This document shows, piece by piece, positions 1 to 64,000 of a DNA stretch of 64,000 bases (positions are counted from its first letter, which is position 1; every line of letters starts with the position of its first letter). The position numbers and the translations under genes were made by a program. The notes beneath the pieces were generated by a model, which was given only the letters and a program-made list of their open reading frames with translations, searched no databases and had not been told where the DNA came from. Origin of the DNA: Streptomyces fradiae (GTDB lineage: Bacteria; Actinomycetota; Actinomycetes; Streptomycetales; Streptomycetaceae); contig NZ_CP065958.1 of NCBI RefSeq assembly GCF_041270065.1, forward strand, positions 310,001 through 374,000, written 5' to 3'.

Positions 1-545
1 ACGACCCGGCCGCGGAGGTCGACGAGGCCGAAGGAGGTGACGTCGACGCCGAGATGGACGCCGCCGGCGACGGGCCCGGTGGTGCCGCCGAGGTGTAGGT
101 CGACGGGGATCTGGGGGCGGCCGGGTCCGGCGGTCTCGGCGCGTTCGGGGAGTTCCCTGAGGAGTCCGTGCCGCAGCAGGTCGGTGGCCTGCCGGGAGAC
201 GGCGGCGGGGCTGAGGCCGGAGTGCCGGGCGATGGCGCTGCGGGCGAGCGGGCCGTGTTCCAGGACGGTACGGAGGACGGTGGCCGCGTTGGTCTCGCGC
301 CGGCAGTCCCCGGCGGGGCGGGATCCGGCGGCGGCGGAACCGGGGCCGGGGCCGGTGCCTGGACTCGCCCCCGTACTCGAGCCCATACCAAAGCCCGGAC
401 CGGAACCAGGACCGGCACCAGGACCCGAGCCCGGGCCCGTACCTGAACCGGTGTCCGGGCCCCGGCCCGGCTCGGGTTCGGGGGGCGCGGTCGGCTCGCG
501 GGTGCCGTCGCCGGGTGGTCGGGGGCCTCGGAGGGTGGGGCTCAT
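1..545 (-). CDS. ROK-family transcriptional regulator (C-terminus cut off by window edge)
   Basis: Reading the minus strand from an ATG at 545 gives about 80 residues rich in Gly, Pro and Ser, followed by a winged-helix domain (about residues 83-140; NAATVLRTVLEHGPL and SGLSPAAVSRQATDLL are the recognisable stretches). The first strands of the ROK sugar-kinase fold then appear (GGVHLGVDVTSFGLVDLRG) before the window ends. ROK repressors of the NagC/XylR type bind sugars or sugar phosphates and regulate carbohydrate genes; the ligand cannot be told here. The long low-complexity N-terminus is unusual, and a later start inside it is possible. A weak GAGG lies 5 bases upstream of the 545 start. 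The frame stays open from 545 to the window edge. Confidence 0.8.
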   Translation of the reverse strand, partial: MSPTLRGPRPPGDGTREPTAPPEPEPGRGPDTGSGTGPGSGPGAGPGSGPGFGMGSSTGASPGTGPGPGSAAAGSRPAGDCRRETNAATVLRTVLEHGPLARSAIARHSGLSPAAVSRQATDLLRHGLLRELPERAETAGPGRPQIPVDLHLGGTTGPVAGGVHLGVDVTSFGLVDLRGRV

Positions 546-698
546 CCATGCCTCGTCTCGGAAGGGGTGGCACCTGAATTACAGCAAGAGTTCGGCGGGA
601 CGGGCACCGCGCGCCGCGGGCCATAGAGGCCGGGAACCGGCCTAGTTGCGTCCTACGGTCGTGGTGTCCGTACGGATTCCGCAGGAAGGACCCCCACC

Positions 699-1253
699 AT
701 GTCCGCTCAGACCGGCAGCGCCGCCCCGCACGGCTACACCTCCGTCGCCCCGTGGGTGGTCACCGACGACACGGGAGCTTTTCTCGACTTTGTCACCCAG
801 GCGTTCGGCGGGGAGGAGCTCGCCCGGGTCGCGACGGAGGACGGTTCGATCGGCCACGGCGAGATCCGGGTCGGCGACACCGTGGTCCTCGCCTTCGACC
901 GTCGGCCCGAGTGGCCGGTCATGCCCAGCCTGCTGCGGGTCTTCGTCGCCGACGCGGACGAGGCCTTCGCGCGCTCGCTCGCGGCGGGCGCCGAAGTGGT
1001 CACGGCGCTCTCGGACAACGCCTTCGGGCAGCGCGGCGGCCGCGTCAAGGACCCCTTCGGCAACATCTGGTGGGTCGTCGCCCACGTCGAGGACGTCCCG
1101 GAGGACGTCATGTGGAAGCGCCTCCGGGAACCGGCGTACGCCGAGTCGATGCGCATCGCCCAGGAGACCCTCGACGCCGAGCTGTCCGGCCGCCCGCAGG
1201 GCCGCAGCAGCGCCCCGGTCGATCCCGGCCAGGGGCCGGACCAGGGGGCCTGA
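699..1253 (+). CDS. VOC-family (glyoxalase/PhnB-like) protein
   Basis: A 184-residue protein with the PhnB-type vicinal oxygen chelate fold: an early beta-alpha unit (SVAPWVVTDDTGAFLDFVTQAFGG), a central beta strand carrying GHGEIRVGDTVVLAF, and a second half ending in the family signature VKDPFGNIWWVVAHVED. The last 50 residues after the fold are polar and probably disordered. A clear AGGAAGGA ribosome site precedes the ATG. Proteins of this group are often annotated as glyoxalase or bleomycin-resistance-like, but the substrate is rarely known and the metal ligands are not certain here. It probably stands alone; the next gene starts 52 bases downstream and could be cotranscribed. Confidence 0.85.
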   Translation: MSAQTGSAAPHGYTSVAPWVVTDDTGAFLDFVTQAFGGEELARVATEDGSIGHGEIRVGDTVVLAFDRRPEWPVMPSLLRVFVADADEAFARSLAAGAEVVTALSDNAFGQRGGRVKDPFGNIWWVVAHVEDVPEDVMWKRLREPAYAESMRIAQETLDAELSGRPQGRSSAPVDPGQGPDQGA

Positions 1254-1305
1254 CTTCAGATCGCCCCGGCTCCCCCTCGTAGGCTCGTCCCGGAGGGGAG
1301 ACGTC

Positions 1306-1788
1306 ATGGAGATCACGGCGCAGTGGGTACGGGTCAGCTGGACCAAGCGTTCCCGGGGCGGGCCGGCCGCCGCGCTGCGGAACGGCCTGCCGGCGGGCTT
1401 CGCCCTGCCCTCGCCGACCCCGCCGCCGCCCGGGTTCGCCCATGTCGTCCGGCTCCGGGAGGACGACGACTTCAGGCCGCGCGCCGGCGAGACGACCCTG
1501 CGGGACGCCGGGCTCGTGCTGCGGGACGAGGGCGGCCGGCTCCGGGTGCACACGAGGATCCCGGAGCTGGGCGGGCTGCCGCCCCGGCGGCGCAGGCCGC
1601 CCGCGGTGCGGCTGGCGCCGGGGCAGTGGGTGCTGTGGCGGCTGAACTACCGGTTCAGCAGTGCGGCAGGCGTGCGGGACTGGTCGTACTGGCTGGACAC
1701 CTTCAACGTGGCGTACGGCCCCGTCGCCCCCGATGTCTTCCTCGGCGAGCCGCCGCTCCTCGTCGACGAGTGCGGGCCCGTCCGCTGA
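1306..1788 (+). CDS. Conserved hypothetical protein, 160 aa
   Basis: An ATG follows CGGAGGGGAG with good spacing and gives a 160-residue cytoplasmic protein without signal peptide or membrane segment. It begins MEITAQWVRVSWTKRSRGG and contains a Pro-rich stretch (PSPTPPPPG), an Arg/Pro-rich middle (LPPRRRRPPAVRLAPGQW) and an aromatic C-terminal part (WRLNYRF, DWSYWLDTFNVAYG). I recognise no domain. The high aromatic content near the end suggests a folded beta-rich domain rather than spurious coding. It lies 52 bases after the VOC gene on the same strand, so cotranscription is possible. Confidence 0.7.
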   Translation: MEITAQWVRVSWTKRSRGGPAAALRNGLPAGFALPSPTPPPPGFAHVVRLREDDDFRPRAGETTLRDAGLVLRDEGGRLRVHTRIPELGGLPPRRRRPPAVRLAPGQWVLWRLNYRFSSAAGVRDWSYWLDTFNVAYGPVAPDVFLGEPPLLVDECGPVR

Positions 1789-1908
1789 GGAGGGCCGTCG
1801 CGGCCGCGTGACTTCGGCCGTTCTCGGCCACAACCCTGGCGCGGGCATTACTTCCTCTGCGAAATTAATTGCGGAACGCCCCCGTCCCGAAGGCCCGAAG
1901 GGATCCGC

Positions 1909-3330
1909 ATGCCGACGAGTCATCCCCGCGTCATCGTGGTCCTCACCGATCAGCAGCGGTGGGACACCACGGGCGCGCACGGCAATCCCGCCGGGGTCAC
2001 GCCCGAGTTCGACCGGCTGGCACGCGAGGGGACGCTGGTCGAGCAGGCGATCACCCCGAATCCGGTGTGCGCCCCGGCGCGGGCCGCGCTGCAGACCGGG
2101 CGGTTCCCGACGGCGACCGGGGTGCACCGGAACGGGCTGCCGCTCGGTGCGGACGTGCCGACCCTCGCGGGGGCGTTCCGGGCGGCGGGGTACGTCACGG
2201 GGTACATCGGGAAGTGGCATCTGGCGGGCGAGCGGCACCCGGACGGGCCGGTGCCGCCGGAGCGGCGCGGCGGGTACGAGAAGTGGCTCGCCTCGGACCG
2301 GCTCGAGTTCACGTCCGACGCCTACCGGACCGTGCTGTACGACGAGGCGGGCGAGCCGGTACGGCTGCCGGGATACCGGTCGGACGGGCTTGTCGACGCG
2401 GCGATCCGGTTCGTCGCCGACCACCACGAGCGCCCGTTCCTGCTCTTCCTGTCGCTCCTGGAGCCGCACCACCAGAACGCGACGGACGACTACCCGGCAC
2501 CGGCCGGCTACCGCGAGCGCTTCGAGGGGCGGTGGCTGCCGCCGGACCTCGCGGCGCTCAGCCCGGGCGCGGCGCAGGGCGGCGCGCACCGGCACATCGG
2601 CGGCTACCTGGGCCAGATCAAGCGGGTCGACGAGGGCGTGGGGCGGCTGCGCGACTGTCTGCGCAGCCTCGGCATCGAGGACGACACCGTCCTCGCGTGG
2701 ACGGCCGACCACGGCTCGCACTTCCGCACCCGCAACGGCGAGTACAAGCGCTCGGCCCACGAGGCCTCCGTCCGCGTGCCGTTCGTGCTCACCGGCCCCG
2801 GCTTCCGGGGCGGCGGCCGCATCCGGCAGCCCGTGTCGACGGTGGACCTGATGCCGACGCTCCTCGACGCCGCCGGGCTTCCGGTGCCGGCGAGCGTGCA
2901 CGGGCGTTCGCTGCGCCCGCTGGTCGGCGGGGGCAGCGAACTCGACCGCCCGTTCTCGGTGTTCGTGCAGCTCAGCGAGGACGTCATCGGGCGCGCGGTG
3001 CGTACGGACCGGTGGAAGTACGTGGTGACGGCGCCCGACGGCCCCGACGGCCCGGACGCCTGGCACGAGCGCGCGGCCGACCGCTACCGGGAGACGGAAC
3101 TTTACGACCTGGCGGCCGACCCGTACGAGTTGGAGAACCTGGTCGGGCTCACCTCGCACCGGCGGGTGGCGGACGGGCTGCGCGACGCGCTGGGCACCTG
3201 GCTGAAGGAGGTCGAGGGCGCGGCCCCGGTCATCGAGGCGGCCCGGCCCCGCACCCTGGACCAGCGTTCACCGTTCTCGTTCCCGGAGCACCGGGTGCCT
3301 TGGGAGGGCGTGCGTTTCGGCCACGCCTAG
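1909..3330 (+). CDS. Sulfatase (arylsulfatase family, formylglycine-dependent)
   Basis: A 473-residue type I sulfatase. The core signature C-A-P-A-R at residues 54-58 contains the cysteine that formylglycine-generating enzyme would convert to the catalytic residue. D14/Q15 near the N-terminus, the GKWHLAG motif and the TADHGSH motif supply the other expected metal and substrate residues. There is no signal peptide, so the enzyme should act in the cytoplasm, like many actinobacterial sulfatases, cleaving sulfate esters of an unknown organic substrate or possibly phosphonate/phosphodiester analogues. Length is normal for the family. No sulfate-specific neighbours are visible, so the substrate cannot be inferred from context. 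Confidence 0.92.
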   Translation: MPTSHPRVIVVLTDQQRWDTTGAHGNPAGVTPEFDRLAREGTLVEQAITPNPVCAPARAALQTGRFPTATGVHRNGLPLGADVPTLAGAFRAAGYVTGYIGKWHLAGERHPDGPVPPERRGGYEKWLASDRLEFTSDAYRTVLYDEAGEPVRLPGYRSDGLVDAAIRFVADHHERPFLLFLSLLEPHHQNATDDYPAPAGYRERFEGRWLPPDLAALSPGAAQGGAHRHIGGYLGQIKRVDEGVGRLRDCLRSLGIEDDTVLAWTADHGSHFRTRNGEYKRSAHEASVRVPFVLTGPGFRGGGRIRQPVSTVDLMPTLLDAAGLPVPASVHGRSLRPLVGGGSELDRPFSVFVQLSEDVIGRAVRTDRWKYVVTAPDGPDGPDAWHERAADRYRETELYDLAADPYELENLVGLTSHRRVADGLRDALGTWLKEVEGAAPVIEAARPRTLDQRSPFSFPEHRVPWEGVRFGHA

Positions 3331-3364
3331 CCGAGCCCGGCGATCCCGGCCTGCCAACGAGAGG

Positions 3365-3736
3365 TCAGGATCCGGCGGCCTTCGCGTAGTCGACGAAGCC
3401 GACCCAGTCGAGGGCCACACAGGGTTCGTCGCCGACCACCCAGGCGTCATGGCCCGGCTGGACCTCGTAGAAGTTGCCGGGGGTCAGGTCGGCGGTCTCG
3501 CCGTCGTCCATGACCACGGTGATACGGCCGCTGACGATGTAGCCGACGTGGTGCGCCTGACAACTGTCGGTGCCGGCGATCGGCTTCACGTGTTCGGACC
3601 ACTTCCAGCCCGGCTCGAACACGGCCCGGCCCACCGCTCCGCTGTCCGTGTTCAGCAGGTCCATCCTGCCCTTGCCGCCCTCGAAGGGACGGGTCTCGTC
3701 TGCGGAGTCGAAGCTCCTGGAAACGATTCCGGTCAT
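3365..3736 (-). CDS. Small cupin-domain protein, 123 aa
   Basis: A single conserved beta-barrel of the cupin type: EPGWKWSEHVKPIAG carries the first metal-motif region, CQAHHVGYIVSGRITVVMDDG is the central strand pair, and TPGNFYEVQPGHDAWVVGDEP is the second cupin motif. The ATG at 3736 is preceded by GGAGG. A larger frame extends upstream but has no ribosome site, so I chose this start. Small cupins with this sequence style are common in Streptomyces and have no assigned reaction. It converges on the sulfatase gene, with 34 bases between the two stop codons. Confidence 0.85.
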   Translation of the reverse strand: MTGIVSRSFDSADETRPFEGGKGRMDLLNTDSGAVGRAVFEPGWKWSEHVKPIAGTDSCQAHHVGYIVSGRITVVMDDGETADLTPGNFYEVQPGHDAWVVGDEPCVALDWVGFVDYAKAAGS

Positions 3737-4092
3737 CGTCTTTCCGCCTCCCGGCGGTGGAACGTGCGACCCCCGAGGCCACTTCCAGGCTACGCCGGAG
3801 GCCGCTCGCGCACTCGCCCGCGCGCCCCGCGTACGTACTCGCCAGACTCGCCGGATGGCCGGAGAACGGCGTTGCCGCGGGGTCACGGACGGGGCTACGT
3901 TGATCACATGACTGCCGGGTCGGCCGTGGGCCGTGATCGAGAGAGGCGCCCGGCCGTGGCGTGAGCGCCCCGGGCCGGTGGGCGCGGGGTCCGCCGCGGT
4001 CGTCCGTTCGTCCTGTGCCGCCACGCACCGTCGTGCGTGGGAGCACGGGACAGAAGGAGGACATCAGCGCGCACTCTGCGAAAGGACCCCCT
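3737..4092. other. Divergent intergenic region, 356 bp
   Basis: This stretch separates the leftward cupin gene from the rightward VOC gene and should hold both promoters. No convincing gene with a ribosome site is present on either strand. Open frames crossing it are continuations of the neighbouring genes' frames. TGATCACATG near 3900 and CGTGATCG near 3932 share a TGATC core and could be part of a regulatory site, but the spacing is irregular. I can support nothing more. Confidence 0.4.
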
Positions 4093-4476
4093 GTGGCCGT
4101 CGAACTCAACCACACCGTCGTCTACGCCCGTGACAAGCGGGCCTCCGCCGGCTTCCTCGCCGAGGTGCTCGGCCTGGAGGTCGGAGCGCCCTTCGGGCCG
4201 TTCGTGCCGGTGGACACCGGCAACCGCGTCACTCTCGACTACTACGACGCCGGTGACACCCCCATCATGCCCAGCCATTACGCGTTCCTCGTCCCCGACG
4301 AGGAGTTCGAGACGATGATCGGACGTCTGGAGCGGATGGGCGTCACCTACTACGCCGATCCCCACCACACCGAGCCCGGGCAGATCAACCGTCTCTTCGG
4401 CGGCCGGGGCGCCTACTTCGCGGATCCGGACGGCCACAACATGGAGATCATGACGCGGCCGTACGCCCGCCCCTGA
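4093..4476 (+). CDS. VOC-family dioxygenase-like protein, 127 aa
   Basis: A compact single-domain vicinal oxygen chelate protein. The probable metal ligands are the histidine in VELNHTVVYARD near the start, the histidine in MPSHYAFLV in the middle, and the glutamate in DPDGHNMEIMTRPY at the end, which is the usual H-H-E pattern of catechol dioxygenase/glyoxalase relatives. The GTG start at 4093 follows AAAGGA with 7-base spacing. An upstream in-frame ATG at 3961 lacks a ribosome site and would add unrelated residues. The substrate is unknown. It is followed by a 214-bp gap and then the SPW membrane protein, probably a separate unit. Confidence 0.85.
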   Translation: MAVELNHTVVYARDKRASAGFLAEVLGLEVGAPFGPFVPVDTGNRVTLDYYDAGDTPIMPSHYAFLVPDEEFETMIGRLERMGVTYYADPHHTEPGQINRLFGGRGAYFADPDGHNMEIMTRPYARP

Positions 4477-4690
4477 GCAGGTCCGCCGCGGTTTCTCCGC
4501 CCCTTCCTTGAACTTTTGTTGAACAAGAGGTCGGAATTGGAGATTCTGGCCATTTTCGGAGGGGGTTTTCTGTGCAGTTCCCTTATGGGGCACATCTACA
4601 CATAAAGGCCAGATAAGAGCACAATGAAACCGCGGCATCATGCCGCCAAGCGCGGTCAGACGTGCAGAACGCCAGAAGGAGGCGAGTCGT

Positions 4691-5128
4691 ATGGCCGACG
4701 TCTCTCACCGTCCTGGTGATATCAGGGGACACCCCGACGCCGGAGAAATGCGCGAACGTTACACGCGCGTGCTCCAGACCCGAGGTGTGGCGGCGGTCGA
4801 GGAACTGGTGATCCTCGCCGGTATCTACGCCGCGGTCTCCGCGTGGACGGTCCACTTCTCCGCCGCGAAGCCGGAGCTCGCCATCAGCAACCTGATCGTC
4901 GGCATCGCCCTCGCCGGTCTGGGCCTGTGCATGTCGATGGCTCCGGAGCGGTCCCAGGACCTCAACTTCGTGGTTCTGCTGCTCGGTGCGTGGCTGATCG
5001 TCTCGCCGTGGGTGGTCTCCCGTGACGCGGGGTCCGGCGCGATCATCAGCAACGTCATCACCGGCGCCTGTGTCTGTCTCTTCGCCCTCGTCGCCGGCGG
5101 TCTGCTGATGAGCAAGAGAAGGACGTGA
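4691..5128 (+). CDS. SPW-repeat integral membrane protein
   Basis: A 145-residue protein with a hydrophilic N-terminal 45 residues and four predicted membrane helices arranged as two helical pairs. The second pair contains the diagnostic S-P-W motif (AWLIVSPWVVS), and the first pair has the related S-A-W (GIYAAVSAWTV). This matches the SPW repeat family, found in actinobacterial and other membrane proteins with no known biochemical role. The ribosome site AAGGAGG upstream of the ATG at 4691 is very strong. A good intrinsic terminator follows directly, suggesting a single-gene transcript. The preceding 214 bp must contain its promoter. Confidence 0.88.
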   Translation: MADVSHRPGDIRGHPDAGEMRERYTRVLQTRGVAAVEELVILAGIYAAVSAWTVHFSAAKPELAISNLIVGIALAGLGLCMSMAPERSQDLNFVVLLLGAWLIVSPWVVSRDAGSGAIISNVITGACVCLFALVAGGLLMSKRRT

Positions 5129-5153
5129 CGACCTACCCGATCCCGATCCGAGA

Positions 5154-5192
5154 GAACGGCGTCGCCCCTCGACAGAGGTGGCGGCGCCGTTC
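5154..5192 (+). terminator. Intrinsic terminator after the SPW gene
   Basis: An inverted repeat pairs GAACGGCG (5154-5161) with CGCCGTTC (5185-5192), continued inward by a G-T wobble and CGCC/GGCG. The loop region is CTC-GACA-GAG. There is no U-run, as is usual in Streptomyces. It starts 25 bases after the SPW stop codon and lies before the next promoter region. Confidence 0.75.
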
Positions 5193-5333
5193 ACGTTCGT
5201 CGCGACTGTGTCTGTGAACGGCCACCGCCAGGTAACGAATTGACCCACGTGGTTTCGGCCACATAAGTTCTGCGTAAAGCTTGCTCCACAGGGACAGGCT
5301 CCCGCTCACACACCCAGTCCTTGGGGGGACAAA

Positions 5334-5687
5334 GTGAACTGGTACCTCGACGCGTTCAAGAAGTACGCGACCTTCAGCGGCCGCGCCCGCCGCCAGGCAT
5401 TCTGGATGTTCTTCCTCTTCAACTTCATCTTCTCCGCGGTCGCTTCGATCCTCGACTCGGTGCTGGGCATTACGCTCATCAGCCCGATCTACGTGCTCGC
5501 CGTGCTCATCCCGTACCTCGCGGTCGCGGTGCGCCGCCTGCACGACACGGGCCGCAGCGGCTGGTGGCTGCTCATCAGCCTGATCCCGCTGGTCGGCTTC
5601 ATCATCCTCATCGTCTTCTGGGCCTCCGAGGGCGAGCAGCAGCACAACGCGCACGGCCCGAACCCGAAGCTGGCGCCCGCCTACTGA
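5334..5687 (+). CDS. DUF805 family membrane protein
   Basis: A 117-residue protein starting at a GTG preceded by GGGGGG. It shows the DUF805 pattern: an N-terminal MNWYLDAFKKYATFSGRARR segment with the conserved F-x-G-R-x-x-R, two membrane helices, the family hallmark VRRLHDTGRSGWW at about residues 66-78, then another helix and a short polar tail. DUF805 proteins are small inner-membrane proteins of unknown biochemical role, found from proteobacteria to actinobacteria. It has its own promoter region and a strong terminator, so it is probably monocistronic. Confidence 0.9.
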   Translation: MNWYLDAFKKYATFSGRARRQAFWMFFLFNFIFSAVASILDSVLGITLISPIYVLAVLIPYLAVAVRRLHDTGRSGWWLLISLIPLVGFIILIVFWASEGEQQHNAHGPNPKLAPAY

Positions 5688-5711
5688 GAGTAGGAACGTC
5701 CCGGCACGTCG

Positions 5712-5743
5712 AAGCCCCTGGAAGGAACGCCTTCCAGGGGCTT
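5712..5743 (+). terminator. Strong intrinsic terminator
   Basis: A perfect 14-bp stem runs from AAGCCCCTGGAAGG (5712-5725) to its complement (5730-5743) around the tetraloop AACG, and is followed by TTCGC. It lies 25 bases after the DUF805 stop codon. It is the cleanest terminator in the window. Confidence 0.92.
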
Positions 5744-5876
5744 TTCGCATGGGCGGAGCCGTACAGAGCCAGACCGGCGCATCCGGCCCGCTCCGCTTGT
5801 GCAGGATGGCGCAGGACCGGCCGCCGCGACCCCTCCTAGCCTCGGCACGCAGGCATCAACGAGGGGCGGTACCAGC

Positions 5877-7154
5877 ATGAACTGGCTGATCCACGACTAC
5901 CGCGAGAGCGATCTCGCCGCCGTCGTCCATCTCATCGACACCACGGCCGAACTGGGCCAGGAGTCGGTCTTCTCGCTCGCCGAGTGCATCGGCGCGCTGA
6001 CCTCCCGGCAGCCGGCCGTCGTCGCCGTCCACCAGGGCGCGCCGATCGGTGCGGCGCTCGCCTGTGTGGCAGGCGAACGCGCCTGGGTGATGCGGGTGGC
6101 GATCTCCTCGGCCTGGCGCGGCCGCGGCCTGGCCAGCGCGCTCCTGGTGGAGCTGGAACGGCGGCTGGTGGCCGCGCGGGTCGGGCGCATCGCGTACGTG
6201 CTGCCCGAGGAGGAACTCCTGGGCGAGGGGCTGCTGAACGCCGGGTACACGCGGCAGCCGGCCGTCGCGTACTTCGAGAAGGTCGAGCCGCTGCACGGAC
6301 CGGCGGCGAATCTCCTGGACGACCTCGGCGGCCGGCTGCTGCCCGCCGACCTGTGGGCGAAGGTGGCCGGCATGGAACGGGAGAAGGACCTGATCGAACG
6401 GCGTGTCGTGCTGCCGCTGGCCGAGCCCGAGCGGGCCGCCCGGCACGGGGTGCGCCCGCCGCGCGCGATCGGTCTGTTCGGGCCGCCCGGCACCGGCAAG
6501 ACCACGTTCGCCCGGGCCATCGCCTCCCGTCTCGGCTGGCCGTTCGTGGAGATCCTGCCGTCCCGGCTCGCCGACGAGGGCAACCTGGCCGCCGCGCTGC
6601 GCGCCGCGTTCGCCCGGATCGGCGAGCTCGAGCGGGTGCTCGTCTTCATCGACGAGGTCGAGGAGATCGCGCCCGTACGCACCGAACCCGTGCAGCCCGG
6701 CGGCATGCACGGGGTGACGAACGAACTCCTCAAGCTCATCCCGGGGTTCCGGGAACGCGACGAACGCCTGCTCGTCTGCGCCACCAACTCCATCCGCTCC
6801 CTCGACCCGGCCTTCCTGCGCCCGGGGCGCTTCGACTACCTCATCCCGATCGGTACGCCGGACAAGGCGGCCCGCGCGGCGATCTGGTCGCGCTACACGG
6901 ACGCGCGGCCGGAGGTCGACGTGGACGCGCTGGTCGCGGCGAGCGAGTTGTTCACGCCCGCCGACATCGAGCACGCGGCGCGGATCGCCGCGCAGAGCTC
7001 CTTCGAGCGGGACCTCGTCGCACCGGCCGCGCCGGCCGCCCCGGGTGCGACGACCACGGACTACCTGGACGCGATCGGGCAGTGCCGGCCGACCGTGACG
7101 CCGGAGCTGATCGAGCAGTTCGAGTCCGACATCACGACGCACGCCCGCTTCTGA
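5877..7154 (+). CDS. GNAT acetyltransferase fused to an AAA+ ATPase
   Basis: A 425-residue two-domain protein. Residues 1-140 form a GNAT fold with the acetyl-CoA pyrophosphate loop R-G-R-G-L-A (81-86) after the VMRVAISSAW strand. Residues 155-390 form an AAA+ ATPase: Walker A GPPGTGKTT (202-210), Walker B VFIDEVEEI (256-264), sensor 1 CATN (301-304) and an arginine-finger region RPGRFD (315-320). The AAA part resembles the Cdc48/proteasomal-ATPase/ClpX-like classical clade, which remodels proteins. One reading is ATP-driven substrate presentation coupled to N-acetylation, but no such activity is established from sequence. The ATG at 5877 follows GAGGGG at about 10 bases. Confidence 0.85.
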   Translation: MNWLIHDYRESDLAAVVHLIDTTAELGQESVFSLAECIGALTSRQPAVVAVHQGAPIGAALACVAGERAWVMRVAISSAWRGRGLASALLVELERRLVAARVGRIAYVLPEEELLGEGLLNAGYTRQPAVAYFEKVEPLHGPAANLLDDLGGRLLPADLWAKVAGMEREKDLIERRVVLPLAEPERAARHGVRPPRAIGLFGPPGTGKTTFARAIASRLGWPFVEILPSRLADEGNLAAALRAAFARIGELERVLVFIDEVEEIAPVRTEPVQPGGMHGVTNELLKLIPGFRERDERLLVCATNSIRSLDPAFLRPGRFDYLIPIGTPDKAARAAIWSRYTDARPEVDVDALVAASELFTPADIEHAARIAAQSSFERDLVAPAAPAAPGATTTDYLDAIGQCRPTVTPELIEQFESDITTHARF

Positions 7155-7235
7155 ACCCGACCTCGGCGGTCCGCGCCTATCGTGGGTGCGACCACGAGCA
7201 CGACCACCACCACGACCACGGGGGAGAAACGTTCC

Positions 7236-7823
7236 ATGGGAACGAACGAGGCAGCGGAGTCGGTGGAGGGGCTTCCGGTCGTCCGCCTCGCCGACGGCGC
7301 GGAGCTGGAGGACTGGCTCGCGGCGCACCACGGCGACACGCCCGGCGGTGTGTGGCTGCTGCTCGGGCGGAGCGGCTCCGGCTTCGCCTCCCCCACGTCC
7401 GCCGAGATCCTGGACGCCACGCTCGCGTACGGCTGGATCACCGGCAAGCGGAAGGCGCGCGACGCGGAGGCCTATCTGCAGAAGATCACGCCGCGCCGCC
7501 CGCGCAGCCTGTGGTCGCAGGTCAACGTACGACAGGTCGAGGTGCTGCTGGCCGCCGGGCGGATGCGGGAGCCGGGGCTCGCGGAGGTGCGGGCGGCGCG
7601 GGCGGATGGTCGCTGGGAGGCCGCGTACCCCTCCCAGAAGGACGCGACCGTGCCCGACGACCTGGCGGGCGCGCTGGCGGCGGAGCCGCGCGCCGCGGCG
7701 GCGTTCGAGGCGCTGGGGAAGACCGACCGGTATCTGATCATCCTCAGTCTGTGGCAGGCCCGGACGGCGAAGACCCGGGCGGCCCGGATCGAGCGGGCGG
7801 TGGCACGGCTCGCGGCCGACTGA
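7236..7823 (+). CDS. YdeI/OmpD-associated family protein
   Basis: A 195-residue cytoplasmic protein of the YdeI type. Family stretches are GVWLLLGRSGSGFASPTSAE, LAYGWITGKRKARD and the C-terminal helical part TDRYLIILSLWQARTAKTRAARIERAVARL. Members are often described as bacteriocin-protection or OmpD-associated proteins, but their biochemical role is not known. The ATG at 7236 follows GGGGGAGAAA. A GTG at 7182 in the same frame would add a Thr-rich stretch encoded by a run of CACGACCAC-like repeats, which looks like untranslated leader. The gene follows the GNAT-AAA gene by 81 bases and may be cotranscribed. Confidence 0.82.
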   Translation: MGTNEAAESVEGLPVVRLADGAELEDWLAAHHGDTPGGVWLLLGRSGSGFASPTSAEILDATLAYGWITGKRKARDAEAYLQKITPRRPRSLWSQVNVRQVEVLLAAGRMREPGLAEVRAARADGRWEAAYPSQKDATVPDDLAGALAAEPRAAAAFEALGKTDRYLIILSLWQARTAKTRAARIERAVARLAAD

Positions 7824-7832
7824 CCGGCCCCA

Positions 7833-7860
7833 GGCCTCAGGCCTCAGGCCTCAGCCCTCA
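7833..7860. repeat. Short tandem repeat, GGCCTCA x3 plus one variant
   Basis: Three perfect GGCCTCA units (7833-7853) are followed by GCCCTCA (7854-7860). They fill the gap between the convergent YdeI and GNAT genes and run into the GNAT stop codon. The repeat is 7-bp periodic and could vary in length between strains. Confidence 0.8.
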
Positions 7861-8388
7861 AGGGAGCCGTCGGCGCCGGTAGAGGACCTGGTGGGCGTCC
7901 CATTCCACGAAGGACTCGGCGTGGGTCATGCCGACGGCCTCCAGGAGGCGGCGGGAGCGCCCGTTGGCCTCCTGGGTGACGGCGACGACGCTGGGCGCCT
8001 CGCCGAGCGCGCGTTCGACGGCGGCGGCGACGGCCTCACGGGCGTACCCCTGGCCCCAGTGCTCGGGCAGGAACTGGTACGAGACCTCCGTCTCCCCGTT
8101 CCGTCCCGCCCGCTCCACCGTGACCAGGCCGAGGACGATGCCGTCGGCGGCCCGCTCGACGGCGTGGAAGCCGGGGGCGCCGACGATCCGCTGCCGCCGG
8201 ATGCGGATCACGGACTCGACCACCGGTCCGCCCAGGTGCCGCCGTACCTCCGGATCGGTCCACAGCCGGGTCACGGCGGACAGATCCCGGGTGCGTACGG
8301 GACGCAGCACGAGCCGCTCGGTGACGAGGGGGGCGGGCCTGGACGCGGGGTCAGTGGGGTCGGTGGGGTCGCTGGGATCGGGGGCCAT
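7858..8388 (-). CDS. GNAT N-acetyltransferase (RimJ/RimL type)
   Basis: A 176-residue acetyltransferase. After a Pro/Asp-rich leader (PSDPTDPTDPAS) it follows the RimJ/RimL pattern: TERLVLRPVRTRDLSAVTRLWTDPEVRRHLGG at the start, the acceptor strand ETEVSYQFLPEHWGQGYAREAV with the acetyl-CoA loop, and the C-terminal NGRSRRLLEAVGM. Such enzymes acetylate ribosomal protein N-termini, small amines or antibiotics; the substrate is not apparent. The stop codon lies within the GGCCTCA-type tandem repeat. Confidence 0.88.
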   Translation of the reverse strand: MAPDPSDPTDPTDPASRPAPLVTERLVLRPVRTRDLSAVTRLWTDPEVRRHLGGPVVESVIRIRRQRIVGAPGFHAVERAADGIVLGLVTVERAGRNGETEVSYQFLPEHWGQGYAREAVAAAVERALGEAPSVVAVTQEANGRSRRLLEAVGMTHAESFVEWDAHQVLYRRRRLP

Positions 8389-8442
8389 ATCCCGATGATG
8401 ACAGGCCTCCGGACGTACGACCCCCGGGGCGGTGCGGGGCGG

Positions 8443-9729
8443 TCAGCCGCCCAGGCGCCGCTGGAGCGCGGCGAGGGCGCCGGCCCGGCGGCCGGGGACG
8501 GTCCTGCGGAGTTCGACCAGGGCGGGGCCGAGGGCGCGGGCCCTGGCCGGGTCCGCGATCTGCTCCCATTGGTGGTGGGCGCGGTCCACGGCGCCCTCGA
8601 CGTCGGGTTCGTCGGGGCCCTGCCGGAGCCCGAGCCGGGCCTGGGCCGCCGCGATCCACAGCTCGCAGCTGCGGGCCGGCTCTCCCGCGAGCCGTGCCAG
8701 GTCCGCCCGCACCTCCACCCAGTGGAGGGCCTCGCCGGAGCGGGGCCCGTAGCGCCGCAGGGCGTCGCTCTCCCAGGCCGCGGCCACGGCGGCCGCCTCG
8801 CCGTGCCGACCGGCCATGGCGGCGGCCAGAATCGCCGGATGCGGGTCCTCCGGCGCGCCGGAGGGAGGAGCGGGCTGATCCGGAACCGGGGCGACGGGCT
8901 CGGCGGGCGACGCGTCCCTCGCCTGCGGGACCGCGGCAGGGGACGAGGGCGAGTCCCCGCCCGGACGCACCAACCGCCGCGTCGGCGGCGACTCCACGAG
9001 GGCCGGTGCCTGGACGGGCGCCGGGACGGGCGCTTGGACCGGCACCGACACCGGGACCGGCACCGACGCCGGGGCCGGGGCCGACGACACCGGCGCCGGC
9101 GGCGCCAGCAGGATCGACTCCAGCTGCGGCGTGGTCGTGGCCGCGGCGGCCGCCGCCTCCGCGTGCAGTGCGGGCAGCGGCAGCGCCGCGCCCGCGCGCC
9201 AGCGGGTGGCGAAGTGGCGGAGGTAGTCGGGGGTGGTGAGGGGACCGCGGGGGGGGAACGGGGTGAGGCGGGCGTAGAGGGGGGTCGCGGGGCCGAGGCC
9301 GAGGGCGGTGGGATCCATCGTGAGGCGGTGCCAGAGCTCGGGGTCGACCGACAGGTCTGCGACGACATGGGTCGTGCCGGGGCGGCGCGGGGCGAGTTCG
9401 GTGGCCAGCCAGTGCCAGGGAAGGCCGGTGTAGCGCAGGGTCGTCGGGGTGCTGCGGGCGAGCGCCAGGTGCGGGAGGCGCTGGCGGCGGTCGAGTTGGA
9501 CCTGGCCCGCGAGGTAGAGGGCGAGCGGCCCGGGCGTGGCCGCGGCGGAGCGGAGGCGGGTGAGGACGGTCTGCGGGTCGAGGGGGTCCGCCAGTTCGAC
9601 GACCGTCGCCATGTGCGCCCCGGCCAGCACCGCCGCGGGCACCGCCGCGAGCGCGGGCAGCACGGACGCCGCGTCGATGGCCCGTCCCCGTCCGGCCGGT
9701 GCCGCGGCCAGCAGCACGGCCGTACCCAT
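8443..9729 (-). CDS. Uncharacterised protein, possible degenerate caspase-like domain
   Basis: A 428-residue protein without membrane segments. The ATG at 9729 is preceded by GAGGTGA. A GTG 24 bases upstream is the alternative start. Residues 60-150 hold a pattern like a bacterial caspase fold: a hydrophobic strand (PLALYLAGQ) where SGHG would sit, then LDRRQRLPHLALARS and LPWHWLATEL, then HVVADLSVD where the DCC strand would be. Both catalytic positions would be lost. Residues 190-280 are a Pro/Val/Ala low-complexity linker with PVPV and PAPV repeats, and the last 120 residues are helical. The caspase similarity is my inference. The gene is divergent from the PAS-SpoIIE gene, with a palindrome between them. 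Confidence 0.6.
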   Translation of the reverse strand: MGTAVLLAAAPAGRGRAIDAASVLPALAAVPAAVLAGAHMATVVELADPLDPQTVLTRLRSAAATPGPLALYLAGQVQLDRRQRLPHLALARSTPTTLRYTGLPWHWLATELAPRRPGTTHVVADLSVDPELWHRLTMDPTALGLGPATPLYARLTPFPPRGPLTTPDYLRHFATRWRAGAALPLPALHAEAAAAAATTTPQLESILLAPPAPVSSAPAPASVPVPVSVPVQAPVPAPVQAPALVESPPTRRLVRPGGDSPSSPAAVPQARDASPAEPVAPVPDQPAPPSGAPEDPHPAILAAAMAGRHGEAAAVAAAWESDALRRYGPRSGEALHWVEVRADLARLAGEPARSCELWIAAAQARLGLRQGPDEPDVEGAVDRAHHQWEQIADPARARALGPALVELRRTVPGRRAGALAALQRRLGG

Positions 9730-9809
9730 CGCGTTCACCTCGTCGTTCACCACAGCAGCACCGTAACCCGTGCTGCCCTGGCCGAATGTCGACTGGCCCT
9801 CCTGTGGGC

Positions 9810-9828
9810 CTTAGGCATATGCCATAAG
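9810..9828. promoter_or_regulatory. Palindrome in divergent promoter region
   Basis: CTTA-GGCATATGCC-A-TAAG is a near-perfect dyad: the ten central bases (9814-9823) are a perfect palindrome, and the flanking CTTA/TAAG arms pair with a one-base offset. It lies between the leftward unknown gene (start 9729) and the PAS-SpoIIE gene (start 9947) in an AT-richer patch, a typical place for an operator. Confidence 0.45.
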
Positions 9829-9946
9829 CACCACCGTATCGAGTGTTGCCAAATCACTTACGAGGTGTCCCGGGCTGTGCCAAAGTCGTACCCGGGCTTC
9901 ACTTTCCAGACTTGGCCGCGCCACGTCGCCTGCATCGGAGTACGAC

Positions 9947-11404
9947 ATGCCGTCCCCCCTCTTCGCGGACCGTCCCGCCCAACCGCCCGAGCCGGGCGCG
10001 GTGGACGCGCTGATCTCGCAGACGCGCCGGCTGCGCGGCGAGGTGGACGCGGTGCGCCGGGACTCCGTGGCGGCGGACGAGGACGACCCGCACCATCGCT
10101 GGCAGCGCGCTCTGTGCGAGCTGGCGGTGCATCAACTCGACGATCTCGGCGCCCACTTGGGCCAGTTGAAGGCCGGCATGCCCGGCCCCGGCCCCGCCCC
10201 CTCCGACACGGCCGCCGCCTACGCCGAGGCCGCCCTCGAAACGGTGCCCGGTCAGCGCGTCACCGGCTCGCTGCTCTCCCGGGTCGGCAGCGCCGAGTGG
10301 GATCTGCTCACCGACGACGTGCACTGGTCCGACGAGCTGTTCCAGATCTTCGGGCGCCCGCAGGAGAACGGGCCGATGTCCCTGGACGAACTGCCCTCGA
10401 TGGTGTTCGCCGAGGACCAGCCGGTGCTCCAGGCGATGGTGACGGACTGTCTGATCGACGGGAAGCCGATCGACGGCGAGTTCCGCATCGTCCGCACCGA
10501 CGGCCGGGTCCGCACCGTCCACATGACCGGCGAGCCCGTCCTCGACGCCGACGGCTGCACCGCCTCCATGTGGGCCGTCTTACGGGACGTCAGCGAGCTG
10601 CGCCGCAGCGAGCGCGCGGTCCGCGAGACCCGTGACAGCTTCCAGCGGCACCAGCACATCGAGCACACCGAGCGCCGGGTCGCGGTCGAGCTCCAGGAGG
10701 CCGTGCTGCCGCCCTGGCGCGGCTCGCTCCGCTTCGCCCACGACGGCCCCGCGCCGCTCGACGTCGCCGGGCACTACCTGCCGGCCGCCACACCGGGCCT
10801 CATCGGCGGCGACTGGTACGACGCCCTCGCGCTCCCCGGCGGGGACGCGCTGCTCACGGTCGGCGACCTGACCGGCCACGGCGTCGCCGCGACCTCCTCC
10901 ATGGCGATGCTGCTCGGCGCGCTGCGCGGCATGGCGGTGGCCGGAATCCGGCCGGGCGCCCTCATGGGGCACCTCAACCAGCTCCTGGAGACCTCCGTCC
11001 AGCCCGCCCTGGGCAGCGCGATGTGCTGCCGCTACGACCCCGCCGCCCAGCTCCTCACCTGGTCCCAGGCCGGCCACCCCGCCCCGCTGCTGTTCCGCGA
11101 CGGGACGGGGCGGGCCCTGAGCCGGCCCGAGGGGGTGCTCCTCGGGGCCACGACGAGCGCGGTGTACGAGGAGGCCGAGACCCGGCTGTGCCCCGGCGAC
11201 CTGCTGCTCCTGCACACCGACGGACTGACGCGCACGGCGGGCAGGCCGGACGACGGCGCCGGTACGGAGCGACTGCTCGGGCTCGCCGAGCGGCTGGCCG
11301 CGGCACGGGACGCACAGGACTGCGTCCGAGCCGTGCTCGAGGAGTTCGGCGAGGGGCCGCGCGAGGACGACGCCTGCGTGATGGTGGTGCGGGTCGGGCG
11401 GTGA
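9947..11404 (+). CDS. PAS-SpoIIE (PP2C-type) phosphatase with a TTA codon
   Basis: A 485-residue soluble signalling phosphatase. Residues 1-100 are helical. Residues 105-215 are a PAS sensor (AEWDLLTDDVHWSDELFQIFG, FRIVRTDGRVRTVHMTGEPV, LRDVSE). Residues 245-485 are a SpoIIE/RsbU-type PP2C domain with metal aspartates in GGDWYDA (287-293) and GDLTGHG (306-312), plus LLLLHTDGL and EDDACVMVVR near the end. Such proteins dephosphorylate anti-anti-sigma factors and so control sigma factors. Leucine 212 is encoded by TTA (10580-10582), the only TTA noticed in this gene, so translation should need the bldA tRNA. A convergent terminator separates it from nsdB. Confidence 0.93.
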   Translation: MPSPLFADRPAQPPEPGAVDALISQTRRLRGEVDAVRRDSVAADEDDPHHRWQRALCELAVHQLDDLGAHLGQLKAGMPGPGPAPSDTAAAYAEAALETVPGQRVTGSLLSRVGSAEWDLLTDDVHWSDELFQIFGRPQENGPMSLDELPSMVFAEDQPVLQAMVTDCLIDGKPIDGEFRIVRTDGRVRTVHMTGEPVLDADGCTASMWAVLRDVSELRRSERAVRETRDSFQRHQHIEHTERRVAVELQEAVLPPWRGSLRFAHDGPAPLDVAGHYLPAATPGLIGGDWYDALALPGGDALLTVGDLTGHGVAATSSMAMLLGALRGMAVAGIRPGALMGHLNQLLETSVQPALGSAMCCRYDPAAQLLTWSQAGHPAPLLFRDGTGRALSRPEGVLLGATTSAVYEEAETRLCPGDLLLLHTDGLTRTAGRPDDGAGTERLLGLAERLAAARDAQDCVRAVLEEFGEGPREDDACVMVVRVGR

Positions 11405-11432
11405 CCCCGGTCCGCCGACAGGACTGACCTTC

Positions 11433-11466
11433 CGGAATCAGGAGCGGGCCCGGCCCGCTCCTTCCG
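11433..11466. terminator. Bidirectional terminator between convergent genes
   Basis: GGAGCGGG (11441-11448) pairs with CCCGCTCC (11454-11461) around CCCGG. Outside a three-base bulge, CGGAA (11433-11437) pairs with TTCCG (11462-11466). It sits between the stop codons of the phosphatase gene and nsdB and can serve both. Confidence 0.75.
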
Positions 11467-11505
11467 CATGTGCCCCGCGGACCACCCGCCCGCCCTTCCC
11501 GATCC

Positions 11506-12996
11506 TCACGCCTCTCCGCTTCTCGGGCGGTTGATCGGCGCCTTCGGGAGGGCCGTCTCGATCTCCTCCCGCAGGTGGTCGATCTTGGTGTAGCCCGCGT
11601 ACTGGCCGGTGAGCCGGTACATCTCGCGGAGCCGGTCCCAGGTGCGGTGCGAGGAGGTGTCGCCCATGGAGACGAGCGCCAGGCGCGCGTAACGGTCCGC
11701 CTGCTCGGGGTCGTCGGCGATGAAGCAGGCCGAGGCCAGCGAGATGTGGTCGAACAGCTTCGAGCGGTCGTGCCCGTTCCGGCGCAGTTCCAGGGCGAGT
11801 TTGGCGTGCCGCTGGGCCGTCGCCGCGGCCGCCGGCTCGTGCTCGGCGAAGGTGCGGTAGGCGAGCGCCTGCATGCCGTGGAGGTCGGCCTCGTCGAAGT
11901 TCTGCATCCAACTGGGCTTGTCCTCGCCCTTGTCGGACACGAACAGGTCCTCGGCCTCGCCGAGCGTGCGGCGCATGGCCTGGCCCCGGCCCATCGACGC
12001 CTGTGCCCAGGCCTCGATGGTGTGGAACATGGCCCTGGTGCGCGGCAACAGACGTTCACCGGAGCCGGACTTGGCGAGCTTCATCAGGTCGAGCGCCTCG
12101 TCGGGTCTGCCGAGGTGCACCATCTGGCGGGCGGCGCGGGAGAGCGCCTCGCCGGCGCGGGGCCGGTCACCGCCCTCGCGGGCCGCGTGGGCGGCGATCA
12201 CGAAGTACTTCTGTGCGGTGGGCTCGAGGCCGACGTCGTGCGACATCCAGCCGGCGAGCACCGCCAGGTTGGCGGCGACGCCCCACAGCCGGCGGTGCAG
12301 ATGGTCGGGGTGGTGGTAGGCGAGCATGCCGCCCACCTCGTTCAGCTGGCCCACGACCGCCTTGCGCTGGAGGCCGCCGCCGCGGGAGGCGTCCCAGGCG
12401 CGGAACACCTCCACGGAGCGCTCCAGGGCCTCGATCTCCTCCGACCCGATGGGGGCGGCCTCGTAACGGTCGTACCCAGCGGGGTCGGCGTGGAGGGGAT
12501 CGACGGCGCGGGGGGCTGCGCCGGCTCGTGCGGGGTCGGTGTGGAGCCAGTCGTGCATGGCGTTGGTGAGTGCGGAGCCGGCGACAAGCGCGGCGCCCGC
12601 GCCCACCAGGCCGCGTCGGTTGAGCATGAGGTCCATTCCCGTGAATTCGGTGAGGACCGCTGCCGTACGCTCGGGCGCCCAGGGCAGCCCGTCAGGGTTG
12701 TCGGTGTTCCTGACGTCTCGCCGCCTGCCGGCGCGCCCGTGTCGTACGAACCCGAGGTCCTCGATGGTCACGACACGGCCGAGTCGCTCAGTGAACAGTG
12801 CGGCCAGCACCCGGGGCACGGGATCGCGGGGGGTCTCCCCCATGTCGATCCAGCGCCGGACCCGCGAGGTGTCGGTCGACAGCTGGGGGTGGCCCATGGC
12901 CGCCGCCTGCTTGTTGACGAGTCTCGCGAGTTCGCCCTTGGACCAGCCGGCCAGGCCGAAGAGGTCTGCCAGGCGGGTGTTGGTCTTCCCTGTCAC
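11506..12996 (-). CDS. nsdB: NsdB-type DNA-binding/TPR regulator
   Basis: A 496-residue regulator. The GTG at 12996 follows GGGGG by 8 bases and gives the family start VTGKTNTRLADLFGLAGWSK. The first 100 residues form a helix-turn-helix-like region (GELARLVNKQAAAMGH, DTSRVRRWIDMGE, DPVPRVLAALFTERLGR, VVTIEDLGFVRHGR). A short hydrophobic stretch follows (LVGAGAALVAGSALTNAM), then a long all-helical TPR-like domain to the C-terminus (for example GEALSRAARQMVHLGRPDEAL and DDPEQADRYARLALV). From family knowledge, the nsdA/nsdB genes of Streptomyces coelicolor are negative regulators of antibiotic production and development. The N-terminus fits my memory of NsdB better than NsdA. It is divergent from the APH-like gene, which carries a TTA codon. 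Confidence 0.78.
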   Translation of the reverse strand: MTGKTNTRLADLFGLAGWSKGELARLVNKQAAAMGHPQLSTDTSRVRRWIDMGETPRDPVPRVLAALFTERLGRVVTIEDLGFVRHGRAGRRRDVRNTDNPDGLPWAPERTAAVLTEFTGMDLMLNRRGLVGAGAALVAGSALTNAMHDWLHTDPARAGAAPRAVDPLHADPAGYDRYEAAPIGSEEIEALERSVEVFRAWDASRGGGLQRKAVVGQLNEVGGMLAYHHPDHLHRRLWGVAANLAVLAGWMSHDVGLEPTAQKYFVIAAHAAREGGDRPRAGEALSRAARQMVHLGRPDEALDLMKLAKSGSGERLLPRTRAMFHTIEAWAQASMGRGQAMRRTLGEAEDLFVSDKGEDKPSWMQNFDEADLHGMQALAYRTFAEHEPAAAATAQRHAKLALELRRNGHDRSKLFDHISLASACFIADDPEQADRYARLALVSMGDTSSHRTWDRLREMYRLTGQYAGYTKIDHLREEIETALPKAPINRPRSGEA

Positions 12997-13233
12997 GTCT
13001 AAGCCCCCAGGTTCTCGGCTGAGTTGACAGTAGCCCCCTGGCATAGGCCTGGCGACAATTCGCCATGGTTCGCCAGGGTGCGCTCGATGTTCCGCCACCC
13101 GCAGGGGGGTGTCAGGTAGGAACGCGCCACCCCGCCCCGTCGACCGGCCCACATTTTCCCCAGGGTGCGGACCGTTCGGGCGGGCGGGGCGACGCACGCA
13201 ACTCGTCGGCACACGAAGGGATCTGTCTCCTCC

Positions 13234-14364
13234 ATGTACACAGCATCGTCCTCCGTGTCCGCCCCGCCCCGGCCGCTCCACCGCACCCTCCAGGCCGGCA
13301 CCGGACCGTATCTCGCCCCCGCGCCCGTCCAGGGCGCGGTGCGGCCGAGGCGCTGGGCGGGCAGCACCGTCCAGCCGCCCAGCGGGAGGATCGACCTGTC
13401 CGGTCCCCAGGGCGCCCAACTGCGCATGGCGATCGCGTCCGTCCACCGGATCTGCCCGGAGTTCAACCCGGTGCAGGTGCTGCGGCGCAGCAGCCGTTCG
13501 GTCCTGATCGTCGGAACGACCGGGCGGACGACCGCGGTCGCGAAGTGTTTACTGGACCACTCCCCCGCGTGGGTCGAGCGGTTCCGGCACGAAATAGCTT
13601 CTTACCGTTCGTTCGTCCGGCACCGTCCGCCTGTGCGGGCGCCCCGGCTGATCGCAGCGGACCCGGAGAACTGCACGCTGGTGATCGAGCGGATGCCCGG
13701 ACGGGCGGCGGCGCTGACCCGCCACCCCGTGGAAGCGCCGCCGCGGGCGGACGTGCGGGCCGTGCTCGGCGCGGTCGCCCGGCTGAACGCCTGGCGGCCG
13801 CCGGCCGGGACGTTCGACGCGCCCCTCGACTACGGGGCGCGGGTGGCCCGGTACCACGAGCTCGGTCTGTTCACCGACCGGGACCGGGACGACCTGCAGA
13901 AGCTGCTGCACGGGCTCGCGCACGCGGGCGGGCGGCAGGGCATGGGGCAGTTCTGTCACGGTGACGCGCTGCTCTCGAACATCCTGCTGTCCCCGACGGG
14001 TCCGGTGCTCGTGGACTGGGAGCACGCGGGCTGGTACCTGCCGGGGTACGACCTGGCGACGCTGTGGGCGGTGCTCGGGGACGCTCCCCTGGCGCGGCGG
14101 CAGATCAGCCAGCTCGCCCAGCAGGCGGGTCCGGCGGCGCGGGACGCGTTCCTGGTGAACCTGATGATCGTGCTGACCCGGGAGATCCGGACGTACGAGA
14201 CGGCGGTGCAGCGCACGATCAAGGAGGCGCCGCCCGCGGGTTCGGTGCCAGTGCCGGCCGGGACGGTCTCGCCCGGTGAGGAACAGCGGCTGCTGCTGCG
14301 GCGGCTGCACGACGACTGCGCCATGGCACGGCGGGCCGTGCGCGCGGCGGTCGGGACGCGGTAG
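13234..14364 (+). CDS. APH-family phosphotransferase with a TTA codon
   Basis: A 376-residue protein with a disordered N-terminus (about 60 residues) followed by an aminoglycoside/choline kinase-like fold. The catalytic loop is [11 protein letters not shown] (H242, D244, N249), and the metal-binding segment is LVDWEHAG (D261, E263). K104 in VAKCLLDH is the probable ATP-contacting lysine. Leucine 106 is encoded by TTA (13549-13551), predicting bldA-dependent translation. The phosphate acceptor is not known, and these proteins need not be resistance enzymes. The ATG lies 13 bases after GAAGGGA, so the start is a little uncertain. It is divergent from nsdB across 237 bp, which points to shared control, and is followed by a strong terminator. 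Confidence 0.85.
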
Positions 14365-14394
14365 CGAAGCGGTCCGACACAGTACGGGGGTGGC

Positions 14395-14433
14395 GCGCCG
14401 CGCGCCCGGTGCCGACACACCGGGGCGCGGCGC
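14395..14433 (+). terminator. Terminator after the APH-like gene
   Basis: A 16-bp GC-rich stem with one bulged base runs from 14395-14411 to 14418-14433 around a CCGACA loop, and is followed by TTCGACTTTT. It begins about 30 bases after the stop codon. Confidence 0.8.
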
Positions 14434-14672
14434 TTCGACTTTTCCGGCGGAGCACCGGAGGCGGTCGTGGCGCCCCCATTGGTCCACACCAGTGACGCGT
14501 CGCAGGCGGGCGGGCCGCCCGCGCGAAACTCCGCCCTTCGGCTCGCGCAGCCGCTCTGACGTGGGAAATCGCCGATGTGAGCAGGTGATTGACGGGACGT
14601 CCGGAAGCCGCTACCCCTGTACGGGTTCGGTTCCGCACGCCCCCGTTCTCCCCCCTGTCGCTGGAGGCTGCC
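14434..14672. other. Leader/promoter region of the secreted amidase gene
   Basis: About 240 bp with no credible gene. It contains a GC hairpin (GCGGGCGG with CCGCCCGC near 14506-14523) and a weak vegetative-type promoter, TTGACG at 14589-14594 with TACCCC 17 bases further on. That would start the transcript about 50 bases before the TTG codon. I looked for a cyclic di-AMP riboswitch, common upstream of Streptomyces cell-wall hydrolases, and did not see its conserved core. Confidence 0.35.
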
Positions 14673-16619
14673 TTGCTCCGTTCCGCGTCCCTCAGACGTG
14701 CCGCGCCCGTCGTCCTGCTGCTGCCGCTGCTCGCGCAGGTGCCGTCGGCCACCGCCGACGAGCACGAACCCGGCTCGCTGCAACGACAGTTCGCGGTGGC
14801 GGCCGAACGGCATCACGTACCGCAGAGCGTGCTGCTCGCCGTGTCGTTCCTGCAGTCGCGCTGGGACGCGCACGGCGGCGCGCCGAGCGTGACCGGCGGC
14901 TACGGTCCGATGCATCTGACGGACGCAGTGACGGCACTGGCGTCGGCGCCGCCGCACCACGCCGACGGTACGGAGGACGCGCGCGGTGACGACGCGCGGG
15001 CACCCCGGACCGGGGCGGGTGTCGAGTCCGGCTCCCCCGCCTGGTCCGGTGAGCCGCCGGCCCGGTTGCGGACGCTCGACCGGGCGGCGGAGCTGTCCGG
15101 GCGTCCGGCGGAGCGGCTGCGGACGGACACGGCGGCGAACATCGACGGCGGCGCGGCGCTGCTCGCGGAGGCGCAGCGGGCGGCGGGGCTGCCGGCGAGC
15201 GCGGATCCGGCGGACTGGTACGGGGCGGTGGCGCGCTTCTCGGGCGCGGAGGACTCGGCGACGGCGGCGGCGTACGCGAACGACGTCTTCGACGTGATCC
15301 GCGGCGGCGAGTCGCGGACCACGGACGCGGGGCAGCGGGTGACGCTGGCCGCCGATCCGGCGGTGGCCCCGGCCACCGGGCAGCTGGCCGCGCTGGGGCT
15401 CCGGGACACCGCGAGGGGTCCGGTGGAGTGCCCGGAGACGGTGGCCTGCGAGTGGGTGCCGGCGCCGTACGAGGAGTTCGGCGACGGGGACTACGGCAAC
15501 CACGACAAGGCGGACCGGCCGCTGTCGCAGTCGGTCGACTACATCGTCGTCCACGACACCGAGGCGGACTGGGACACCACCCTGAAGCTGGTGCAGGACC
15601 CGACGTATGTGTCGTGGCAGTACTCGCTGCGGTCCTCGGACGGGCACGTGGCGCAGCATCTGGCGCTGAAGGACGTGGGCTGGCACGCGGGCAACTGGTT
15701 CGTGAACGCCAAGTCGGTGGGTCTGGAGCACGAGGGTTTCCTGACGTCGCCGGACTCCTGGTACACGGAGGCGATGTACCGGTCCTCGGCGCGGCTCGTG
15801 CGCTATCTGGCGAAGCGGTTCGGCATTCCGCTGGACCGGCAGCACATCCTGGGCCACGACAACGTCCCGGGGACGGTGACGTCGACCATCAAGGGGATGC
15901 ACACGGATCCGGGCCCGTACTGGGACTGGGCGCACTACTTCCAGCTGCTCGGCCGGCCCCTCACACCGAGCGCGGGGCCGGACGCCGGGGTGGTGACCAT
16001 CCGTCCGGACTACACCGCGAACCGGCCGGTGTACACGGGGTGCGTGACGACCGGGGAGGCGTGCGCATCGCACGGGAGCGGGGCGGTGCGCCTGCACACC
16101 GCACCGAGCGCCGACGCGCCGCTGGTGAAGGACATCGGGCTGCGGCCGGGCGGGCAGGCTTCGACGACCGGGGTGAACGACACCGGGGCGCGGGCCTCGA
16201 CCGGCCAGAGCTTCGCGGTGGCGGAGCGGCGGGGCGACTGGACGGCGGTCTGGTACCTCGGGCAGAAGGCGTGGTTCCACAATCCGAAGGAGGAGCCGAC
16301 TGCGGTGAACGCGCGGGGGCTCGTCCTGACGCCGAAGGAGGGCGTGGCGTCGGTGCCGGTGTACGGGCGGGCGTACCCGGAGGCCTCGGCCTATCCGGCG
16401 GGGGTTCCGGTGCAGGCGGTGTCGCCGCTGCCGTACGCGCTGCTCGCGGGGCAGCGGTACGTGGTCGGGGGCCGTACTCCGGGCGAGTACCTGTTCGCTC
16501 CGACGTTCGACACGACGGGTCATACGGTCGTGCGCGGCAAGGAGGAGTACTACCAGATCCAATTCGGCCATCGGGTGGCCTTTGTGAAGGCCGCTGACGT
16601 GCGGGTTTCCCAGGACTGA
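14673..16619 (+). CDS. Secreted N-acetylmuramoyl-L-alanine amidase
   Basis: A 648-residue exported cell-wall hydrolase. The TTG start follows GGAGG by 6 bases and begins a Sec signal peptide (LRSASLRRAAPVVLLLPLL, cleavage near residue 28). Residues 30-210 resemble a lysozyme/transglycosylase-like helical domain (QRQFAVAAERHHVPQSVLLAV, DWYGAVARFSG). Residues 285-430 are an amidase_2 domain with zinc ligands expected at H294 (IVVHDTE), the histidine in ILGHDNVPG and the H/D of MHTDPGPYWDW; GLEHEGF is also typical. The last 200 residues contain SH3-like segments. It should cut the amide bond between muramic acid and the peptide stem, possibly during sporulation or wall turnover. Confidence 0.92.
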   Translation: MLRSASLRRAAPVVLLLPLLAQVPSATADEHEPGSLQRQFAVAAERHHVPQSVLLAVSFLQSRWDAHGGAPSVTGGYGPMHLTDAVTALASAPPHHADGTEDARGDDARAPRTGAGVESGSPAWSGEPPARLRTLDRAAELSGRPAERLRTDTAANIDGGAALLAEAQRAAGLPASADPADWYGAVARFSGAEDSATAAAYANDVFDVIRGGESRTTDAGQRVTLAADPAVAPATGQLAALGLRDTARGPVECPETVACEWVPAPYEEFGDGDYGNHDKADRPLSQSVDYIVVHDTEADWDTTLKLVQDPTYVSWQYSLRSSDGHVAQHLALKDVGWHAGNWFVNAKSVGLEHEGFLTSPDSWYTEAMYRSSARLVRYLAKRFGIPLDRQHILGHDNVPGTVTSTIKGMHTDPGPYWDWAHYFQLLGRPLTPSAGPDAGVVTIRPDYTANRPVYTGCVTTGEACASHGSGAVRLHTAPSADAPLVKDIGLRPGGQASTTGVNDTGARASTGQSFAVAERRGDWTAVWYLGQKAWFHNPKEEPTAVNARGLVLTPKEGVASVPVYGRAYPEASAYPAGVPVQAVSPLPYALLAGQRYVVGGRTPGEYLFAPTFDTTGHTVVRGKEEYYQIQFGHRVAFVKAADVRVSQD

Positions 16620-18983
<2,364 letters not shown>

Positions 18984-19001
18984 CCGGTTGGGTGAAGCGC
19001 G

Positions 19002-19036
19002 GCGGGCCGCCTCCGGAAGCTCCGGGGGCGGCCCGC
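19002..19036. terminator. Bidirectional terminator, geoA / S4 gene
   Basis: A 16-bp stem with one G-T pair joins 19002-19017 and 19021-19036 around the loop AGC, 18 bases after the geoA stop and 29 bases from the convergent S4 gene's stop. The arms start GCGGGCCGCC and end GGCGGCCCGC. Confidence 0.85.
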
Positions 19037-19064
19037 ACGTTCGGCCCGCAAGGGTCGGCAGGGG

Positions 19065-19433
19065 TCAGGGCTGCAGTCCGCGCAGCCGGTCCAGGTCGCG
19101 GCGGTCGCGCTTGGTGGGGCGGCCGGCGCCCCGGTCGCGGACGGCGGCCACGGCGACCTGCTCGCGGGGCGGCGGGGGCGGGCTGTTGTCCACGAACGCC
19201 TCGGCGGCGGCCGGCGGGCCGACCCGCTTGGTGAGCAGCTGCTTCACCTCGACGATCCGCTGCCGGCCGCCGTGGAAGACCCGTACCTCGTCGCCGGGCT
19301 TGACGGCCTGGGCGGGCTTGGCGCGCTCGCCGTTGACCTTGACGTGGCCGGCGCGGCAGGCCGCGGCGGCCTGGGAACGGGTCTTGGTGAGCCGCACGGC
19401 CCAGATCCAGCTGTCGACGCGCACCGCGCTCAT
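19065..19433 (-). CDS. S4-domain RNA-binding protein (Hsp15/HslR-like)
   Basis: A 122-residue protein whose first 65 residues are an S4 RNA-binding domain: VRVDSWIWAVRLTKTRSQAA, CRAGHVKVNGERAKPAQ, VKPGDEVRVF. The tail is Pro-rich, then very basic (GRPTKRDRRDLDRLRG). This architecture matches Hsp15/HslR, which in E. coli binds stalled 50S subunits carrying peptidyl-tRNA to aid ribosome rescue; whether the actinobacterial protein does the same is inference. It converges on geoA. The upstream neighbour (start 19952) lies 18 bases away on the same strand, so the two probably form an operon. Confidence 0.9.
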   Translation of the reverse strand: MSAVRVDSWIWAVRLTKTRSQAAAACRAGHVKVNGERAKPAQAVKPGDEVRVFHGGRQRIVEVKQLLTKRVGPPAAAEAFVDNSPPPPPREQVAVAAVRDRGAGRPTKRDRRDLDRLRGLQP

Positions 19434-19451
19434 CGGCCCCCGCCTTCCCGG

Positions 19452-19952
19452 TCAGCCCTGCTGGAACAGTTCGGCGGGCAGCGGCTTGAGCAGCGCGTAC
19501 AGGTCGTCGGTGATGGGCCGGTCCCAACTGGCGATGGTGACCAGGACGTTGTCGCTGCGGTCGAACTGCACACAGGAGATGCGGCTCTCGGAGAGCTTGA
19601 GCCGGCGCACGATCAGCAGGTTGTCGCCCTGCATGACCGGCACGTCCTCGCGGTCGAGGACCTCGACCGGCTCGTCGTTCTCCAGGGCTGCGAGGAGCTG
19701 GGCCACCTCGAAGGGGACCTGACCGTCGGCGAGCTCGCGGGCCGGGGAGCCCTCCGGCAGATTGCCGATGATCATCGCGGGGCCGCGGCCGCCGAACAGG
19801 TCGTAGCGCAGGAACACGCCCTGGCAGCTGCCGTCGGGGGCCGGGAGCAGACCGGCGCCGAGATTGCCGGGCCAGTCCCCGGGGTCCATGGCCAGGACGT
19901 CGAAGTCCGGGCCCGCGGGTGTGGCGGCGCTGCGGCGGCGGAGGAAGGACAT
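19452..19952 (-). CDS. Conserved hypothetical protein, 166 aa
   Basis: A soluble alpha/beta protein starting MSFLRRRSAATPAGPDFDV. Recognisable stretches are LAMDPGDWPGNLGAGLLPAPD, GRGPAMIIGNLPEGSPA and LSESRISCVQFDRSDNVLVT. I know no domain. An upstream in-frame ATG at 20006 adds an Arg-rich stretch without a ribosome site, so the start at 19952 is preferred, although its own ribosome site is weak. It lies just upstream of the S4 gene on the same strand and downstream of the LuxR-type regulator, which suggests one leftward transcription unit. Confidence 0.7.
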   Translation of the reverse strand: MSFLRRRSAATPAGPDFDVLAMDPGDWPGNLGAGLLPAPDGSCQGVFLRYDLFGGRGPAMIIGNLPEGSPARELADGQVPFEVAQLLAALENDEPVEVLDREDVPVMQGDNLLIVRRLKLSESRISCVQFDRSDNVLVTIASWDRPITDDLYALLKPLPAELFQQG

Positions 19953-20002
19953 ACCGCCATGGTACGTGCCCCGGCGCGCGTCGCGGCGCGCCGGGGCCGG
20001 GG

Positions 20003-23000
20003 TCACGGACCGGTGACCTGCTTGGCGCGCAGCGCGCTGTCCAGACCGGCCCGGTCGGTGCCGAGCTTGCGGTAGACGGCGGACAGGAGACGGGTGGCGG
20101 TGGTGCGGTCGACGCCGACGGCGGCGGCCGGGTCCTTCCCGGCGAGGGTGGCCTCGGCCGCGGCCCGCTCACGGGCGGTGAGCGCGTCGGTGGCGGTGGT
20201 GCGCAGCGCCCGGGGCCGCAGTCCGGCGGCCGCCAGCTCGGTGCGGGCCTCCTCGACGAGTCCGTCGGCGCCGCAGGTCTGGGCGGTCTCCAGGCCCCGG
20301 TAGAGGTGCTCGGCGGCTTCGGCGTGGCGCTCGGTGCGGCGCAGCGCGGCCCCGAGGGCGACCAGGGAGCGGGCCAGCTCGTACGCGGCCGGGGACTGGT
20401 CGAGCCAGTCGACGGACTCCTCCAGGAGCTTGATCCGCTCCTCGCCCTCGGAGACCTCGGCGGTCACCCGGAGCGCCTGGCCGATCGCGGAGGGCGCGCC
20501 GTACTGGCGGGCCCGGGCGACGGCCTCCTGGGCCGTCGCGAGGGCCCTGGCCGGGGAGGTCGGGGCCTGGGCGAGGGCGAGGTGGAGCTGCCAGGGGCAG
20601 CACGAGGGGTTGCGCTTGCCGCGCGGGTCGAGCCGCTGGCCGACGGCGGACAGGGCGCCGAGGGCCTCCTCGGTGCGGCCGATGGCGAGCAGCAGCTCGG
20701 CGTGGACGGTCTCGCAGTCGGGGATGGTGACGGCGTTGGGGAAGGGGTCGCCGAAGTCGTGCTCGCGGGCGACCCGCTCGGCCTCGTCCGTACGGCCGCG
20801 GGCCAGCAGGATCTCGATCATGACGCCGGTGGCGTACCAGAGGGCGGGGGTGCGCGGGCCGACGCGCTCGGCGAGGCGGAGTCCGGCGCGGGCGAAGTCC
20901 TCGGCCTCCATGAGCCGGCCGCGCCGGAAGCGGATGTAGCCGATGAGGGTGTACGCGAAGGCGAGGTGGGCGCCGCGCCAGCCCTGCTTCTCGAACTCGG
21001 CGGTGCCGGCGGCGAAGAGCTCCTCGGCGCGGCCGGGCCGGTCGGCGTAGAGGTGGAGCAGGGCGACGAGGACGGGGACCTCGAAGTTGCGGCTCTCGTC
21101 GGCCCAGGTGAGGCCGCCTTCGAGGGCGCGTTCGGCGTGGCGGAGGGCGACGGTGGCGGGTTCGGCGCGCAGGGTGGCGTCCCAGGCGCGCAGGCCGATG
21201 ATGTACCGCTCGGTGAGGTCGCGGCCGCTGAGCCGGTCGGCGAGGGTGGCGAGGCGCCGGGAGCGGGCGGGCGACTCGGGTTCGTCGGCGCGCAGGGCGT
21301 CCCACAGGAACTTCTCGGCCTGCATGCGCAGCTTGCTGCGGGCGTCGGTGGTCGGCTGGCGGGACTCGCGTTCGAGCAGTTCGGAGGCCTCGACGAGGCG
21401 GTCGCTGTGGGCGAGGACCTGGGCGAGGCGGTAGACGATGCCGTGCCGCAGGGCGGGGTCGGAGACCGGCTCCTCCAGGGCGGCGCGCAGATGGTTGACC
21501 GTGGTGGCGGGTTCGGTGAGCAGCGAGGCGCAGCCGAGCTCGAAGAGCACGGCCGCGCGCTCGTCGTAGTCCGGGGGTTCGCGCAGGGCGCGGACGAGAT
21601 AGCGGCGGGCGGTGTCGGGCGCGCCGGCCCGCAGGGTCTCCTGGGCTGCGGCGCGCAGGTGCTGGACCACCCACGGGTCGCCCTCGGGGTGGGTCTCGAC
21701 GAGGTGGCGGGCCGCGGCGGTGGGGCCGAGTCCGGCGTCGACGACACACCACGCGGCCTGGCCGTGGAGGGCGACGCGGGTGGCCGCCGGGATGGCGTCG
21801 TAGACGGCGGAGGCGATGAGCGGGTGGACGAATTCGAGGGTCTCGGACTCCGGGTCGACGGGTTCGGCGAGCACGCGGGCCTGGCGCAGCAGGGTGGCGC
21901 TGCGGGCGACGTCCTCGCCGCCGAGCCCGGCGACGGCCCCGGCCAGCTGCGGGGAGATCTCGGTGCCGAGGACGCCGCAGGCCCAGGCGAGGCGGACGGT
22001 GGCGGTGCCGAGGCGTTCGATCTGGGCGATCAGTCCGCTGCTTGACGGCGGCGGCGAGGTCGCGCAGGGCGTGGGCCCGGTCGGCGACGGGCTCCAGGCC
22101 GCGGTCGCGGATGCGGGCGGCGAGTTCGACGGCCTCGAAGGGGTTGCCGGAGGTGACCTCCCAGCATTCCTGGCAGAAGGCGTCGTCGGCGTGGGTGCCG
22201 ACCCGGTCGCGGACCAGGCGGGCGATGGCGCCGGAGGTGAGGGGTTCCAGGCCGAGCGGGCGCTGCCCGGACCGGCGGCCGGTGAACTCAGCGCCGGTGT
22301 CCGGGAGTTCGTCGGGCCGGTAGGCGACGACGAGGAGCATGGGGAGTTCCTCGGCGCGCGGCGAGAAGGCGGAGAGCCAGCCGAGGGACTCGGGGTCGGC
22401 CCAGTGGGCGTCGTCGAGGAAGACGACGAGCGGGGCGCGGCGCACGGCCAGATGGGTGAGCACCCAGTCGAGTCCGTCGCGCAGGCCCTGCGGGTCGGGC
22501 GGGGCGCCCTCGGCGGCGGTGCACAGGCCGAGGGCGGGGCCGACGATGTCGTACCAGCTGCCGAGGCGTTCCCTCAGTTCGGTGCGGGAGGCGGCGGCCA
22601 GTTGGGGCTGGAGGAGCTGGCGGGCGACGTGGAAGGCGACCCGCTGTTCCTGGTCGCCGCCGCGGGCGGACAGCACGGTGCAGCCCTTGGCCGCGGCGCG
22701 GCGGCGGATCTCGGCGAGCAGGGTGGTCTTGCCGAGGCCGGCGGGCGCGGCGTAGGCGAGGACACCGCCGCGGCGGACGGTGCGGCCCGCGGGTCCGGGG
22801 CCGAAGCCGGGACCCTGGTCAGGGGTCGCGACGGCGTCGGACGTGCCGGTGTCGGGGCCGGTCGAGCCCTTGACCAGGCGGAGGGTCGGCGGGGTGAGGG
22901 CGTGCCGGGGCCTGGGGACGCGGTCGGGGCGCTCGCCGGGGCGGGCCGCGCCGCCGGCCTCGGGCGCGCCGAGGAAGCCGCCGGGTCCCGCCGGTCCCGG

Positions 23001-23123
23001 GGCCATGCCGTCGGTGCCGTGCCCGACGAGCAGGTTCAACGCCTCTTCCGCCGCCGCGAGTTCCGCCTCGCGCTCGAAGAGGCCGAAGCCCCGACCGGCT
23101 CGGCCGCCGGTGTGTGCTGCCAT
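20003..23123 (-). pseudogene. LuxR-family AAA-ATPase (LAL-type) regulator, frameshifted
   Basis: The gene is in two frames. From the ATG at 23123 it reads MAAHTGGRAGRGFGLFEREA, then a low-complexity insert (about residues 35-118), Walker A APAGLGKTTLL (126-136), Walker B PLVVFLDDAHWAD (near 220), and continues to LRDLAAAVK at 22041. There the frame is lost. One base further on, homology resumes as SGLIAQIERLG and runs through a long TPR-like region to a C-terminal LuxR-like helix-turn-helix (LTARERAAAEATLAG, RTTATRLLSAVYRKLGTDR) ending at 20003. Removing the C at 22040 restores a single protein of about 1,040 residues. It may be a true mutation, a sequencing error or, less likely, programmed frameshifting. 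Family members are large ATP-binding transcription activators. Confidence 0.75.
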
Positions 23124-23377
23124 CGTCCACCCCCACGCCGGGGGCGCACGCCCGGCGCACAGGGGATGCGTCCGGGGCGGTGGCCCCATCAAAGGCCCAG
23201 CGTACGCGGGGATGCGCCCCGAGGGGGCCGGATTGTGGCGGATGCGCGATTCCGGACCGTACGGGACCAACGGCCTCCGCCCGCGGCCGGGTTCGCGCAG
23301 CTCACGGGCGCGGCGCGCACGGCTCTCGCGCGCCCCCGGGCCACCGCTCCGGCGCGACCGCGTACGCCCGGGCCGCC

Positions 23378-23632
23378 TCAGGTCAGGTCGAACTCTCCGT
23401 CACGCGCGTTCACCACGAAGGCGCGCCACTCGGCCGGGCTGAACACGACCGACGGGCCCTCGGGTATCCGCCCGTTGCGCATCGCGATGAAGCCCTCCAC
23501 GAACGCGATCTGGACGTCGCCCACGCCGTGGCTGCCGGAGCGCCAGTCCGCCCCCGCCAGGTCGAGGTCCGGCGCGTCCCGCCCGGTGAGGCCGTGCTGG
23601 CCGATGGGGCCGGTGATGGTGCTGTCCGCCAC
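23378..23632 (-). CDS. DUF397 protein, 84 aa
   Basis: A small protein with the DUF397 core: a segment like DLAGADWRSGSHG followed by VQIAFVEG and the ending PSVVFSPAEWRAFVVNARDGEFDL, which is diagnostic. In Streptomyces, DUF397 genes usually sit next to a helix-turn-helix (Xre/DUF5753) regulator and work as its small partner, as with BldB-like and toxin-antitoxin-like pairs. Here no such partner is adjacent: the neighbours are the frameshifted LuxR gene and a thiolase operon. The ATG at 23632 follows a GAGAGGAGCAC segment. Confidence 0.85.
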   Translation of the reverse strand: MADSTITGPIGQHGLTGRDAPDLDLAGADWRSGSHGVGDVQIAFVEGFIAMRNGRIPEGPSVVFSPAEWRAFVVNARDGEFDLT

Positions 23633-23719
23633 GTCCGTGCTCCTCTCGCGACGCCCGCGTCACGCTCTGCGGCTGGTCCGGGGCTCAGCGTAGCGACCGG
23701 CCCGGACCGCCGACACCCC

Positions 23720-24886
23720 TCAGACGGCGGGCGGCCGGTCGCCGACCAGCCACATGGCGAAGAACTGCGCGCCCCCGCCGTACGCGTGGCCGAGCGCCGT
23801 GCGCGCCCCCTCGACCTGGTGTTCGCCCGCCCGACCGCGTACCTGCAGGGCGGCCTCGGCGAAGCGGATCATGCCGGAGGCGCCGATGGGGTTGGTGGAG
23901 AGCACGCCGCCGGAGGGGTTCACGGGCAGGTCGCCGTCGAGTTCGGTGACCCCGGCCTCCGTGAGCTTCCAGCCCTCGCCCTCCTCTGCGAAGCCCAGGT
24001 TCTCCAGCCACATCGGCTCGTACCAGGAGAACGGCACGTACATCTCGACAGCGTCGATCTGGCGGCGCGGGTCGGTGATCCCAGCCTGCCGGTAGACGTC
24101 GGCGGCGCAGTCCCGGCCGGCCCGCGGGGAGACGAAGTCCTTGCCCGCGAAGAGGGTCGGCTCGCTGCGCATGGCGCCGCCGAGCAGCCAGGCCGGCGGG
24201 TGGGGCGAACGGGCCGCGCCGGTCCGGTCGGTGAGGACCATGGCGCAGGCGCCGTCGGAGGACGGGCAGGTCTCCGAGTAGCGGATCGGGTCCCACAGCA
24301 TCGGGGACGCCTGCACCTTCTCCAGGGTGAGGTCGTGCTCGTGGAGGTGGGCGTACGGGTTCTTGAGCGCGTTGCGCCGGTCCTTGTACGCGACGAGGGA
24401 GCCGATCGTGTCGGGGGCGCCGGTGCGCCGCATGTAGGCGCGCACGTGCGGGGCGAAGAATCCGCCGGCGCCGGCGAGCAGCGGCTGCTGGAAGGGCACG
24501 GGCAGGGACAGGCCCCACATGGCGTTGGACTCGGACTGCTTCTCGAAGGCGAGGGTGAGGACGGTGCGGTGCACCCGGGCGGCGACCAGGTTGGCGGCGA
24601 CCAGGGCGGTGGAGCCGCCGACCGAACCGGCGGTGTGGACCCGGAGCATGGGCTTGCCGACCGCGCCGAGCGCGTCGGCGAGATACAGCTCCGGCATCAT
24701 GACGCCCTCGAAGAAGTCGGGGGCCTTGCCGATCACGACGGCGTCGATGTCCGCCCAGCTCAGTCCGGCGTCCGCGAGGGCCCGCTGGGCGGCCTCGCGG
24801 ACCAGCCCGGCGAGGGAGACGTCGTGGCGGGCGGCGACGTGCTTGGTCTGGCCGATGCCGACGACGGCGACGGGTTCCTTAGGCAC
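23720..24886 (-). CDS. Lipid-transfer-type thiolase (acetyl-CoA acetyltransferase-like)
   Basis: A 388-residue SCP-x/Ltp-type thiolase fold starting at a GTG that overlaps the end of the upstream thiolase gene by 8 bases. Recognisable parts are VAVVGIGQTKH at the start, ADAGLSWADIDAVVIG, the VHTAGSVGGSTAL segment where the nucleophile would be, PSSDGACAMVLTDRTG, and the C-terminal LPVNPSGGVLSTNPIGASGMIRFAEAALQVRG and LGHAYGGGAQ. In mycobacteria such proteins work in pairs with an OB-fold partner in steroid side-chain metabolism, as retro-aldolases or thiolases. Translational coupling to the second thiolase implies a complex. Confidence 0.88.
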   Translation of the reverse strand: MPKEPVAVVGIGQTKHVAARHDVSLAGLVREAAQRALADAGLSWADIDAVVIGKAPDFFEGVMMPELYLADALGAVGKPMLRVHTAGSVGGSTALVAANLVAARVHRTVLTLAFEKQSESNAMWGLSLPVPFQQPLLAGAGGFFAPHVRAYMRRTGAPDTIGSLVAYKDRRNALKNPYAHLHEHDLTLEKVQASPMLWDPIRYSETCPSSDGACAMVLTDRTGAARSPHPPAWLLGGAMRSEPTLFAGKDFVSPRAGRDCAADVYRQAGITDPRRQIDAVEMYVPFSWYEPMWLENLGFAEEGEGWKLTEAGVTELDGDLPVNPSGGVLSTNPIGASGMIRFAEAALQVRGRAGEHQVEGARTALGHAYGGGAQFFAMWLVGDRPPAV

Positions 24887-25958
24887 GGTTCTCCCCTTCC
24901 AGGACGGCGACGAGGTTCTGCTGCAGGCAGGGTCCCGAGGTGGCGTGGGCCAGGGCGCGGTCGGACTCGCCGCGGTGGATGCGGGCGGCGGCCCCGCCGA
25001 GCCGGATCAGGCCCGCGGCCATGACGGGGTTGGCGGCGAGGGCGCCGCCCGAGGGGTTGACGCGGACCTCGTCGCCGAGGCGGAGGGCCTTGCGCAGCAC
25101 GACCTCCTGGGAGCTGAAGGGCGCGTGGAGTTCGGCGGTGTCGACGGGCCGGCCGGCGGCCGGGTCGAAGGCGCCGGCCCGTTCGGCGGCGAGCCGGGTG
25201 GAGGGCGAGTCGGTGAGGTCGCGGACGCCGAGCGCGTGCGCCTCGATGCGGTGGTCCATGCCGGTGATCCAGGCGGGCCGGGCGCACAGTTCGCGGGCCC
25301 GGTCCCCGGCGGCCAGGATGACGGCCGCGGCGCCGTCGCCGACCGGCGGGCAGTCGCCGGTGCGCAGCGGCGCGACCTGGTACGGCCCCTGCGGGCGGGC
25401 GCCGCGGAGCTGGGCGTGCGGGTTGGCGGCGGCGTCCTCGCGGCTGCGGGCGGCGATCGCGGCGAGCGCCGTCTCGTCGGTGTCGCCGGCGTCGACGAGG
25501 GCCTGGGCCTGGAGCGCGGCGAGGGCCACGGAGTCGGGCCAGAGCGGGGCGACGTAGTACGGGTCGAGCTGACGGCTGAGCACATCGCGCACGGAGCCCG
25601 GCGAGGACTTGCCGTAGGCGTAGACGAGGGCGGTGTCGGTCTCACCGGTGAGCAGCTTGACCCAGGCCTCGTACAGCGCCCAGGCGCCGTCCGCCTCGAC
25701 GTGGGACTCGGAGATCGGCGGCCAGGCGCCGACGCCGTCGAGGGCCATGGTGAAGGAGAAGGCGCGGCCGGCCAGGTAGTCGGAGGAGCCGGAGCAGGTG
25801 AAGCCGATGTCGGAGGTCTTGAGGCCGGTCTGCCGCAGCACGTCGTGGAGGACCGGCATGAGCATCTCGACCTCGGAGAGGTCGTCGGTGCGCCGGGTGT
25901 GGTCGGTCTGGGCGAAGGCGACGATCGCCACCTCCCGGCTCGGGCGCGCAGCGCTCAC
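24879..25958 (-). CDS. Lipid-transfer-type thiolase, second subunit
   Basis: A 359-residue thiolase-fold protein beginning at a GTG whose bases overlap the stop of the OB-fold gene (GTGA). It starts REVAIVAFAQTDHTRR and has the family's CSGSSDYLAGRAFSF, HVEADGAWALYEAW, CPPVGDGAAAVILAAGD and VNPSGGALAANPVMAAGLIRLGGAAARIHRG. It differs from its neighbour in having CSGSSD and HVEADGA at the positions that shape the active site. Paired Ltp-like proteins usually have one catalytic and one structural or altered member; I cannot say which this is. It is the middle gene of a three-gene coupled block. Confidence 0.88.
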   Translation of the reverse strand: MSAARPSREVAIVAFAQTDHTRRTDDLSEVEMLMPVLHDVLRQTGLKTSDIGFTCSGSSDYLAGRAFSFTMALDGVGAWPPISESHVEADGAWALYEAWVKLLTGETDTALVYAYGKSSPGSVRDVLSRQLDPYYVAPLWPDSVALAALQAQALVDAGDTDETALAAIAARSREDAAANPHAQLRGARPQGPYQVAPLRTGDCPPVGDGAAAVILAAGDRARELCARPAWITGMDHRIEAHALGVRDLTDSPSTRLAAERAGAFDPAAGRPVDTAELHAPFSSQEVVLRKALRLGDEVRVNPSGGALAANPVMAAGLIRLGGAAARIHRGESDRALAHATSGPCLQQNLVAVLEGENRA

Positions 25959-26917
25959 AGCAGCTCCTTGTACGTGTCGTAGTCGGCGTCCGGCTCGCCG
26001 CTGGGCCGGTAGTGGTCGGGGTAGCGGCCGCCCTCGGTCCACACGGGCTCGACCCGCATGCCCATCCGGACCTGGTCGTACGGGATGCCGCCGATCCGCC
26101 CGTGCAGGGCGAGGCCGGCGCCGTCCAGGGCGATGTGGGCGTAGACGTAGGGCACCTCGATGTCGAGGTGGCGCGCCTTGATGTTGACGATGCAGAAGGT
26201 GGTGACCGTGCCGCGCGGCCCGACCTCGACGCGCTCGGTGGTGGCGACCCCGCAGGTGGGGCAGGCGCCGCGGGGCGGCACGTACACCTTGGCGCAGGAG
26301 GGGCAGCGTTCGCCGACGGTCCGGCGCTCGGCGAGCGACCGCAGCCAGGCGGTCTGGGCGCGGCCGGGGGTGTAGTCGTAGTCGAGCCGGGCGGGGGTGA
26401 CGATGCCGGTGACGGGGTCGTCGAACACGCCGTCGTGCGGGCGGGGTCGGGGCTGCGCCGGGGTGCCCTCGTACGGCTCGAAGCACGCGATGTCCGTGAT
26501 GGCGCCCTCGCGCTCGGCGGCCCACCGGATCCGCACCCGCATCCCGGTGCGGACGGCCTCGGGGCCGGGCACGTCGAGGACGTGCAGGAGCGCGGTGTCG
26601 GCGCCGTCGGGGCGGACGAGCACCCAGGCGAAGGGGGTGGCCAGCGGCTGGCCGGGGCGCGGCTCGGGGTTCCAGGCCCAGGTGGTGACGGTGCCGGTGT
26701 CGCCGAGGGCGACGAGTTCGCGCAGTTCGGCGGCGGTCTCGGGGTCGTACTCGACGGGCGGCACGAGGATCCGTCCGGCCTCGGTGCGCACGCCGAGGAG
26801 GGTGCGGTCGCGGAGGCCGGTGAGGAAGGCGGATTGGACGGGGCCGAGGGAGCGGGTGAAGGGGAACTCGACGACGAGGGGGGCGCGGAGGGTTTCGGGC
26901 GGTGGGGTGACGGTCAT
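25955..26917 (-). CDS. OB-fold/DUF35 zinc-ribbon acyl-CoA-binding protein (double)
   Basis: A 320-residue protein starting at an ATG with AAGGAG 7 bases upstream. The C-terminal half (about residues 175-300) is a canonical DUF35 unit: a rubredoxin-like zinc ribbon with CPSC and CPTC, then an OB fold (GTVTTFCIVNIKAR, YVYAHIALDGAGLALHG, MGMRVEPVW). The N-terminal half (about 15-150) repeats the OB fold without the cysteines (GTVTTWAWNP, FAWVLVRPDGADTALLHVLD, TGMRVRIRW). Such proteins bind acyl-CoA and form heteromeric complexes with Ltp-type thiolases or MaoC-like hydratases. Its coupling to two thiolase genes fits that role. Confidence 0.9.
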   Translation of the reverse strand: MTVTPPPETLRAPLVVEFPFTRSLGPVQSAFLTGLRDRTLLGVRTEAGRILVPPVEYDPETAAELRELVALGDTGTVTTWAWNPEPRPGQPLATPFAWVLVRPDGADTALLHVLDVPGPEAVRTGMRVRIRWAAEREGAITDIACFEPYEGTPAQPRPRPHDGVFDDPVTGIVTPARLDYDYTPGRAQTAWLRSLAERRTVGERCPSCAKVYVPPRGACPTCGVATTERVEVGPRGTVTTFCIVNIKARHLDIEVPYVYAHIALDGAGLALHGRIGGIPYDQVRMGMRVEPVWTEGGRYPDHYRPSGEPDADYDTYKELL

Positions 26918-26975
26918 GGGCGGGCTCCTTGGATGGGTGGGGCGTGGGGTAGTGCTGGGCCGCTGCGCGGGGCCT

Positions 26976-27160
26976 TTCCCCACCCCGCCCCTTCCCGAAT
27001 TGGGGGCAAGCCCCCAAACCCCCGAACGGCCTGCGGCCGTGCCCTCAAGCGCCGGGCGGGCTGGGTTTCCGCCCAGCGGGCGGAAACCCAGCCTCGCCGG
27101 CGTTTGAGGCGCGGGGTCCGGGGCGGAGCCCCGGTTTCGGGAAGGGGCGGGGTGGGGGAA
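26976..27160. repeat. Multi-hairpin intergenic repeat element
   Basis: A 185-bp symmetrical element between the OB-fold gene and the crotonase gene. The outer arms (26978-26999 and 27136-27157) are perfect 22-base complements. Inside are a TGGGGGC-AA-GCCCCCA hairpin (27001-27016), ACGGCC-TGC-GGCCGT (27025-27039), a central perfect 14-bp stem around AGC (27061-27091) flanked by imperfect arms (CCTCAAGCGCCGG and CCGGCGTTTGAGG), and CCGGGG-CGGA-GCCCCGG (27118-27134). Sequences like TTTGAGGCGCGGGG recur between genes in many Streptomyces, so I think this is a dispersed palindromic repeat that could also end or attenuate transcription. Confidence 0.85.
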
Positions 27161-27162
27161 AG

Positions 27163-27984
27163 TCACTCCCGGCGGTACACCGGCGCCCGCTTCTCCGCGA
27201 ACGCGCTCGCGCCCTCCTTCGCGTCCGCCGTCGCGAAGATCGGCCACCCCCGCGCCAACTCCGCCGCCAAGCCGTCCTCCTCCGTCATCTCCGCCGTCTC
27301 GTAGACCGACGCCTTCACCGCCTCCACCGCCAGCGGCCCGCACTGATTCACCCGCTCCGCGATCTCGAGGGCCGCGTCCAGCGCCGTACCGTCCGGCACG
27401 ACGTGCCCGATCAGCCCGATCCTGGCCGCCTCCTCCGCGGTGTACGGGCGGCCGGTGAGGAGCATTTCGAGGGCGTGGGTGCGGGGGATCTGGCGGGGCA
27501 GGCGGACGGTGGAGCCGCCGATCGGGAAGAGGCCGCGGCGGACCTCGAAGAGGCCGAAGGTGGCGGAGGCGCCGGCCACGCGGATGTCGGTGCCCTGGAG
27601 GATCTCGGTGCCGCCGGCCACGCAGTGGCCCTCGACGGCGGCGATGACCGGTTTGCGCGGGCGGTGGTGGCGCAGCATGGCCTTCCAGTGCAGGTCGGGG
27701 TCGGCCTTCATGCGGTCCCGGTAGCGGTCGCCGCCCGCCATGCCGTCCCCGGCGAGCGCCTTGAGGTCCATGCCGGCGCAGAACGAGCCGCCGGCGCCGG
27801 TGAGGACGACGGAGCGGACGGTGTCGTCGGCGTCGGCGGCGAGCCAGCCGTCGTGGAGGCCGACCAGCATCGGCAGCGAGAGCGCGTTCTTCGCCTCGGG
27901 CCGGTTGAGGGTGAGGACGAGTGTGGCGCCCTCGCGTCGCACGGTGAGGTGTTCGGTTCCGCGGTGTTCGGTGCCGCCGCTCAT
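27163..27984 (-). CDS. Enoyl-CoA hydratase (crotonase superfamily)
   Basis: A 273-residue crotonase. Family features are VLTLNRPEAKNALSLPML, the first oxyanion-hole segment GSFCAGMDLKAL, and the second, EGHCVAGGTEILQGTDI. The end, WPIFATADAKEGASAFAEKR, is typical of EchA-type hydratases. The position of the catalytic glutamates should be checked: the segment FGLFEVRRGLFPIGGSTVRL has E at the site usual for the catalytic acid. It would hydrate an enoyl-CoA made by the pathway whose ligase is divergently encoded. It is the first gene of the leftward unit and is separated from the OB-fold gene by the palindromic repeat. Confidence 0.92.
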   Translation of the reverse strand: MSGGTEHRGTEHLTVRREGATLVLTLNRPEAKNALSLPMLVGLHDGWLAADADDTVRSVVLTGAGGSFCAGMDLKALAGDGMAGGDRYRDRMKADPDLHWKAMLRHHRPRKPVIAAVEGHCVAGGTEILQGTDIRVAGASATFGLFEVRRGLFPIGGSTVRLPRQIPRTHALEMLLTGRPYTAEEAARIGLIGHVVPDGTALDAALEIAERVNQCGPLAVEAVKASVYETAEMTEEDGLAAELARGWPIFATADAKEGASAFAEKRAPVYRRE

Positions 27985-28054
27985 GGATGTCTCCCGTCGT
28001 CGCCCGCCGCCATTTCTGGAACAGGTTGCAGGACTCGCGGAGTCACTTCAATAG

Positions 28055-28084
28055 TTTTCTGACACCTAGTCAGATTCTTTTGCG
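28055..28084. promoter_or_regulatory. Candidate operator, TCTGA-N7-TCAGA (copy 1)
   Basis: In the 182-bp gap between the divergent crotonase and acyl-CoA synthetase genes, TCTGA (28058-28062) and TCAGA (28070-28074) form a dyad that extends to CTGAC-N5-GTCAG. The surrounding 30 bases match a second element at 47461-47490 at 23 positions, including the flanks TTTT and ATT. This is the expected layout for a TetR-type repressor controlling both directions. Confidence 0.75.
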
Positions 28085-28166
28085 CGGGCTCTTCCCACCT
28101 CCGCCCATCGACGCTCTAATGACCGGCCTAGCACGAGCACCCGGCGGGCCAGGATCAGGAGGAACG

Positions 28167-29789
28167 GTGGAGTACAACCTTGCCGACCTGTTCGAATCGG
28201 TCGTCGACGTGGTCCCGGACCGCGAGGCGCTGGTGTACGTCGACCACCCCGGCACCGGCGCGGAGCGCCGGCTGACCTATGCCGAGCTGGACGCCGCCGC
28301 CAACCGGCTGGCCCACCATCTGATCGGCGCGGGGCTGAGGCCCGGCGAGCACCTCGGCCTTCACCTGTACAACGGAGTCGAGTACCTGCAGACCGTGCTC
28401 GCCTGCCTCAAGGCACGGCTGGTCCCGGTCAACGTCAACTACCGGTATGTGGAAGGGGAGTTGGTCTACCTCTACCGCGACGCCGATCTGGCCGCGCTGG
28501 TCTTCGACGCCGAGTTCACGGCGCGCGTCGCGGGCGCCCTGCCGCAGACGGAGAAGCTGCGGCACCTCGTGCGGGTGGGGACCCCGCCCGAGGAAGCCCC
28601 GTCGCTGCGCTGTGTCGAGTTCACGGCGGCCGAGGCGGCCGGATCACCGGAGCGGGGCTTCGCGCCGCGCTCGCCCGACGATCTCTTCATCATCTACACC
28701 GGCGGCACCACCGGTATGCCCAAGGGGGTGATGTGGCGTCAGGAGGACCTGTTCTTCGCGGGGTTGTTCGGCGGGGACCCGAGCGGCGAGCCGGTGAAGC
28801 GGCCCGAGGAGCTGGCCGAGCGGGTCGCGGCCGGCGGGGCGGGGATCACCTTCTTCCCCACTCCCCCGCTGATGCACGGCACGTCCACGCTCACCTCGTT
28901 CATCGCCTTCGACTACGGGCAGCGGGTGGTCATCCACCGCAAGTACGTGCCGGAGGAGGTGCTGCGCACCATCGAGAAGGAGAAGGTGTCCAGCGTCTCC
29001 CTGGTCGGCGACGCGATGCTCCGTCCGTTGGTCGACGCGCTGCACGGACCGCTGAAGGGCACCGATCTGTCCTCGCTGTTCAGCCTGTCGTCATCCGGCG
29101 CGATCATGTCGGACACGGTGCGCGACGAGTTCCGGGCGCTCGCGCCGAACGTGCTCCTGCTCAACAACTTCGGTTCGTCCGAGTCGGGTTCGAACGGGCG
29201 GGCCACCGACGACTCCGGCCCCGACAGGGGCTTCCGGCTGGTCGTCAACGAGCGCACCCAGGTGGTCGACCCGGCCACCCACGAGCCGGTGCCGGTCGGC
29301 GAGGTCGGCCGGCTCGCGCAGCGCGGGCACGTACCGCTCGGCTACTACAACGACCCGGTGAAGACCGCCGAGACCTTCTTCCGGAAGGGGGCCGAACGCT
29401 GGGTGCTGCTCGGCGACATGGCCACCGTCGACGAGGAGGGCATCGTCACCGTCCTCGGCCGCGGCTCGCAGTGCATCAACACCGGCGGCGAGAAGGTCTA
29501 TCCGGAGGAGGTCGAGCAGGCGCTCAAGTCCCATCCGGACGTGTACGACGCGCTGGTCGCCGGAGTGCCCGACGCGAAGTGGGGCAACCACGTGGCCGCC
29601 GTCGTCCAGCTCCGCGACGGGGCCGCGCCGCTCGACCTGACAGCCGTCCAGGACCACTGCCGCACCCGGCTCGCCGGATACAAGGTGCCGCGCCAGCTGG
29701 TGCTCACCGACACCATCCAGCGCTCCCCCAGCGGCAAGGCCGACTACCGCTGGGCCCGTTCGGTGGCGGCGGAGGCGGACACCGCCTGA
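28167..29789 (+). CDS. Acyl-CoA synthetase (AMP-forming, FadD type)
   Basis: A 540-residue adenylate-forming ligase. The GTG start at 28167 has AGGAGG upstream. Motif A3 is IYTGGTTGMPKGV, with the later core motifs NFGSSESGS, LGDMATVDEEGIVTVLGRGS and the A8/A10 region ending IQRSPSGKADYRWA, whose lysine should be catalytic. It activates a carboxylic acid to its CoA ester. Together with the divergent crotonase, OB-fold and thiolase genes it resembles the mycobacterial fadD19/echA19/ltp grouping, so a branched or steroid-like side chain acid is a reasonable guess. No membrane or targeting signals are present. Confidence 0.93.
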   Translation: MEYNLADLFESVVDVVPDREALVYVDHPGTGAERRLTYAELDAAANRLAHHLIGAGLRPGEHLGLHLYNGVEYLQTVLACLKARLVPVNVNYRYVEGELVYLYRDADLAALVFDAEFTARVAGALPQTEKLRHLVRVGTPPEEAPSLRCVEFTAAEAAGSPERGFAPRSPDDLFIIYTGGTTGMPKGVMWRQEDLFFAGLFGGDPSGEPVKRPEELAERVAAGGAGITFFPTPPLMHGTSTLTSFIAFDYGQRVVIHRKYVPEEVLRTIEKEKVSSVSLVGDAMLRPLVDALHGPLKGTDLSSLFSLSSSGAIMSDTVRDEFRALAPNVLLLNNFGSSESGSNGRATDDSGPDRGFRLVVNERTQVVDPATHEPVPVGEVGRLAQRGHVPLGYYNDPVKTAETFFRKGAERWVLLGDMATVDEEGIVTVLGRGSQCINTGGEKVYPEEVEQALKSHPDVYDALVAGVPDAKWGNHVAAVVQLRDGAAPLDLTAVQDHCRTRLAGYKVPRQLVLTDTIQRSPSGKADYRWARSVAAEADTA

Positions 29790-29817
29790 CCGTCCGGCTC
29801 CGCCGGGCGGCGGTCAG
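29786..29817. terminator. Bidirectional terminator overlapping both stop codons
   Basis: CTGACCG (29786-29792) pairs with CGGTCAG (29811-29817), and CCGGC (29794-29798) with GCCGG (29802-29806). The TGA stops of the acyl-CoA synthetase (29787-29789) and of the convergent hydrolase (29814-29816 on the minus strand) are part of the stem. Confidence 0.7.
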
Positions 29818-31346
29818 ACCCCGAACTCCCGCAGTGCTTCCAGGAACTGCCGCGGCCGCTTCTCGTGGATCAGATGCCCGGCCTTGATGGTGACGAGCCA
29901 GGCGTCCTGGATCTCCTCCGCCATCCAGGCCAGCTGATCCTGCGGCAGATGACTGCTCTTTCCGCCGGCCACGATCAGGGTGGGGCGGGAGATCTCGGGA
30001 AGTTCCGTGCGCCAGGCCGGGTCGGGCTCGTTCAGCTGGGCGTCGGTCGCGGCGACCACCGCCCAGTCGAAGCCGAGCGGCCCGTCCGGGCGTTCCACGA
30101 AGCCGCGCGGCGGGTCGAGCGGGAAGAAGACCGGCGTGTCCTCCAGGACGAGCCGGTCGAGCAGCTCCGTCTCGCGCTGGGCGAGGAGGTACACGGCCGC
30201 CCCGCCCATCGAGTGGCCGACGACGGCGGGACGGACCAGGCCGAGGGCCTTCACGAAGCCGGCGAGCTCGTCGCGGAAGACGTCGAAGCCGTAGTGCCCG
30301 GGCCAGTCGCTGAGTCCGTGGCCGCGCAGGTCGAGCGCGTACACCCGCCGGTCGGCGGCGAGTCCGGCCGCGATCTCTGCCCAGTTCGTGCTGTTCTCGC
30401 CGCGGCCGTGCACCAGGACGACCGGCGGCGCGCCCTCGGGGCCGCTGACCCGGTAGGCGAGCCGGACGCCGTCGACGGTGACGGTGCGCACCTCGGGGTC
30501 GAGGAAGGCGGCGACCGGGCGGACGAAGGCGCCGGCGTCGTCGATCCACGGGAAGTGGCCGGCGCCGGGCTGTACGACGAGCTCGGCGTGCGGGAAGCAG
30601 GCGGCGAGCTCGGCGGCGCGCGCCGGGCTCGGGCCCCCGTCGTACTCCCCCGCGAGGACGAGGACGGGCGCGGTCAGCTCGCGCAGCGCGGTGCGGGTGG
30701 CCTCGGGGTCGAAGGCGCCGGGCGCGTAGAAGGCGCTCGCCGCCGCCCAGTTCATCTCGGTGGCGGCGCCCGCCGCGTGGGCGCGGGCGGCCTCGTCCCA
30801 GCGCCCGTACCCGAACGGCATGACGATCTCCGCCTCCTCCTGCGGCGGGGTGTCGGGGCCCATCCCCTCCAGGGCGGCCCGGGCCGCCGGGTACCAGTCC
30901 TGGTCCGCGAAGACCTCGGCGGCGGCGTCCCACTCCTCGTCGGAGATCTCGATGCCGACCGCCCGCGTGCCGCCGGTGACCAGGACGAGGGAGCGGATCC
31001 GGCCGGGGTGCGCGGCGGCGTACAGGGTGGCGAGGGCAGCCCCCGCCGAGTGCCCGAGCAGATCGATCCGCTCCAGGCCGAGGTGGGCGCGCAGTGCCTC
31101 CACGTCCGCGACCTGCCGGTCGCAGCGGTAGCTCGCCGGGTCGTCCGGGGTCGCGCTCGCGCCGACGCCGCGCTGGTCGGGAACGATCAGGGTGCGGTGG
31201 GCGGCAAGGCCGCCGAGGTCGCCGAGGTAGGCCGCGTCGCGCATGGGCCCGCCGGGCAGCACGACGAGGGGTTCCCCGGTGCCGAGGGTGCGGTAGGCGA
31301 GGGTGGTTCCGTCGTACGCGGTGAACTGAGGCATGGTCGTGATCAT
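29814..31346 (-). CDS. Tandem alpha/beta hydrolase (two fused domains)
   Basis: A 510-residue protein made of two complete alpha/beta hydrolase folds. Domain 1 (about residues 5-285) has LVVLPGGPMRDAAYLGDL, the nucleophile elbow GHSAG, the acid-loop strand LVLAGEYDGG and the histidine in PGAGHFPW. Domain 2 (about 290-510) has VVLVHGRGENSTNWAEI, GHSMG, PTLIVAGGKSSHLP and the histidine in IKAGHLIHEKRP. Both have a serine nucleophile, so both may be active. Substrates could be esters, lactones or C-C bonds. Neither ATG (31346 or 31334) has a good ribosome site; I list the longer form. It converges on the acyl-CoA synthetase and may be an accessory esterase or thioesterase. Confidence 0.85.
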   Translation of the reverse strand: MITTMPQFTAYDGTTLAYRTLGTGEPLVVLPGGPMRDAAYLGDLGGLAAHRTLIVPDQRGVGASATPDDPASYRCDRQVADVEALRAHLGLERIDLLGHSAGAALATLYAAAHPGRIRSLVLVTGGTRAVGIEISDEEWDAAAEVFADQDWYPAARAALEGMGPDTPPQEEAEIVMPFGYGRWDEAARAHAAGAATEMNWAAASAFYAPGAFDPEATRTALRELTAPVLVLAGEYDGGPSPARAAELAACFPHAELVVQPGAGHFPWIDDAGAFVRPVAAFLDPEVRTVTVDGVRLAYRVSGPEGAPPVVLVHGRGENSTNWAEIAAGLAADRRVYALDLRGHGLSDWPGHYGFDVFRDELAGFVKALGLVRPAVVGHSMGGAAVYLLAQRETELLDRLVLEDTPVFFPLDPPRGFVERPDGPLGFDWAVVAATDAQLNEPDPAWRTELPEISRPTLIVAGGKSSHLPQDQLAWMAEEIQDAWLVTIKAGHLIHEKRPRQFLEALREFGV

Positions 31347-31438
31347 GGGCGGTGCCCGCCGGGCGCGGCAACCGGGTTTCGCCGTCGGCGCGATACGGTG
31401 GGATGTCCGCCCCTACCTGCGAAGGAAGCCGCTCCCCC

Positions 31439-32269
31439 GTGTCCCAGACCCGCCCGGCCGCGCCGCACCCCGACGAGCTGCGCGGCGACTGCGCGAACTG
31501 TTTCGGCCTGTGCTGTGTGGCCCTGCCCTTCGCGAAGTCGAACGACTTCGCCGTGAACAAGGCCTCGGGCGAGCCCTGCCGCAACCTCCGGGACGACTTC
31601 CGCTGCGGCATCCACACCCGGCTGCGGGACTCCGGCTTCCCCGGCTGCACGGTCTACGACTGCTTCGGCGCCGGCCAGCACGTCTCCCAGGTCGTGTACG
31701 GCGGCGTGTCCTGGCGCAAGGCGCCGGAGACCGCGCGGCAGATGTACGAGGTGTTCCCGGTGGTACGCCAGCTGTACGAGCTGCTGCGCTACCTCACCGA
31801 GGCCCGCGCCCTGGCCGCCACCCGCCCGCTGCACGCCGACCTCGACCGGGCGCTCGCCCGGGTGACCGGGCTTACCGGTGCGGACGCCGCCACCCTGGAG
31901 CAGCTGGACGTGGCCCCCGTACGCGCCGAGGTGAATCCGCTGCTGCTGCGGAGCAGCGCGCTGGTGCGGGCGGCGGCCGGTGGCAGGCCGAAGGACCGGC
32001 GGGGCGCGGACCTGATCGGGAAGCGGCTGCGCGGGGCGAAGCTGCGGGGCGCGGACCTGCGCGGCGCGTTGCTCATCGCGGCCGACCTGACCGGCGCGGA
32101 TCTGTCGCTCGCCGATCTGATCGGCGCGGACCTGCGGGACGCCGACCTGTCGGGGGCGGACCTGACCGGGGCGCTGTTCCTCACCCAGCCCCAGCTGAAC
32201 GCGGCGCGCGGCGACGCGGCCACCCGCCTGCCCGACGGGTTCGAGCGCCCCGCGCACTGGGCGCGCTAG
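31439..32269 (+). CDS. Cysteine-rich domain plus pentapeptide-repeat protein
   Basis: A 276-residue protein. The GTG at 31439 follows GAAGGA; an ATG at 31403 is an alternative. The first 75 residues have eight cysteines (GDCANCFGLCCVALPF, SGEPCRNL, FRCGIHTR, PGCTVYDCFGAG), a layout like CxxCxxxCC metal- or cluster-binding proteins of the YkgJ kind. The middle is helical. Residues about 185-250 are pentapeptide repeats of the A(D/N)LxG type (GADLRGALL, AADLTGADLSLADLIGADL), forming a right-handed beta helix. Pentapeptide proteins can mimic DNA or bind partner proteins. The combination with a Cys cluster is uncommon and its function is unknown. Confidence 0.8.
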   Translation: MSQTRPAAPHPDELRGDCANCFGLCCVALPFAKSNDFAVNKASGEPCRNLRDDFRCGIHTRLRDSGFPGCTVYDCFGAGQHVSQVVYGGVSWRKAPETARQMYEVFPVVRQLYELLRYLTEARALAATRPLHADLDRALARVTGLTGADAATLEQLDVAPVRAEVNPLLLRSSALVRAAAGGRPKDRRGADLIGKRLRGAKLRGADLRGALLIAADLTGADLSLADLIGADLRDADLSGADLTGALFLTQPQLNAARGDAATRLPDGFERPAHWAR

Positions 32270-32272
32270 ACG

Positions 32273-33049
32273 CTAGACCTCGTACACGTAGGGCGTCGTC
32301 GTGGTCAGCTCGGCGAAGCCGAGGCGGGCGAGGATCGGGCGGCTGGTGTCCTGGGCGTCGACCTGGACGTAGCGGTAGCCGTGGGCGGCGGCGATGCGGG
32401 CGCGATGGGCGACCAGGGCGCGGTAGAGGCCGCGGCCGCGCCAGGGCTCGACGGTGCCGCCCCCGTACAGTCCGGCGAAGTCCGCGTCCGGCGGGAGTTC
32501 GAGGCGTGCGGCGCTGACCGGTTCGCCGTGGGCGAGGGCGAGGACCGCGGCGGCGGTGCCGGGGGCGTCGGCGAGCTGGTCGAGCAGGCGGCGGCCGAGG
32601 TCGGAGCTGTCGGTGCCGAAGGCCCGGTCGTGCACGTCCACCACCATGCGTACGCCTGCCTCGTCGGTGACGGGGCACAGTTCGACGCCGTCGGGGAGGT
32701 CGACGGGAGCGGACACGGCGGCGGCCTCGGCGACCATCACGGTCTCCCGGTCCTCGGGGACGAGGCCGGCGGCGCGGAGGCGGTCGGCGAGGTCGGCGGG
32801 GCCGTCGTGTCCGTACAGCTTCCATTCGAAGGAGCGCCCGGCGGCCTCGTAGTACCGGATCTGCGCCGCGATGGCCGCGTCGGCGTCGTCCGCGCCGAGG
32901 TCCGACCAGAGGATGCCGTTCCAGCCGTGGGCGGGCCCGGTCTGGCGGACGACCGGGCCGTCCCGCTCCACCCGGGCGCCGGGCCCGTCGGGGCGGGCGT
33001 CGAGGCGGAGCTGACGGTCGAAGAGGGTGCGGAGTGCGGCGAGATCCAT
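32273..33049 (-). CDS. GNAT N-acetyltransferase
   Basis: A 258-residue protein. The N-terminal 110 residues are a non-catalytic extension, and the C-terminal 140 residues form the GNAT domain: VRMVVDVHDRAFGTDSSDLGR, PGTAAAVLALAHGEPVSAARLEL, then the acetyl-CoA loop VEPWRGRGLYRALVAHRARI, with Q/R-G-x-G/A preserved as R-G-R-G, and YVQVDAQDTSRPILARLGF at the end. This is typical of stand-alone small-molecule acetyltransferases. It converges on the pentapeptide gene with only three bases between stop codons. Confidence 0.88.
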   Translation of the reverse strand: MDLAALRTLFDRQLRLDARPDGPGARVERDGPVVRQTGPAHGWNGILWSDLGADDADAAIAAQIRYYEAAGRSFEWKLYGHDGPADLADRLRAAGLVPEDRETVMVAEAAAVSAPVDLPDGVELCPVTDEAGVRMVVDVHDRAFGTDSSDLGRRLLDQLADAPGTAAAVLALAHGEPVSAARLELPPDADFAGLYGGGTVEPWRGRGLYRALVAHRARIAAAHGYRYVQVDAQDTSRPILARLGFAELTTTTPYVYEV

Positions 33050-33090
33050 GGCCCCACCCCAGCATCGGCGGAGCTTGCGACGCCAGCGAT

Positions 33091-34314
33091 TTACCAGGTG
33101 ACGGGCAGGGTGTCGGGGCCCCGGTTGACGGTGCCGGTACGCCAGGCGATCCGTTCGGGCGGAATGGCGAGCGCGAGGCCGGGCAGCCTCCTGAGCAGGG
33201 CGCCGAGCATGATCTCGGCCTCCATGCGGGCGAGTCGGGCGCCCGCGCAGTAGTGGGCGCCGTGGCCGAAGGCGAGGTGCGGGGCGCCGTCGCGGGCGAG
33301 GTCGAGCCGGTCGGGGTCGGTGAAGACGGCGGGGTCGCGGTTGGCGGCCGGGTAGAAGACGTGGACGGTCTCGCCGGCGCGGACGGTGACGCCGCCGACC
33401 TCGATGTCGGCGGTGGCGATCCTGGGCATGCCGACGCCGTTGCGCTGCGGGATGTAGCGCAGGAGTTCGTCGACGGCGCGGGGCAGCCGGCCGGGTTCGG
33501 CGCGCAGTTTGGCGGTCTGGTCGGGGTGGGTGAGGAGCACGTACACCATGGTGGCGACGATGTTGCGGACGGCGTCGAGGCCGTTGAGGGTGAGCATCAC
33601 CGCCATGGAGACCAGCTCGGGGCCGCTGAGTTCGCCGGCCGCGCGGGCGGCGGCGAGTTCGCTGATCAGGTCGTCGGCGGGGCGGTCGGCGCGGTGCCGG
33701 GCGAGGTCGGCGAAGTAGCCGGCGATCTCCCGCTTGACCGCTTCGCCGGCGTCGGCGGTGGTGTCGTGGGAGAGCAGCCCGGCGCGCCAGGTCTGGACGC
33801 GGTCGAGGTCGGCGGCGGGGACGCCGAGGAGTTCGGCGACGACCGCGGCCGACAGCGGACCGATGAAGCTCTCGGCGATGTCGGTGGGCGGGCCTGTCTC
33901 GACGAGGTCCAGGAGGAAGGCCTGGGCGCGCCGTTCGGTGTGCTCGCGCAGGGCGGCGATGCGGCGGCGGCCGAAGGTGGGCGCGATGAGCCTGCGCAGC
34001 CGGGTGTGCTCGGGCGGGTCGGCGCGGCCGACGCCGCCGGCCGGGGCGAGGGTGTGCGGGGTGGTGCTGGGCAGCGGCCGGCCGACGGTGAGCGCGCGGC
34101 TCATCCGGGGGTCGGCGCTGATCAGCTTGACGTCCTCGTAGCGGGTGACGAGCCAGGCGTGGCCCTCGCCGTGCGGGAGGCGGACGCGGGCGACGGGTTC
34201 CTCGTGGAGGAGGCGGTGCGGCACGGGGTCGAAGTCGGTGCCGGGCAGCGGGACCACGGCCCAGTCGTGGACGACCGGGCCGTGGTGGGTGCGCTCGTGA
34301 GGGCCTGGGGTCAT
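33091..34314 (-). CDS. Cytochrome P450, CYP158-like (second P450 of the rppA operon)
   Basis: A 407-residue soluble P450. The heme loop is FGHGAHYCAGARLARME with the axial cysteine, the ExxR helix is DELLRYIP (E and R present), and the C-terminus GPDTLPVTW matches that of the other P450 in this operon. The I-helix reads MLTLNGLDAVRNIVATM and lacks the usual acid-Thr pair. CYP158A1/A2 of S. coelicolor, which couple flaviolin to biflaviolin, also depart from the usual I-helix motif, relying on substrate-bound water. The ATG overlaps the cupin stop codon (ATGA), so it is translationally coupled. The likely role is oxidative coupling or oxygenation of the THN-derived naphthoquinone. Confidence 0.88.
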   Translation of the reverse strand: MTPGPHERTHHGPVVHDWAVVPLPGTDFDPVPHRLLHEEPVARVRLPHGEGHAWLVTRYEDVKLISADPRMSRALTVGRPLPSTTPHTLAPAGGVGRADPPEHTRLRRLIAPTFGRRRIAALREHTERRAQAFLLDLVETGPPTDIAESFIGPLSAAVVAELLGVPAADLDRVQTWRAGLLSHDTTADAGEAVKREIAGYFADLARHRADRPADDLISELAAARAAGELSGPELVSMAVMLTLNGLDAVRNIVATMVYVLLTHPDQTAKLRAEPGRLPRAVDELLRYIPQRNGVGMPRIATADIEVGGVTVRAGETVHVFYPAANRDPAVFTDPDRLDLARDGAPHLAFGHGAHYCAGARLARMEAEIMLGALLRRLPGLALAIPPERIAWRTGTVNRGPDTLPVTW

Positions 34315-34877
34315 GGGGTGGGGGCGGCCTCCGGCCGGGCTCCGGCGTCGTGCGCGTCGTGCCGGAGCGGGGTGATCTGCTCGATGTCGTAACGGATGCG
34401 GAGCTGTTCGATGGCGGCGTGGTCGACCTCGCCGCCGCCGGCCGCGCCCAGGATCTCCATGAGTTCCTCGAAGTAGGTCTCGTGGTAGGTGGGCGGCGCG
34501 ACCTGGAACAGCATCCGGGCGGGGCGGCTGCCCACGTTGGCGAAGGCGTGCGGGCAGCCGGGCGGGACGAGCATGAGCGTGCCGGGGGTGGCCCGGACCG
34601 CCCGCTTGCCGTCGGCGGACCGCCAGCCGCGCCAGCTGTCGGCGGTGCGCACCTCGGGTTCGAAGGCGAGGACTTCGAGTTCGCCGTCGAGGAGGTAGAA
34701 CAGCTCCTCGGCGCGTCCGTGGGTGTGGGCGCCGACGTCGAAGCCCGGTGGGACGACCACTTCGAAGGTGGACGCGGTGCGGGTGTGCTCGCCGGTGACC
34801 TTGAAGGTGACGTGCTGGGCCGGGGTGGCGAGGGTTCTGCCCTCTCCCGGGGGCACGACGAGGCCGCTGAGGGTCAT
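34311..34877 (-). CDS. Cupin monooxygenase, MomA-like (THN to flaviolin)
   Basis: A 188-residue cupin. The metal-binding motif is GFDVGAHTHGRAEELFYLLDGELEVL (two histidines, one glutamate), and the second motif is TLMLVPPGCPHAFANVG. The C-terminal 55 residues are an acidic helical tail (FEELMEILGAAGGG, IEQLRIRYDIEQI). Cupin monooxygenases of the MomA kind, found beside rppA in Streptomyces, oxidise 1,3,6,8-tetrahydroxynaphthalene to flaviolin; the location inside an rppA-P450 operon makes this the leading hypothesis. The gene starts 16 bases after the upstream P450 and overlaps the downstream P450 by four bases, implying coordinated synthesis. Confidence 0.82.
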   Translation of the reverse strand: MTLSGLVVPPGEGRTLATPAQHVTFKVTGEHTRTASTFEVVVPPGFDVGAHTHGRAEELFYLLDGELEVLAFEPEVRTADSWRGWRSADGKRAVRATPGTLMLVPPGCPHAFANVGSRPARMLFQVAPPTYHETYFEELMEILGAAGGGEVDHAAIEQLRIRYDIEQITPLRHDAHDAGARPEAAPTP

Positions 34878-34893
34878 CGCGGTTCTGTTCCTC

Positions 34894-36117
34894 TCACCAG
34901 GTGACGGGCAGGGTCTCGGGGCCGCGGATGAGTGCGCCGCGCTGCCAGCGGATCTGGTCCTCGGGGACGGCGAGCCTGAGGTCGGGGAAGCGGGTCCACA
35001 GGGTGTCGAGCAGGATCTCGGACTCGATGCGGGCGAGCGCGGAGCCGGGGCAGTAGTGCGGGCCGTGGCCGAAGGCGACGTGCGGGTTGTAGCCGCGGTC
35101 GAAGTCGAGTTTCTCCGGGTCGGCGAAGACCTCGGGGTCGCGGTTGGCGGTGAGGTACGAGATGTAGACGGGGTCGCCGGCCGGGATGATCGTCCCGCCG
35201 ACCTCCACGTCCTCCAGGGCGATCCGGGAGAGGCCGACGGCGTTGCGGTGCGGGATGTAGCGCAGGAGCTCGTCGACGGCCTGCGGCAGCAGGGCGGGTT
35301 CGGCGCGCAGCCGGGCCAGGTGCTCGGGGTGGGTGAGCAGTGCGTAGACCATGTTGGCGCTGTTGTTGCGGACGGCGTGGGCGCCGCCGATCTGGATCAG
35401 CACCGCGAGGCCGACGGCCTCCTGCTCGTCGAGGGTGTCCTCGTCGATCGCGTCGGCGAGGACGGCGGCCAGGAACTCCTTGCCGGTGCCGTGGCTGCGG
35501 CCGATCAGCTCGGTGAAGTAGCGGGCCATCTCCGCCTTGGCCTGCTCGCTGGCCTCCCGTCCCGCGCCGGCCGAGATGATGGTGTCGGACCAGTGCGCCA
35601 TCAGCGGCTGGTCGCCCTCGGGGACGCCCATCAGTTCGCTCACCATGGCGAGCGGGAAGGGCCGGTTCACCAGCTCCATCAGATCGGCCGGCGGACCGTG
35701 CCGCTCCAGCCGGTCGAGCAGCCGGTCCATCACCTCCTGCGCGTGGTCGCGCAGCGAGCGCAGCGCCCGTGCGCTGAAGGCCCGGGCCACCACCCGGCGC
35801 ATCCGGGTGTGGTCCGGCGGGTCGGCGAACCCGACGGCGCCCTCCATCGGGATGAAGTGCGGGGCGAGCCGGGTGATGGAACGCCCGTACACGGCCTGCC
35901 GGCTGAACCGCGGGTCGACGGAGACGAACTTGACGTCTTCGTACCGGGTGACCAGCCAGGCATGGCCGTCCCCGTGCGGGAGGCGGACACGCGTGACGGG
36001 GTCCTCATGGAGGAGCTTGGCGAGGAGCGGATCGAAGTCGAGTCCGGTGAGGTCGGGGACGGCCCAGAAGTGGACATGGGGCTCGTCGCTGGTGTCGGGG
36101 GTCGTGGTCGTCGTCAT
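34894..36117 (-). CDS. Cytochrome P450, CYP158-like (flaviolin coupling)
   Basis: A 407-residue soluble P450. The ATG overlaps the rppA stop codon (ATGA). Signatures are VAFGHGPHYCPGSALARIE (heme cysteine), DELLRYIPHRN (ExxR) and the ending RGPETLPVTW. The I-helix region reads LIQIGGAHAVRNNSANMVYALL, with no conserved acid-Thr pair, in line with CYP158 enzymes. It is more similar in layout to CYP158A2-type proteins than the second P450, and its place directly after rppA matches the rppA-CYP158A2 arrangement of S. coelicolor. The expected reaction is oxidative dimerisation or trimerisation of flaviolin to pigment, using ferredoxins encoded elsewhere. Confidence 0.9.
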   Translation of the reverse strand: MTTTTTPDTSDEPHVHFWAVPDLTGLDFDPLLAKLLHEDPVTRVRLPHGDGHAWLVTRYEDVKFVSVDPRFSRQAVYGRSITRLAPHFIPMEGAVGFADPPDHTRMRRVVARAFSARALRSLRDHAQEVMDRLLDRLERHGPPADLMELVNRPFPLAMVSELMGVPEGDQPLMAHWSDTIISAGAGREASEQAKAEMARYFTELIGRSHGTGKEFLAAVLADAIDEDTLDEQEAVGLAVLIQIGGAHAVRNNSANMVYALLTHPEHLARLRAEPALLPQAVDELLRYIPHRNAVGLSRIALEDVEVGGTIIPAGDPVYISYLTANRDPEVFADPEKLDFDRGYNPHVAFGHGPHYCPGSALARIESEILLDTLWTRFPDLRLAVPEDQIRWQRGALIRGPETLPVTW

Positions 36118-37604
36118 CGGGCCACCGCCGGGGTCGTGGGGACGGGGTTGTCGTGGTGGGGAGGGGAGGGAGCGGGCAGTACGGGTTCGGGGGCCCCGGT
36201 ACGGGCGGGGCGGGCCGCCGGGGCGGCGGGAACGCCGGAGGCGTGCCGCGCGGCCGGAGTGCGGTGCCCTGCGGCGGCGGGCAACGCCGGGTCGCCGGGG
36301 GCGTCGACGGCAAGCTTTGCTGGGGCGCCCACGCCCCCGGCACCACCCGGCACCGAGGCCGCGCGCGCGAGCGCCGCGTGCGGCGCCGGCTCGCAGTGCC
36401 CGTCGGCCGCAAGGCGCGCCGGGGCCCGATCGGCACCCGCTCCTCGCGGGGCGCATGCCCCGCCAGGGCCACCCGCCCCGCCAGGGGCACCAACCCCGTC
36501 GTCCGCCCCCGCCGCCCCCCGCGCCACGTCCCCTGCGCGCGGGCCGGTCCAGGTGCCGAGGGAGATCTCGGCGGTGATGCCGGGGCCGAAGCCGGCGAGG
36601 ATTCCGGTGGCGCCGGGGGTCGGGCCGCCCTCGGCGAAGAGGCGGCGGAGGGCGTCGAGGACGACGGCGCTGGCGATGTTGCCGTACTCGGTCAGCGTGG
36701 CCCGGCTGAAGCGGAAGGCGTCGGCGGGCACGTCCAGGTGTTTGCCGAGGTCGTCGAGGATGCGGGGGCCGCCGGCGTGGACGAGGTAGAAGTCCTGGCG
36801 GCCGGCGTCGCGGCCGTGCCGGGCGGCGAGTTCGACGAGGGCGGGGGCGAGCTGCTCCATGGTGCCGGGGACCCGCTTGTCGAGCAGGAAGTGGAAGCCG
36901 GTCTCGCGGACCCGGTAGGCGATCCAGTCCTCGGTGCCGGGGACGAGGTGGGAGCCGTTGCGTTCCAGGCGGATTCCGGTGACTCCAGAGCCGCCGGAAC
37001 TCCCGGAGCCGCGCAGGACGGCCGCGGCGACGGCGTCGCCGAAGAGCCCGTTGGAAAGCAGGTTTCCGACGGTGAGGTCGGTGGGCTGGTAGCAGAGCGA
37101 GCAGAACTCGCAGGCGACCACGAGGGCGTTGGCGCCGGGGTAGGCGCGGCAGAAGTCGTGGGCGCGGTTGATCGCCGCGCCGCCCGCGGCGCAGCCGAGC
37201 TGGGCGATGGGCAGTTGGCGGGTGTCGTCGCGGAAGCCCAGGTTGTTGATCATCCACGCGGTGAGCGAGGGCATCATGAAGCCCGTGCAGGAGACGTAGA
37301 CGATGAGGTCGATGTCGCGCGGTCCGAGTCCGGCGTGGCCGAGCGCCTCGGCGACGACGCCGGGGACCCGGGCCTTGGCCTCCGCCTCGTAGCGCGCGTT
37401 GCGGGCCTCGAACCCGGGGTGCGCGAGGGTCTGCTCGATGGGCTGCACCAGATGCCGTCGGGCCACGCCCGTGTTGCGGATCAGCCGGAGGACGAGCGGC
37501 AGCGACGGGTGGCCCGCGTGGAGCGTGCGGGCCAGGTCGAGGGTCTCCTCCTGCGTGATCACGTGCTCGGGCACGGCGACGGCGGGACGGCACAGGACAG
37601 GCAT
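36114..37604 (-). CDS. rppA: 1,3,6,8-tetrahydroxynaphthalene synthase (type III PKS) with C-terminal extension
   Basis: A 496-residue protein whose first 352 residues are a complete chalcone-synthase-like enzyme. The catalytic triad is C138 (AQLGCAAGG), H276 (LVHAGGPRI) and N309 (TEYGNIAS), and C106 (VSCTGFMMPS) is the second active-site cysteine known in bacterial THN synthases. It condenses five malonyl-CoA units to 1,3,6,8-tetrahydroxynaphthalene. After ISLGTW the normal protein would end after some 10-25 residues. Here about 144 extra residues follow, rich in Ala, Gly and Pro (APGGAGGPGGA, PALPAAAGHRTP), almost certainly disordered. The gene is first in a four-gene coupled operon with two P450s and a cupin. 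Confidence 0.95.
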   Translation of the reverse strand: MPVLCRPAVAVPEHVITQEETLDLARTLHAGHPSLPLVLRLIRNTGVARRHLVQPIEQTLAHPGFEARNARYEAEAKARVPGVVAEALGHAGLGPRDIDLIVYVSCTGFMMPSLTAWMINNLGFRDDTRQLPIAQLGCAAGGAAINRAHDFCRAYPGANALVVACEFCSLCYQPTDLTVGNLLSNGLFGDAVAAAVLRGSGSSGGSGVTGIRLERNGSHLVPGTEDWIAYRVRETGFHFLLDKRVPGTMEQLAPALVELAARHGRDAGRQDFYLVHAGGPRILDDLGKHLDVPADAFRFSRATLTEYGNIASAVVLDALRRLFAEGGPTPGATGILAGFGPGITAEISLGTWTGPRAGDVARGAAGADDGVGAPGGAGGPGGACAPRGAGADRAPARLAADGHCEPAPHAALARAASVPGGAGGVGAPAKLAVDAPGDPALPAAAGHRTPAARHASGVPAAPAARPARTGAPEPVLPAPSPPHHDNPVPTTPAVAR

Positions 37605-37981
37605 GGCGGTCGTTGGTCCATTTCGTCCGGGGGTGGGTGGGTAGGGCGCGTCGCCCTGACCGGACGGGCATCATCTTCGGGTCCGATTTCCCCCGCGCAG
37701 CACCGTTCCTGCGCTCCCGGGAGCAATCGCACCCGAATGTGTGATCTTCCCCGAACAGCCGTGACCTGCGGAAAGAAACTCCCGTGCCCGGTGGGGCGGC
37801 CCGCCGGACGGACGAGTGGAGAAATCCGGGCCCACCCCCTTGCCAAGCCCGGGGTGCGGCCGGTTTAACTGATCCCGGACGCAACAACCGAATGATCGGT
37901 AGTCCGTTTTACGACAGGTGGCACGGCGGCGCGCGGTGGCACGGCCCGCGCGGCCCGCGGCCCGAGGCGAGGGAGTGGCGC
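37605..37981. other. Divergent promoter region, rppA / paaK, 377 bp
   Basis: This region holds the promoters for the leftward rppA operon and the rightward paaK-like gene. No gene with a ribosome site is visible; the open frames crossing it are upstream extensions. A short dyad lies near the paaK side (37887-37900, listed separately). I see no other clear palindrome, and no terminator is needed here. Confidence 0.5.
37887..37900. promoter_or_regulatory. Candidate operator upstream of paaK
   Basis: ACCGA-ATGA-TCGGT, a dyad with five-base arms and a four-base centre, lies about 80 bases before the paaK start codon. Phenylacetate genes are often controlled by TetR-type PaaR proteins with ACCG/CGGT-containing sites, so this could be such a site. 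The arms are short, so chance occurrence cannot be excluded. Confidence 0.35.
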
Positions 37982-39271
37982 ATGAGTGATCTGCTGGACG
38001 CCGGCGAGCGGCTCGGACGCGACGAGCTGGCGGCCCTCCAGCTGGAGCGGCTGCGCGCGACCCTGCGCCATGTCTACGAGCACGTGCCCTTCTACCGGCA
38101 GTCCTTCGACAAGGCGGGCGTACGGCCCGAGGACTGCGGCTCGCTCGCCGACCTGGCCCGGTTCCCGTTCACCGTCAAGGCCGATCTGCGCGAGCAGTAC
38201 CCCTTCGGCATGTTCGCCGTCGACCAGTCCGAGATCCGCCGCCTCCACGCCTCCAGCGGCACCACCGGACGGCCCACCGTGGTCGGCTACACCGAGCGCG
38301 ACCTCGACACCTGGGCGGACGTGGTGGCCCGGTCCCTCCGCGCGGCCGGCGCCCGGCCCGGCCACAAGGTGCACGTGGCGTACGGATACGGGCTGTTCAC
38401 CGGCGGCCTCGGCGCGCACTACGGGGCCGAGCGGCTCGGCTGCACGGTGATCCCGGCGTCCGGCGGCATGACCGCGCGCCAGGTCCAGCTGATCCAGGAC
38501 CTCCGGCCCGAGGTCATCATGATCACGCCCTCGTACATGCTGACGCTGCTCGACGAGTTCGAGCGCCAGGGCGTCGATCCGCGCGGCACCTCCCTCAAGG
38601 TCGGCGTCTTCGGCGCCGAGCCGTGGACCGAGGAGATGCGCCGGGAGATCGAGGAGCGCTTCGCCATCGACGCCGTGGACATCTACGGCCTGTCCGAGGT
38701 CATGGGCCCGGGCGTGGCCCAGGAGTGCGTGGAGACCAAGGACGGACTGCACATCTGGGAGGACCACTTCTACCCGGAGATCGTCGACCCGATCACCGAC
38801 GAGGTGCTGCCGGACGGCGCGGAGGGCGAGCTGGTCTTCACCTCGCTCACCAAGGAGGCCATGCCGGTGGTGCGCTACCGCACCCGCGACCTGACCCGGC
38901 TGCTGCCCGGCACCGCCCGGGTCTTCCGCCGCATGGAGAAGGTCACCGGTCGCAGCGACGACATGGTCATCCTGCGCGGCGTGAACCTCTTCCCCACCCA
39001 GATCGAGGAGATCGTCCTGCGCACCCCCGCCGTGGCGCCGCACTTCCAGCTCCGGCTGACCAAGGAGGGCCGTCTCGACGCACTGACGGTACGGGCCGAG
39101 GCGCGCCCGGACGCCTCGCCCGAGCAGCGCGCGGACGCCGCCCGGACGATCGCCGCGGCCGTGAAGGACGGCATCGGCGTCTCGGTGGCCGTCGAGGTGG
39201 TCGACCCGGAGACCCTTGAACGCTCGGTGGGCAAGATCAAGCGGATCGTGGACCTGCGCCGGGAGCACTGA
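37982..39271 (+). CDS. paaK: Phenylacetate-CoA ligase-like enzyme
   Basis: A 429-residue AMP-forming ligase with the PaaK architecture. It starts LERLRATLRHVYEHVPFYRQSFDKAG, has the P-loop LHASSGTTGRPTVVGYT, the mid-protein GAEPWTEEMRREIE, YGLSEVMGPGVAQEC, and the C-terminal RSDDMVILRGVNLFPTQIEEIV with TLERSVGKIKRIVD, whose lysine would be catalytic. It should activate phenylacetate or a related aryl acid. The ATG at 37982 follows GGCGAGGGAG. An in-frame ATG about 200 bases upstream has no ribosome site. Other paa genes are not adjacent, so it may feed aryl-CoA into the ring-oxidising system encoded elsewhere, or act on another aromatic acid. Confidence 0.92.
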   Translation: MSDLLDAGERLGRDELAALQLERLRATLRHVYEHVPFYRQSFDKAGVRPEDCGSLADLARFPFTVKADLREQYPFGMFAVDQSEIRRLHASSGTTGRPTVVGYTERDLDTWADVVARSLRAAGARPGHKVHVAYGYGLFTGGLGAHYGAERLGCTVIPASGGMTARQVQLIQDLRPEVIMITPSYMLTLLDEFERQGVDPRGTSLKVGVFGAEPWTEEMRREIEERFAIDAVDIYGLSEVMGPGVAQECVETKDGLHIWEDHFYPEIVDPITDEVLPDGAEGELVFTSLTKEAMPVVRYRTRDLTRLLPGTARVFRRMEKVTGRSDDMVILRGVNLFPTQIEEIVLRTPAVAPHFQLRLTKEGRLDALTVRAEARPDASPEQRADAARTIAAAVKDGIGVSVAVEVVDPETLERSVGKIKRIVDLRREH

Positions 39272-39385
39272 ACCGGCCACCCGTTCCCCCGGAAACCGGC
39301 CGTGCCGGTGCGCATGATCGCGTACGGTCTGCGGGTGGCGGGGCATCTGCGAGCTCCGCCCGTCAGGGAGAGCGGGGGGCGCGGC

Positions 39386-40951
39386 ATGGGCGGGCCACGG
39401 CTGGAGCCGTTGCGGGGGGACGATCCGCGGGAGCTGGGCGCGTACCGACTCCTTGGCCGGCTCGGCTCGGGCGGCATGGGCCGGGTCTATCTCGGACGGA
39501 CCGTCAGCGGGCGGCTCGTGGCGGTGAAGACGCTGCTCGCGGACGGGGTGCCGGAGGACGCGGACCGGCGGCGCTTCGCCCGCGAGGTGGCGCTTGCCCG
39601 CCGGGTGACCGGGGTGTTCACGGTCTCCGTGATGGACGCCGACGCGCAGGCCCCGAAGCCGTGGATGGCGACCGAGTACGTTCCCGCCCCCTCGCTGGCC
39701 GAACTCGTCCGCGACGCGGGCCCGTTGCCCGCGCCGGCGGTGCGCTGGATCGCCGCCGGACTGGCCGAGGCGCTCGCCGATCTGCACCGCACGGGCGTGG
39801 TGCACCGGGACGTGAAGCCCGGGAACGTGCTGCTTCCGCTGTCCGGGCCCCGGCTGATCGACTTCGGCATCTCCCACGCCCTCGATCTGACCCGCACCAC
39901 CCTCACCCTCGGCACGATCGCCTTCACCTCGCCCGAGCAGGCCCGCGGCGAGTCGTCGACGGCGGCCTCCGATCTGTACGCGACCGGGGCCACCCTGCTC
40001 CATCTGGCCACCGGGCGCTCCCCGTACGGGGAGGTGAGCGACGCCTTCCAGCTCCTGGCGCGGGTCCAGCAGGCGGAAACCGACCTGACGGGCCTTGCCC
40101 CGGAACTCTCCGCGCTGATCCGGCCGTTGCTCGCCCGCGACCCGGCCGCCCGGCCCACCCCGCACGCTCTGCTCGCCGCCTTCGCGGAGGACCCGCCGGG
40201 CGGCGGCGAGCTGCTGCCGGAGGCGTGGACGACGGCGATCCGGGCCCACCAGGACTTCGTACCGCCGCGGCCGGTGGATACGGGGACGGTGGTGGACGCG
40301 CCCGCGTCGCCGCCGCTGGAGGCGGCCCCGACGCGGACGGCGCCACCGCGGCGGCCGGCCCCGGAGCCGGAGCCCGTGGAGTCAGCACCACCCGGCCGGG
40401 CCTGGTGGCGGCGTCGCGGTGCGGTGGCGGGCACGGTGGCCCTCGTGATCGCGCTGACGGCCGGCTATGTGACGTACCGGCAGGGGTGGTACGACGCGGG
40501 CGGTGGCGGCGACCAGCCGGTCGCCACCGGGACGTGTCTGTCCAACCTCCGTACCTCGCCCGGGACGTACCAGCCCGAGACGCCGGTCGCCGTCGCCTGT
40601 TACTCGTCCGAGTCGCTGGCCGTCGTCACCGGACCGTGGGCGGACGGAAAGTGCCCCGACTACGGCGAGCCGAGCGAAGGGTCGGCCACGCTGGGCGTCT
40701 GCGTCGCACCGCACATCAAGGCAAGGGACTGCCTCAGCATCTCGGCCGGGGTCTCCGGCTCCCTCCCCGAGGACGCTCTCTGGCAGGAGGAGTCCTGCGA
40801 ACCGGGCAAGCGGCAGCTCAAGGTCGTCTACGCGGTCGAGTCGTCCGGCGGCGCGGACGGCAACACGTTCGAGGACGACTGCGGCACGATGTCGGAGCCC
40901 TGGCCGCACCTCGCGACCCGTCGCGCCGACTACTGCTTCGACCCGTCCTGA
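39386..40951 (+). CDS. Receptor-type Ser/Thr protein kinase (PknB-like)
   Basis: A 521-residue membrane kinase. The kinase domain spans about residues 20-270: glycine loop GRLGSGGMGRVYLG, K48, catalytic HRDVKPGN (141-148), DFG (160-162) and TLGTIAFTSPEQARG in the activation segment. Residues 295-340 are a Pro-rich linker, 346-364 a transmembrane helix (AVAGTVALVIALTAGYVTY), and the remaining 150 residues an extracellular domain with seven or eight cysteines and no PASTA repeats. It should signal from outside to inside by phosphorylation. The start is the ATG at 39386 after GGGGGG. Its last 22 bases overlap the end of the convergent ligase gene. Confidence 0.93.
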   Translation: MGGPRLEPLRGDDPRELGAYRLLGRLGSGGMGRVYLGRTVSGRLVAVKTLLADGVPEDADRRRFAREVALARRVTGVFTVSVMDADAQAPKPWMATEYVPAPSLAELVRDAGPLPAPAVRWIAAGLAEALADLHRTGVVHRDVKPGNVLLPLSGPRLIDFGISHALDLTRTTLTLGTIAFTSPEQARGESSTAASDLYATGATLLHLATGRSPYGEVSDAFQLLARVQQAETDLTGLAPELSALIRPLLARDPAARPTPHALLAAFAEDPPGGGELLPEAWTTAIRAHQDFVPPRPVDTGTVVDAPASPPLEAAPTRTAPPRRPAPEPEPVESAPPGRAWWRRRGAVAGTVALVIALTAGYVTYRQGWYDAGGGGDQPVATGTCLSNLRTSPGTYQPETPVAVACYSSESLAVVTGPWADGKCPDYGEPSEGSATLGVCVAPHIKARDCLSISAGVSGSLPEDALWQEESCEPGKRQLKVVYAVESSGGADGNTFEDDCGTMSEPWPHLATRRADYCFDPS

Positions 40952-42492
40952 CCCTCCCCGCCCACTCCACCGTCGTCGCCCGCCCCGAACCGGTCCCGCA
41001 GCTCCCGCTTCAGGATCTTCCCGCTCGCGTTCCGCGGCAGCGCGTCCACCAGGACGATCCGCTTCGGTGCCTTGAAGTGGGCCAGCTTCTCGCGGGCGTG
41101 GGCGAGGAGTTCGGCCTCGGTGACGCCGGTCTCGGGGCGGGGGACGACGAAGGCGGTGACGGCCTCGATCCAGCGCGGGTCGGGGAGGCCGACGACGGCG
41201 GTCTCGGCGACGGCCGGGTGGGTGTAGAGGGCGTCCTCGACCTGGCGGGAGGCGACCAGGACGCCGCCGGAGTTGATGACGTCCTTGACCCGGTCGACGA
41301 CCGTGAAGTAGCCCTCGGCGTCGCGCACCGCGAGGTCGCCGGAGCGGAACCAGCCGTCACGGAAGGCCGCCGCGGTCTCCTCGGGCTTGTCCCAGTAGCC
41401 GGTGCACAACTGCGGGGAGCGGTACACGACTTCGCCGGGGGTGCCGTCGGGGACGTCCTTGCCGTCCTCGTCGGTGATCCGCGCCTCGACGTGGCGGACC
41501 GGGCGGCCGCAGGAGTCCATCCGGCCCTCGTGCTCGTCGGGGCCGAGGACGGTGGCGAGCGGGCCGATCTCGGACTGGCCGAAGCAGTTGTAGAAGCGCA
41601 GTCCGGGCAGCCGGGCGCGCAGGCCCTCCAGGACGGGGACGGGCATGATCGAGGCGCCGTAGTAGGCCTTGCGGAGGGCGGTGAGGTCGCGGGTGGCGAA
41701 CTCGGGGTGGTTGGCGAGGCCGATCCAGACGGTCGGGGGCGCGAACAGGCTGTCGCAGCGGCCGGATTCGGTCAGGTCGAAGAGGGTGGCCGGGTCGGGG
41801 GCGTCGACGATGGTGCTCTCGGCGCCGACGGCGAGGTAGGGCAGCAGGAAGACGTGCATCTGCGCCGAGTGGTAGAGCGGCAGCGAGTGTACGGGCCGGT
41901 CGTCCTCGTGCAGGTCGAGCGCGGCGACGGCGCTCGCGTACTCGTGCACCAGGGCCCGGTGGGTCATCATCGCGCCCTTGGGGAGCGCGGTGGTGCCGGA
42001 GGTGTACAGCAGCTGGACGAGGGTGCCGGGGTCGCGCTCCGTCTCGTACGGCGCGGGGTCGGCGAGCGCCGCGAGGAGCGAGTCGTCGGTGTCCCGCAGC
42101 GCCCGTACGGGGATGTCGCCGGGCACGCGCGCGGCGAGGGCCGGGTCGGCGAGGACGAGCGAACTGCCGGACTGGCGCAGCAGATAGTCGAGGTCGTCGC
42201 CGGTGAGGTGGTGGTTGACCGGCACGTGCACCAGGCCGGCCCGGGCGCAGGCGAGGAAGGCGATGAGGTACGCGTCGGAGTTGTGGGCGTACGTCGCGAC
42301 CCGGTCGCCCTCGGCGAGGCGGGCGCCGAGCGCGCCCTCCCGCAGCCGGGCCGCGGCGGTCGAGACGGCGGCGTCGAGCTCGGCGTACGTCCAGGCGCGG
42401 GCGCCGTAGCGGACGGCGGTCCGGTCGGGGACGCGGCTGGCGCTCGCGCGCAGCACGCCGTCGACGGTGCGGGTGAGCAGCTCTCGTTCCAT
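40930..42492 (-). CDS. AMP-dependent acyl-CoA ligase/synthetase
   Basis: A 520-residue adenylate-forming enzyme. Motifs are the P-loop LYTSGTTALPKGAMMTH, YNCFGQSEIGPLATVLG, WFRSGDLAVRDAEGYFTVVDRVKD and the C-terminal LPRNASGKILKREL with the catalytic lysine. The VPVNHHLTGDDLDYLL segment is typical of long-chain or aromatic acyl-CoA ligases related to FadD13/MenE. It belongs to a different branch from the FadD at 28167 and PaaK. There is no carrier-protein or thioesterase context. The stop codon lies inside the 3' end of the convergent kinase gene. The downstream leftward genes are unrelated. Confidence 0.92.
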   Translation of the reverse strand: MERELLTRTVDGVLRASASRVPDRTAVRYGARAWTYAELDAAVSTAAARLREGALGARLAEGDRVATYAHNSDAYLIAFLACARAGLVHVPVNHHLTGDDLDYLLRQSGSSLVLADPALAARVPGDIPVRALRDTDDSLLAALADPAPYETERDPGTLVQLLYTSGTTALPKGAMMTHRALVHEYASAVAALDLHEDDRPVHSLPLYHSAQMHVFLLPYLAVGAESTIVDAPDPATLFDLTESGRCDSLFAPPTVWIGLANHPEFATRDLTALRKAYYGASIMPVPVLEGLRARLPGLRFYNCFGQSEIGPLATVLGPDEHEGRMDSCGRPVRHVEARITDEDGKDVPDGTPGEVVYRSPQLCTGYWDKPEETAAAFRDGWFRSGDLAVRDAEGYFTVVDRVKDVINSGGVLVASRQVEDALYTHPAVAETAVVGLPDPRWIEAVTAFVVPRPETGVTEAELLAHAREKLAHFKAPKRIVLVDALPRNASGKILKRELRDRFGAGDDGGVGGEGQDGSKQ

Positions 42493-42563
42493 GGCTGCAG
42501 ATCCTGCGGGGGCGGTGGCGGCCGGTCAAGTACCCGGTACCCGGTCGCGCAGCGGCGCCCCCG

Positions 42564-43673
42564 TCAGGGGCTGAACGACAGGAACACGAAGGCGGCGAAG
42601 ATCGAGAGGTGGACGCTGCCCTGGAGGAGGGTGGCGCGCCCTGGCACCACGGTCAGCGCGCTCACCACGGCGGTCAGCACGAGCAGCACCATGTGGAGCG
42701 GGCCGAGGCCGAGGATGAGCGGGCCGTCGAGCCAGACCGAGGCGAGCGCGATCGACGGGATGGTGAGGCCGATGCTGGCGATGGCGGAGCCGTAGGCGAG
42801 GTTCATGCTGGTCTGCATCCGGTCGCGGCGGGCGGCGCGGACCGCGGCGAGGGTCTCGGGCAGCAGCACCATGAGGGCGATGACGACGCCGACGACGGGC
42901 TTGGGGAGGCCGGCCGAGGCCACTCCCTCCTCGATGGTGGGCGAGATGACCTTGGCGTTGCCGACGACGGCGACGAGGGCGACGATCAGCAGGCCGAGGC
43001 TGAACCAGGTGGCGGCGGCGGTCGGCGGCGCGGCGTGCTCCGACTCCGGCTGGTGGCCGCTCTGGCCGGGCCTGAGCACGGGGAGGAAGTAGTCGCGGTG
43101 CCGGACGGTCTGGACGGCGACGAACACCCCGTACAGGATCAGCGAGGAGACGGCCGCGAAGGCCAGCTGGGCGGCCGAGAACTGGGGGCCGGGGTGGCTG
43201 GTGGTGAAGGTCGGCAGGACCAGGGTCATGGTCGCCAGGGTGCAGACGATGGCGAGCTCGCCGCCGGAGCCCTCGGCGTTGAAGACGGCGGTGCGGTTGC
43301 GCAGCGCGGCGAGGAGCAGGGACAGGCCGACGATGCCGTTGCAGGTGATCATGACGGCGGCGAAGACGGTGTCCCGGGCGTAGCTGGTGGCCTTGTCGCC
43401 GCCGCCGATCATCAGCATGACGATCAGTCCGACCTCGATGACGGTGACGGCGACGGCGAGCACGAGGGAGCCGTAGGGTTCGCCGACGCGATGTGCGATG
43501 ACCTCGGCGTGGTGCACGGCCGAGAGGACGGCGGCGAAGAGGCAGAGGACGATGAGCACCACCGCGTAGCCGGGCAGGTCGTGGCGCCCCCAGCCGAGGG
43601 CGAGGCCGACGGCGGCCACGACCGGCCCCCAGGTGGTCCACTGCCGGGCCAGTCCGGCGATGCTCGCGTTCAT
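42564..43673 (-). CDS. chaA: Ca2+/H+ (cation/proton) antiporter, ChaA family
   Basis: A 369-residue membrane protein with about 11 helices arranged as two inverted CaCA halves. The alpha-repeats are recognisable: VHHAEVIAHRVGEPYGSLVLAVAVTVIEVGLI in the first half and VVIALMVLLPETLAAVRAARRDRMQTSMNLAYGSAIASIGL in the second, both with the conserved glutamate-containing motif. ChaA exchanges cytoplasmic Ca2+ or Na+/K+ for protons at high pH or salt. The hydrophilic loop rich in Gly/Ser between the halves is a normal linker. It is a single gene between a ligase and a protease gene. Confidence 0.92.
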   Translation of the reverse strand: MNASIAGLARQWTTWGPVVAAVGLALGWGRHDLPGYAVVLIVLCLFAAVLSAVHHAEVIAHRVGEPYGSLVLAVAVTVIEVGLIVMLMIGGGDKATSYARDTVFAAVMITCNGIVGLSLLLAALRNRTAVFNAEGSGGELAIVCTLATMTLVLPTFTTSHPGPQFSAAQLAFAAVSSLILYGVFVAVQTVRHRDYFLPVLRPGQSGHQPESEHAAPPTAAATWFSLGLLIVALVAVVGNAKVISPTIEEGVASAGLPKPVVGVVIALMVLLPETLAAVRAARRDRMQTSMNLAYGSAIASIGLTIPSIALASVWLDGPLILGLGPLHMVLLVLTAVVSALTVVPGRATLLQGSVHLSIFAAFVFLSFSP

Positions 43674-43761
43674 GGCCCGAATCCTGCCATAAGGGCCTGA
43701 AATGCCCCGTATGTCCGGGGTGGAGTTCAGTGAGCGGAGGCCCGCGGCGTCACGGCCGGCG

Positions 43762-44640
43762 TCACGGCTTCGGCAGGGCGCAGCCGGGGCGGCTCAGGTC
43801 GAACACGCTGCCCGCGCCGATGCAGGGGACCATGTTGTACGTCTCCTGGGCGTAGTTGATGCCCTGGCGGACCGTCACGACGCCGTTCTCGTCCACCTCG
43901 CACGGGTTGTTCACGGTGCAGCGCTGCCCGTCCTCGTTGCCCGTGTTGTTGACGGCGACGACCTTGCCGGTGGTGCGGTCGATGACCGGCGAGCCGGAGG
44001 TGCCGCCGATGGTGTTGCAGGTCGAGGTGTAGCGGACCGAGTCCTTCCAGGTCCAGTCGCCCTCCTTGAGGCGGTAGACGAAGCCGTCGATGTCGCAGCT
44101 GTAGGTCCGCTTCCAGTACCCCGAGACGACCGTGATCGGCGTGCCCGCCACCGGGTGGGTGTCGGAGAGGGTGAGGGCGCCGATCCCGTACTGGCTCTGG
44201 ATCTGCGCGTACGTCTTGGTCAGCTGGTAGACCGAGACGTCGGTGTCGGTCATCGTGCCGTACGCGATCTTGCTGGCGCGCAGCGTGCCGACGCCGGTGC
44301 CGGCCGAGTTGAGCAGCGTGAACGAGCGGCTGGAGCGCTTGTTCATGACGACCTGGCCGGGCGCCGGGAAGCCGGTCTCCAGGCAGTGGCCGTTGGACAG
44401 GACGAGCGCGGGGTCGCTCGGCAGGGAGCTGGGCGTGCGCACGACGGAGCCGGAACAGTTGCTGAGCGCGACCGTGCCGGCGAAGTCGACGGCGGCGAGC
44501 GCCGGCTGCGCGGGGGCGCTGCGCGGCGCGGGCGCCGGGGCCTGCGCGACCGTGTCCGGGGGTGCGGACGCCATGGCCGGGGCCGCCGCCGCTCCGGTGA
44601 GGAGCAGGGCGAGCAGGGCACCGACGAGAGGCTTCTTCAT
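43762..44640 (-). CDS. Secreted trypsin-like serine protease
   Basis: A 292-residue secreted peptidase. The ATG at 44640 follows AGAGGGG and begins a Sec signal peptide (KKPLVGALLALLLTGAAAAPAMA). An Ala/Pro-rich stretch follows, then a chymotrypsin-fold domain with catalytic H85 (LSNGHCLE), D134 (TDTDVSVYQL) and S215 (GGTSGSPVI). Cysteines in NCSGSV/GHCLE, SCDIDG/TCNTIGG and RCTVNNPC may form disulphides. It is likely exported and active on peptides, perhaps a single-domain protease with no C-terminal anchor. There is no neighbouring inhibitor gene. Confidence 0.92.
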   Translation of the reverse strand: MKKPLVGALLALLLTGAAAAPAMASAPPDTVAQAPAPAPRSAPAQPALAAVDFAGTVALSNCSGSVVRTPSSLPSDPALVLSNGHCLETGFPAPGQVVMNKRSSRSFTLLNSAGTGVGTLRASKIAYGTMTDTDVSVYQLTKTYAQIQSQYGIGALTLSDTHPVAGTPITVVSGYWKRTYSCDIDGFVYRLKEGDWTWKDSVRYTSTCNTIGGTSGSPVIDRTTGKVVAVNNTGNEDGQRCTVNNPCEVDENGVVTVRQGINYAQETYNMVPCIGAGSVFDLSRPGCALPKP

Positions 44641-44760
44641 GTGGGGGTTCCCCTCTGATGACGATGCAACCGAAGATCCTTCGATTGTCATGCGCATTCT
44701 CGAAAGCCCCTGCCCCGACTGACAAGAGCGCGTGCCCTGTTGGCCGGAAGCGACCGCCCG

Positions 44761-46311
44761 TCACAGCGGACGCTCGCGCCCCTCCCAGTAGGGGTCGCGC
44801 AGCCTGCGCTTGTAGAGCTTGCCGTTCGGGTCGCGCGGCATGTGGGCGGTGAAGTCCACGGACTTGGGGCGCTTGTAACCGGCGAGCCGCGCCTCGCAGT
44901 GGGCGAGGATCGAGGCGGCGAGTTCGGGACCCGCCTCGTGGCCCTCGGCGGGTTCGACGACGGCCTTGACCTCCTCGCCCCAGTCGGTGTGCGGGATGCC
45001 GAAGGCGGCGGCGTCGGCGACGCCGGGATGGGCGAGGAGCGCGGCCTCGATCTCGGCGGGGTAGATGTTGACGCCACCGGAGATGATCATGTCGATCTTG
45101 CGGTCGCGGAGGAAGAGAAAGCCGTCCTCGTCGAGGACGCCGAGGTCGCCGACGGTGAAGAAGTCGCCGATGCGGTTCGACGCCGTCTTGGCCTCGTCCT
45201 TGTGATAGCGGAAGCCGCCGGTGCTCATCTTCATGTACACGGTGCCGAGTTCACCGGGGCCGAGCCGCCGGCCGTCGTCGTCGAAGACGGCGAGTTCGCT
45301 GATGGGCCAGGCGCGGCCGACGGTGCCGGGCTTCTTCAGCCAGTCCTCGGCGGTCGCGAAGGCGCCGCCGCCCTCGCTGGCCGCGTAGTACTCCTCGACG
45401 CACGTCCCCCACCAGTCGATCATGGCGCGTTTCACATGGTCGGGGCAGGGCGCGGCGCCGTGGATGGCGTGGCGCATCGCGGAGACGTCGTACCGGCTCC
45501 GTACCTCCTCGGGCAGGGCGAGGAGGCGGTGGAACTGGGTGGGCACCATGTGGGTGTGGGTGCAGCGGTGGGTGTCGATGAGCCGCAGCATCTCCTCGGG
45601 GGTCCACTTGTCCATGAGGACGAGCGGGTGCCCGATGTGCAGGGCGGCGCCGGCGAACTGGAGCACGGCCGTGTGGTAGAGCGGCGAGCAGACCAGATGC
45701 ACATGGCCGTTGAAGGGCTTGATGCCGAAGATGCCGAGGAAGCCGCCGAGATAGGTCTCCTCGGGGGTCTTGCCGGGCAGCGGGCGGCGGATCCCACGGG
45801 GCCTGCCGGTGGTGCCGGAGGTGTAGTTCATGACCCAGCCGAGGGTGCGGCCGTCGGGCGGGGTGCCGGGCCGCCCGTCGAGGAGTTCGGCGTACGGGCG
45901 GAAGCCGGGCACCGTACCGACGGCGTAGCGGTGGTCGGCCGGGAGGCCGGCCTCCTCGGCGGCGGCGCCGGCGGCCTCGGCGAAGCGCTCGTGGGCGATG
46001 AGGACCTTGGCGCCGGAGTCGGCGACGATCCAGGCGATCTCGGGGCCGACGAGGTGGTGGTTGACCGGCACCAGGTAGAAGCCGGCCTGACTGGCCGCCA
46101 GATAGGCGGTGAAGAACTCGATGCCGTTGGGCAGGACGACGGCGAAGGCGTCCCCGCGCTCCAGGCCGGCGGCGCGCAGGCCGTGGACGAGCTGGTTGGC
46201 GGCGGTGTGGAGGCGGCCGGCGGACCACTGCTCTCCGTCCGGAGCGGTGATCACGGTCCGGTCGGGTGCGGCGGCGGCCTGGGCCCAGAAGCCGTTGGGA
46301 GACCCCTCCAT
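44761..46311 (-). CDS. AMP-dependent acyl-CoA synthetase
   Basis: A 516-residue adenylate-forming enzyme with P-loop YTSGTTGRPRGIRRPLPG, the YYAASEGGGAFATAEDWLKK segment, DFFTVGDLGVLDEDGFLFLRDRKIDMI and the ending MPRDPNGKLYKRRL, whose lysine is the catalytic one. It belongs to the fatty acid or aromatic CoA ligase branch. The ATG at 46311 overlaps the stop of the upstream nitronate monooxygenase (TGATG), so the two proteins are translationally coupled, suggesting that the CoA ester and the flavin enzyme serve one pathway. The operator at 47461 would control both. Confidence 0.93.
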   Translation of the reverse strand: MEGSPNGFWAQAAAAPDRTVITAPDGEQWSAGRLHTAANQLVHGLRAAGLERGDAFAVVLPNGIEFFTAYLAASQAGFYLVPVNHHLVGPEIAWIVADSGAKVLIAHERFAEAAGAAAEEAGLPADHRYAVGTVPGFRPYAELLDGRPGTPPDGRTLGWVMNYTSGTTGRPRGIRRPLPGKTPEETYLGGFLGIFGIKPFNGHVHLVCSPLYHTAVLQFAGAALHIGHPLVLMDKWTPEEMLRLIDTHRCTHTHMVPTQFHRLLALPEEVRSRYDVSAMRHAIHGAAPCPDHVKRAMIDWWGTCVEEYYAASEGGGAFATAEDWLKKPGTVGRAWPISELAVFDDDGRRLGPGELGTVYMKMSTGGFRYHKDEAKTASNRIGDFFTVGDLGVLDEDGFLFLRDRKIDMIISGGVNIYPAEIEAALLAHPGVADAAAFGIPHTDWGEEVKAVVEPAEGHEAGPELAASILAHCEARLAGYKRPKSVDFTAHMPRDPNGKLYKRRLRDPYWEGRERPL

Positions 46312-47420
46312 CACTGCGCGCTCCTTCCGGCGATGCGGTTGATCCGGTCGACGGCCTGCTCGAAGCCGCGGGTGAGGTCGTCGAAGACCTGCTGCACGCT
46401 GCGCTCGGAGTTCATCCGGCCGACGATCTGGCCGACCGGAGTGCCGAGCAGCGGGGCGACCTCGTACTTCTGGATCCGGGAGACCGCCTCGGCGACGAGC
46501 AGGCCCTGCAGCGGCATGGGCAGCGGGCCGGGTCCGGCCGGGTCGTCCCAGGCGTCGGTCCACTCGGTGCGCAGCTGGCGGGCGGGCTTGCCGGTGAGGG
46601 CGCGGGAGCGGACGGTGTCGCCGGAGCCGGCGGCGAGCAGCTTCTCGGTCAGGGCGCGGGAGTGGAGTTCGGCCTCGGTGGTGGTGAGCCAGAGCGAGCC
46701 GAGCCAGACGCCCTGGGCGCCGAGGGCGAGGCCGGCGGCGATCTGCTCGCCGCTGCCGATGCCGCCGGCGGCGAGCACGGGCAGCGGGGCGACGGCGTCG
46801 ACGACGTCGGGGGTGAGGACCATGGAGGCGATCTCGCCGGTGTGGCCGCCGGCCTCGTACCCCTGGGCGACGACGATGTCGATGCCGGCCTCGGCGTGGT
46901 GGCGGGCGTGCCGGGCGCTGCCGGCGAGGGCGGCGACGAGGACGCCGTGCTCGTGGGCGCGGGCGACGACGTCGGCGGGCGGGGAGCCGAGGGCGTTGGC
47001 GAGGAGCTTGATGGGGTAGTCGAAGGCGACGTCGAGCTGGCTGCGGGCGACCTGTTCCATCCAGCCGGTGATGCGCCAGCCGGAGGTCTCGCCCTCGGCG
47101 AGTTCGGGGACGCCGTGCTTGGCGAGGGTCTCGCGGACGAACGCGCGGTGTTCCTCGGGGATCATCGCCTCGACGTCCGCCTCGGTCACGCCCTCCACCT
47201 TCTTCGCGGGCATGACGACGTCGAGGCCGTACGGCAGGCCGTCGGTGTGCTCCTGCATCCAGTCGAGGTCGCGGGCGAGGTCGTCGGGGGCGGTGTAGCG
47301 CACGGCGCCGAGGACGCCGAACCCGCCTGCTCTGGTGATGGCGGCGGCCACTGCGGGGAAGGGCGTGAAGCCGAAGATGGCGTGCTCGATCCCCAGGGTG
47401 CGACTCAGCTCCGTCTTCAT
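46311..47420 (-). CDS. Nitronate monooxygenase-like flavoprotein
   Basis: A 369-residue FMN-binding TIM-barrel protein of the nitronate monooxygenase/2-nitropropane dioxygenase family. Features are FGFTPFPAVAAAITRAGGFGVLGAV at the start, the flavin-binding EAGIDIVVAQGYEAGGHTGE and the phosphate loop PVLAAGGIGSGEQIAAGLALGAQGVWLGS. Family members oxidise nitronates such as propionate-3-nitronate to aldehydes, or serve as enoyl-reductase or dehydratase relatives. The coupling with an acyl-CoA ligase hints at an acyl-CoA-related substrate. The ATG start has a poor ribosome site. The promoter and a dyad are in the 98-bp gap to the divergent serine hydrolase gene. Confidence 0.9.
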   Translation of the reverse strand: MKTELSRTLGIEHAIFGFTPFPAVAAAITRAGGFGVLGAVRYTAPDDLARDLDWMQEHTDGLPYGLDVVMPAKKVEGVTEADVEAMIPEEHRAFVRETLAKHGVPELAEGETSGWRITGWMEQVARSQLDVAFDYPIKLLANALGSPPADVVARAHEHGVLVAALAGSARHARHHAEAGIDIVVAQGYEAGGHTGEIASMVLTPDVVDAVAPLPVLAAGGIGSGEQIAAGLALGAQGVWLGSLWLTTTEAELHSRALTEKLLAAGSGDTVRSRALTGKPARQLRTEWTDAWDDPAGPGPLPMPLQGLLVAEAVSRIQKYEVAPLLGTPVGQIVGRMNSERSVQQVFDDLTRGFEQAVDRINRIAGRSAQ

Positions 47421-47460
47421 GGGCGGCAGGATGCCGCAGCTCCCGCACCGAGGGAAGAGA

Positions 47461-47490
47461 TTTTCTGATGCAGTGTCAGATTGTTTCGCG
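47461..47490. promoter_or_regulatory. Candidate operator, TCTGA-N7-TCAGA (copy 2)
   Basis: TCTGA (47464-47468) and TCAGA (47476-47480) form a dyad between the divergent nitronate monooxygenase and serine hydrolase genes, 41 bases upstream of the former. It matches the element at 28055-28084 at 23 of 30 positions, including the TTTT and ATT flanks. The probable regulated operon is the leftward one. Confidence 0.75.
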
Positions 47491-47518
47491 GCGGGGAGGG
47501 CTGTGGGAGAGGCTGGGC

Positions 47519-49381
47519 ATGACGGAGACGACGAGAACACCGGGGTACGGACACGGGTACGCGTACGGCGGCACGGGACCGAGCCGCCGGGCGTTCGGCG
47601 GTGGACTGCTCGCGCTGGGAGGTGCGCTGATGATCGGTACGGTGCCGGGGGCCGCGGCCGCTCCCGATCCGGGGGCCGGCGGGGGCGGCGGCCCGGCCGG
47701 CGGGGCGGCCGGTGAGGCGCGGCGGACGACGCTGGCGCGCGGGTCCGCCGAGCGGGCCGGGCTGCTGCCCGCACACCTGGACCGGCTCGTCACGGAGGCC
47801 GAATCCTTCCTGCGCCCCTCCCCCACCCACCCCTGGTACGCGGGCGCGGTGCTGCTCGCCGGGCGGGGCGGGACGGTGGCGCTGCACCGCCCGATCGGCT
47901 CGGCGGTCCGCTACGCGGCGTACGACGAGAAGACCGACACCGGGGTGGAGCTGCCGGCCGACGAGCAGATCCCGATGCGCGAGGACACCGTCTTCGATCT
48001 GGCCTCGGTCTCCAAGCTGTTCACCTCGCTGCTCGCGGTGCAGCAGATCGAGCGCGGGGCGCTGGTCCTGGAGGAGCGGGTCACGGCGTATCTGCCGGAG
48101 TTCGGGGCCGGCGGCAAGCAGGATGTCACGGTCCGTCAGCTGCTCACCCACACCTCGGGGTTCCGGGCCTGGATCCCGCTCTACAAGGAGCCGAGCCGGG
48201 AGGGGCAGCTGCGGCTGCTGTGGAACGAGAAGCCGGCGAACCCGCCGGGCACGGTCTATCTGTACTCCGACCTGAATCTGATCACGCTGCAGCTGGTCCT
48301 TGAGGAGATCACCGGTCGCACTCTGGATCAGCTGCTCCGAACCGAGATCACCGCTCCGCTCGGGATGCACCGCACGCGTTTCAATCCCCCGCTCTCGTGG
48401 CGGCCGCGGATCGCCGCCACCGAGGACGCGCGGCTGCCGTGGTCCGGGCTCGACCGGGGCATGGTGTGGGGCGAGGTGCACGACGAGAACGCGTACGGGA
48501 TGGGCGGGGTGGCCGGGCACGCCGGGGTGTTCTCGACCGCGTGGGACCTGGCGGTCCTCGCCCGCACGCTGCTCAACGGCGGTGCGTACGGGGACGCCCG
48601 GATCCTGTCCCCCGCCTCCGTCGAGCTGATGTTCACCGACTTCAACACCGCGTTCCCCGGCGACGAGCACGGGCTCGGCTTCGAGCTCTACCAGCACTGG
48701 TACATGGGCGCGATGGCCACCCCGCGCACGGCCGGCCACACCGGATTCACCGGCACCAGCCTGGTCCTGGACCCGACGACCGACTCCTTCCTGGTCGTCC
48801 TCGGCAACTCGGTCCACCCGGTGCGCACCTGGCGCTCCGGCTCCGCGCCCCGGGTCGCCACCGCCGACGCGCTGGCCCGCGCGGTGCCGGTCCGCCCGGC
48901 CCGGGGCCGTACCGCCTGGTTCTCCGGCATGACCAGCGCCACCACCGCGACCCTCACGCTCCCCGAAGTGCCGGGCGCCACCCGCTTCGAGTGCGCCGTC
49001 TGGTGGGACACCGAACCCGGCGCGGACGCCGCCGTCCTGGAGGCGTCGACGGACGGCGGCACGACCTGGGCCCCCGTCCCCTTCACCACCGCCGCCCCCG
49101 CCGACCCCGCCGAGGACCACCCCACCGGCTCCCTCACCGGCTGGTCCGGCCGCCGCTGGCACCGCCTCACCGCCGACCTCACCGCCGATCTCACCCCCTC
49201 CTCCCCCACCCCGCCCCGCCTCCGCTGGCGCTCCACCACCGACCGCCGCTACGTCGGCCGCGGTGTGTACGTGGACGCGATCCGCCTCCTGGACACCTCG
49301 GGCCGCCCGCTGTTCGACGAGTCCCGCCCGGCGGACCGGTCCCGGATCGAGGCGACGGGGTGGACGGCGTCGGCGGACTGA
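47519..49381 (+). CDS. Tat-exported serine hydrolase (beta-lactamase/esterase family)
   Basis: A 620-residue exported protein starting at an ATG after GGGAGAGG. A twin-arginine signal is seen at residues 22-48 (SRRAFGGGLLALGGALMIG, cleavage near AAA). Residues 85-430 are the beta-lactamase-type domain: nucleophile and lysine S163-V-S-K166 (SVSK), a YSDLN motif in place of the usual Y-x-N, and HTGFTGTS at the third motif. The last 180 residues are a beta-rich accessory domain rich in Thr, Trp and Arg (ATTATLTLPEVPGATRFECAV, DGGTTWAPVPF), as in carbohydrate- or protein-binding appendages. It may be an esterase or D-Ala-D-Ala carboxypeptidase-like enzyme; the reaction is not certain. Confidence 0.9.
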   Translation: MTETTRTPGYGHGYAYGGTGPSRRAFGGGLLALGGALMIGTVPGAAAAPDPGAGGGGGPAGGAAGEARRTTLARGSAERAGLLPAHLDRLVTEAESFLRPSPTHPWYAGAVLLAGRGGTVALHRPIGSAVRYAAYDEKTDTGVELPADEQIPMREDTVFDLASVSKLFTSLLAVQQIERGALVLEERVTAYLPEFGAGGKQDVTVRQLLTHTSGFRAWIPLYKEPSREGQLRLLWNEKPANPPGTVYLYSDLNLITLQLVLEEITGRTLDQLLRTEITAPLGMHRTRFNPPLSWRPRIAATEDARLPWSGLDRGMVWGEVHDENAYGMGGVAGHAGVFSTAWDLAVLARTLLNGGAYGDARILSPASVELMFTDFNTAFPGDEHGLGFELYQHWYMGAMATPRTAGHTGFTGTSLVLDPTTDSFLVVLGNSVHPVRTWRSGSAPRVATADALARAVPVRPARGRTAWFSGMTSATTATLTLPEVPGATRFECAVWWDTEPGADAAVLEASTDGGTTWAPVPFTTAAPADPAEDHPTGSLTGWSGRRWHRLTADLTADLTPSSPTPPRLRWRSTTDRRYVGRGVYVDAIRLLDTSGRPLFDESRPADRSRIEATGWTASAD

Positions 49382-49410
49382 GCCGGGTCCGCGCCGCTGC
49401 CTCCAGGCGG

Positions 49411-50319
49411 TTACAGGCTGGGTTCCGCCGCTTCCTTCAGCGCGTCCAGGACGGGGCGGATCAGGGGGTGGGTCTCCGCGCCCCGGCGGACCGCGGCGAA
49501 GACGCGGCGGGTGGGGGCGACGCCGTCGACCGGCCGGACGACGACGCCGGTGAGGTCGGTGCCGAGGAGGGCGGAGCGCGGGACGAGGGTCACGCCGGCG
49601 CCGGCGGCGGTCAGGGCGACGACGGCGCGGAAGTCGTCGGAGACGTGTTCCAGGCGGGGCGCGAAGCCCGCGTACTCGCAGGCGAGGACGGTGACGTCGT
49701 GGCAGGGGTTGCCGGCGGACTGGCCGATCCAGGGGTCCTTGGCGAGGTCGGCGAGGGCGATCCGTTCGCGGTCGGCGAGGGCGTGGTCCGGCGGCAGGAC
49801 GACGTCGAAGGGCTCGGCGTAGAGCGGGACGCGGGTGAGCCGGGCGTCGTCCTCGCCGGGCGCGCCCCGGTACTCGACGGCGACCGCCACGTCGACCTGC
49901 CGGTCCAGGACCATGAGCAGGCTCTCGTCGCCCTCGGCGTCCTGGACCCGCACCCGGATGCCGGGCGCGGTGCGGGCGAGGGAGCCGATGGCGGGGGCGA
50001 CGACCAGGCCGATGCCGGTGGCGAAGGCGGCCACCGTGACGGTGCCGGCCTCGCCCGAGCCGTACGCGGCGAGCTCGGCCTCGGCCCGTTCCAGCTGGGC
50101 CAGGACGGCGTTGGCGTGGCTCAGCAGGATCTCCCCGGCGGGGGTGAGCCGGGCGCCCTTGGCGCTCCGCTCCACCAGCCGGTGGCCGGTCTCCTGCTCC
50201 AGGGCGGCGAGCTGCTGGGAGACCGCGGAGGGGGTGAGATAGAGCGCGGCGGCAGCCGCCGTGACGGTACGGTGGTCGGCCACCGCCCGGAGGATGTGCA
50301 GCCGCCGCGCTTCGATCAT
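49411..50319 (-). CDS. LysR-family transcriptional regulator
   Basis: A 302-residue LysR protein: winged helix-turn-helix at residues 1-60 (LHILRAVADHRTVTAAAAALYLTPSAVSQQLAALEQ), then a long linker helix and a substrate-binding domain (AGTVTVAAFATGIGLVVAPAIGSL, GEDDARLTRVPLYAEPFDVVLPPDHALADRERIALADL). Its start codon lies four bases after the kbl stop codon on the same strand, so it is probably transcribed with tdh-kbl. That arrangement suggests it controls the threonine catabolic operon, although most LysR genes are divergent from their target. Confidence 0.92.
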   Translation of the reverse strand: MIEARRLHILRAVADHRTVTAAAAALYLTPSAVSQQLAALEQETGHRLVERSAKGARLTPAGEILLSHANAVLAQLERAEAELAAYGSGEAGTVTVAAFATGIGLVVAPAIGSLARTAPGIRVRVQDAEGDESLLMVLDRQVDVAVAVEYRGAPGEDDARLTRVPLYAEPFDVVLPPDHALADRERIALADLAKDPWIGQSAGNPCHDVTVLACEYAGFAPRLEHVSDDFRAVVALTAAGAGVTLVPRSALLGTDLTGVVVRPVDGVAPTRRVFAAVRRGAETHPLIRPVLDALKEAAEPSL

Positions 50320-50323
50320 GCCC

Positions 50324-51523
50324 CTAGTCTCGCAGGGCGGCGCGCGCGTCGACGAACGCGTCGACCGCCCGGTTCACGTCCTCCGTGGAGTGCGCGGCGG
50401 ACAGCTGCACGCGGATGCGCGCCGCGCCCTGCGGCACCACCGGGTACGAGAAGCCGATCACGTACACCCCGCGCTCCAGGAGCAGCTCGGCCATGCGGCC
50501 GGCCTCGGCGGCGTCGCCGATCATGACGGGCGCGATGGCGTGGTCGCCGGGGAGGATGTCGAAGCCCTCCTCGGTCATCCGGCGGCGGAACAGCTCGGTG
50601 TTGGCGTTGAGCTGCTCGCGCAGGTCGCCGGCGGACTCCAGGAGGTCGATGACCTTGAGGGAGGCGGCGGCGATCACCGGGGCGAGGGTGTTGGAGAAGA
50701 GGTACGGGCGCGAGCGCTGGCGCAGCAGGGCGACGATCTCGGCGCGGGCCGCGACATAGCCGCCGGACGCGCCACCGAGGGCCTTGCCGAGGGTGCCGGT
50801 GATGATGTCGACGCGGTCCATGACGCCGTGCAGCTCGGGGGTGCCGCGGCCGCCGGGGCCGACGAAGCCGACGGCGTGCGAGTCGTCGACCATGACCATG
50901 GCGTCGTAGCGCTCGGCCAGGTCGCAGATCTCGCCGAGCGGCGCGACGTAGCCGTCCATGGAGAAGACGCCGTCGGTGACGATCAGCTTGCGCCGGGCGC
51001 CGGCCTCGTTCGCCTCCTTGAGCTGCTGCTCCAGGTCGGCCATGTCGCGGTTGGCGTAGCGGAAGCGGCGGGCCTTGGAGAGGCGGATGCCGTCGATGAT
51101 GGAGGCGTGGTTGAGGGCGTCGGAGATGACCGCGTCCTCGGCGCCGAGCAGGGTCTCGAAGACGCCGCCGTTGGCGTCGAAGCAGGAGGAGTAGAGGATC
51201 GTGTCCTCCTGGCCGAGGAACCGCGACAGACGCGCCTCGAGCTCCTTGTGGACCTCCTGGGTGCCGCAGATGAAGCGGACCGAGGCCATGCCGTAGCCCC
51301 AGCGGTCCAGGGCGGCGTGGGCGGCGGCGATCACGTCGGGGTGGTCGGCGAGGCCCAGGTAGTTGTTGGCGCAGAAGTTCAGCACCTCGCCGGGGCGGCC
51401 GCCGGCCGTGACCTCGACGGTCGCGGACTGGGGGGTGCCGATGACGCGCTCGGGCTTGTGGAGGCCGGCCTGCCGGATCTCGTCGAGGGTGGCGCGGATG
51501 TCGTCGCGTACGGAGTCGAACAT
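50324..51523 (-). CDS. kbl: Glycine C-acetyltransferase (2-amino-3-ketobutyrate CoA ligase)
   Basis: A 399-residue PLP enzyme of the alpha-oxoamine synthase family. Motifs are [70 protein letters not shown] and [16 protein letters not shown], where the lysine of GKALGG forms the Schiff base. It converts 2-amino-3-oxobutanoate plus CoA to glycine and acetyl-CoA, the second step of threonine breakdown. The ATG at 51523 has GGGAG upstream. It lies 19 bases after tdh, and the two are conserved partners. Confidence 0.97.
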
Positions 51524-51542
51524 GTCAGGGAGCTCCCGGGTC

Positions 51543-52577
51543 TCAGACGGTCCAGTCGAGGATGATCTTGCCGCCCTTGCCGGAGGCGGCATCGTCGAAG
51601 GCGGCCTCGAAGTCGCGGTAGTCGTAGCGGCCGGTGATCACCGGGGACAGGTCGAGCCCGCCCTCCAGGAGCACCGACATGGCGTACCAGGTCTCGAACA
51701 TCTCCCGGCCGTAGATGCCCTTGATGGTGATCATCGAGGTGACGATCCGCGCCCAGTCGACGGCGAAGTCCTCGCTGGGCAGGCCGAGCATGGCGATCTT
51801 GCCGCCGTGGGTCATGTTGGCGACCATGTCGCGCATCGCGCGCGGGTTGCCGGACATCTCCAGGCCGACGTCGAAGCCCTCCTTGAGGCCGAGGGTGCGC
51901 TGGCCGTCGGCGATGGTCTGCTCGGCGACGTTGAGCGCGAGCGAGACGCCGGTCTTGCGGGCGAGGTCCAGGCGCTCCTCGCTGACGTCGGTGATGACGA
52001 CGTGGCGGGCGCCGGCGTGCTTGGCGACGGCGGCGGCCATGATGCCGATCGGGCCGGCGCCGGTGACCAGGACGTCCTCGCCGACCAGCGGGAAGGAGAG
52101 GGCGGTGTGCACGGCGTTGCCGAAGGGGTCGAAGATCGCGGCGACGTCGAGGTCGACGGGGACCCGGTGCACCCAGACGTTGGACGCGGGCAGGACGACG
52201 TACTCGGCGAAGGCGCCGTCGCGGCCGACACCGAGGCCGACGGTGGCGCGGCAGAGGTGGCGGCGGCCGGCCAGACAGTTGCGGCACTTGCCGCAGACCA
52301 GGTGGCCCTCGCCGCTGACCAGGTCGCCGACGTTGATGTCGGCGACGTCGCGGCCGGTGTCGACGACCTCGCCGACGAATTCGTGGCCGAGGGTCAGCGG
52401 GGTCGCGATGGTCTTCTGCGCCCAGCCGTCCCAGGAGCGGATGTGCAGGTCGGTGCCGCAGATTCCGGTCCGCTTGACCTTGATGAGGACGTCACCGGGG
52501 CCGTACTCCGGCTCGGGCACGTCCGTGAGCCAGAGTCCCGGCTCCGCCTTCTGCTTGACCAGTGCCTTCAATGTCAC
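51543..52577 (-). CDS. tdh: L-threonine 3-dehydrogenase
   Basis: A 344-residue zinc-dependent medium-chain dehydrogenase. The start GTG at 52577 follows GGGAGCC closely and gives [21 protein letters not shown]. The zinc motif [21 protein letters not shown], the structural zinc cysteines [17 protein letters not shown] and the NAD-binding [25 protein letters not shown] are all present. It oxidises L-threonine to 2-amino-3-oxobutanoate with NAD+. Together with kbl it forms the threonine to glycine plus acetyl-CoA route, and a downstream lysR gene may regulate it. The sequence upstream of the GTG in frame is poorly conserved. Confidence 0.97.
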
Positions 52578-52741
52578 GGCTCCCGACGTACGTGTCCTGT
52601 GATGTGCCGGGTCCGGGCGCGGCGAAGCGCCCAAGATCCCTGGAAGAAAATCTTCCGTCCGTCGGGAGCCATGGTCCATCGAGGATTTCTTAAGCGCACT
52701 CGCAGATCAGCTTCACGCCGCTGGCGGGGCGGTCGCCGGGG

Positions 52742-54313
52742 TCAACCGGCCGCCGCTTCGAGCACCGCCATGGCGGCGTTGTGGCCGGGCACTCCGCTGA
52801 CCCCGCCGCCGCGCACGGCGCCCGCGCCGCACAGCAGGACGTTGGCCCGGTCGGTCTCGACGCCCCAGCGGCCGCCGCCCTCCGCCCCGTACGGGAAGGA
52901 CAGGTCGCGGTGGAAGATGTGGCCGCCGGGCAGCCGGAGTTCGCGTTCGAGGTCGAGCGGGGTCTTGGCCTCGACGCAGGGCCGGCCGTCGGCGTCGCGC
53001 GCCAGGCAGTCGGCGATCGGCTCGTCGAGGCGCGCGCCGAGCTGGTCGAGGGTGGCCTTGAGGAGGGCTTCGCGGGCGCCGTCCGGGTCGGCGGCGAACA
53101 GCCGGGCGGGCGCGTGCAGGCCGAACAGGGTGAGGGTCTGGTAGCCGCGGGCGGCGGCCTCGGGGCCGAGGATGGTCGGGTCGGTGAGGCTGTGGCAGTA
53201 GGTCTCCGAGGGCGGCGCGGTGGGCAGCCGTCCGGCGGCCGCCTCGGCGTGGGCGGCGGCCAGCTCCCCGTACCCCTCGGCGATGTGGAAGGTGCCGGAG
53301 AAGGCCTCGCGCGGGTCGACGGAGCGGTCGCGGAGCCGGGGCAGCCGGGTGAGCACCATGTTGACCTTGAGCTGGGCACCCTCGGCGGGGGTGGGCGCGG
53401 GGTCACCGAGGAGGGCGGCGAGCGCCTGCGGGGAGGCGTTCACCAGGACGTGGCGGGCGCCGACGACCCCCTCCCCGTCGGCGGTGCGGAAGGTGACCTC
53501 GGCGCGGGTGCCGTCGGTCTCGATCCGGGTGGCCTCGTGGTCGGTGAGGAGGGTCGCGCCGGCGGCGCGGGCGGCGTCCGCGAGCGCGTCGGTGAGCGCG
53601 CCCATGCCGCCGACGGGCACGTCCCAGTCGCCGGTGCCGCCGCCGATCACGTGGTAGAGGAAGCAGCGGTTCTGCAGCAGCGAGGGGTCGTGGGCGTCGG
53701 CGAAGGTGCCGATGAGTCCGTCGGTGAGGACGACCCCGCGCACCAGGTCGTCGGCGAAGTGCTTCTCGACGGCGACGCCGAGGGGCTGCTCGAAGAGCAT
53801 CGCCCAGGTCTCCGGGTCGTCGACCAGCGTCCGCAGGCCCTCGCGGGTCGGCAGCGGCTCGGTGAGGGTGGGGAAGATCCGGCGGGCGGCGCGGGCGGTG
53901 CGCCCGTAGAAGGCCTCCCAGGCCTCGAACTCGCGGTCGGAGCCGGTGAGCGCGGCGAAGGAGGCACGGGTGCGCTCCCGGTCGCCGCCGACGAGGAGGC
54001 CGGACGCGCCGTAGGGGGTGTACGAGGAGACGGAACGCTTCCGCACGGCGAACCGCAGCCCGAGCTCGCGCACGATCTTCTCGGGCAGCAGCGAGACGAG
54101 GTACGAGTAGCGGGACAGGCGTACGTCGACCCCGGCGAAGGGCCGGGTGGAGACGGCGGCGCCGCCGGTGTGGTCGAGCCGCTCCAGGACGAGCACGCTG
54201 CGCCCGGCGCGGGCGAGGTAGGCGGCGGCGACCAGGCCGTTGTGACCGCCGCCGACGATGACGGCGTCGTAGGAGGACGTCTCGGGTGCGGGCGAGGAAG
54301 CGGAAGCTGTCAT
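52742..54313 (-). CDS. FAD-dependent oxidoreductase, PYROXD2/phytoene-desaturase-like
   Basis: A 523-residue flavoprotein. The N-terminal FAD motif is DAVIVGGGHNGLVAAAYLARAG (GxGxxG) and the later features are LDHTGGAAVSTRPF, VGGMGALTDALADAARAAGA and the C-terminal LLCGAGAVRGGGVSGVPGHNAAMAVLEA. This closely fits the pyridine nucleotide-disulphide oxidoreductase domain 2 group, found also in eukaryotic mitochondria, with unknown substrate, and not the CrtI type proper. The start is unsettled: GGAGG lies 15 bases before the ATG at 54313, and an in-frame GTG at 54328 lies right after it. It is a single gene between tdh and a kinase gene. Confidence 0.88.
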   Translation of the reverse strand: MTASASSPAPETSSYDAVIVGGGHNGLVAAAYLARAGRSVLVLERLDHTGGAAVSTRPFAGVDVRLSRYSYLVSLLPEKIVRELGLRFAVRKRSVSSYTPYGASGLLVGGDRERTRASFAALTGSDREFEAWEAFYGRTARAARRIFPTLTEPLPTREGLRTLVDDPETWAMLFEQPLGVAVEKHFADDLVRGVVLTDGLIGTFADAHDPSLLQNRCFLYHVIGGGTGDWDVPVGGMGALTDALADAARAAGATLLTDHEATRIETDGTRAEVTFRTADGEGVVGARHVLVNASPQALAALLGDPAPTPAEGAQLKVNMVLTRLPRLRDRSVDPREAFSGTFHIAEGYGELAAAHAEAAAGRLPTAPPSETYCHSLTDPTILGPEAAARGYQTLTLFGLHAPARLFAADPDGAREALLKATLDQLGARLDEPIADCLARDADGRPCVEAKTPLDLERELRLPGGHIFHRDLSFPYGAEGGGRWGVETDRANVLLCGAGAVRGGGVSGVPGHNAAMAVLEAAAG

Positions 54314-54353
54314 GCCTCTTGCTAACACCTCCCCGCCGGTCCCACCAGAGGGC

Positions 54354-56489
54354 CTACAGCGGGATGTTCTGCTCGCAGTGCGCCTCGTCCGCGCGGGCCG
54401 TGAGGGTGGCCGGGTGGTCCGGGCCGAGCGTCCGGGTGCGGGCCTCCGTCACCTGGCGGTGCACGGCGAGCGCCTCCTCCCAGCGGCCCAGCCAGCCCAG
54501 CGCGATGGCGGTCTCGCGGTGGCTGGCGAGGGTGTCGGCATGGTCCGCGCCGAGCACCCGGGCGCGGATCCCGGCGACCTCCCGGGCCTCGGCCAGGGCC
54601 TCGTCCCAGCGCCCGAGGCGCCCCAGGTTCACGCCCAGGCCGTGCCGGGCGCGCAGGGTCTCCGGGTGCTCGGGGCCCTCGGTGCTCGCGCGGGCGGTGA
54701 CGAGTGCGCGGTAGAGCTCCTCGGCCTCGGCGGCGCGCCCGAGCCGGCCGAGGCAGATCCCCGCCTCGTAGCGGGCGTTGAGGGTGTCGGGGTGCCGGGG
54801 GCCGAGCGCCCCGGCGCGGGCCTCGGCGACCTTGCGGTACTCGGCGAGCGCGTCGGCCCAGCGGCCGAGCCCGCCGAGGGCGTGCCCCACCTCGTACCGG
54901 GTGGCCAGGGTGTCGGGGTGGTCGGCGCCGAGCAGCCGGGCGCGGGCGTCGGCGACCTCGCGGGCCGCCGCGTACGCCTCGGGCACGCGTCCGATCCGGC
55001 CGAGGGTGTACGCCAGGTTGTGCCGGCAGCGCAGGGTGTCCGGGTGGTCGGGGCCGGCCGTGCGCTCGCGGGCGGCGAGCACCGACTCGTACACCGCGTA
55101 CGCCTCGGTGTGCCGTCCGAGGCCGCCGAGCACATAGCCGGTCTCCTGGCGGGCGGCGAGGGTGTCGGCGTGGTCGGGGCCGAGCGTACGGGCGCGGCCC
55201 TCGGCGACGGTCTCGAAGCGGCGCAGCGCCTCGGCGGGTCGGCCGAGCCGGGCGAGGGCGAAGCCCAGCTCGTAGCCGCTGGCGAGGGTGTCGGGGTGGT
55301 CGGCGCCCAGGACGTGGGCACGTTCGTGCTCGACGGTGCGCAGCAGGTCGGCGGCCTCCTGCCAGCGGCCGAGCCGGCCCAGGCCGAGGCCGGCCCGGTG
55401 CCGGCCGGCGAGGACGGCGACCAGCTCGGGGCTGGCGCCGGCGGCGGTGCGGTCCGGCCCGTCGGAGCCGGGGGTGCGGGTCCAGGCGACGGTGAGCGCG
55501 GCGGCGGCCTCCTGACCGGGCACGGCGGGCCGGGCGGGGAGCGCGGACGTGGCGGGGCGGCCGGTGCCGAGGGCGCGGGCCCACGGCGGCAGGGCGGGCG
55601 CCGCCGGGGGCGGCAGGGTCCAGGCGCCGCTGCTGCGGCCGGAGGCGAGCCGGTCGCGCAGCTCGGCGGCGTCGGAGGGGCGCCCTTCGGGGGTCTTGGC
55701 GAGCAGGTCGAGGACGAGCGTGTCGAGATAGCCGGGGAGTTCGGCGCGGTGGCTGCGCAGCGGCGCGGGCACGGTGTCGCGGTGGCCGATGAGGATGGCC
55801 CAGGTGTCGTCCAGGTCGAAGGGCGGGACGCCGGTGGCGATCTCGTAGAGCACGCAGCCCAGCGAGTACAGGTCGCTGCGGTGGTCGACCTCGCCGCCGC
55901 CGATCTGCTCGGGGCTCATGTAGTGCGGGGTGCCCATGGCGATGCCGGTGCCGGTGAGGCGGGAGGTGAAGCCGATGTCGGCGCCGAGGCGCGCTATCCC
56001 GAAGTCGCAGATCTTGACGGTGCCGCCGTCGCCGAGCCGCACGATGTTGGCGGGCTTGAGGTCGCGGTGCACCACGCCCTGGCGGTGGGTGTAGGCGAGG
56101 GCGTCGGCGACCTGTTCGGCGATGTCGACGACCTCGGGCACGGGCAGCGGCTGCTTGCGGTTGTCGCTGAGCAGCTGGCTGAGATTGCGCCCTTCCAGGA
56201 GCTCCATGACGAGGAAGAGCACGCCCTCGTGCTCGCCGAAGTCGTGCACGACGGTGATGCCGCGGTGCTGGAGCGCGGCGGCCACCCGGGCCTCGCGGCG
56301 GAAGCGCTCGCGCAGCACGGTGAGGTTGGCCGGGTCGCGCTGCTGGCCGAGGGGGCGCAGGCACTTCACGGCGACGTGCCGGCCGAGGGATTCGTCGGTG
56401 GCCCGCCAGACCTCGCCCATGCCGCCGCGGCCGATCACCTCGTGCAGCCGGTACCGGCCCTGGATCAGCCTGGTGTCCGTGTCCGCCAT
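54354..56489 (-). CDS. Ser/Thr protein kinase with eight C-terminal TPRs
   Basis: A 711-residue soluble kinase fused to tetratricopeptide repeats. The kinase domain is at about residues 12-280: VIGRGGMGEVWRA, K42, catalytic HRDLKPAN (141-148), DFG (162-164) and GTPHYMSPEQIGGG. A Pro/Ala linker follows (about 295-360), then eight 42-residue repeats of the kinesin light chain type, each with an LGxxHPDTL-like signature and an LGR(W/x)xEAL helix. The repeats should hold protein partners. No transmembrane segment is present, so it is cytoplasmic. The start codon (56489) lies inside the end of the upstream MpaB-like gene (25-base overlap). Bases encoding the repeats are themselves repetitive. Confidence 0.92.
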   Translation of the reverse strand: MADTDTRLIQGRYRLHEVIGRGGMGEVWRATDESLGRHVAVKCLRPLGQQRDPANLTVLRERFRREARVAAALQHRGITVVHDFGEHEGVLFLVMELLEGRNLSQLLSDNRKQPLPVPEVVDIAEQVADALAYTHRQGVVHRDLKPANIVRLGDGGTVKICDFGIARLGADIGFTSRLTGTGIAMGTPHYMSPEQIGGGEVDHRSDLYSLGCVLYEIATGVPPFDLDDTWAILIGHRDTVPAPLRSHRAELPGYLDTLVLDLLAKTPEGRPSDAAELRDRLASGRSSGAWTLPPPAAPALPPWARALGTGRPATSALPARPAVPGQEAAAALTVAWTRTPGSDGPDRTAAGASPELVAVLAGRHRAGLGLGRLGRWQEAADLLRTVEHERAHVLGADHPDTLASGYELGFALARLGRPAEALRRFETVAEGRARTLGPDHADTLAARQETGYVLGGLGRHTEAYAVYESVLAARERTAGPDHPDTLRCRHNLAYTLGRIGRVPEAYAAAREVADARARLLGADHPDTLATRYEVGHALGGLGRWADALAEYRKVAEARAGALGPRHPDTLNARYEAGICLGRLGRAAEAEELYRALVTARASTEGPEHPETLRARHGLGVNLGRLGRWDEALAEAREVAGIRARVLGADHADTLASHRETAIALGWLGRWEEALAVHRQVTEARTRTLGPDHPATLTARADEAHCEQNIPL
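54369..55394. repeat. Eight tandem 126-bp TPR-coding units
   Basis: The minus strand encodes eight successive 42-residue TPRs with signatures such as LGADHPDTL, LGPDHADTL, AGPDHPDTL, LGPRHPDTL and EGPEHPETL. At DNA level the units are diverged but clearly periodic, giving a potential site for unequal recombination. Confidence 0.85.
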
Positions 56490-57460
56490 CGCGTGCTGTC
56501 GCCCCCGTCGTCCCCGTCTGCCCCGTTGTGATGCCGGTCCGCCCCGATGTGGTGCCGCCCCTTTCCCGGCGCGTCCAGTATGGCTGCCCCCTCCGACAGT
56601 CTGTACGGCGCGGGTCGGGTCTCCGGTCCCAGCCGGTCCATCGCGCGCAGGATGTGCCGGGGCGGCAGCCGCCAGCGGAGCCGGCCGGGGACGCAGCGGA
56701 GCAGATTGGCCGTGGCGGTGAGGCGCCGGGTGACGGTCTCGGCGGGCGGCGCGGGCCTGCCGTACAGCTCGTGGGCGTACGGGGGCAGGGAGTCGTACGC
56801 GAGGGCGGACACGCGCCGCCAGAACACCTCGCGCGCGGGCACGAGCGCGGGCGGGACCGGGGGCCGGCGCAGGAAGTCGTCCACGGTGCGGGCGTCCTCC
56901 CCGGCGGCGAGCCGTGGCCGGATCTCGACGAAGTACGCGTCGAGGGCGGCGGTGCTGTCCGGCACCTGCCCGGGGTCGAGGCCGACGAGCCGGGCGGCGG
57001 TGCGCTGTTCGTCGACGTAGCGGTCGGCCAGGGCGTCGGTGAGCGGGATGCCGGAGCGGCGGACGACGTGGAGGTACGAGTCGATCTCGGCGCAGTGCAC
57101 CCAGAGCAGCAGCTCGGGATCGTCCACGCCGAGCAGCCGGTGGATCCTGCGGACCCGGGCGCCGGCCGCCTCGGCGGCCTCGGTGGTGCCGTAGCTCAGC
57201 GTGCCGACGAAGCTCGCGGTGCGCATGAGGCGGCCCCAGGCGTCCTTGCGGAAGTCGCTGTTGATCATGACGCCGCGGACGGCGGCGGGGTGCAGCGCCT
57301 GCAGGTACAGGGCGCGCACCCCGCCGATCCACATGACGGGGTCGCTGTGGATCTGCCAGGTGACGGATCCGGGGCCGAAGAGTCCGGGGTCGCCCGCCCG
57401 GCCGTCCTCGGGTCCGGGTCCGGTTCCGGGGTCCGCCGCGCTGCCGCCTGGGGTCCGCAT
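56465..57460 (-). CDS. MpaB/DUF2236-type oxygenase-like protein
   Basis: A 331-residue soluble protein of the oxygenase MpaB family. Features are GSVTWQIHSDPVMWIGGVRALYLQALHPAAVRGV near the N-terminus, RTASFVGTLSYGTTEAAEAAG, VHCAEIDSYLHVVRRSGIPL, and a C-terminal region ending in a Gly/Asp/His-rich tail (HHIGADRHHNGADGDDGGD). Family members in fungi and bacteria bind heme and cleave a polyprenyl or rubber-like chain; the bacterial proteins are mostly unstudied. Histidines in QALHP and HCAEID are candidate metal ligands. The stop codon overlaps the start of the kinase gene by 25 bases, so the two are cotranscribed. Confidence 0.85.
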   Translation of the reverse strand: MRTPGGSAADPGTGPGPEDGRAGDPGLFGPGSVTWQIHSDPVMWIGGVRALYLQALHPAAVRGVMINSDFRKDAWGRLMRTASFVGTLSYGTTEAAEAAGARVRRIHRLLGVDDPELLLWVHCAEIDSYLHVVRRSGIPLTDALADRYVDEQRTAARLVGLDPGQVPDSTAALDAYFVEIRPRLAAGEDARTVDDFLRRPPVPPALVPAREVFWRRVSALAYDSLPPYAHELYGRPAPPAETVTRRLTATANLLRCVPGRLRWRLPPRHILRAMDRLGPETRPAPYRLSEGAAILDAPGKGRHHIGADRHHNGADGDDGGDSTRWRTRTPG

Positions 57461-57499
57461 GCCTTCAGGCTAGAACCGGCGGGCCCGGACGGGGAACGG

Positions 57500-57955
57500 T
57501 CAGTGCCAGACCGTCTGGACGGAGTCGAACTGCACCCAGGTGATCGGGTTGCCGGTGTTGGCGCCGAAGAGGGTGACCGAGCCGGCCGTGTTGATCTCGA
57601 AGCGGCAGGCGTTGACGCCCTGGCTGTTGTTGCGGGGCGCGGTGGCGCGCACGTACGCGGTGGGGAGGGCGAAGCCGTCGGGCAGCCGGCCGACCTTGGT
57701 GTCGGCGGTGAGGTTGCAGGTGATCAGCCCGCGGGCCTGGAGGAAGGTGGTGCCGGCGATGGTGACGAGCCGTACCTCGGGCACGGCGGCGGCGTTGGGG
57801 GTGATCCCGGGCTCCAGGACGAGCGGGGTCCAGGCCCCGGCGTCGACGGTGCCGGCCTCGGCGGCGGCCGGGGTCGCGGCGGCGAGGCCGCCGATGGTGA
57901 GGGCGGCGGGCAGGGCGAGGGCGGCGCCGAGGACGCTGCGGCGGTTGTGGGACAT
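57500..57955 (-). CDS. Tat-type secreted protein sharing a C-terminal domain with its neighbour
   Basis: A 151-residue protein with a twin-arginine-like signal (NRRSVLGAALALPAALTIGG, cleavage after AAA near residue 32). The remaining 110 residues are a beta-rich domain starting WTPLVLEPGITPN, with LVTIAGTTFLQARG, VGRLPDGFALPTAYVRATAP, VTLFGANTGNPITWVQFD and the end VQTVWH. This whole domain is homologous to the last 110 residues of the downstream beta-propeller protein (WQPLALAAGV, LISLAGTTTLQFSG, VLGTLPDALVPSVTARATVP, YGARTTAPIAWAQLD, SAVWR). Function is unknown; it may bind a cell-surface glycan. Confidence 0.82.
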   Translation of the reverse strand: MSHNRRSVLGAALALPAALTIGGLAAATPAAAEAGTVDAGAWTPLVLEPGITPNAAAVPEVRLVTIAGTTFLQARGLITCNLTADTKVGRLPDGFALPTAYVRATAPRNNSQGVNACRFEINTAGSVTLFGANTGNPITWVQFDSVQTVWH

Positions 57956-57983
57956 GGGGCTCCTTGTGTGCGTGGGGGAAGGG

Positions 57984-59258
57984 CTAGCGCCAGACGGCGC
58001 TGAAGGCGTCGAGCTGGGCCCAGGCGATCGGGGCGGTGGTGCGGGCGCCGTAGAGGCGGACGGCGCGGTCGGAGCCGACCTCGACGCGGGCGACGGCGGG
58101 GCCGCCGGGGGTGTCGCCGGTGGGCACGGTGGCGCGGGCGGTGACGCTGGGGACGAGCGCGTCGGGCAGCGTGCCGAGCACGGTGTCGGTGGTGAAGGGG
58201 CCCCGGACCCCGCCGGAGAACTGCAGCGTGGTGGTGCCGGCGAGGCTGATCAGGCGGGCCCGCGGGGTGTGCTGGTCGGCGCTCACGCCGGCGGCGAGCG
58301 CGAGCGGCTGCCAGTCGGTGAGGACCTTGACGCCGTCGGTCTCGGGCGCGGCGGAGAGCGACAGGACGGTGCAGGTGCGCGGGCCTGGGTTCTCGCAGGC
58401 GAAGCCGAAGTGCAGGTGCGGGACGCCGTCACGGACGGAGACGGCCATGCCCTCCGCCTCGCGCCAGGCGAGTCCCGGGCCCGCGGTGATGTGCCGGTGG
58501 TCGAGCTGGGCGCCGGTGGCCCACTCGAAGGCGGTGAGGTAGGTGTTGCCGGGCAGCGGCACGGTGTCGAGGCTCTGGCCCTTGAGCGTGTAGAGGACGC
58601 CGGCGTGGGACGCGTACCCCTGGAAGTCGGTGCCGTCGGCGGGGACGACGGGCACGATCCGCTGGAGTTCCTGCCAGTCCCCGGCCGCCGCCCTGGCGAG
58701 GTCGTAGCGCGCGAAGTTCATCGCGCCGTCGAGGCTGTAGCGGAGCACGAGTTCGCCGGCGCCGTGGTCGATCGTGGGCGTGAGGAACCGAGCGGCGGGG
58801 TCCGGGGTGTAGGCCGGGGTGTGGCGGGCGGTGCCGGAGTCGACGACGTCGCCGTCGGCGTACGAGAAGGAGACGACGGCGGTGCCGTACCCCTCGTTCT
58901 TGCTGTTGGGCGTGGAGGCGGCCTCGGTCCACAGCCAGATCGCCCCGGCGCGGTTCTCCACGCCGAGGTTGACGCCGTGGCCGAATCCGCGCAGATACAT
59001 GTGGCCGGCGATCGCGCCGGTCGGGCGGAGGCGGGTGAGGCACAGGTCGCCGTGGGTCTTGCGGGTGGCGTAGTCGACCGGCGCGGACTCGTCGGGCAGT
59101 TGGAGCCCGCCGTCCATGATCTGCAGGACGAAGACGTCGCCGGAGACGGGGTCGATGCCGAAGGACTGCATGACCGTGGAGTTGTGGAGCGGGCGCCGGT
59201 GGAGCAGTTTGCCCACCGGGCCCGCGATGTCTATCTGTCCTGGGACGGTGATGCTCAA
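57984..59258 (-). CDS. Beta-propeller (TagC/P68-RBP-like) protein with appended domain
   Basis: A 424-residue protein starting at a TTG (59258), 8 bases after AGAGGAG. The main part is a beta-propeller of the teichoic-acid-TagC/phage receptor-binding type: VMQSFGIDPVSGDVFVLQIMDGG, GDLCLTRLRPTGAIAGHMYLRGFGHG, IWLWTEAASTPNS, VVSFSYADGDVVDSG and PGNTYLTAFEWATG. It has no signal peptide. The last 110 residues are the domain shared with the adjacent secreted protein. Such propellers are sometimes labelled phage baseplate proteins, but no phage genes are nearby. The adjacent secreted paralogue suggests both proteins recognise the same ligand. Confidence 0.82.
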   Translation of the reverse strand: MSITVPGQIDIAGPVGKLLHRRPLHNSTVMQSFGIDPVSGDVFVLQIMDGGLQLPDESAPVDYATRKTHGDLCLTRLRPTGAIAGHMYLRGFGHGVNLGVENRAGAIWLWTEAASTPNSKNEGYGTAVVSFSYADGDVVDSGTARHTPAYTPDPAARFLTPTIDHGAGELVLRYSLDGAMNFARYDLARAAAGDWQELQRIVPVVPADGTDFQGYASHAGVLYTLKGQSLDTVPLPGNTYLTAFEWATGAQLDHRHITAGPGLAWREAEGMAVSVRDGVPHLHFGFACENPGPRTCTVLSLSAAPETDGVKVLTDWQPLALAAGVSADQHTPRARLISLAGTTTLQFSGGVRGPFTTDTVLGTLPDALVPSVTARATVPTGDTPGGPAVARVEVGSDRAVRLYGARTTAPIAWAQLDAFSAVWR

Positions 59259-59395
59259 GGGCGCGGCTCCTCTGCGGAATCGGAAGAAGGGGCTCGTCAC
59301 GGGCTTGTCACCGGCTTCGCACCGGCTTCTCACCGGCTCGTGCCGCAAGCTCGTGATCGAACCGCGCCAGTGTGCCGCATCTCCTCTCTTGCGGA

Positions 59396-60046
59396 TCAGG
59401 CGAGGGTGTCGAGCGCGGCGAGGATGTCGGAGGGTTCGGCGCGCAGCGCGTAGTCGGTGTTCACGAAGGCCCAGCGGACGGTGCCGACGCGGTCGACGAC
59501 ATAGGTCGCGGGCAGCGGCAGGGTGCGCGGGTGGCCGCCGTTGACGCGCTGGAGGTCGAAGCCGAGGCGTTCGTAGACGGCGGCCAGTTCGTCGGAGAGG
59601 TCGAAGGCGAGGCCGTACCGCCGGGCCGTGTCCGAGCCGAGGTCGCTGAGGACGTCGAAGGCGAGGGCGTGCTTCTCGGTGAGGGAGAGCGACTCGTCGG
59701 GCACCTGCGGGGAGACGGCCACCAGGCGCGCGCCGCGCGCGGTGATCTGCTCGTGGTGCTGCTGCAGGGCGCGCAGGGCGAGGTTGCAGTAGGGGCACCA
59801 GGCGCCGCGGTAGAAGGTGAGCACGACGGGGCCGTCGGCGAGCAGTTCGTCGAGGGAGACGGCCCCGCCGGTCGCGGAGGCGAGCGTGAAGCCCGGGGCC
59901 GTGTCGCCGACGGCCAGGGCGCGCCCGGTCTGTCCGGAGGCGGCGAGTTCGGCGCCTGCCCGGTCCATGACGGCCAGGATCTCGGCGGGGATGCGCTCAC
60001 CGCGCGCCTCGTGGACGGCGCGCAGCTCGGCGTTGAGTTGGGACAT
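59396..60046 (-). CDS. Peroxiredoxin-like antioxidant protein
   Basis: A 216-residue thioredoxin-fold protein. The core is GDTAPGFTLASATGGAVSLDELLADGPVVLTFYRGAWCPYCNLALRAL, with C84 and C87 in a W-C-P-Y-C motif like AhpC/TSA proteins of the YPC group. The C-terminus carries VVDRVGTVRWAFVNTDYALRAEPSD. It should reduce peroxides using cellular thiols such as mycothiol. The ATG at 60046 follows GAGGAG by 8 bases, better than the GTG at 60052. It is divergent from tetR, with two palindromes between them. Confidence 0.9.
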   Translation of the reverse strand: MSQLNAELRAVHEARGERIPAEILAVMDRAGAELAASGQTGRALAVGDTAPGFTLASATGGAVSLDELLADGPVVLTFYRGAWCPYCNLALRALQQHHEQITARGARLVAVSPQVPDESLSLTEKHALAFDVLSDLGSDTARRYGLAFDLSDELAAVYERLGFDLQRVNGGHPRTLPLPATYVVDRVGTVRWAFVNTDYALRAEPSDILAALDTLA

Positions 60047-60102
60047 GAACACAACTCCTCAGGGTCGATCGATACATGACGGAGCGCCAGCTCCGAATCA
60101 GA

Positions 60103-60124
60103 ACTTGGAACGACCGTTTCAAGA
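60103..60124. promoter_or_regulatory. TetR operator, distal copy
   Basis: CTTGGAAC-N4-GTTTCAAG (60104-60123) is a near-perfect palindrome in the gap between the peroxiredoxin and tetR genes. It matches the second copy at 60196-60219 at all eight bases of each arm. It lies 57 bases upstream of the peroxiredoxin start. Confidence 0.82.
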
Positions 60125-60195
60125 TAGCGACGGGGGACGGCCCGCGCCAGGTCCCGACAGGATTCGGGGGGTGCCCGGGCGTCGACGGGCCGTCT

Positions 60196-60219
60196 ATCTT
60201 GGAACCGCTGTTTCAAGAT
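60196..60219. promoter_or_regulatory. TetR operator, proximal copy
   Basis: ATCTTGGAAC-N4-GTTTCAAGAT is a palindrome with ten-base arms, 30 bases before the tetR start. The two operators are 94 bases centre to centre, about nine helical turns, so they would face the same side of the DNA and could allow cooperative binding. Confidence 0.85.
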
Positions 60220-60248
60220 TTCGGCTGGAAGGGTGGGCGGGGGCGCAC

Positions 60249-60851
60249 ATGGCGGACGTCAAGCACTTCGATCCGGACGCGACCCTGGAGACCGTCCTGC
60301 GGCTCTTCTGGCAGCGGGGTGCGGCCTCGACCGGTGTCCAGGACATCGTGACCGCGACCGGCGTCAACCGCTCCAGCCTCTACGCCACCTTCGGCGACAA
60401 GCAGGCCCTCTACCGTGCTGCCCTGAACCGCTACACAGACCTGCACTCCCGGCCCGCCTTCCGGCACCTCGCGGAGGACGGACGCGGCCTGCCGGCGCTC
60501 GTCGCGTTCTTCGACTCGCTGATCGAGGTGCGCTGTTCGGGGCCGTACGCCCGCTGGGGCTGCCTGGTCGTCAACGCCCACGCCGGTGCGGAGAACGGCG
60601 ACCCCGAGGTGCGCGCCCTGCTCGACGCGCACCACGAGTGGCTGCGCGAGGCGCTGCACACGGCCCTGCTCGGCGCGGCGGAGCGGGGACAGCTCGCGCC
60701 GGGCGTCGATCCCGCGTCCGCGGCCGGCGTGCTCGCCCTCCTCGCGTACGGCGTCAACCTGCGCTCACGCGCGGGTGCCGACGCCGCCGACCTCGCCGAC
60801 TCCGTACGAGCCGCCCTCGCCCCGCTCGCCGCGCCGGCCGCCCGTTCGTGA
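60249..60851 (+). CDS. TetR-family repressor
   Basis: A 200-residue TetR protein. Residues 10-55 are the DNA-binding domain (ATLETVLRLFWQRGAASTGVQDIVTATGVNRSSLYATFGDKQAL), and the rest is a helical ligand-binding domain with a single cysteine pair (VRCSGPYARWGCLVVNAH). It resembles regulators of small-molecule or oxidative-stress genes. The ATG at 60249 follows GGCGGGGG. The two palindromes upstream are its expected operators, repressing both itself and the divergent peroxiredoxin. An exposed pair of cysteines could sense oxidants, but this is inference. Confidence 0.93.
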   Translation: MADVKHFDPDATLETVLRLFWQRGAASTGVQDIVTATGVNRSSLYATFGDKQALYRAALNRYTDLHSRPAFRHLAEDGRGLPALVAFFDSLIEVRCSGPYARWGCLVVNAHAGAENGDPEVRALLDAHHEWLREALHTALLGAAERGQLAPGVDPASAAGVLALLAYGVNLRSRAGADAADLADSVRAALAPLAAPAARS

Positions 60852-60901
60852 CCGCGCGTTGGTGAACACCCGTTTCTGACCGCCCTCGGGAGACTGCACG
60901 C

Positions 60902-62008
60902 ATGCACACTTCACCCGCCGTCCGGATCGGCGCCCTCGCCCCGCTGACCCCGCCCGGCTGGGCCGAGGCGGGCCGGCACCTCCTCGCCGGCCTCGACCTG
61001 GCCGTACGCGACGCCAACGCGGCCGGCGGCATCGACGGGCGCCCGCTGGAACTGCTGGTCCGCGACACCGCGGCCGATCCGGCGCGGGCCGCGGCGGCCG
61101 TGGACGAACTGGCCGGCCTGGGCGTGGCCGCGCTGGCCGGCGAGTACCACAGCGTGGTGGCACGCGCGGCCGCCGCCCGGGCCGACGCCCTCGGCCTGCC
61201 GTTCCTCTGCTCGTCGGCGGTGCTCGACGCGCTCACCGACCACCCCACGGAGTGGGTGGCGCGCATCGCCCCACCCCAGTCGCGCGGCTGGCGGTTCTTC
61301 ACGGACTTCCTCCTCGACCGGCTCGGCGCGGGCCGGCGCCGGATCGCCGTGGCGGCCGACCCCAGCGTCTACTGGGAGTCCGGCATCCGCATCCTGCGCG
61401 AGCACCTCGCCCGGTACGACGGCGAGGTCGTCGTCCTCGACGCGCGCGGCCTCGGCCCCGAGGGCGTGTGCGACGCGCTCGTCGCCCACGACGCTTCGGC
61501 CCTGCTGCTCCTCGTCGGCCACCCGGAGCCCGCGGTCCCCCTCGTCCGGGCCGTCCGCCGCGACGAACGCCTCGCCGGCATCCTCCTCGGCGCCCCGGCC
61601 GGTCAGCCCGAACTCCCTTCCTGGGCCTCGCTGCTGGGCGCGGACGGCGCCGGGATCCCCTTCCTGCGCTATCTGCCCGACCTTCCCGAAGGCCTCACCT
61701 CGCTCGGCGCTCGCGTGGCGGCGGCCCTGCGCGAACAGCTCGCCGAGGAGCCCTCGTTCGTGGCCTTCGAGGGGTACGACACGGGTGTCGTCCTCGCCGA
61801 ACTCCTGCGCGCCCACGGCCCGGACCGGACCCGCCTCGCCCCGGCGGCCTGGGCGAAGGTCGCCGTCGAGGGCACCCGGGGCCCGATCCGCTTCTCCCGC
61901 GTGCCGGGCATCGGCGTCTGGCAGTGGGCCGGTGCGCCGATCCAGGTCGTCGACCGCGACCCGGCGGACCCCAGCCGCTTCCGGGTCCGCGTCCGCCACA
62001 CGCTCTGA
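60902..62008 (+). CDS. Periplasmic-binding-protein-like (Leu/Ile/Val type) without signal peptide
   Basis: A 368-residue protein with the type I periplasmic binding fold used for branched-chain amino acids and amides: VRIGALAPLTPPGWAEAGRHLLAGLDLAVRDANAAGGIDGRPLELLVRD, GEYHSVVARAAAARADALGLPFLCSSAV and PSFVAFEGYDTGVVLAELLRAHG. It has no signal peptide or lipobox, so it should be cytoplasmic. That fits a ligand sensor (as in AmiC) rather than an ABC-transporter subunit. No permease or ATPase genes are adjacent. It begins 50 bases after tetR on the same strand and may be cotranscribed. Confidence 0.85.
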   Translation: MHTSPAVRIGALAPLTPPGWAEAGRHLLAGLDLAVRDANAAGGIDGRPLELLVRDTAADPARAAAAVDELAGLGVAALAGEYHSVVARAAAARADALGLPFLCSSAVLDALTDHPTEWVARIAPPQSRGWRFFTDFLLDRLGAGRRRIAVAADPSVYWESGIRILREHLARYDGEVVVLDARGLGPEGVCDALVAHDASALLLLVGHPEPAVPLVRAVRRDERLAGILLGAPAGQPELPSWASLLGADGAGIPFLRYLPDLPEGLTSLGARVAAALREQLAEEPSFVAFEGYDTGVVLAELLRAHGPDRTRLAPAAWAKVAVEGTRGPIRFSRVPGIGVWQWAGAPIQVVDRDPADPSRFRVRVRHTL

Positions 62009-62058
62009 TCGCCGAAATCCCCGTGCCTGGGCCGCCGTTGTCCTGTGATACTCCCCCG

Positions 62059-62970
62059 ATGACCACCCTGCCTGCCGCCGCACTCGACTCGCTGTCCGGG
62101 CTCGCCTTCGGCGATGCCTTCGGTGACCGCTGGTTCGGCATCCTGCGCCGCGAGGGACCGGCGGCCCTGGAGACCCGGACCCCGCCCCCGGAGCCGCTGT
62201 GGCGCTGGAGCGACGACACCGCCCAGGCGCTCGTCCTCGTCCGGGAACTCGCCGAGGGCGCCGGCACCGTCGACCAGGACCGCCTCGCCCAGCGGCTCGC
62301 CGAGGCCTATTCCGCCGACACCCACCGCGGCTACGGGGCCTCGATGCACGACGTACTGCGCCGGATCGGCGCGGGCGAGGCGTGGCGTGAGGTGGTCGCC
62401 GGGCAGTTCGAGGGCATGGGGTCCTGGGGGAATGGAGCGGCCATGCGGGTGGCTCCGCTCGGCGCCTGGCTCGGCGACGACCTCGACGCCGTCGCCGAGC
62501 AGGCCGCCCGGCAGAGTGCCGTCTCGCACCACCACCCGGAGGCGGTCTCCGGGGCGGTGGCGGTCGCCGTCGCCGCCGCACTGGCCACCCGCAGCCGCGG
62601 GGCCACCGCCCCCGCGCGCCCGGACTTCCTCCACGCCGTCGCCGAACGGCTCCCCGTCGGCGACGTCCGGTCCGGCGTACGGATCGCGGCCCGGATGACC
62701 GCGCACACCTCCGTCCGGCACGCCGCCGAGGTCCTGGGCTCCGGTTACCGCATGTCGGGCCCCGACACCGTCCCGTACGCCCTCTGGTGCGCGGCGACCC
62801 ACCTCGACGACCTCCACGAGGGCCTCTGGAGCACCGTCGCGGGCCGCGGCGACATCGACACCACCTGTGCCATCGCGGGCGGGATCATCGCCGCCCGCAC
62901 CGGCGTCGCCGCCCTCCCGCCCGCCTGGCACGCGGCCCGCGAGCCGCTGCAGGTCGGCAATCCCTTGTGA
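62059..62970 (+). CDS. ADP-ribosylglycohydrolase (DraG family)
   Basis: A 303-residue protein with the DraG fold: SLSGLAFGDAFGDRWFG at the start, WRWSDDTAQALVL with the metal-binding SDDT, and GRGDIDTTCAIAGGIIAA with the GDxDT motif near the C-terminus. The three regions supply the dimetal centre that removes ADP-ribose from modified residues or metabolites. It starts at an ATG without a good ribosome site, 50 bases after the binding-protein gene. The substrate is unknown; DraG homologues in actinobacteria act on O-acyl-ADP-ribose or ADP-ribosylated proteins. Confidence 0.9.
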   Translation: MTTLPAAALDSLSGLAFGDAFGDRWFGILRREGPAALETRTPPPEPLWRWSDDTAQALVLVRELAEGAGTVDQDRLAQRLAEAYSADTHRGYGASMHDVLRRIGAGEAWREVVAGQFEGMGSWGNGAAMRVAPLGAWLGDDLDAVAEQAARQSAVSHHHPEAVSGAVAVAVAAALATRSRGATAPARPDFLHAVAERLPVGDVRSGVRIAARMTAHTSVRHAAEVLGSGYRMSGPDTVPYALWCAATHLDDLHEGLWSTVAGRGDIDTTCAIAGGIIAARTGVAALPPAWHAAREPLQVGNPL

Positions 62971-63099
62971 GCTTCTCTTCAAACGGCCTGGCTTTCGCGG
63001 AAGTGCCGCTCGCCGGGAGACGGAAGTCCTGGCGATGCTCGGCCCCGTGACGACATTTGTACAAGACCGAGGGCCGGCAGCCCCGGCATCCTCCCGGGT

Positions 63100-63909
63100 A
63101 TGGCTATCTACGACGGTAAGCATGTGCACGGGATGCACGTGGCCCACGACGGCCCGCGGGAGGCGCCGCCGCTCGTGCTCATCCACGGATCGGGGGCCTC
63201 GGGCAGCTGCTGGGGCCCGATAATGCCGGCACTGGCCGGCCGGTATCACGTCATCCGGATCGACCTCCCGGGCCACGGTCAGTCCCCCCCCGCGCCGTCG
63301 TACGACGTGCCTGAGCAGGCAGCCAGGCTGGCCGAGGCGCTCGATGAGCTCGGCCTTCGTGCGGTCACCGTGGCCGGGCACTCCAGCGGCGGTTACATCG
63401 CCACCGCCCTCGCCGAACAGCGCCCGGACCTGGTGGGTTCGCTCGCACTGATCAGCACTGGCCCGAGTCCCGACGCGCTCCTTCCGCAGCCCGTCTTCCT
63501 TCGGGCCCTGATCGAGCCGCCGCTCGGCCCGCTTCTATGGAGGGTCCGTTCCGACGCGATGCTCCGCCGGGGGGTGACCGCGGTGTGCAACCGCCCGGTG
63601 GACGTCCCGAACGACCTGGTCGCCGACGTACGGGGCATCGGTTACCGCACGTTCAGGACGGTGCTGCGCCACAACAGCGCGTACATCGCCGAGCGGAGCG
63701 TACCCGCGCGCCTGACCGCACTCGACGTCCCGGTTCTGGTGATCTTCGGCGCTGCCGACCCCCGCTGGGATCCGTCTTCGGCGCACCACTACGACACGGT
63801 GCCGAACGCGCGAGTCGAGCAGCTGCCCGACGTCGGGCACTTCCCCATGCTCGAAGCGCCGCAGACGACCAGCGAGTTGCTGCTGCACTTCGCAGCGACG
63901 GGCCGCTGA
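63100..63909 (+). CDS. Alpha/beta hydrolase
   Basis: A 269-residue alpha/beta hydrolase with LVLIHGSGASGSCWGPIMPAL, VIRIDLPGHGQSPPAPSYDV, nucleophile elbow GHSSG, VLVIFGAADPRWDPSSA (acid loop) and the histidine in LPDVGHFPMLEAPQ. The serine, aspartate and histidine are present, so it should be active on esters or amides. Its codon use looks slightly less GC-extreme than that of its neighbours, which may mean recent acquisition. It follows the DraG gene by 129 bp. Confidence 0.9.
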   Translation: MAIYDGKHVHGMHVAHDGPREAPPLVLIHGSGASGSCWGPIMPALAGRYHVIRIDLPGHGQSPPAPSYDVPEQAARLAEALDELGLRAVTVAGHSSGGYIATALAEQRPDLVGSLALISTGPSPDALLPQPVFLRALIEPPLGPLLWRVRSDAMLRRGVTAVCNRPVDVPNDLVADVRGIGYRTFRTVLRHNSAYIAERSVPARLTALDVPVLVIFGAADPRWDPSSAHHYDTVPNARVEQLPDVGHFPMLEAPQTTSELLLHFAATGR

Positions 63910-63932
63910 CACCCATCGCCTAGCCTGGTGCT

Positions 63933-64000
63933 GTGAAGTCCGCCGAATCACCACCTGACTGGGCGTCGGTGGAGGTCGTCGTGCCCCGGCAACCGGGTCG
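63933..64000 (+). CDS. Possible gene start cut off by window edge
   Basis: A GTG at 63933, preceded by CCTGGTG, opens a frame (VKSAESPPDWASVEVVVPR) that is open to the end of the window. It is too short for a family assignment and could be chance coding. Confidence 0.35.
   Translation, partial: MKSAESPPDWASVEVVVPRQPG

Follow-up and report, generated by a model that had tools for sequence, protein, structure and literature searches.

Two operator-like dyads of Streptomyces fradiae in a probable CoA-catabolism regulon under a candidate SCO4421-type TetR regulator

Two short palindromes in a 64-kb stretch of the Streptomyces fradiae genome are most probably operators of one large CoA-catabolism regulon, controlled by a TetR-family protein of the SCO4421 type. 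The stretch, called the window below, covers positions 310001-374000 of a genome that consists of a single contig of 7,883,796 bases. The original prediction placed both dyads in one regulon, and the excess of the motif, its placement, its conservation and its co-occurrence with a regulator all point the same way. The same prediction called for an unlinked TetR-type regulator; a strong candidate is a TetR protein of 215 aa, encoded 2.97 Mb away, which we infer to bind the dyads. The coordinates of the features are collected in Table 1.

Table 1. Dyads, neighbouring genes and candidate regulator gene (window positions, except for the last line, which gives genome and locus positions)
Feature	Position	Strand	Remarks
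Operator-like dyad 1, TCTGACACCTAGTCAGA	28058..28074	.	between divergent crotonase and AMP-ligase genes
30-base element 1 of the original prediction, with TTTT and ATT flanks	28055..28084	.	23/30 against element 2
Operator-like dyad 2, TCTGATGCAGTGTCAGA	47464..47480	.	before NMO gene
30-base element 2 of the original prediction	47461..47490	.	23/30 against element 1
Thiolase-like (lipid-transfer type) gene	23720..24886	-	
Gene without Pfam match	24879..25931	-	same direction as ChsH2-like gene
ChsH2-like protein gene (zf-ChsH2, OB_ChsH2_C)	25955..26917	-	245-base gap to crotonase gene
Crotonase-family gene (ECH_1)	27163..27984	-	start 74 bases from dyad 1
AMP-binding acyl-CoA ligase gene	28167..29789	+	start 93 bases from dyad 1
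AMP-binding acyl-CoA ligase gene	44761..46311	-	one-base overlap with NMO gene
Nitronate-monooxygenase-family (NMO) gene	46311..47420	-	start 44 bases from dyad 2
Serine-beta-lactamase-family gene	47630..49381	+	far side of dyad 2; start uncertain, in-frame upstream ATG possible
Candidate TetR gene	3,326,274-3,326,918 plus stop (L040:3274-3921)	+	TetR_N and TetR_C_38

The two dyads and their surroundings

The 30-base elements around the dyads are identical at 23 of 30 positions, just as predicted, and when both strands of the window are scanned, no other 30-mer reaches 20 matches to the first element. The window has exactly two copies of the core CTGAYNNNNNRTCAG. Chance had been judged an unlikely source of such a pair, and 100 dinucleotide shuffles of the window agree: they contain the core 0.17 times on average and never twice. 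With two mismatches allowed, the excess disappears (8 occurrences found in the window, 10.5 expected), and thus only the strict form of the motif is informative there.

Dyad 1 lies in the gap between the crotonase (ECH) and AMP-ligase genes, as originally described, and the crotonase gene probably forms one transcription unit with the ChsH2-like gene. The description of dyad 2 holds on one side: the dyad does precede the NMO and AMP-ligase genes, but the gene on its other side belongs to the serine-beta-lactamase family, so that CoA metabolism is found on the NMO/ligase side only. Neither dyad has a regulator gene beside it, again as described, although a LysR-type gene is found near dyad 2, about 2 kb off. 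This LysR-type gene (49411-50319) adjoins an aminotransferase gene, and nothing ties it to the dyads. The sole TetR-type gene seen in the scan of the window (60249-60851) is 12.8 kb from dyad 2.

Sites across the S. fradiae genome

The genome contains 20 exact copies of TCTGAN7TCAGA, against 0 for the reversed control pattern. Allowing one mismatch raises the count to 101 (9 for the reversed control), and a single mismatch at an outer position accounts for 31 further sites (control 0). The dyads have the form expected of operators, being short inverted repeats in promoter gaps, with 15 of the 20 exact hits intergenic (two of these overlap a gene end by 5 bases). Three hits fall in genes, and the other two are one in the anticodon arm of tRNA-Arg(ACG) and one, without the Y/R pair, that reaches a called gene start.

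The core of the motif can be written CTGAY-N5-RTCAG, and the loci fetched from S. fradiae give the consensus tCTGACg...cGTCAGa. Coding sequence makes up 87% of these loci, yet 47 of their 51 core sites fall outside protein genes; the tRNA arm and a copy upstream of an rRNA operon are included in the 47. The loci were selected for holding hits, with one-mismatch sites taken from those listed, and so cover a part of the regulon. Not every one-mismatch site is an operator, as can be seen from GCTGACTGGGAATCAGA (L055:2001-2017), which has three copies in the genome; the one that was checked is separated by 367 bases from a 16S rRNA gene downstream of it.

TCTGACTACGGATCAGA, within the anticodon arm of tRNA-Arg(ACG) (L013:5975-6048), is a built-in false positive in many actinobacterial genomes. 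At L007:6001-6035 (near 2,296,024), an exact TCTGAN7TCAGA without the Y/R pair runs into a second palindrome, AGAACTGATACCAGTTCT, which could be a KstR-like site.

Genes next to the sites

The original prediction would have lost its footing if genome-wide hits had been random with respect to genes. They are not: 12 of the 15 intergenic exact sites stand by genes for CoA enzymes, LLM proteins, aldehyde dehydrogenases (ALDH) or SDR proteins. Nine of the 15 flank a CoA-enzyme gene. The genes at these nine sites are crotonase with AMP-ligase, NMO with AMP-ligase, ChsH2-like with thiolase, MaoC/MFE-2, thiolase with P450, acyl-CoA dehydrogenase with thiolase, acyl-CoA dehydrogenase with ChsH2-like, AMP-ligase with Amidohydro_2, and an ATP-grasp CoA ligase. 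Three more sites flank an LLM, aldehyde-dehydrogenase or SDR gene, and the remaining three are found by isochorismatase and PNPOx genes, a DUF7064 gene, and NMT1 and elongation-factor-type GTPase genes.

The one-mismatch set adds a FadD3-family ligase and a lipid-transfer thiolase, along with LLM, SDR, Amidohydro_2, flavin reductase, crotonase and DoxX genes, and further a second group of an LLM, a ferredoxin-reductase type and a catalase. Its neighbours also include genes with no such relation (SRAP, NlpC/P60, M23, CutA1 and endonuclease I), and part of the set has therefore probably arisen by chance. A sigma-factor gene and a LuxR-type response-regulator gene each flank a single one-mismatch site.

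Sites in other genomes

The form TCTGAYN5RTCAGA is present in all 61 Streptomyces genomes sampled, with 1 to 17 copies each and a summed control count of 2. In six of these genomes (G010, G029, G036, G048, G052 and G053) the tRNA hit is the only one of the exact form. Absence of the regulon from these six would count against the SCO4421-type TetR, which is present there at 73-94% identity, but a core search without the outer pair speaks against such an absence, clearly in G036 with 28 sites and G048 with 32 (controls 0), and modestly in the others: G052 and G053 have 15 each (controls 3 and 1), G029 has 9 (control 3) and G010 has 3 (control 0). G036 and G048, which have no exact hit outside the tRNA, suggest that the outer T/A pair has drifted within a lineage.

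Loss of the dyad in close relatives that keep both operons had been named as evidence against a shared operator. Within the fetched Streptomyces loci the dyad precedes all five crotonase orthologs found (G008, G009, G013, G035 and G056) and all four NMO orthologs found (G008, G013, G018 and G035), which favours the prediction to the extent that loci chosen for having sites can; the one case independent of that selection is the NMO site of G035, without the outer A. Across the species of these loci the half-sites are kept, the 5-base centre varies, and the TTTT and ATT flanks are mostly kept.

A survey of 197 genomes of the class shows that two further actinobacterial families, f13 and f14, are motif-rich, with 14-87 exact sites in the five genomes of f13 and 0-14 in the twelve of f14. 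In loci from two f14 genomes, 29 of 30 core sites are intergenic in DNA that is 93.5% coding, and the neighbours include crotonase, SDR, acyl-CoA dehydrogenase, amidohydrolase, AMP-ligase and ChsH2-like proteins (10 proteins among those listed). The highest count comes from a 5.1-Mb genome of f13 (G143), where 87 exact sites stand against 0 for the reversed pattern. In its loci L215-L234, 29 of 60 core sites are intergenic and 87% of the DNA is coding, so that weak or chance matches may make up many of its sites.

The candidate regulator

The candidate is a member of the TetR family, matching PF00440 with 26.1 bits (cut-off 24) and PF19352 with 246.9 bits, and its AlphaFold model is all-helical with a mean pLDDT of 91.3. 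Scoring 150 of 286 candidates gave at least 105 TetR_N matches in the genome. An ortholog is found in 61 of 61 Streptomyces sampled, at 68-100% identity, and its 80 nearest named relatives are nearly all from Streptomyces.

Within its own genome the candidate gene belongs to the densest cluster of sites, one of which is 2.5 kb away. This co-location is not significant alone: when 105 random positions are drawn, at least 8 sites within 20 kb are seen in 34% of trials. No TetR gene recurs directly beside the sites within the fetched Streptomyces loci. In two f14 genomes (G167 and G073), the TetR gene nearest to a site, about 870 bases away, is the ortholog of the candidate.

The presence of an ortholog (E up to 1e-30) can be compared with the number of sites across the 197 genomes of the class. 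Outside the candidate's own family, more than 5 sites are found in 13 of 19 carriers vs 1 of 162 non-carriers (Fisher p=1.6e-14, with genomes counted as independent of relatedness). By family, with its own included, the figures are 4 of 7 with an ortholog and 0 of 33 without (p=4e-4, relatedness ignored). Within f14, seven carriers have 6-14 sites, and the five non-carriers have 0, 1, 1, 2 and 8; the count of 8 belongs to G208, a 68% complete genome in which the ortholog was not found. Three exact sites or fewer are present in 11 of 35 carriers.

Sites also accompany the regulator gene itself. Around 14 orthologs from outside Streptomyces (48,416 bases), 16 core sites fall within about 1.5 kb of the gene at 11 of the 14 loci; 200 shuffles of the same loci give a mean of 0.12 and a maximum of 2. 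At the f12 locus and at each of the six f14 loci, a site is followed by one same-strand ORF (249-291 aa) and then by the regulator; in G167 this ORF is an SDR. In three of four f18 loci a site precedes the first start codon of the regulator ORF by about 100-170 bases. No core site was found at the f4 locus or at one of two f13 loci. Outside Streptomyces, we presume, the sites often head the operon of the regulator itself.

Among the 80 named relatives the start codon of the regulator lies inside AAGCTGACGGCATGACAGGAC at 79 loci; this is a near-dyad with one core mismatch, overlapping the coding sequence. The strict core CTGAYGN3CRTCAG occurs 112 times in the 1.395 Mb around these 80 genes, at 68 of the 80 loci, with a reversed control of 0; for S. 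fradiae the count is 27 over 7.88 Mb. Proteins 42-53% identical to the candidate keep a nearly invariant recognition-helix segment.

Near the candidate gene are an afsK-like gene (a Pkinase and PQQ-repeat protein) and AfsR. In Streptomyces coelicolor the TetR gene SCO4421 lies close to afsK, and it is expressed in spore chains, less so in a whiA mutant; its deletion has no phenotype, its function is called unclear, and the available part of the report gives neither operator nor regulon (PMC3878966). We take the candidate to be the SCO4421 ortholog because of the position of its gene near afsK, and the equivalence is positional.

Proposed mechanism and relation to known systems

By analogy with other TetR-family regulators, from which occupancy, sign and ligand are taken, the candidate would most likely act as follows. 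A dimer of the regulator would bind CTGAY-N5-RTCAG, usually T/A-flanked, at dispersed promoters of genes that activate and break down acyl-CoA-type substrates. Sitting on a dyad near the start codons, the repressor dimer would block the promoter or promoters on one or both sides, and it would be released by a CoA thioester or another small lipophilic intermediate once this has accumulated. The regulator would also control its own gene.

The proposed regulon is of the KstR-like TetR type, with no prior description found in the open-licence literature searched. KstR and KstR2, TetR proteins of mycobacteria and rhodococci, repress cholesterol catabolism through many dispersed palindromic operators, according to the available part of the report (PMC1995591). 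The likeness consists in a single TetR-type protein with dispersed palindromes before CoA-thioester catabolic genes of similar classes. The half-sites differ, being CTGAC/GTCAG here and TnnAACnnGTTnnA for KstR as quoted in the original prediction. The proteins differ as well: the candidate carries TetR_C_38, and a separate KstR-like protein of S. fradiae does not track the sites.

The nearest solved structure to the candidate is that of EthR from Mycobacterium tuberculosis (TM-score about 0.78, 17-18% identity), with a weak sequence match in the N-terminal part; EthR regulates other genes. SCO3201 is another Streptomyces TetR protein, tied to lipid metabolism and fatty-acid genes, but its site is TGGCAGATTCTGCCA in the available part of the report (PMC7324645), unlike the dyads. 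Consensus strings of the motif were not found in the open-licence literature searched, and none of the titles or abstracts listed there describes the motif; it could be described elsewhere.

More tentatively, and with the balance somewhat against so broad a reading, this may be an old actinobacterial CoA-thioester regulon under the SCO4421-type TetR that governs the degradation of terpenoid-, steroid- or ring-type carboxylic acids. It would be common to Streptomyces and two or more other families, in which one genome has as many as 87 exact sites. It may even tie substrate use to sporulation or germination, a link suggested because SCO4421 is reported as spore-expressed. If the regulon is real, a TetR protein found in every Streptomyces sampled and reported without phenotype would gain a function, and acyl-CoA dehydrogenases, ligases, crotonases, LLM monooxygenases and P450s with unassigned substrates would join one set. 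That gene set would be a handle on the natural compounds that soil bacteria degrade, and the operator could serve for target prediction in further families of actinobacteria.

Alternative explanations

A different regulator, co-occurring with the SCO4421-type protein, could bind the dyads, with that protein merely among its targets. We consider this unlikely, if worth keeping in mind. Four sites also fall within 20 kb of the KstR-like TetR gene of S. fradiae, and the regulators profiled were two TetR proteins. Against this, the SCO4421-type protein co-occurs with the motif across families and is lost together with it in f14, and the order of site, ORF and regulator is repeated across loci.

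Direct control by the KstR-like TetR of S. fradiae (L041:18020-18646:+) is very improbable. KstR governs CoA-type sterol catabolism, and this protein is related to it (PDB 3bjb, 5cw8) and is encoded between sites. It is set aside by its distribution, profiled within Streptomyces: KstR would be expected wherever its operator is abundant, but an ortholog was not found in G044, which has 7 exact sites, nor in G010, G037 and G050 (best E in these four genomes 3e-10 to 2.3e-9). It scores 199.9 for the NCBIfam KstR family (NF033703), below the equivalog cut-off of 280, and the KstR half-sites quoted in the original prediction differ from those of the dyads. The SCO4421-type candidate is not listed for NF033703. 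The KstR-like gene (near 2,293,020) stands amid its four core sites in a second cluster of CoA and redox genes.

Least probable of all is that the dyads are transcription terminators or chance palindromes: a terminator scan does flag dyad 1 (6-pair stem with a T-rich tail; 1 found, 0.3 expected), and a few exact hits are clearly non-operator (the tRNA arm and in-gene hits), but dyad 1 is flanked by divergent gene starts, a T-run is absent from many other sites, the sites are placed in upstream or divergent gaps near start codons, controls are near zero, and the half-sites stay stable between species while the centre varies.
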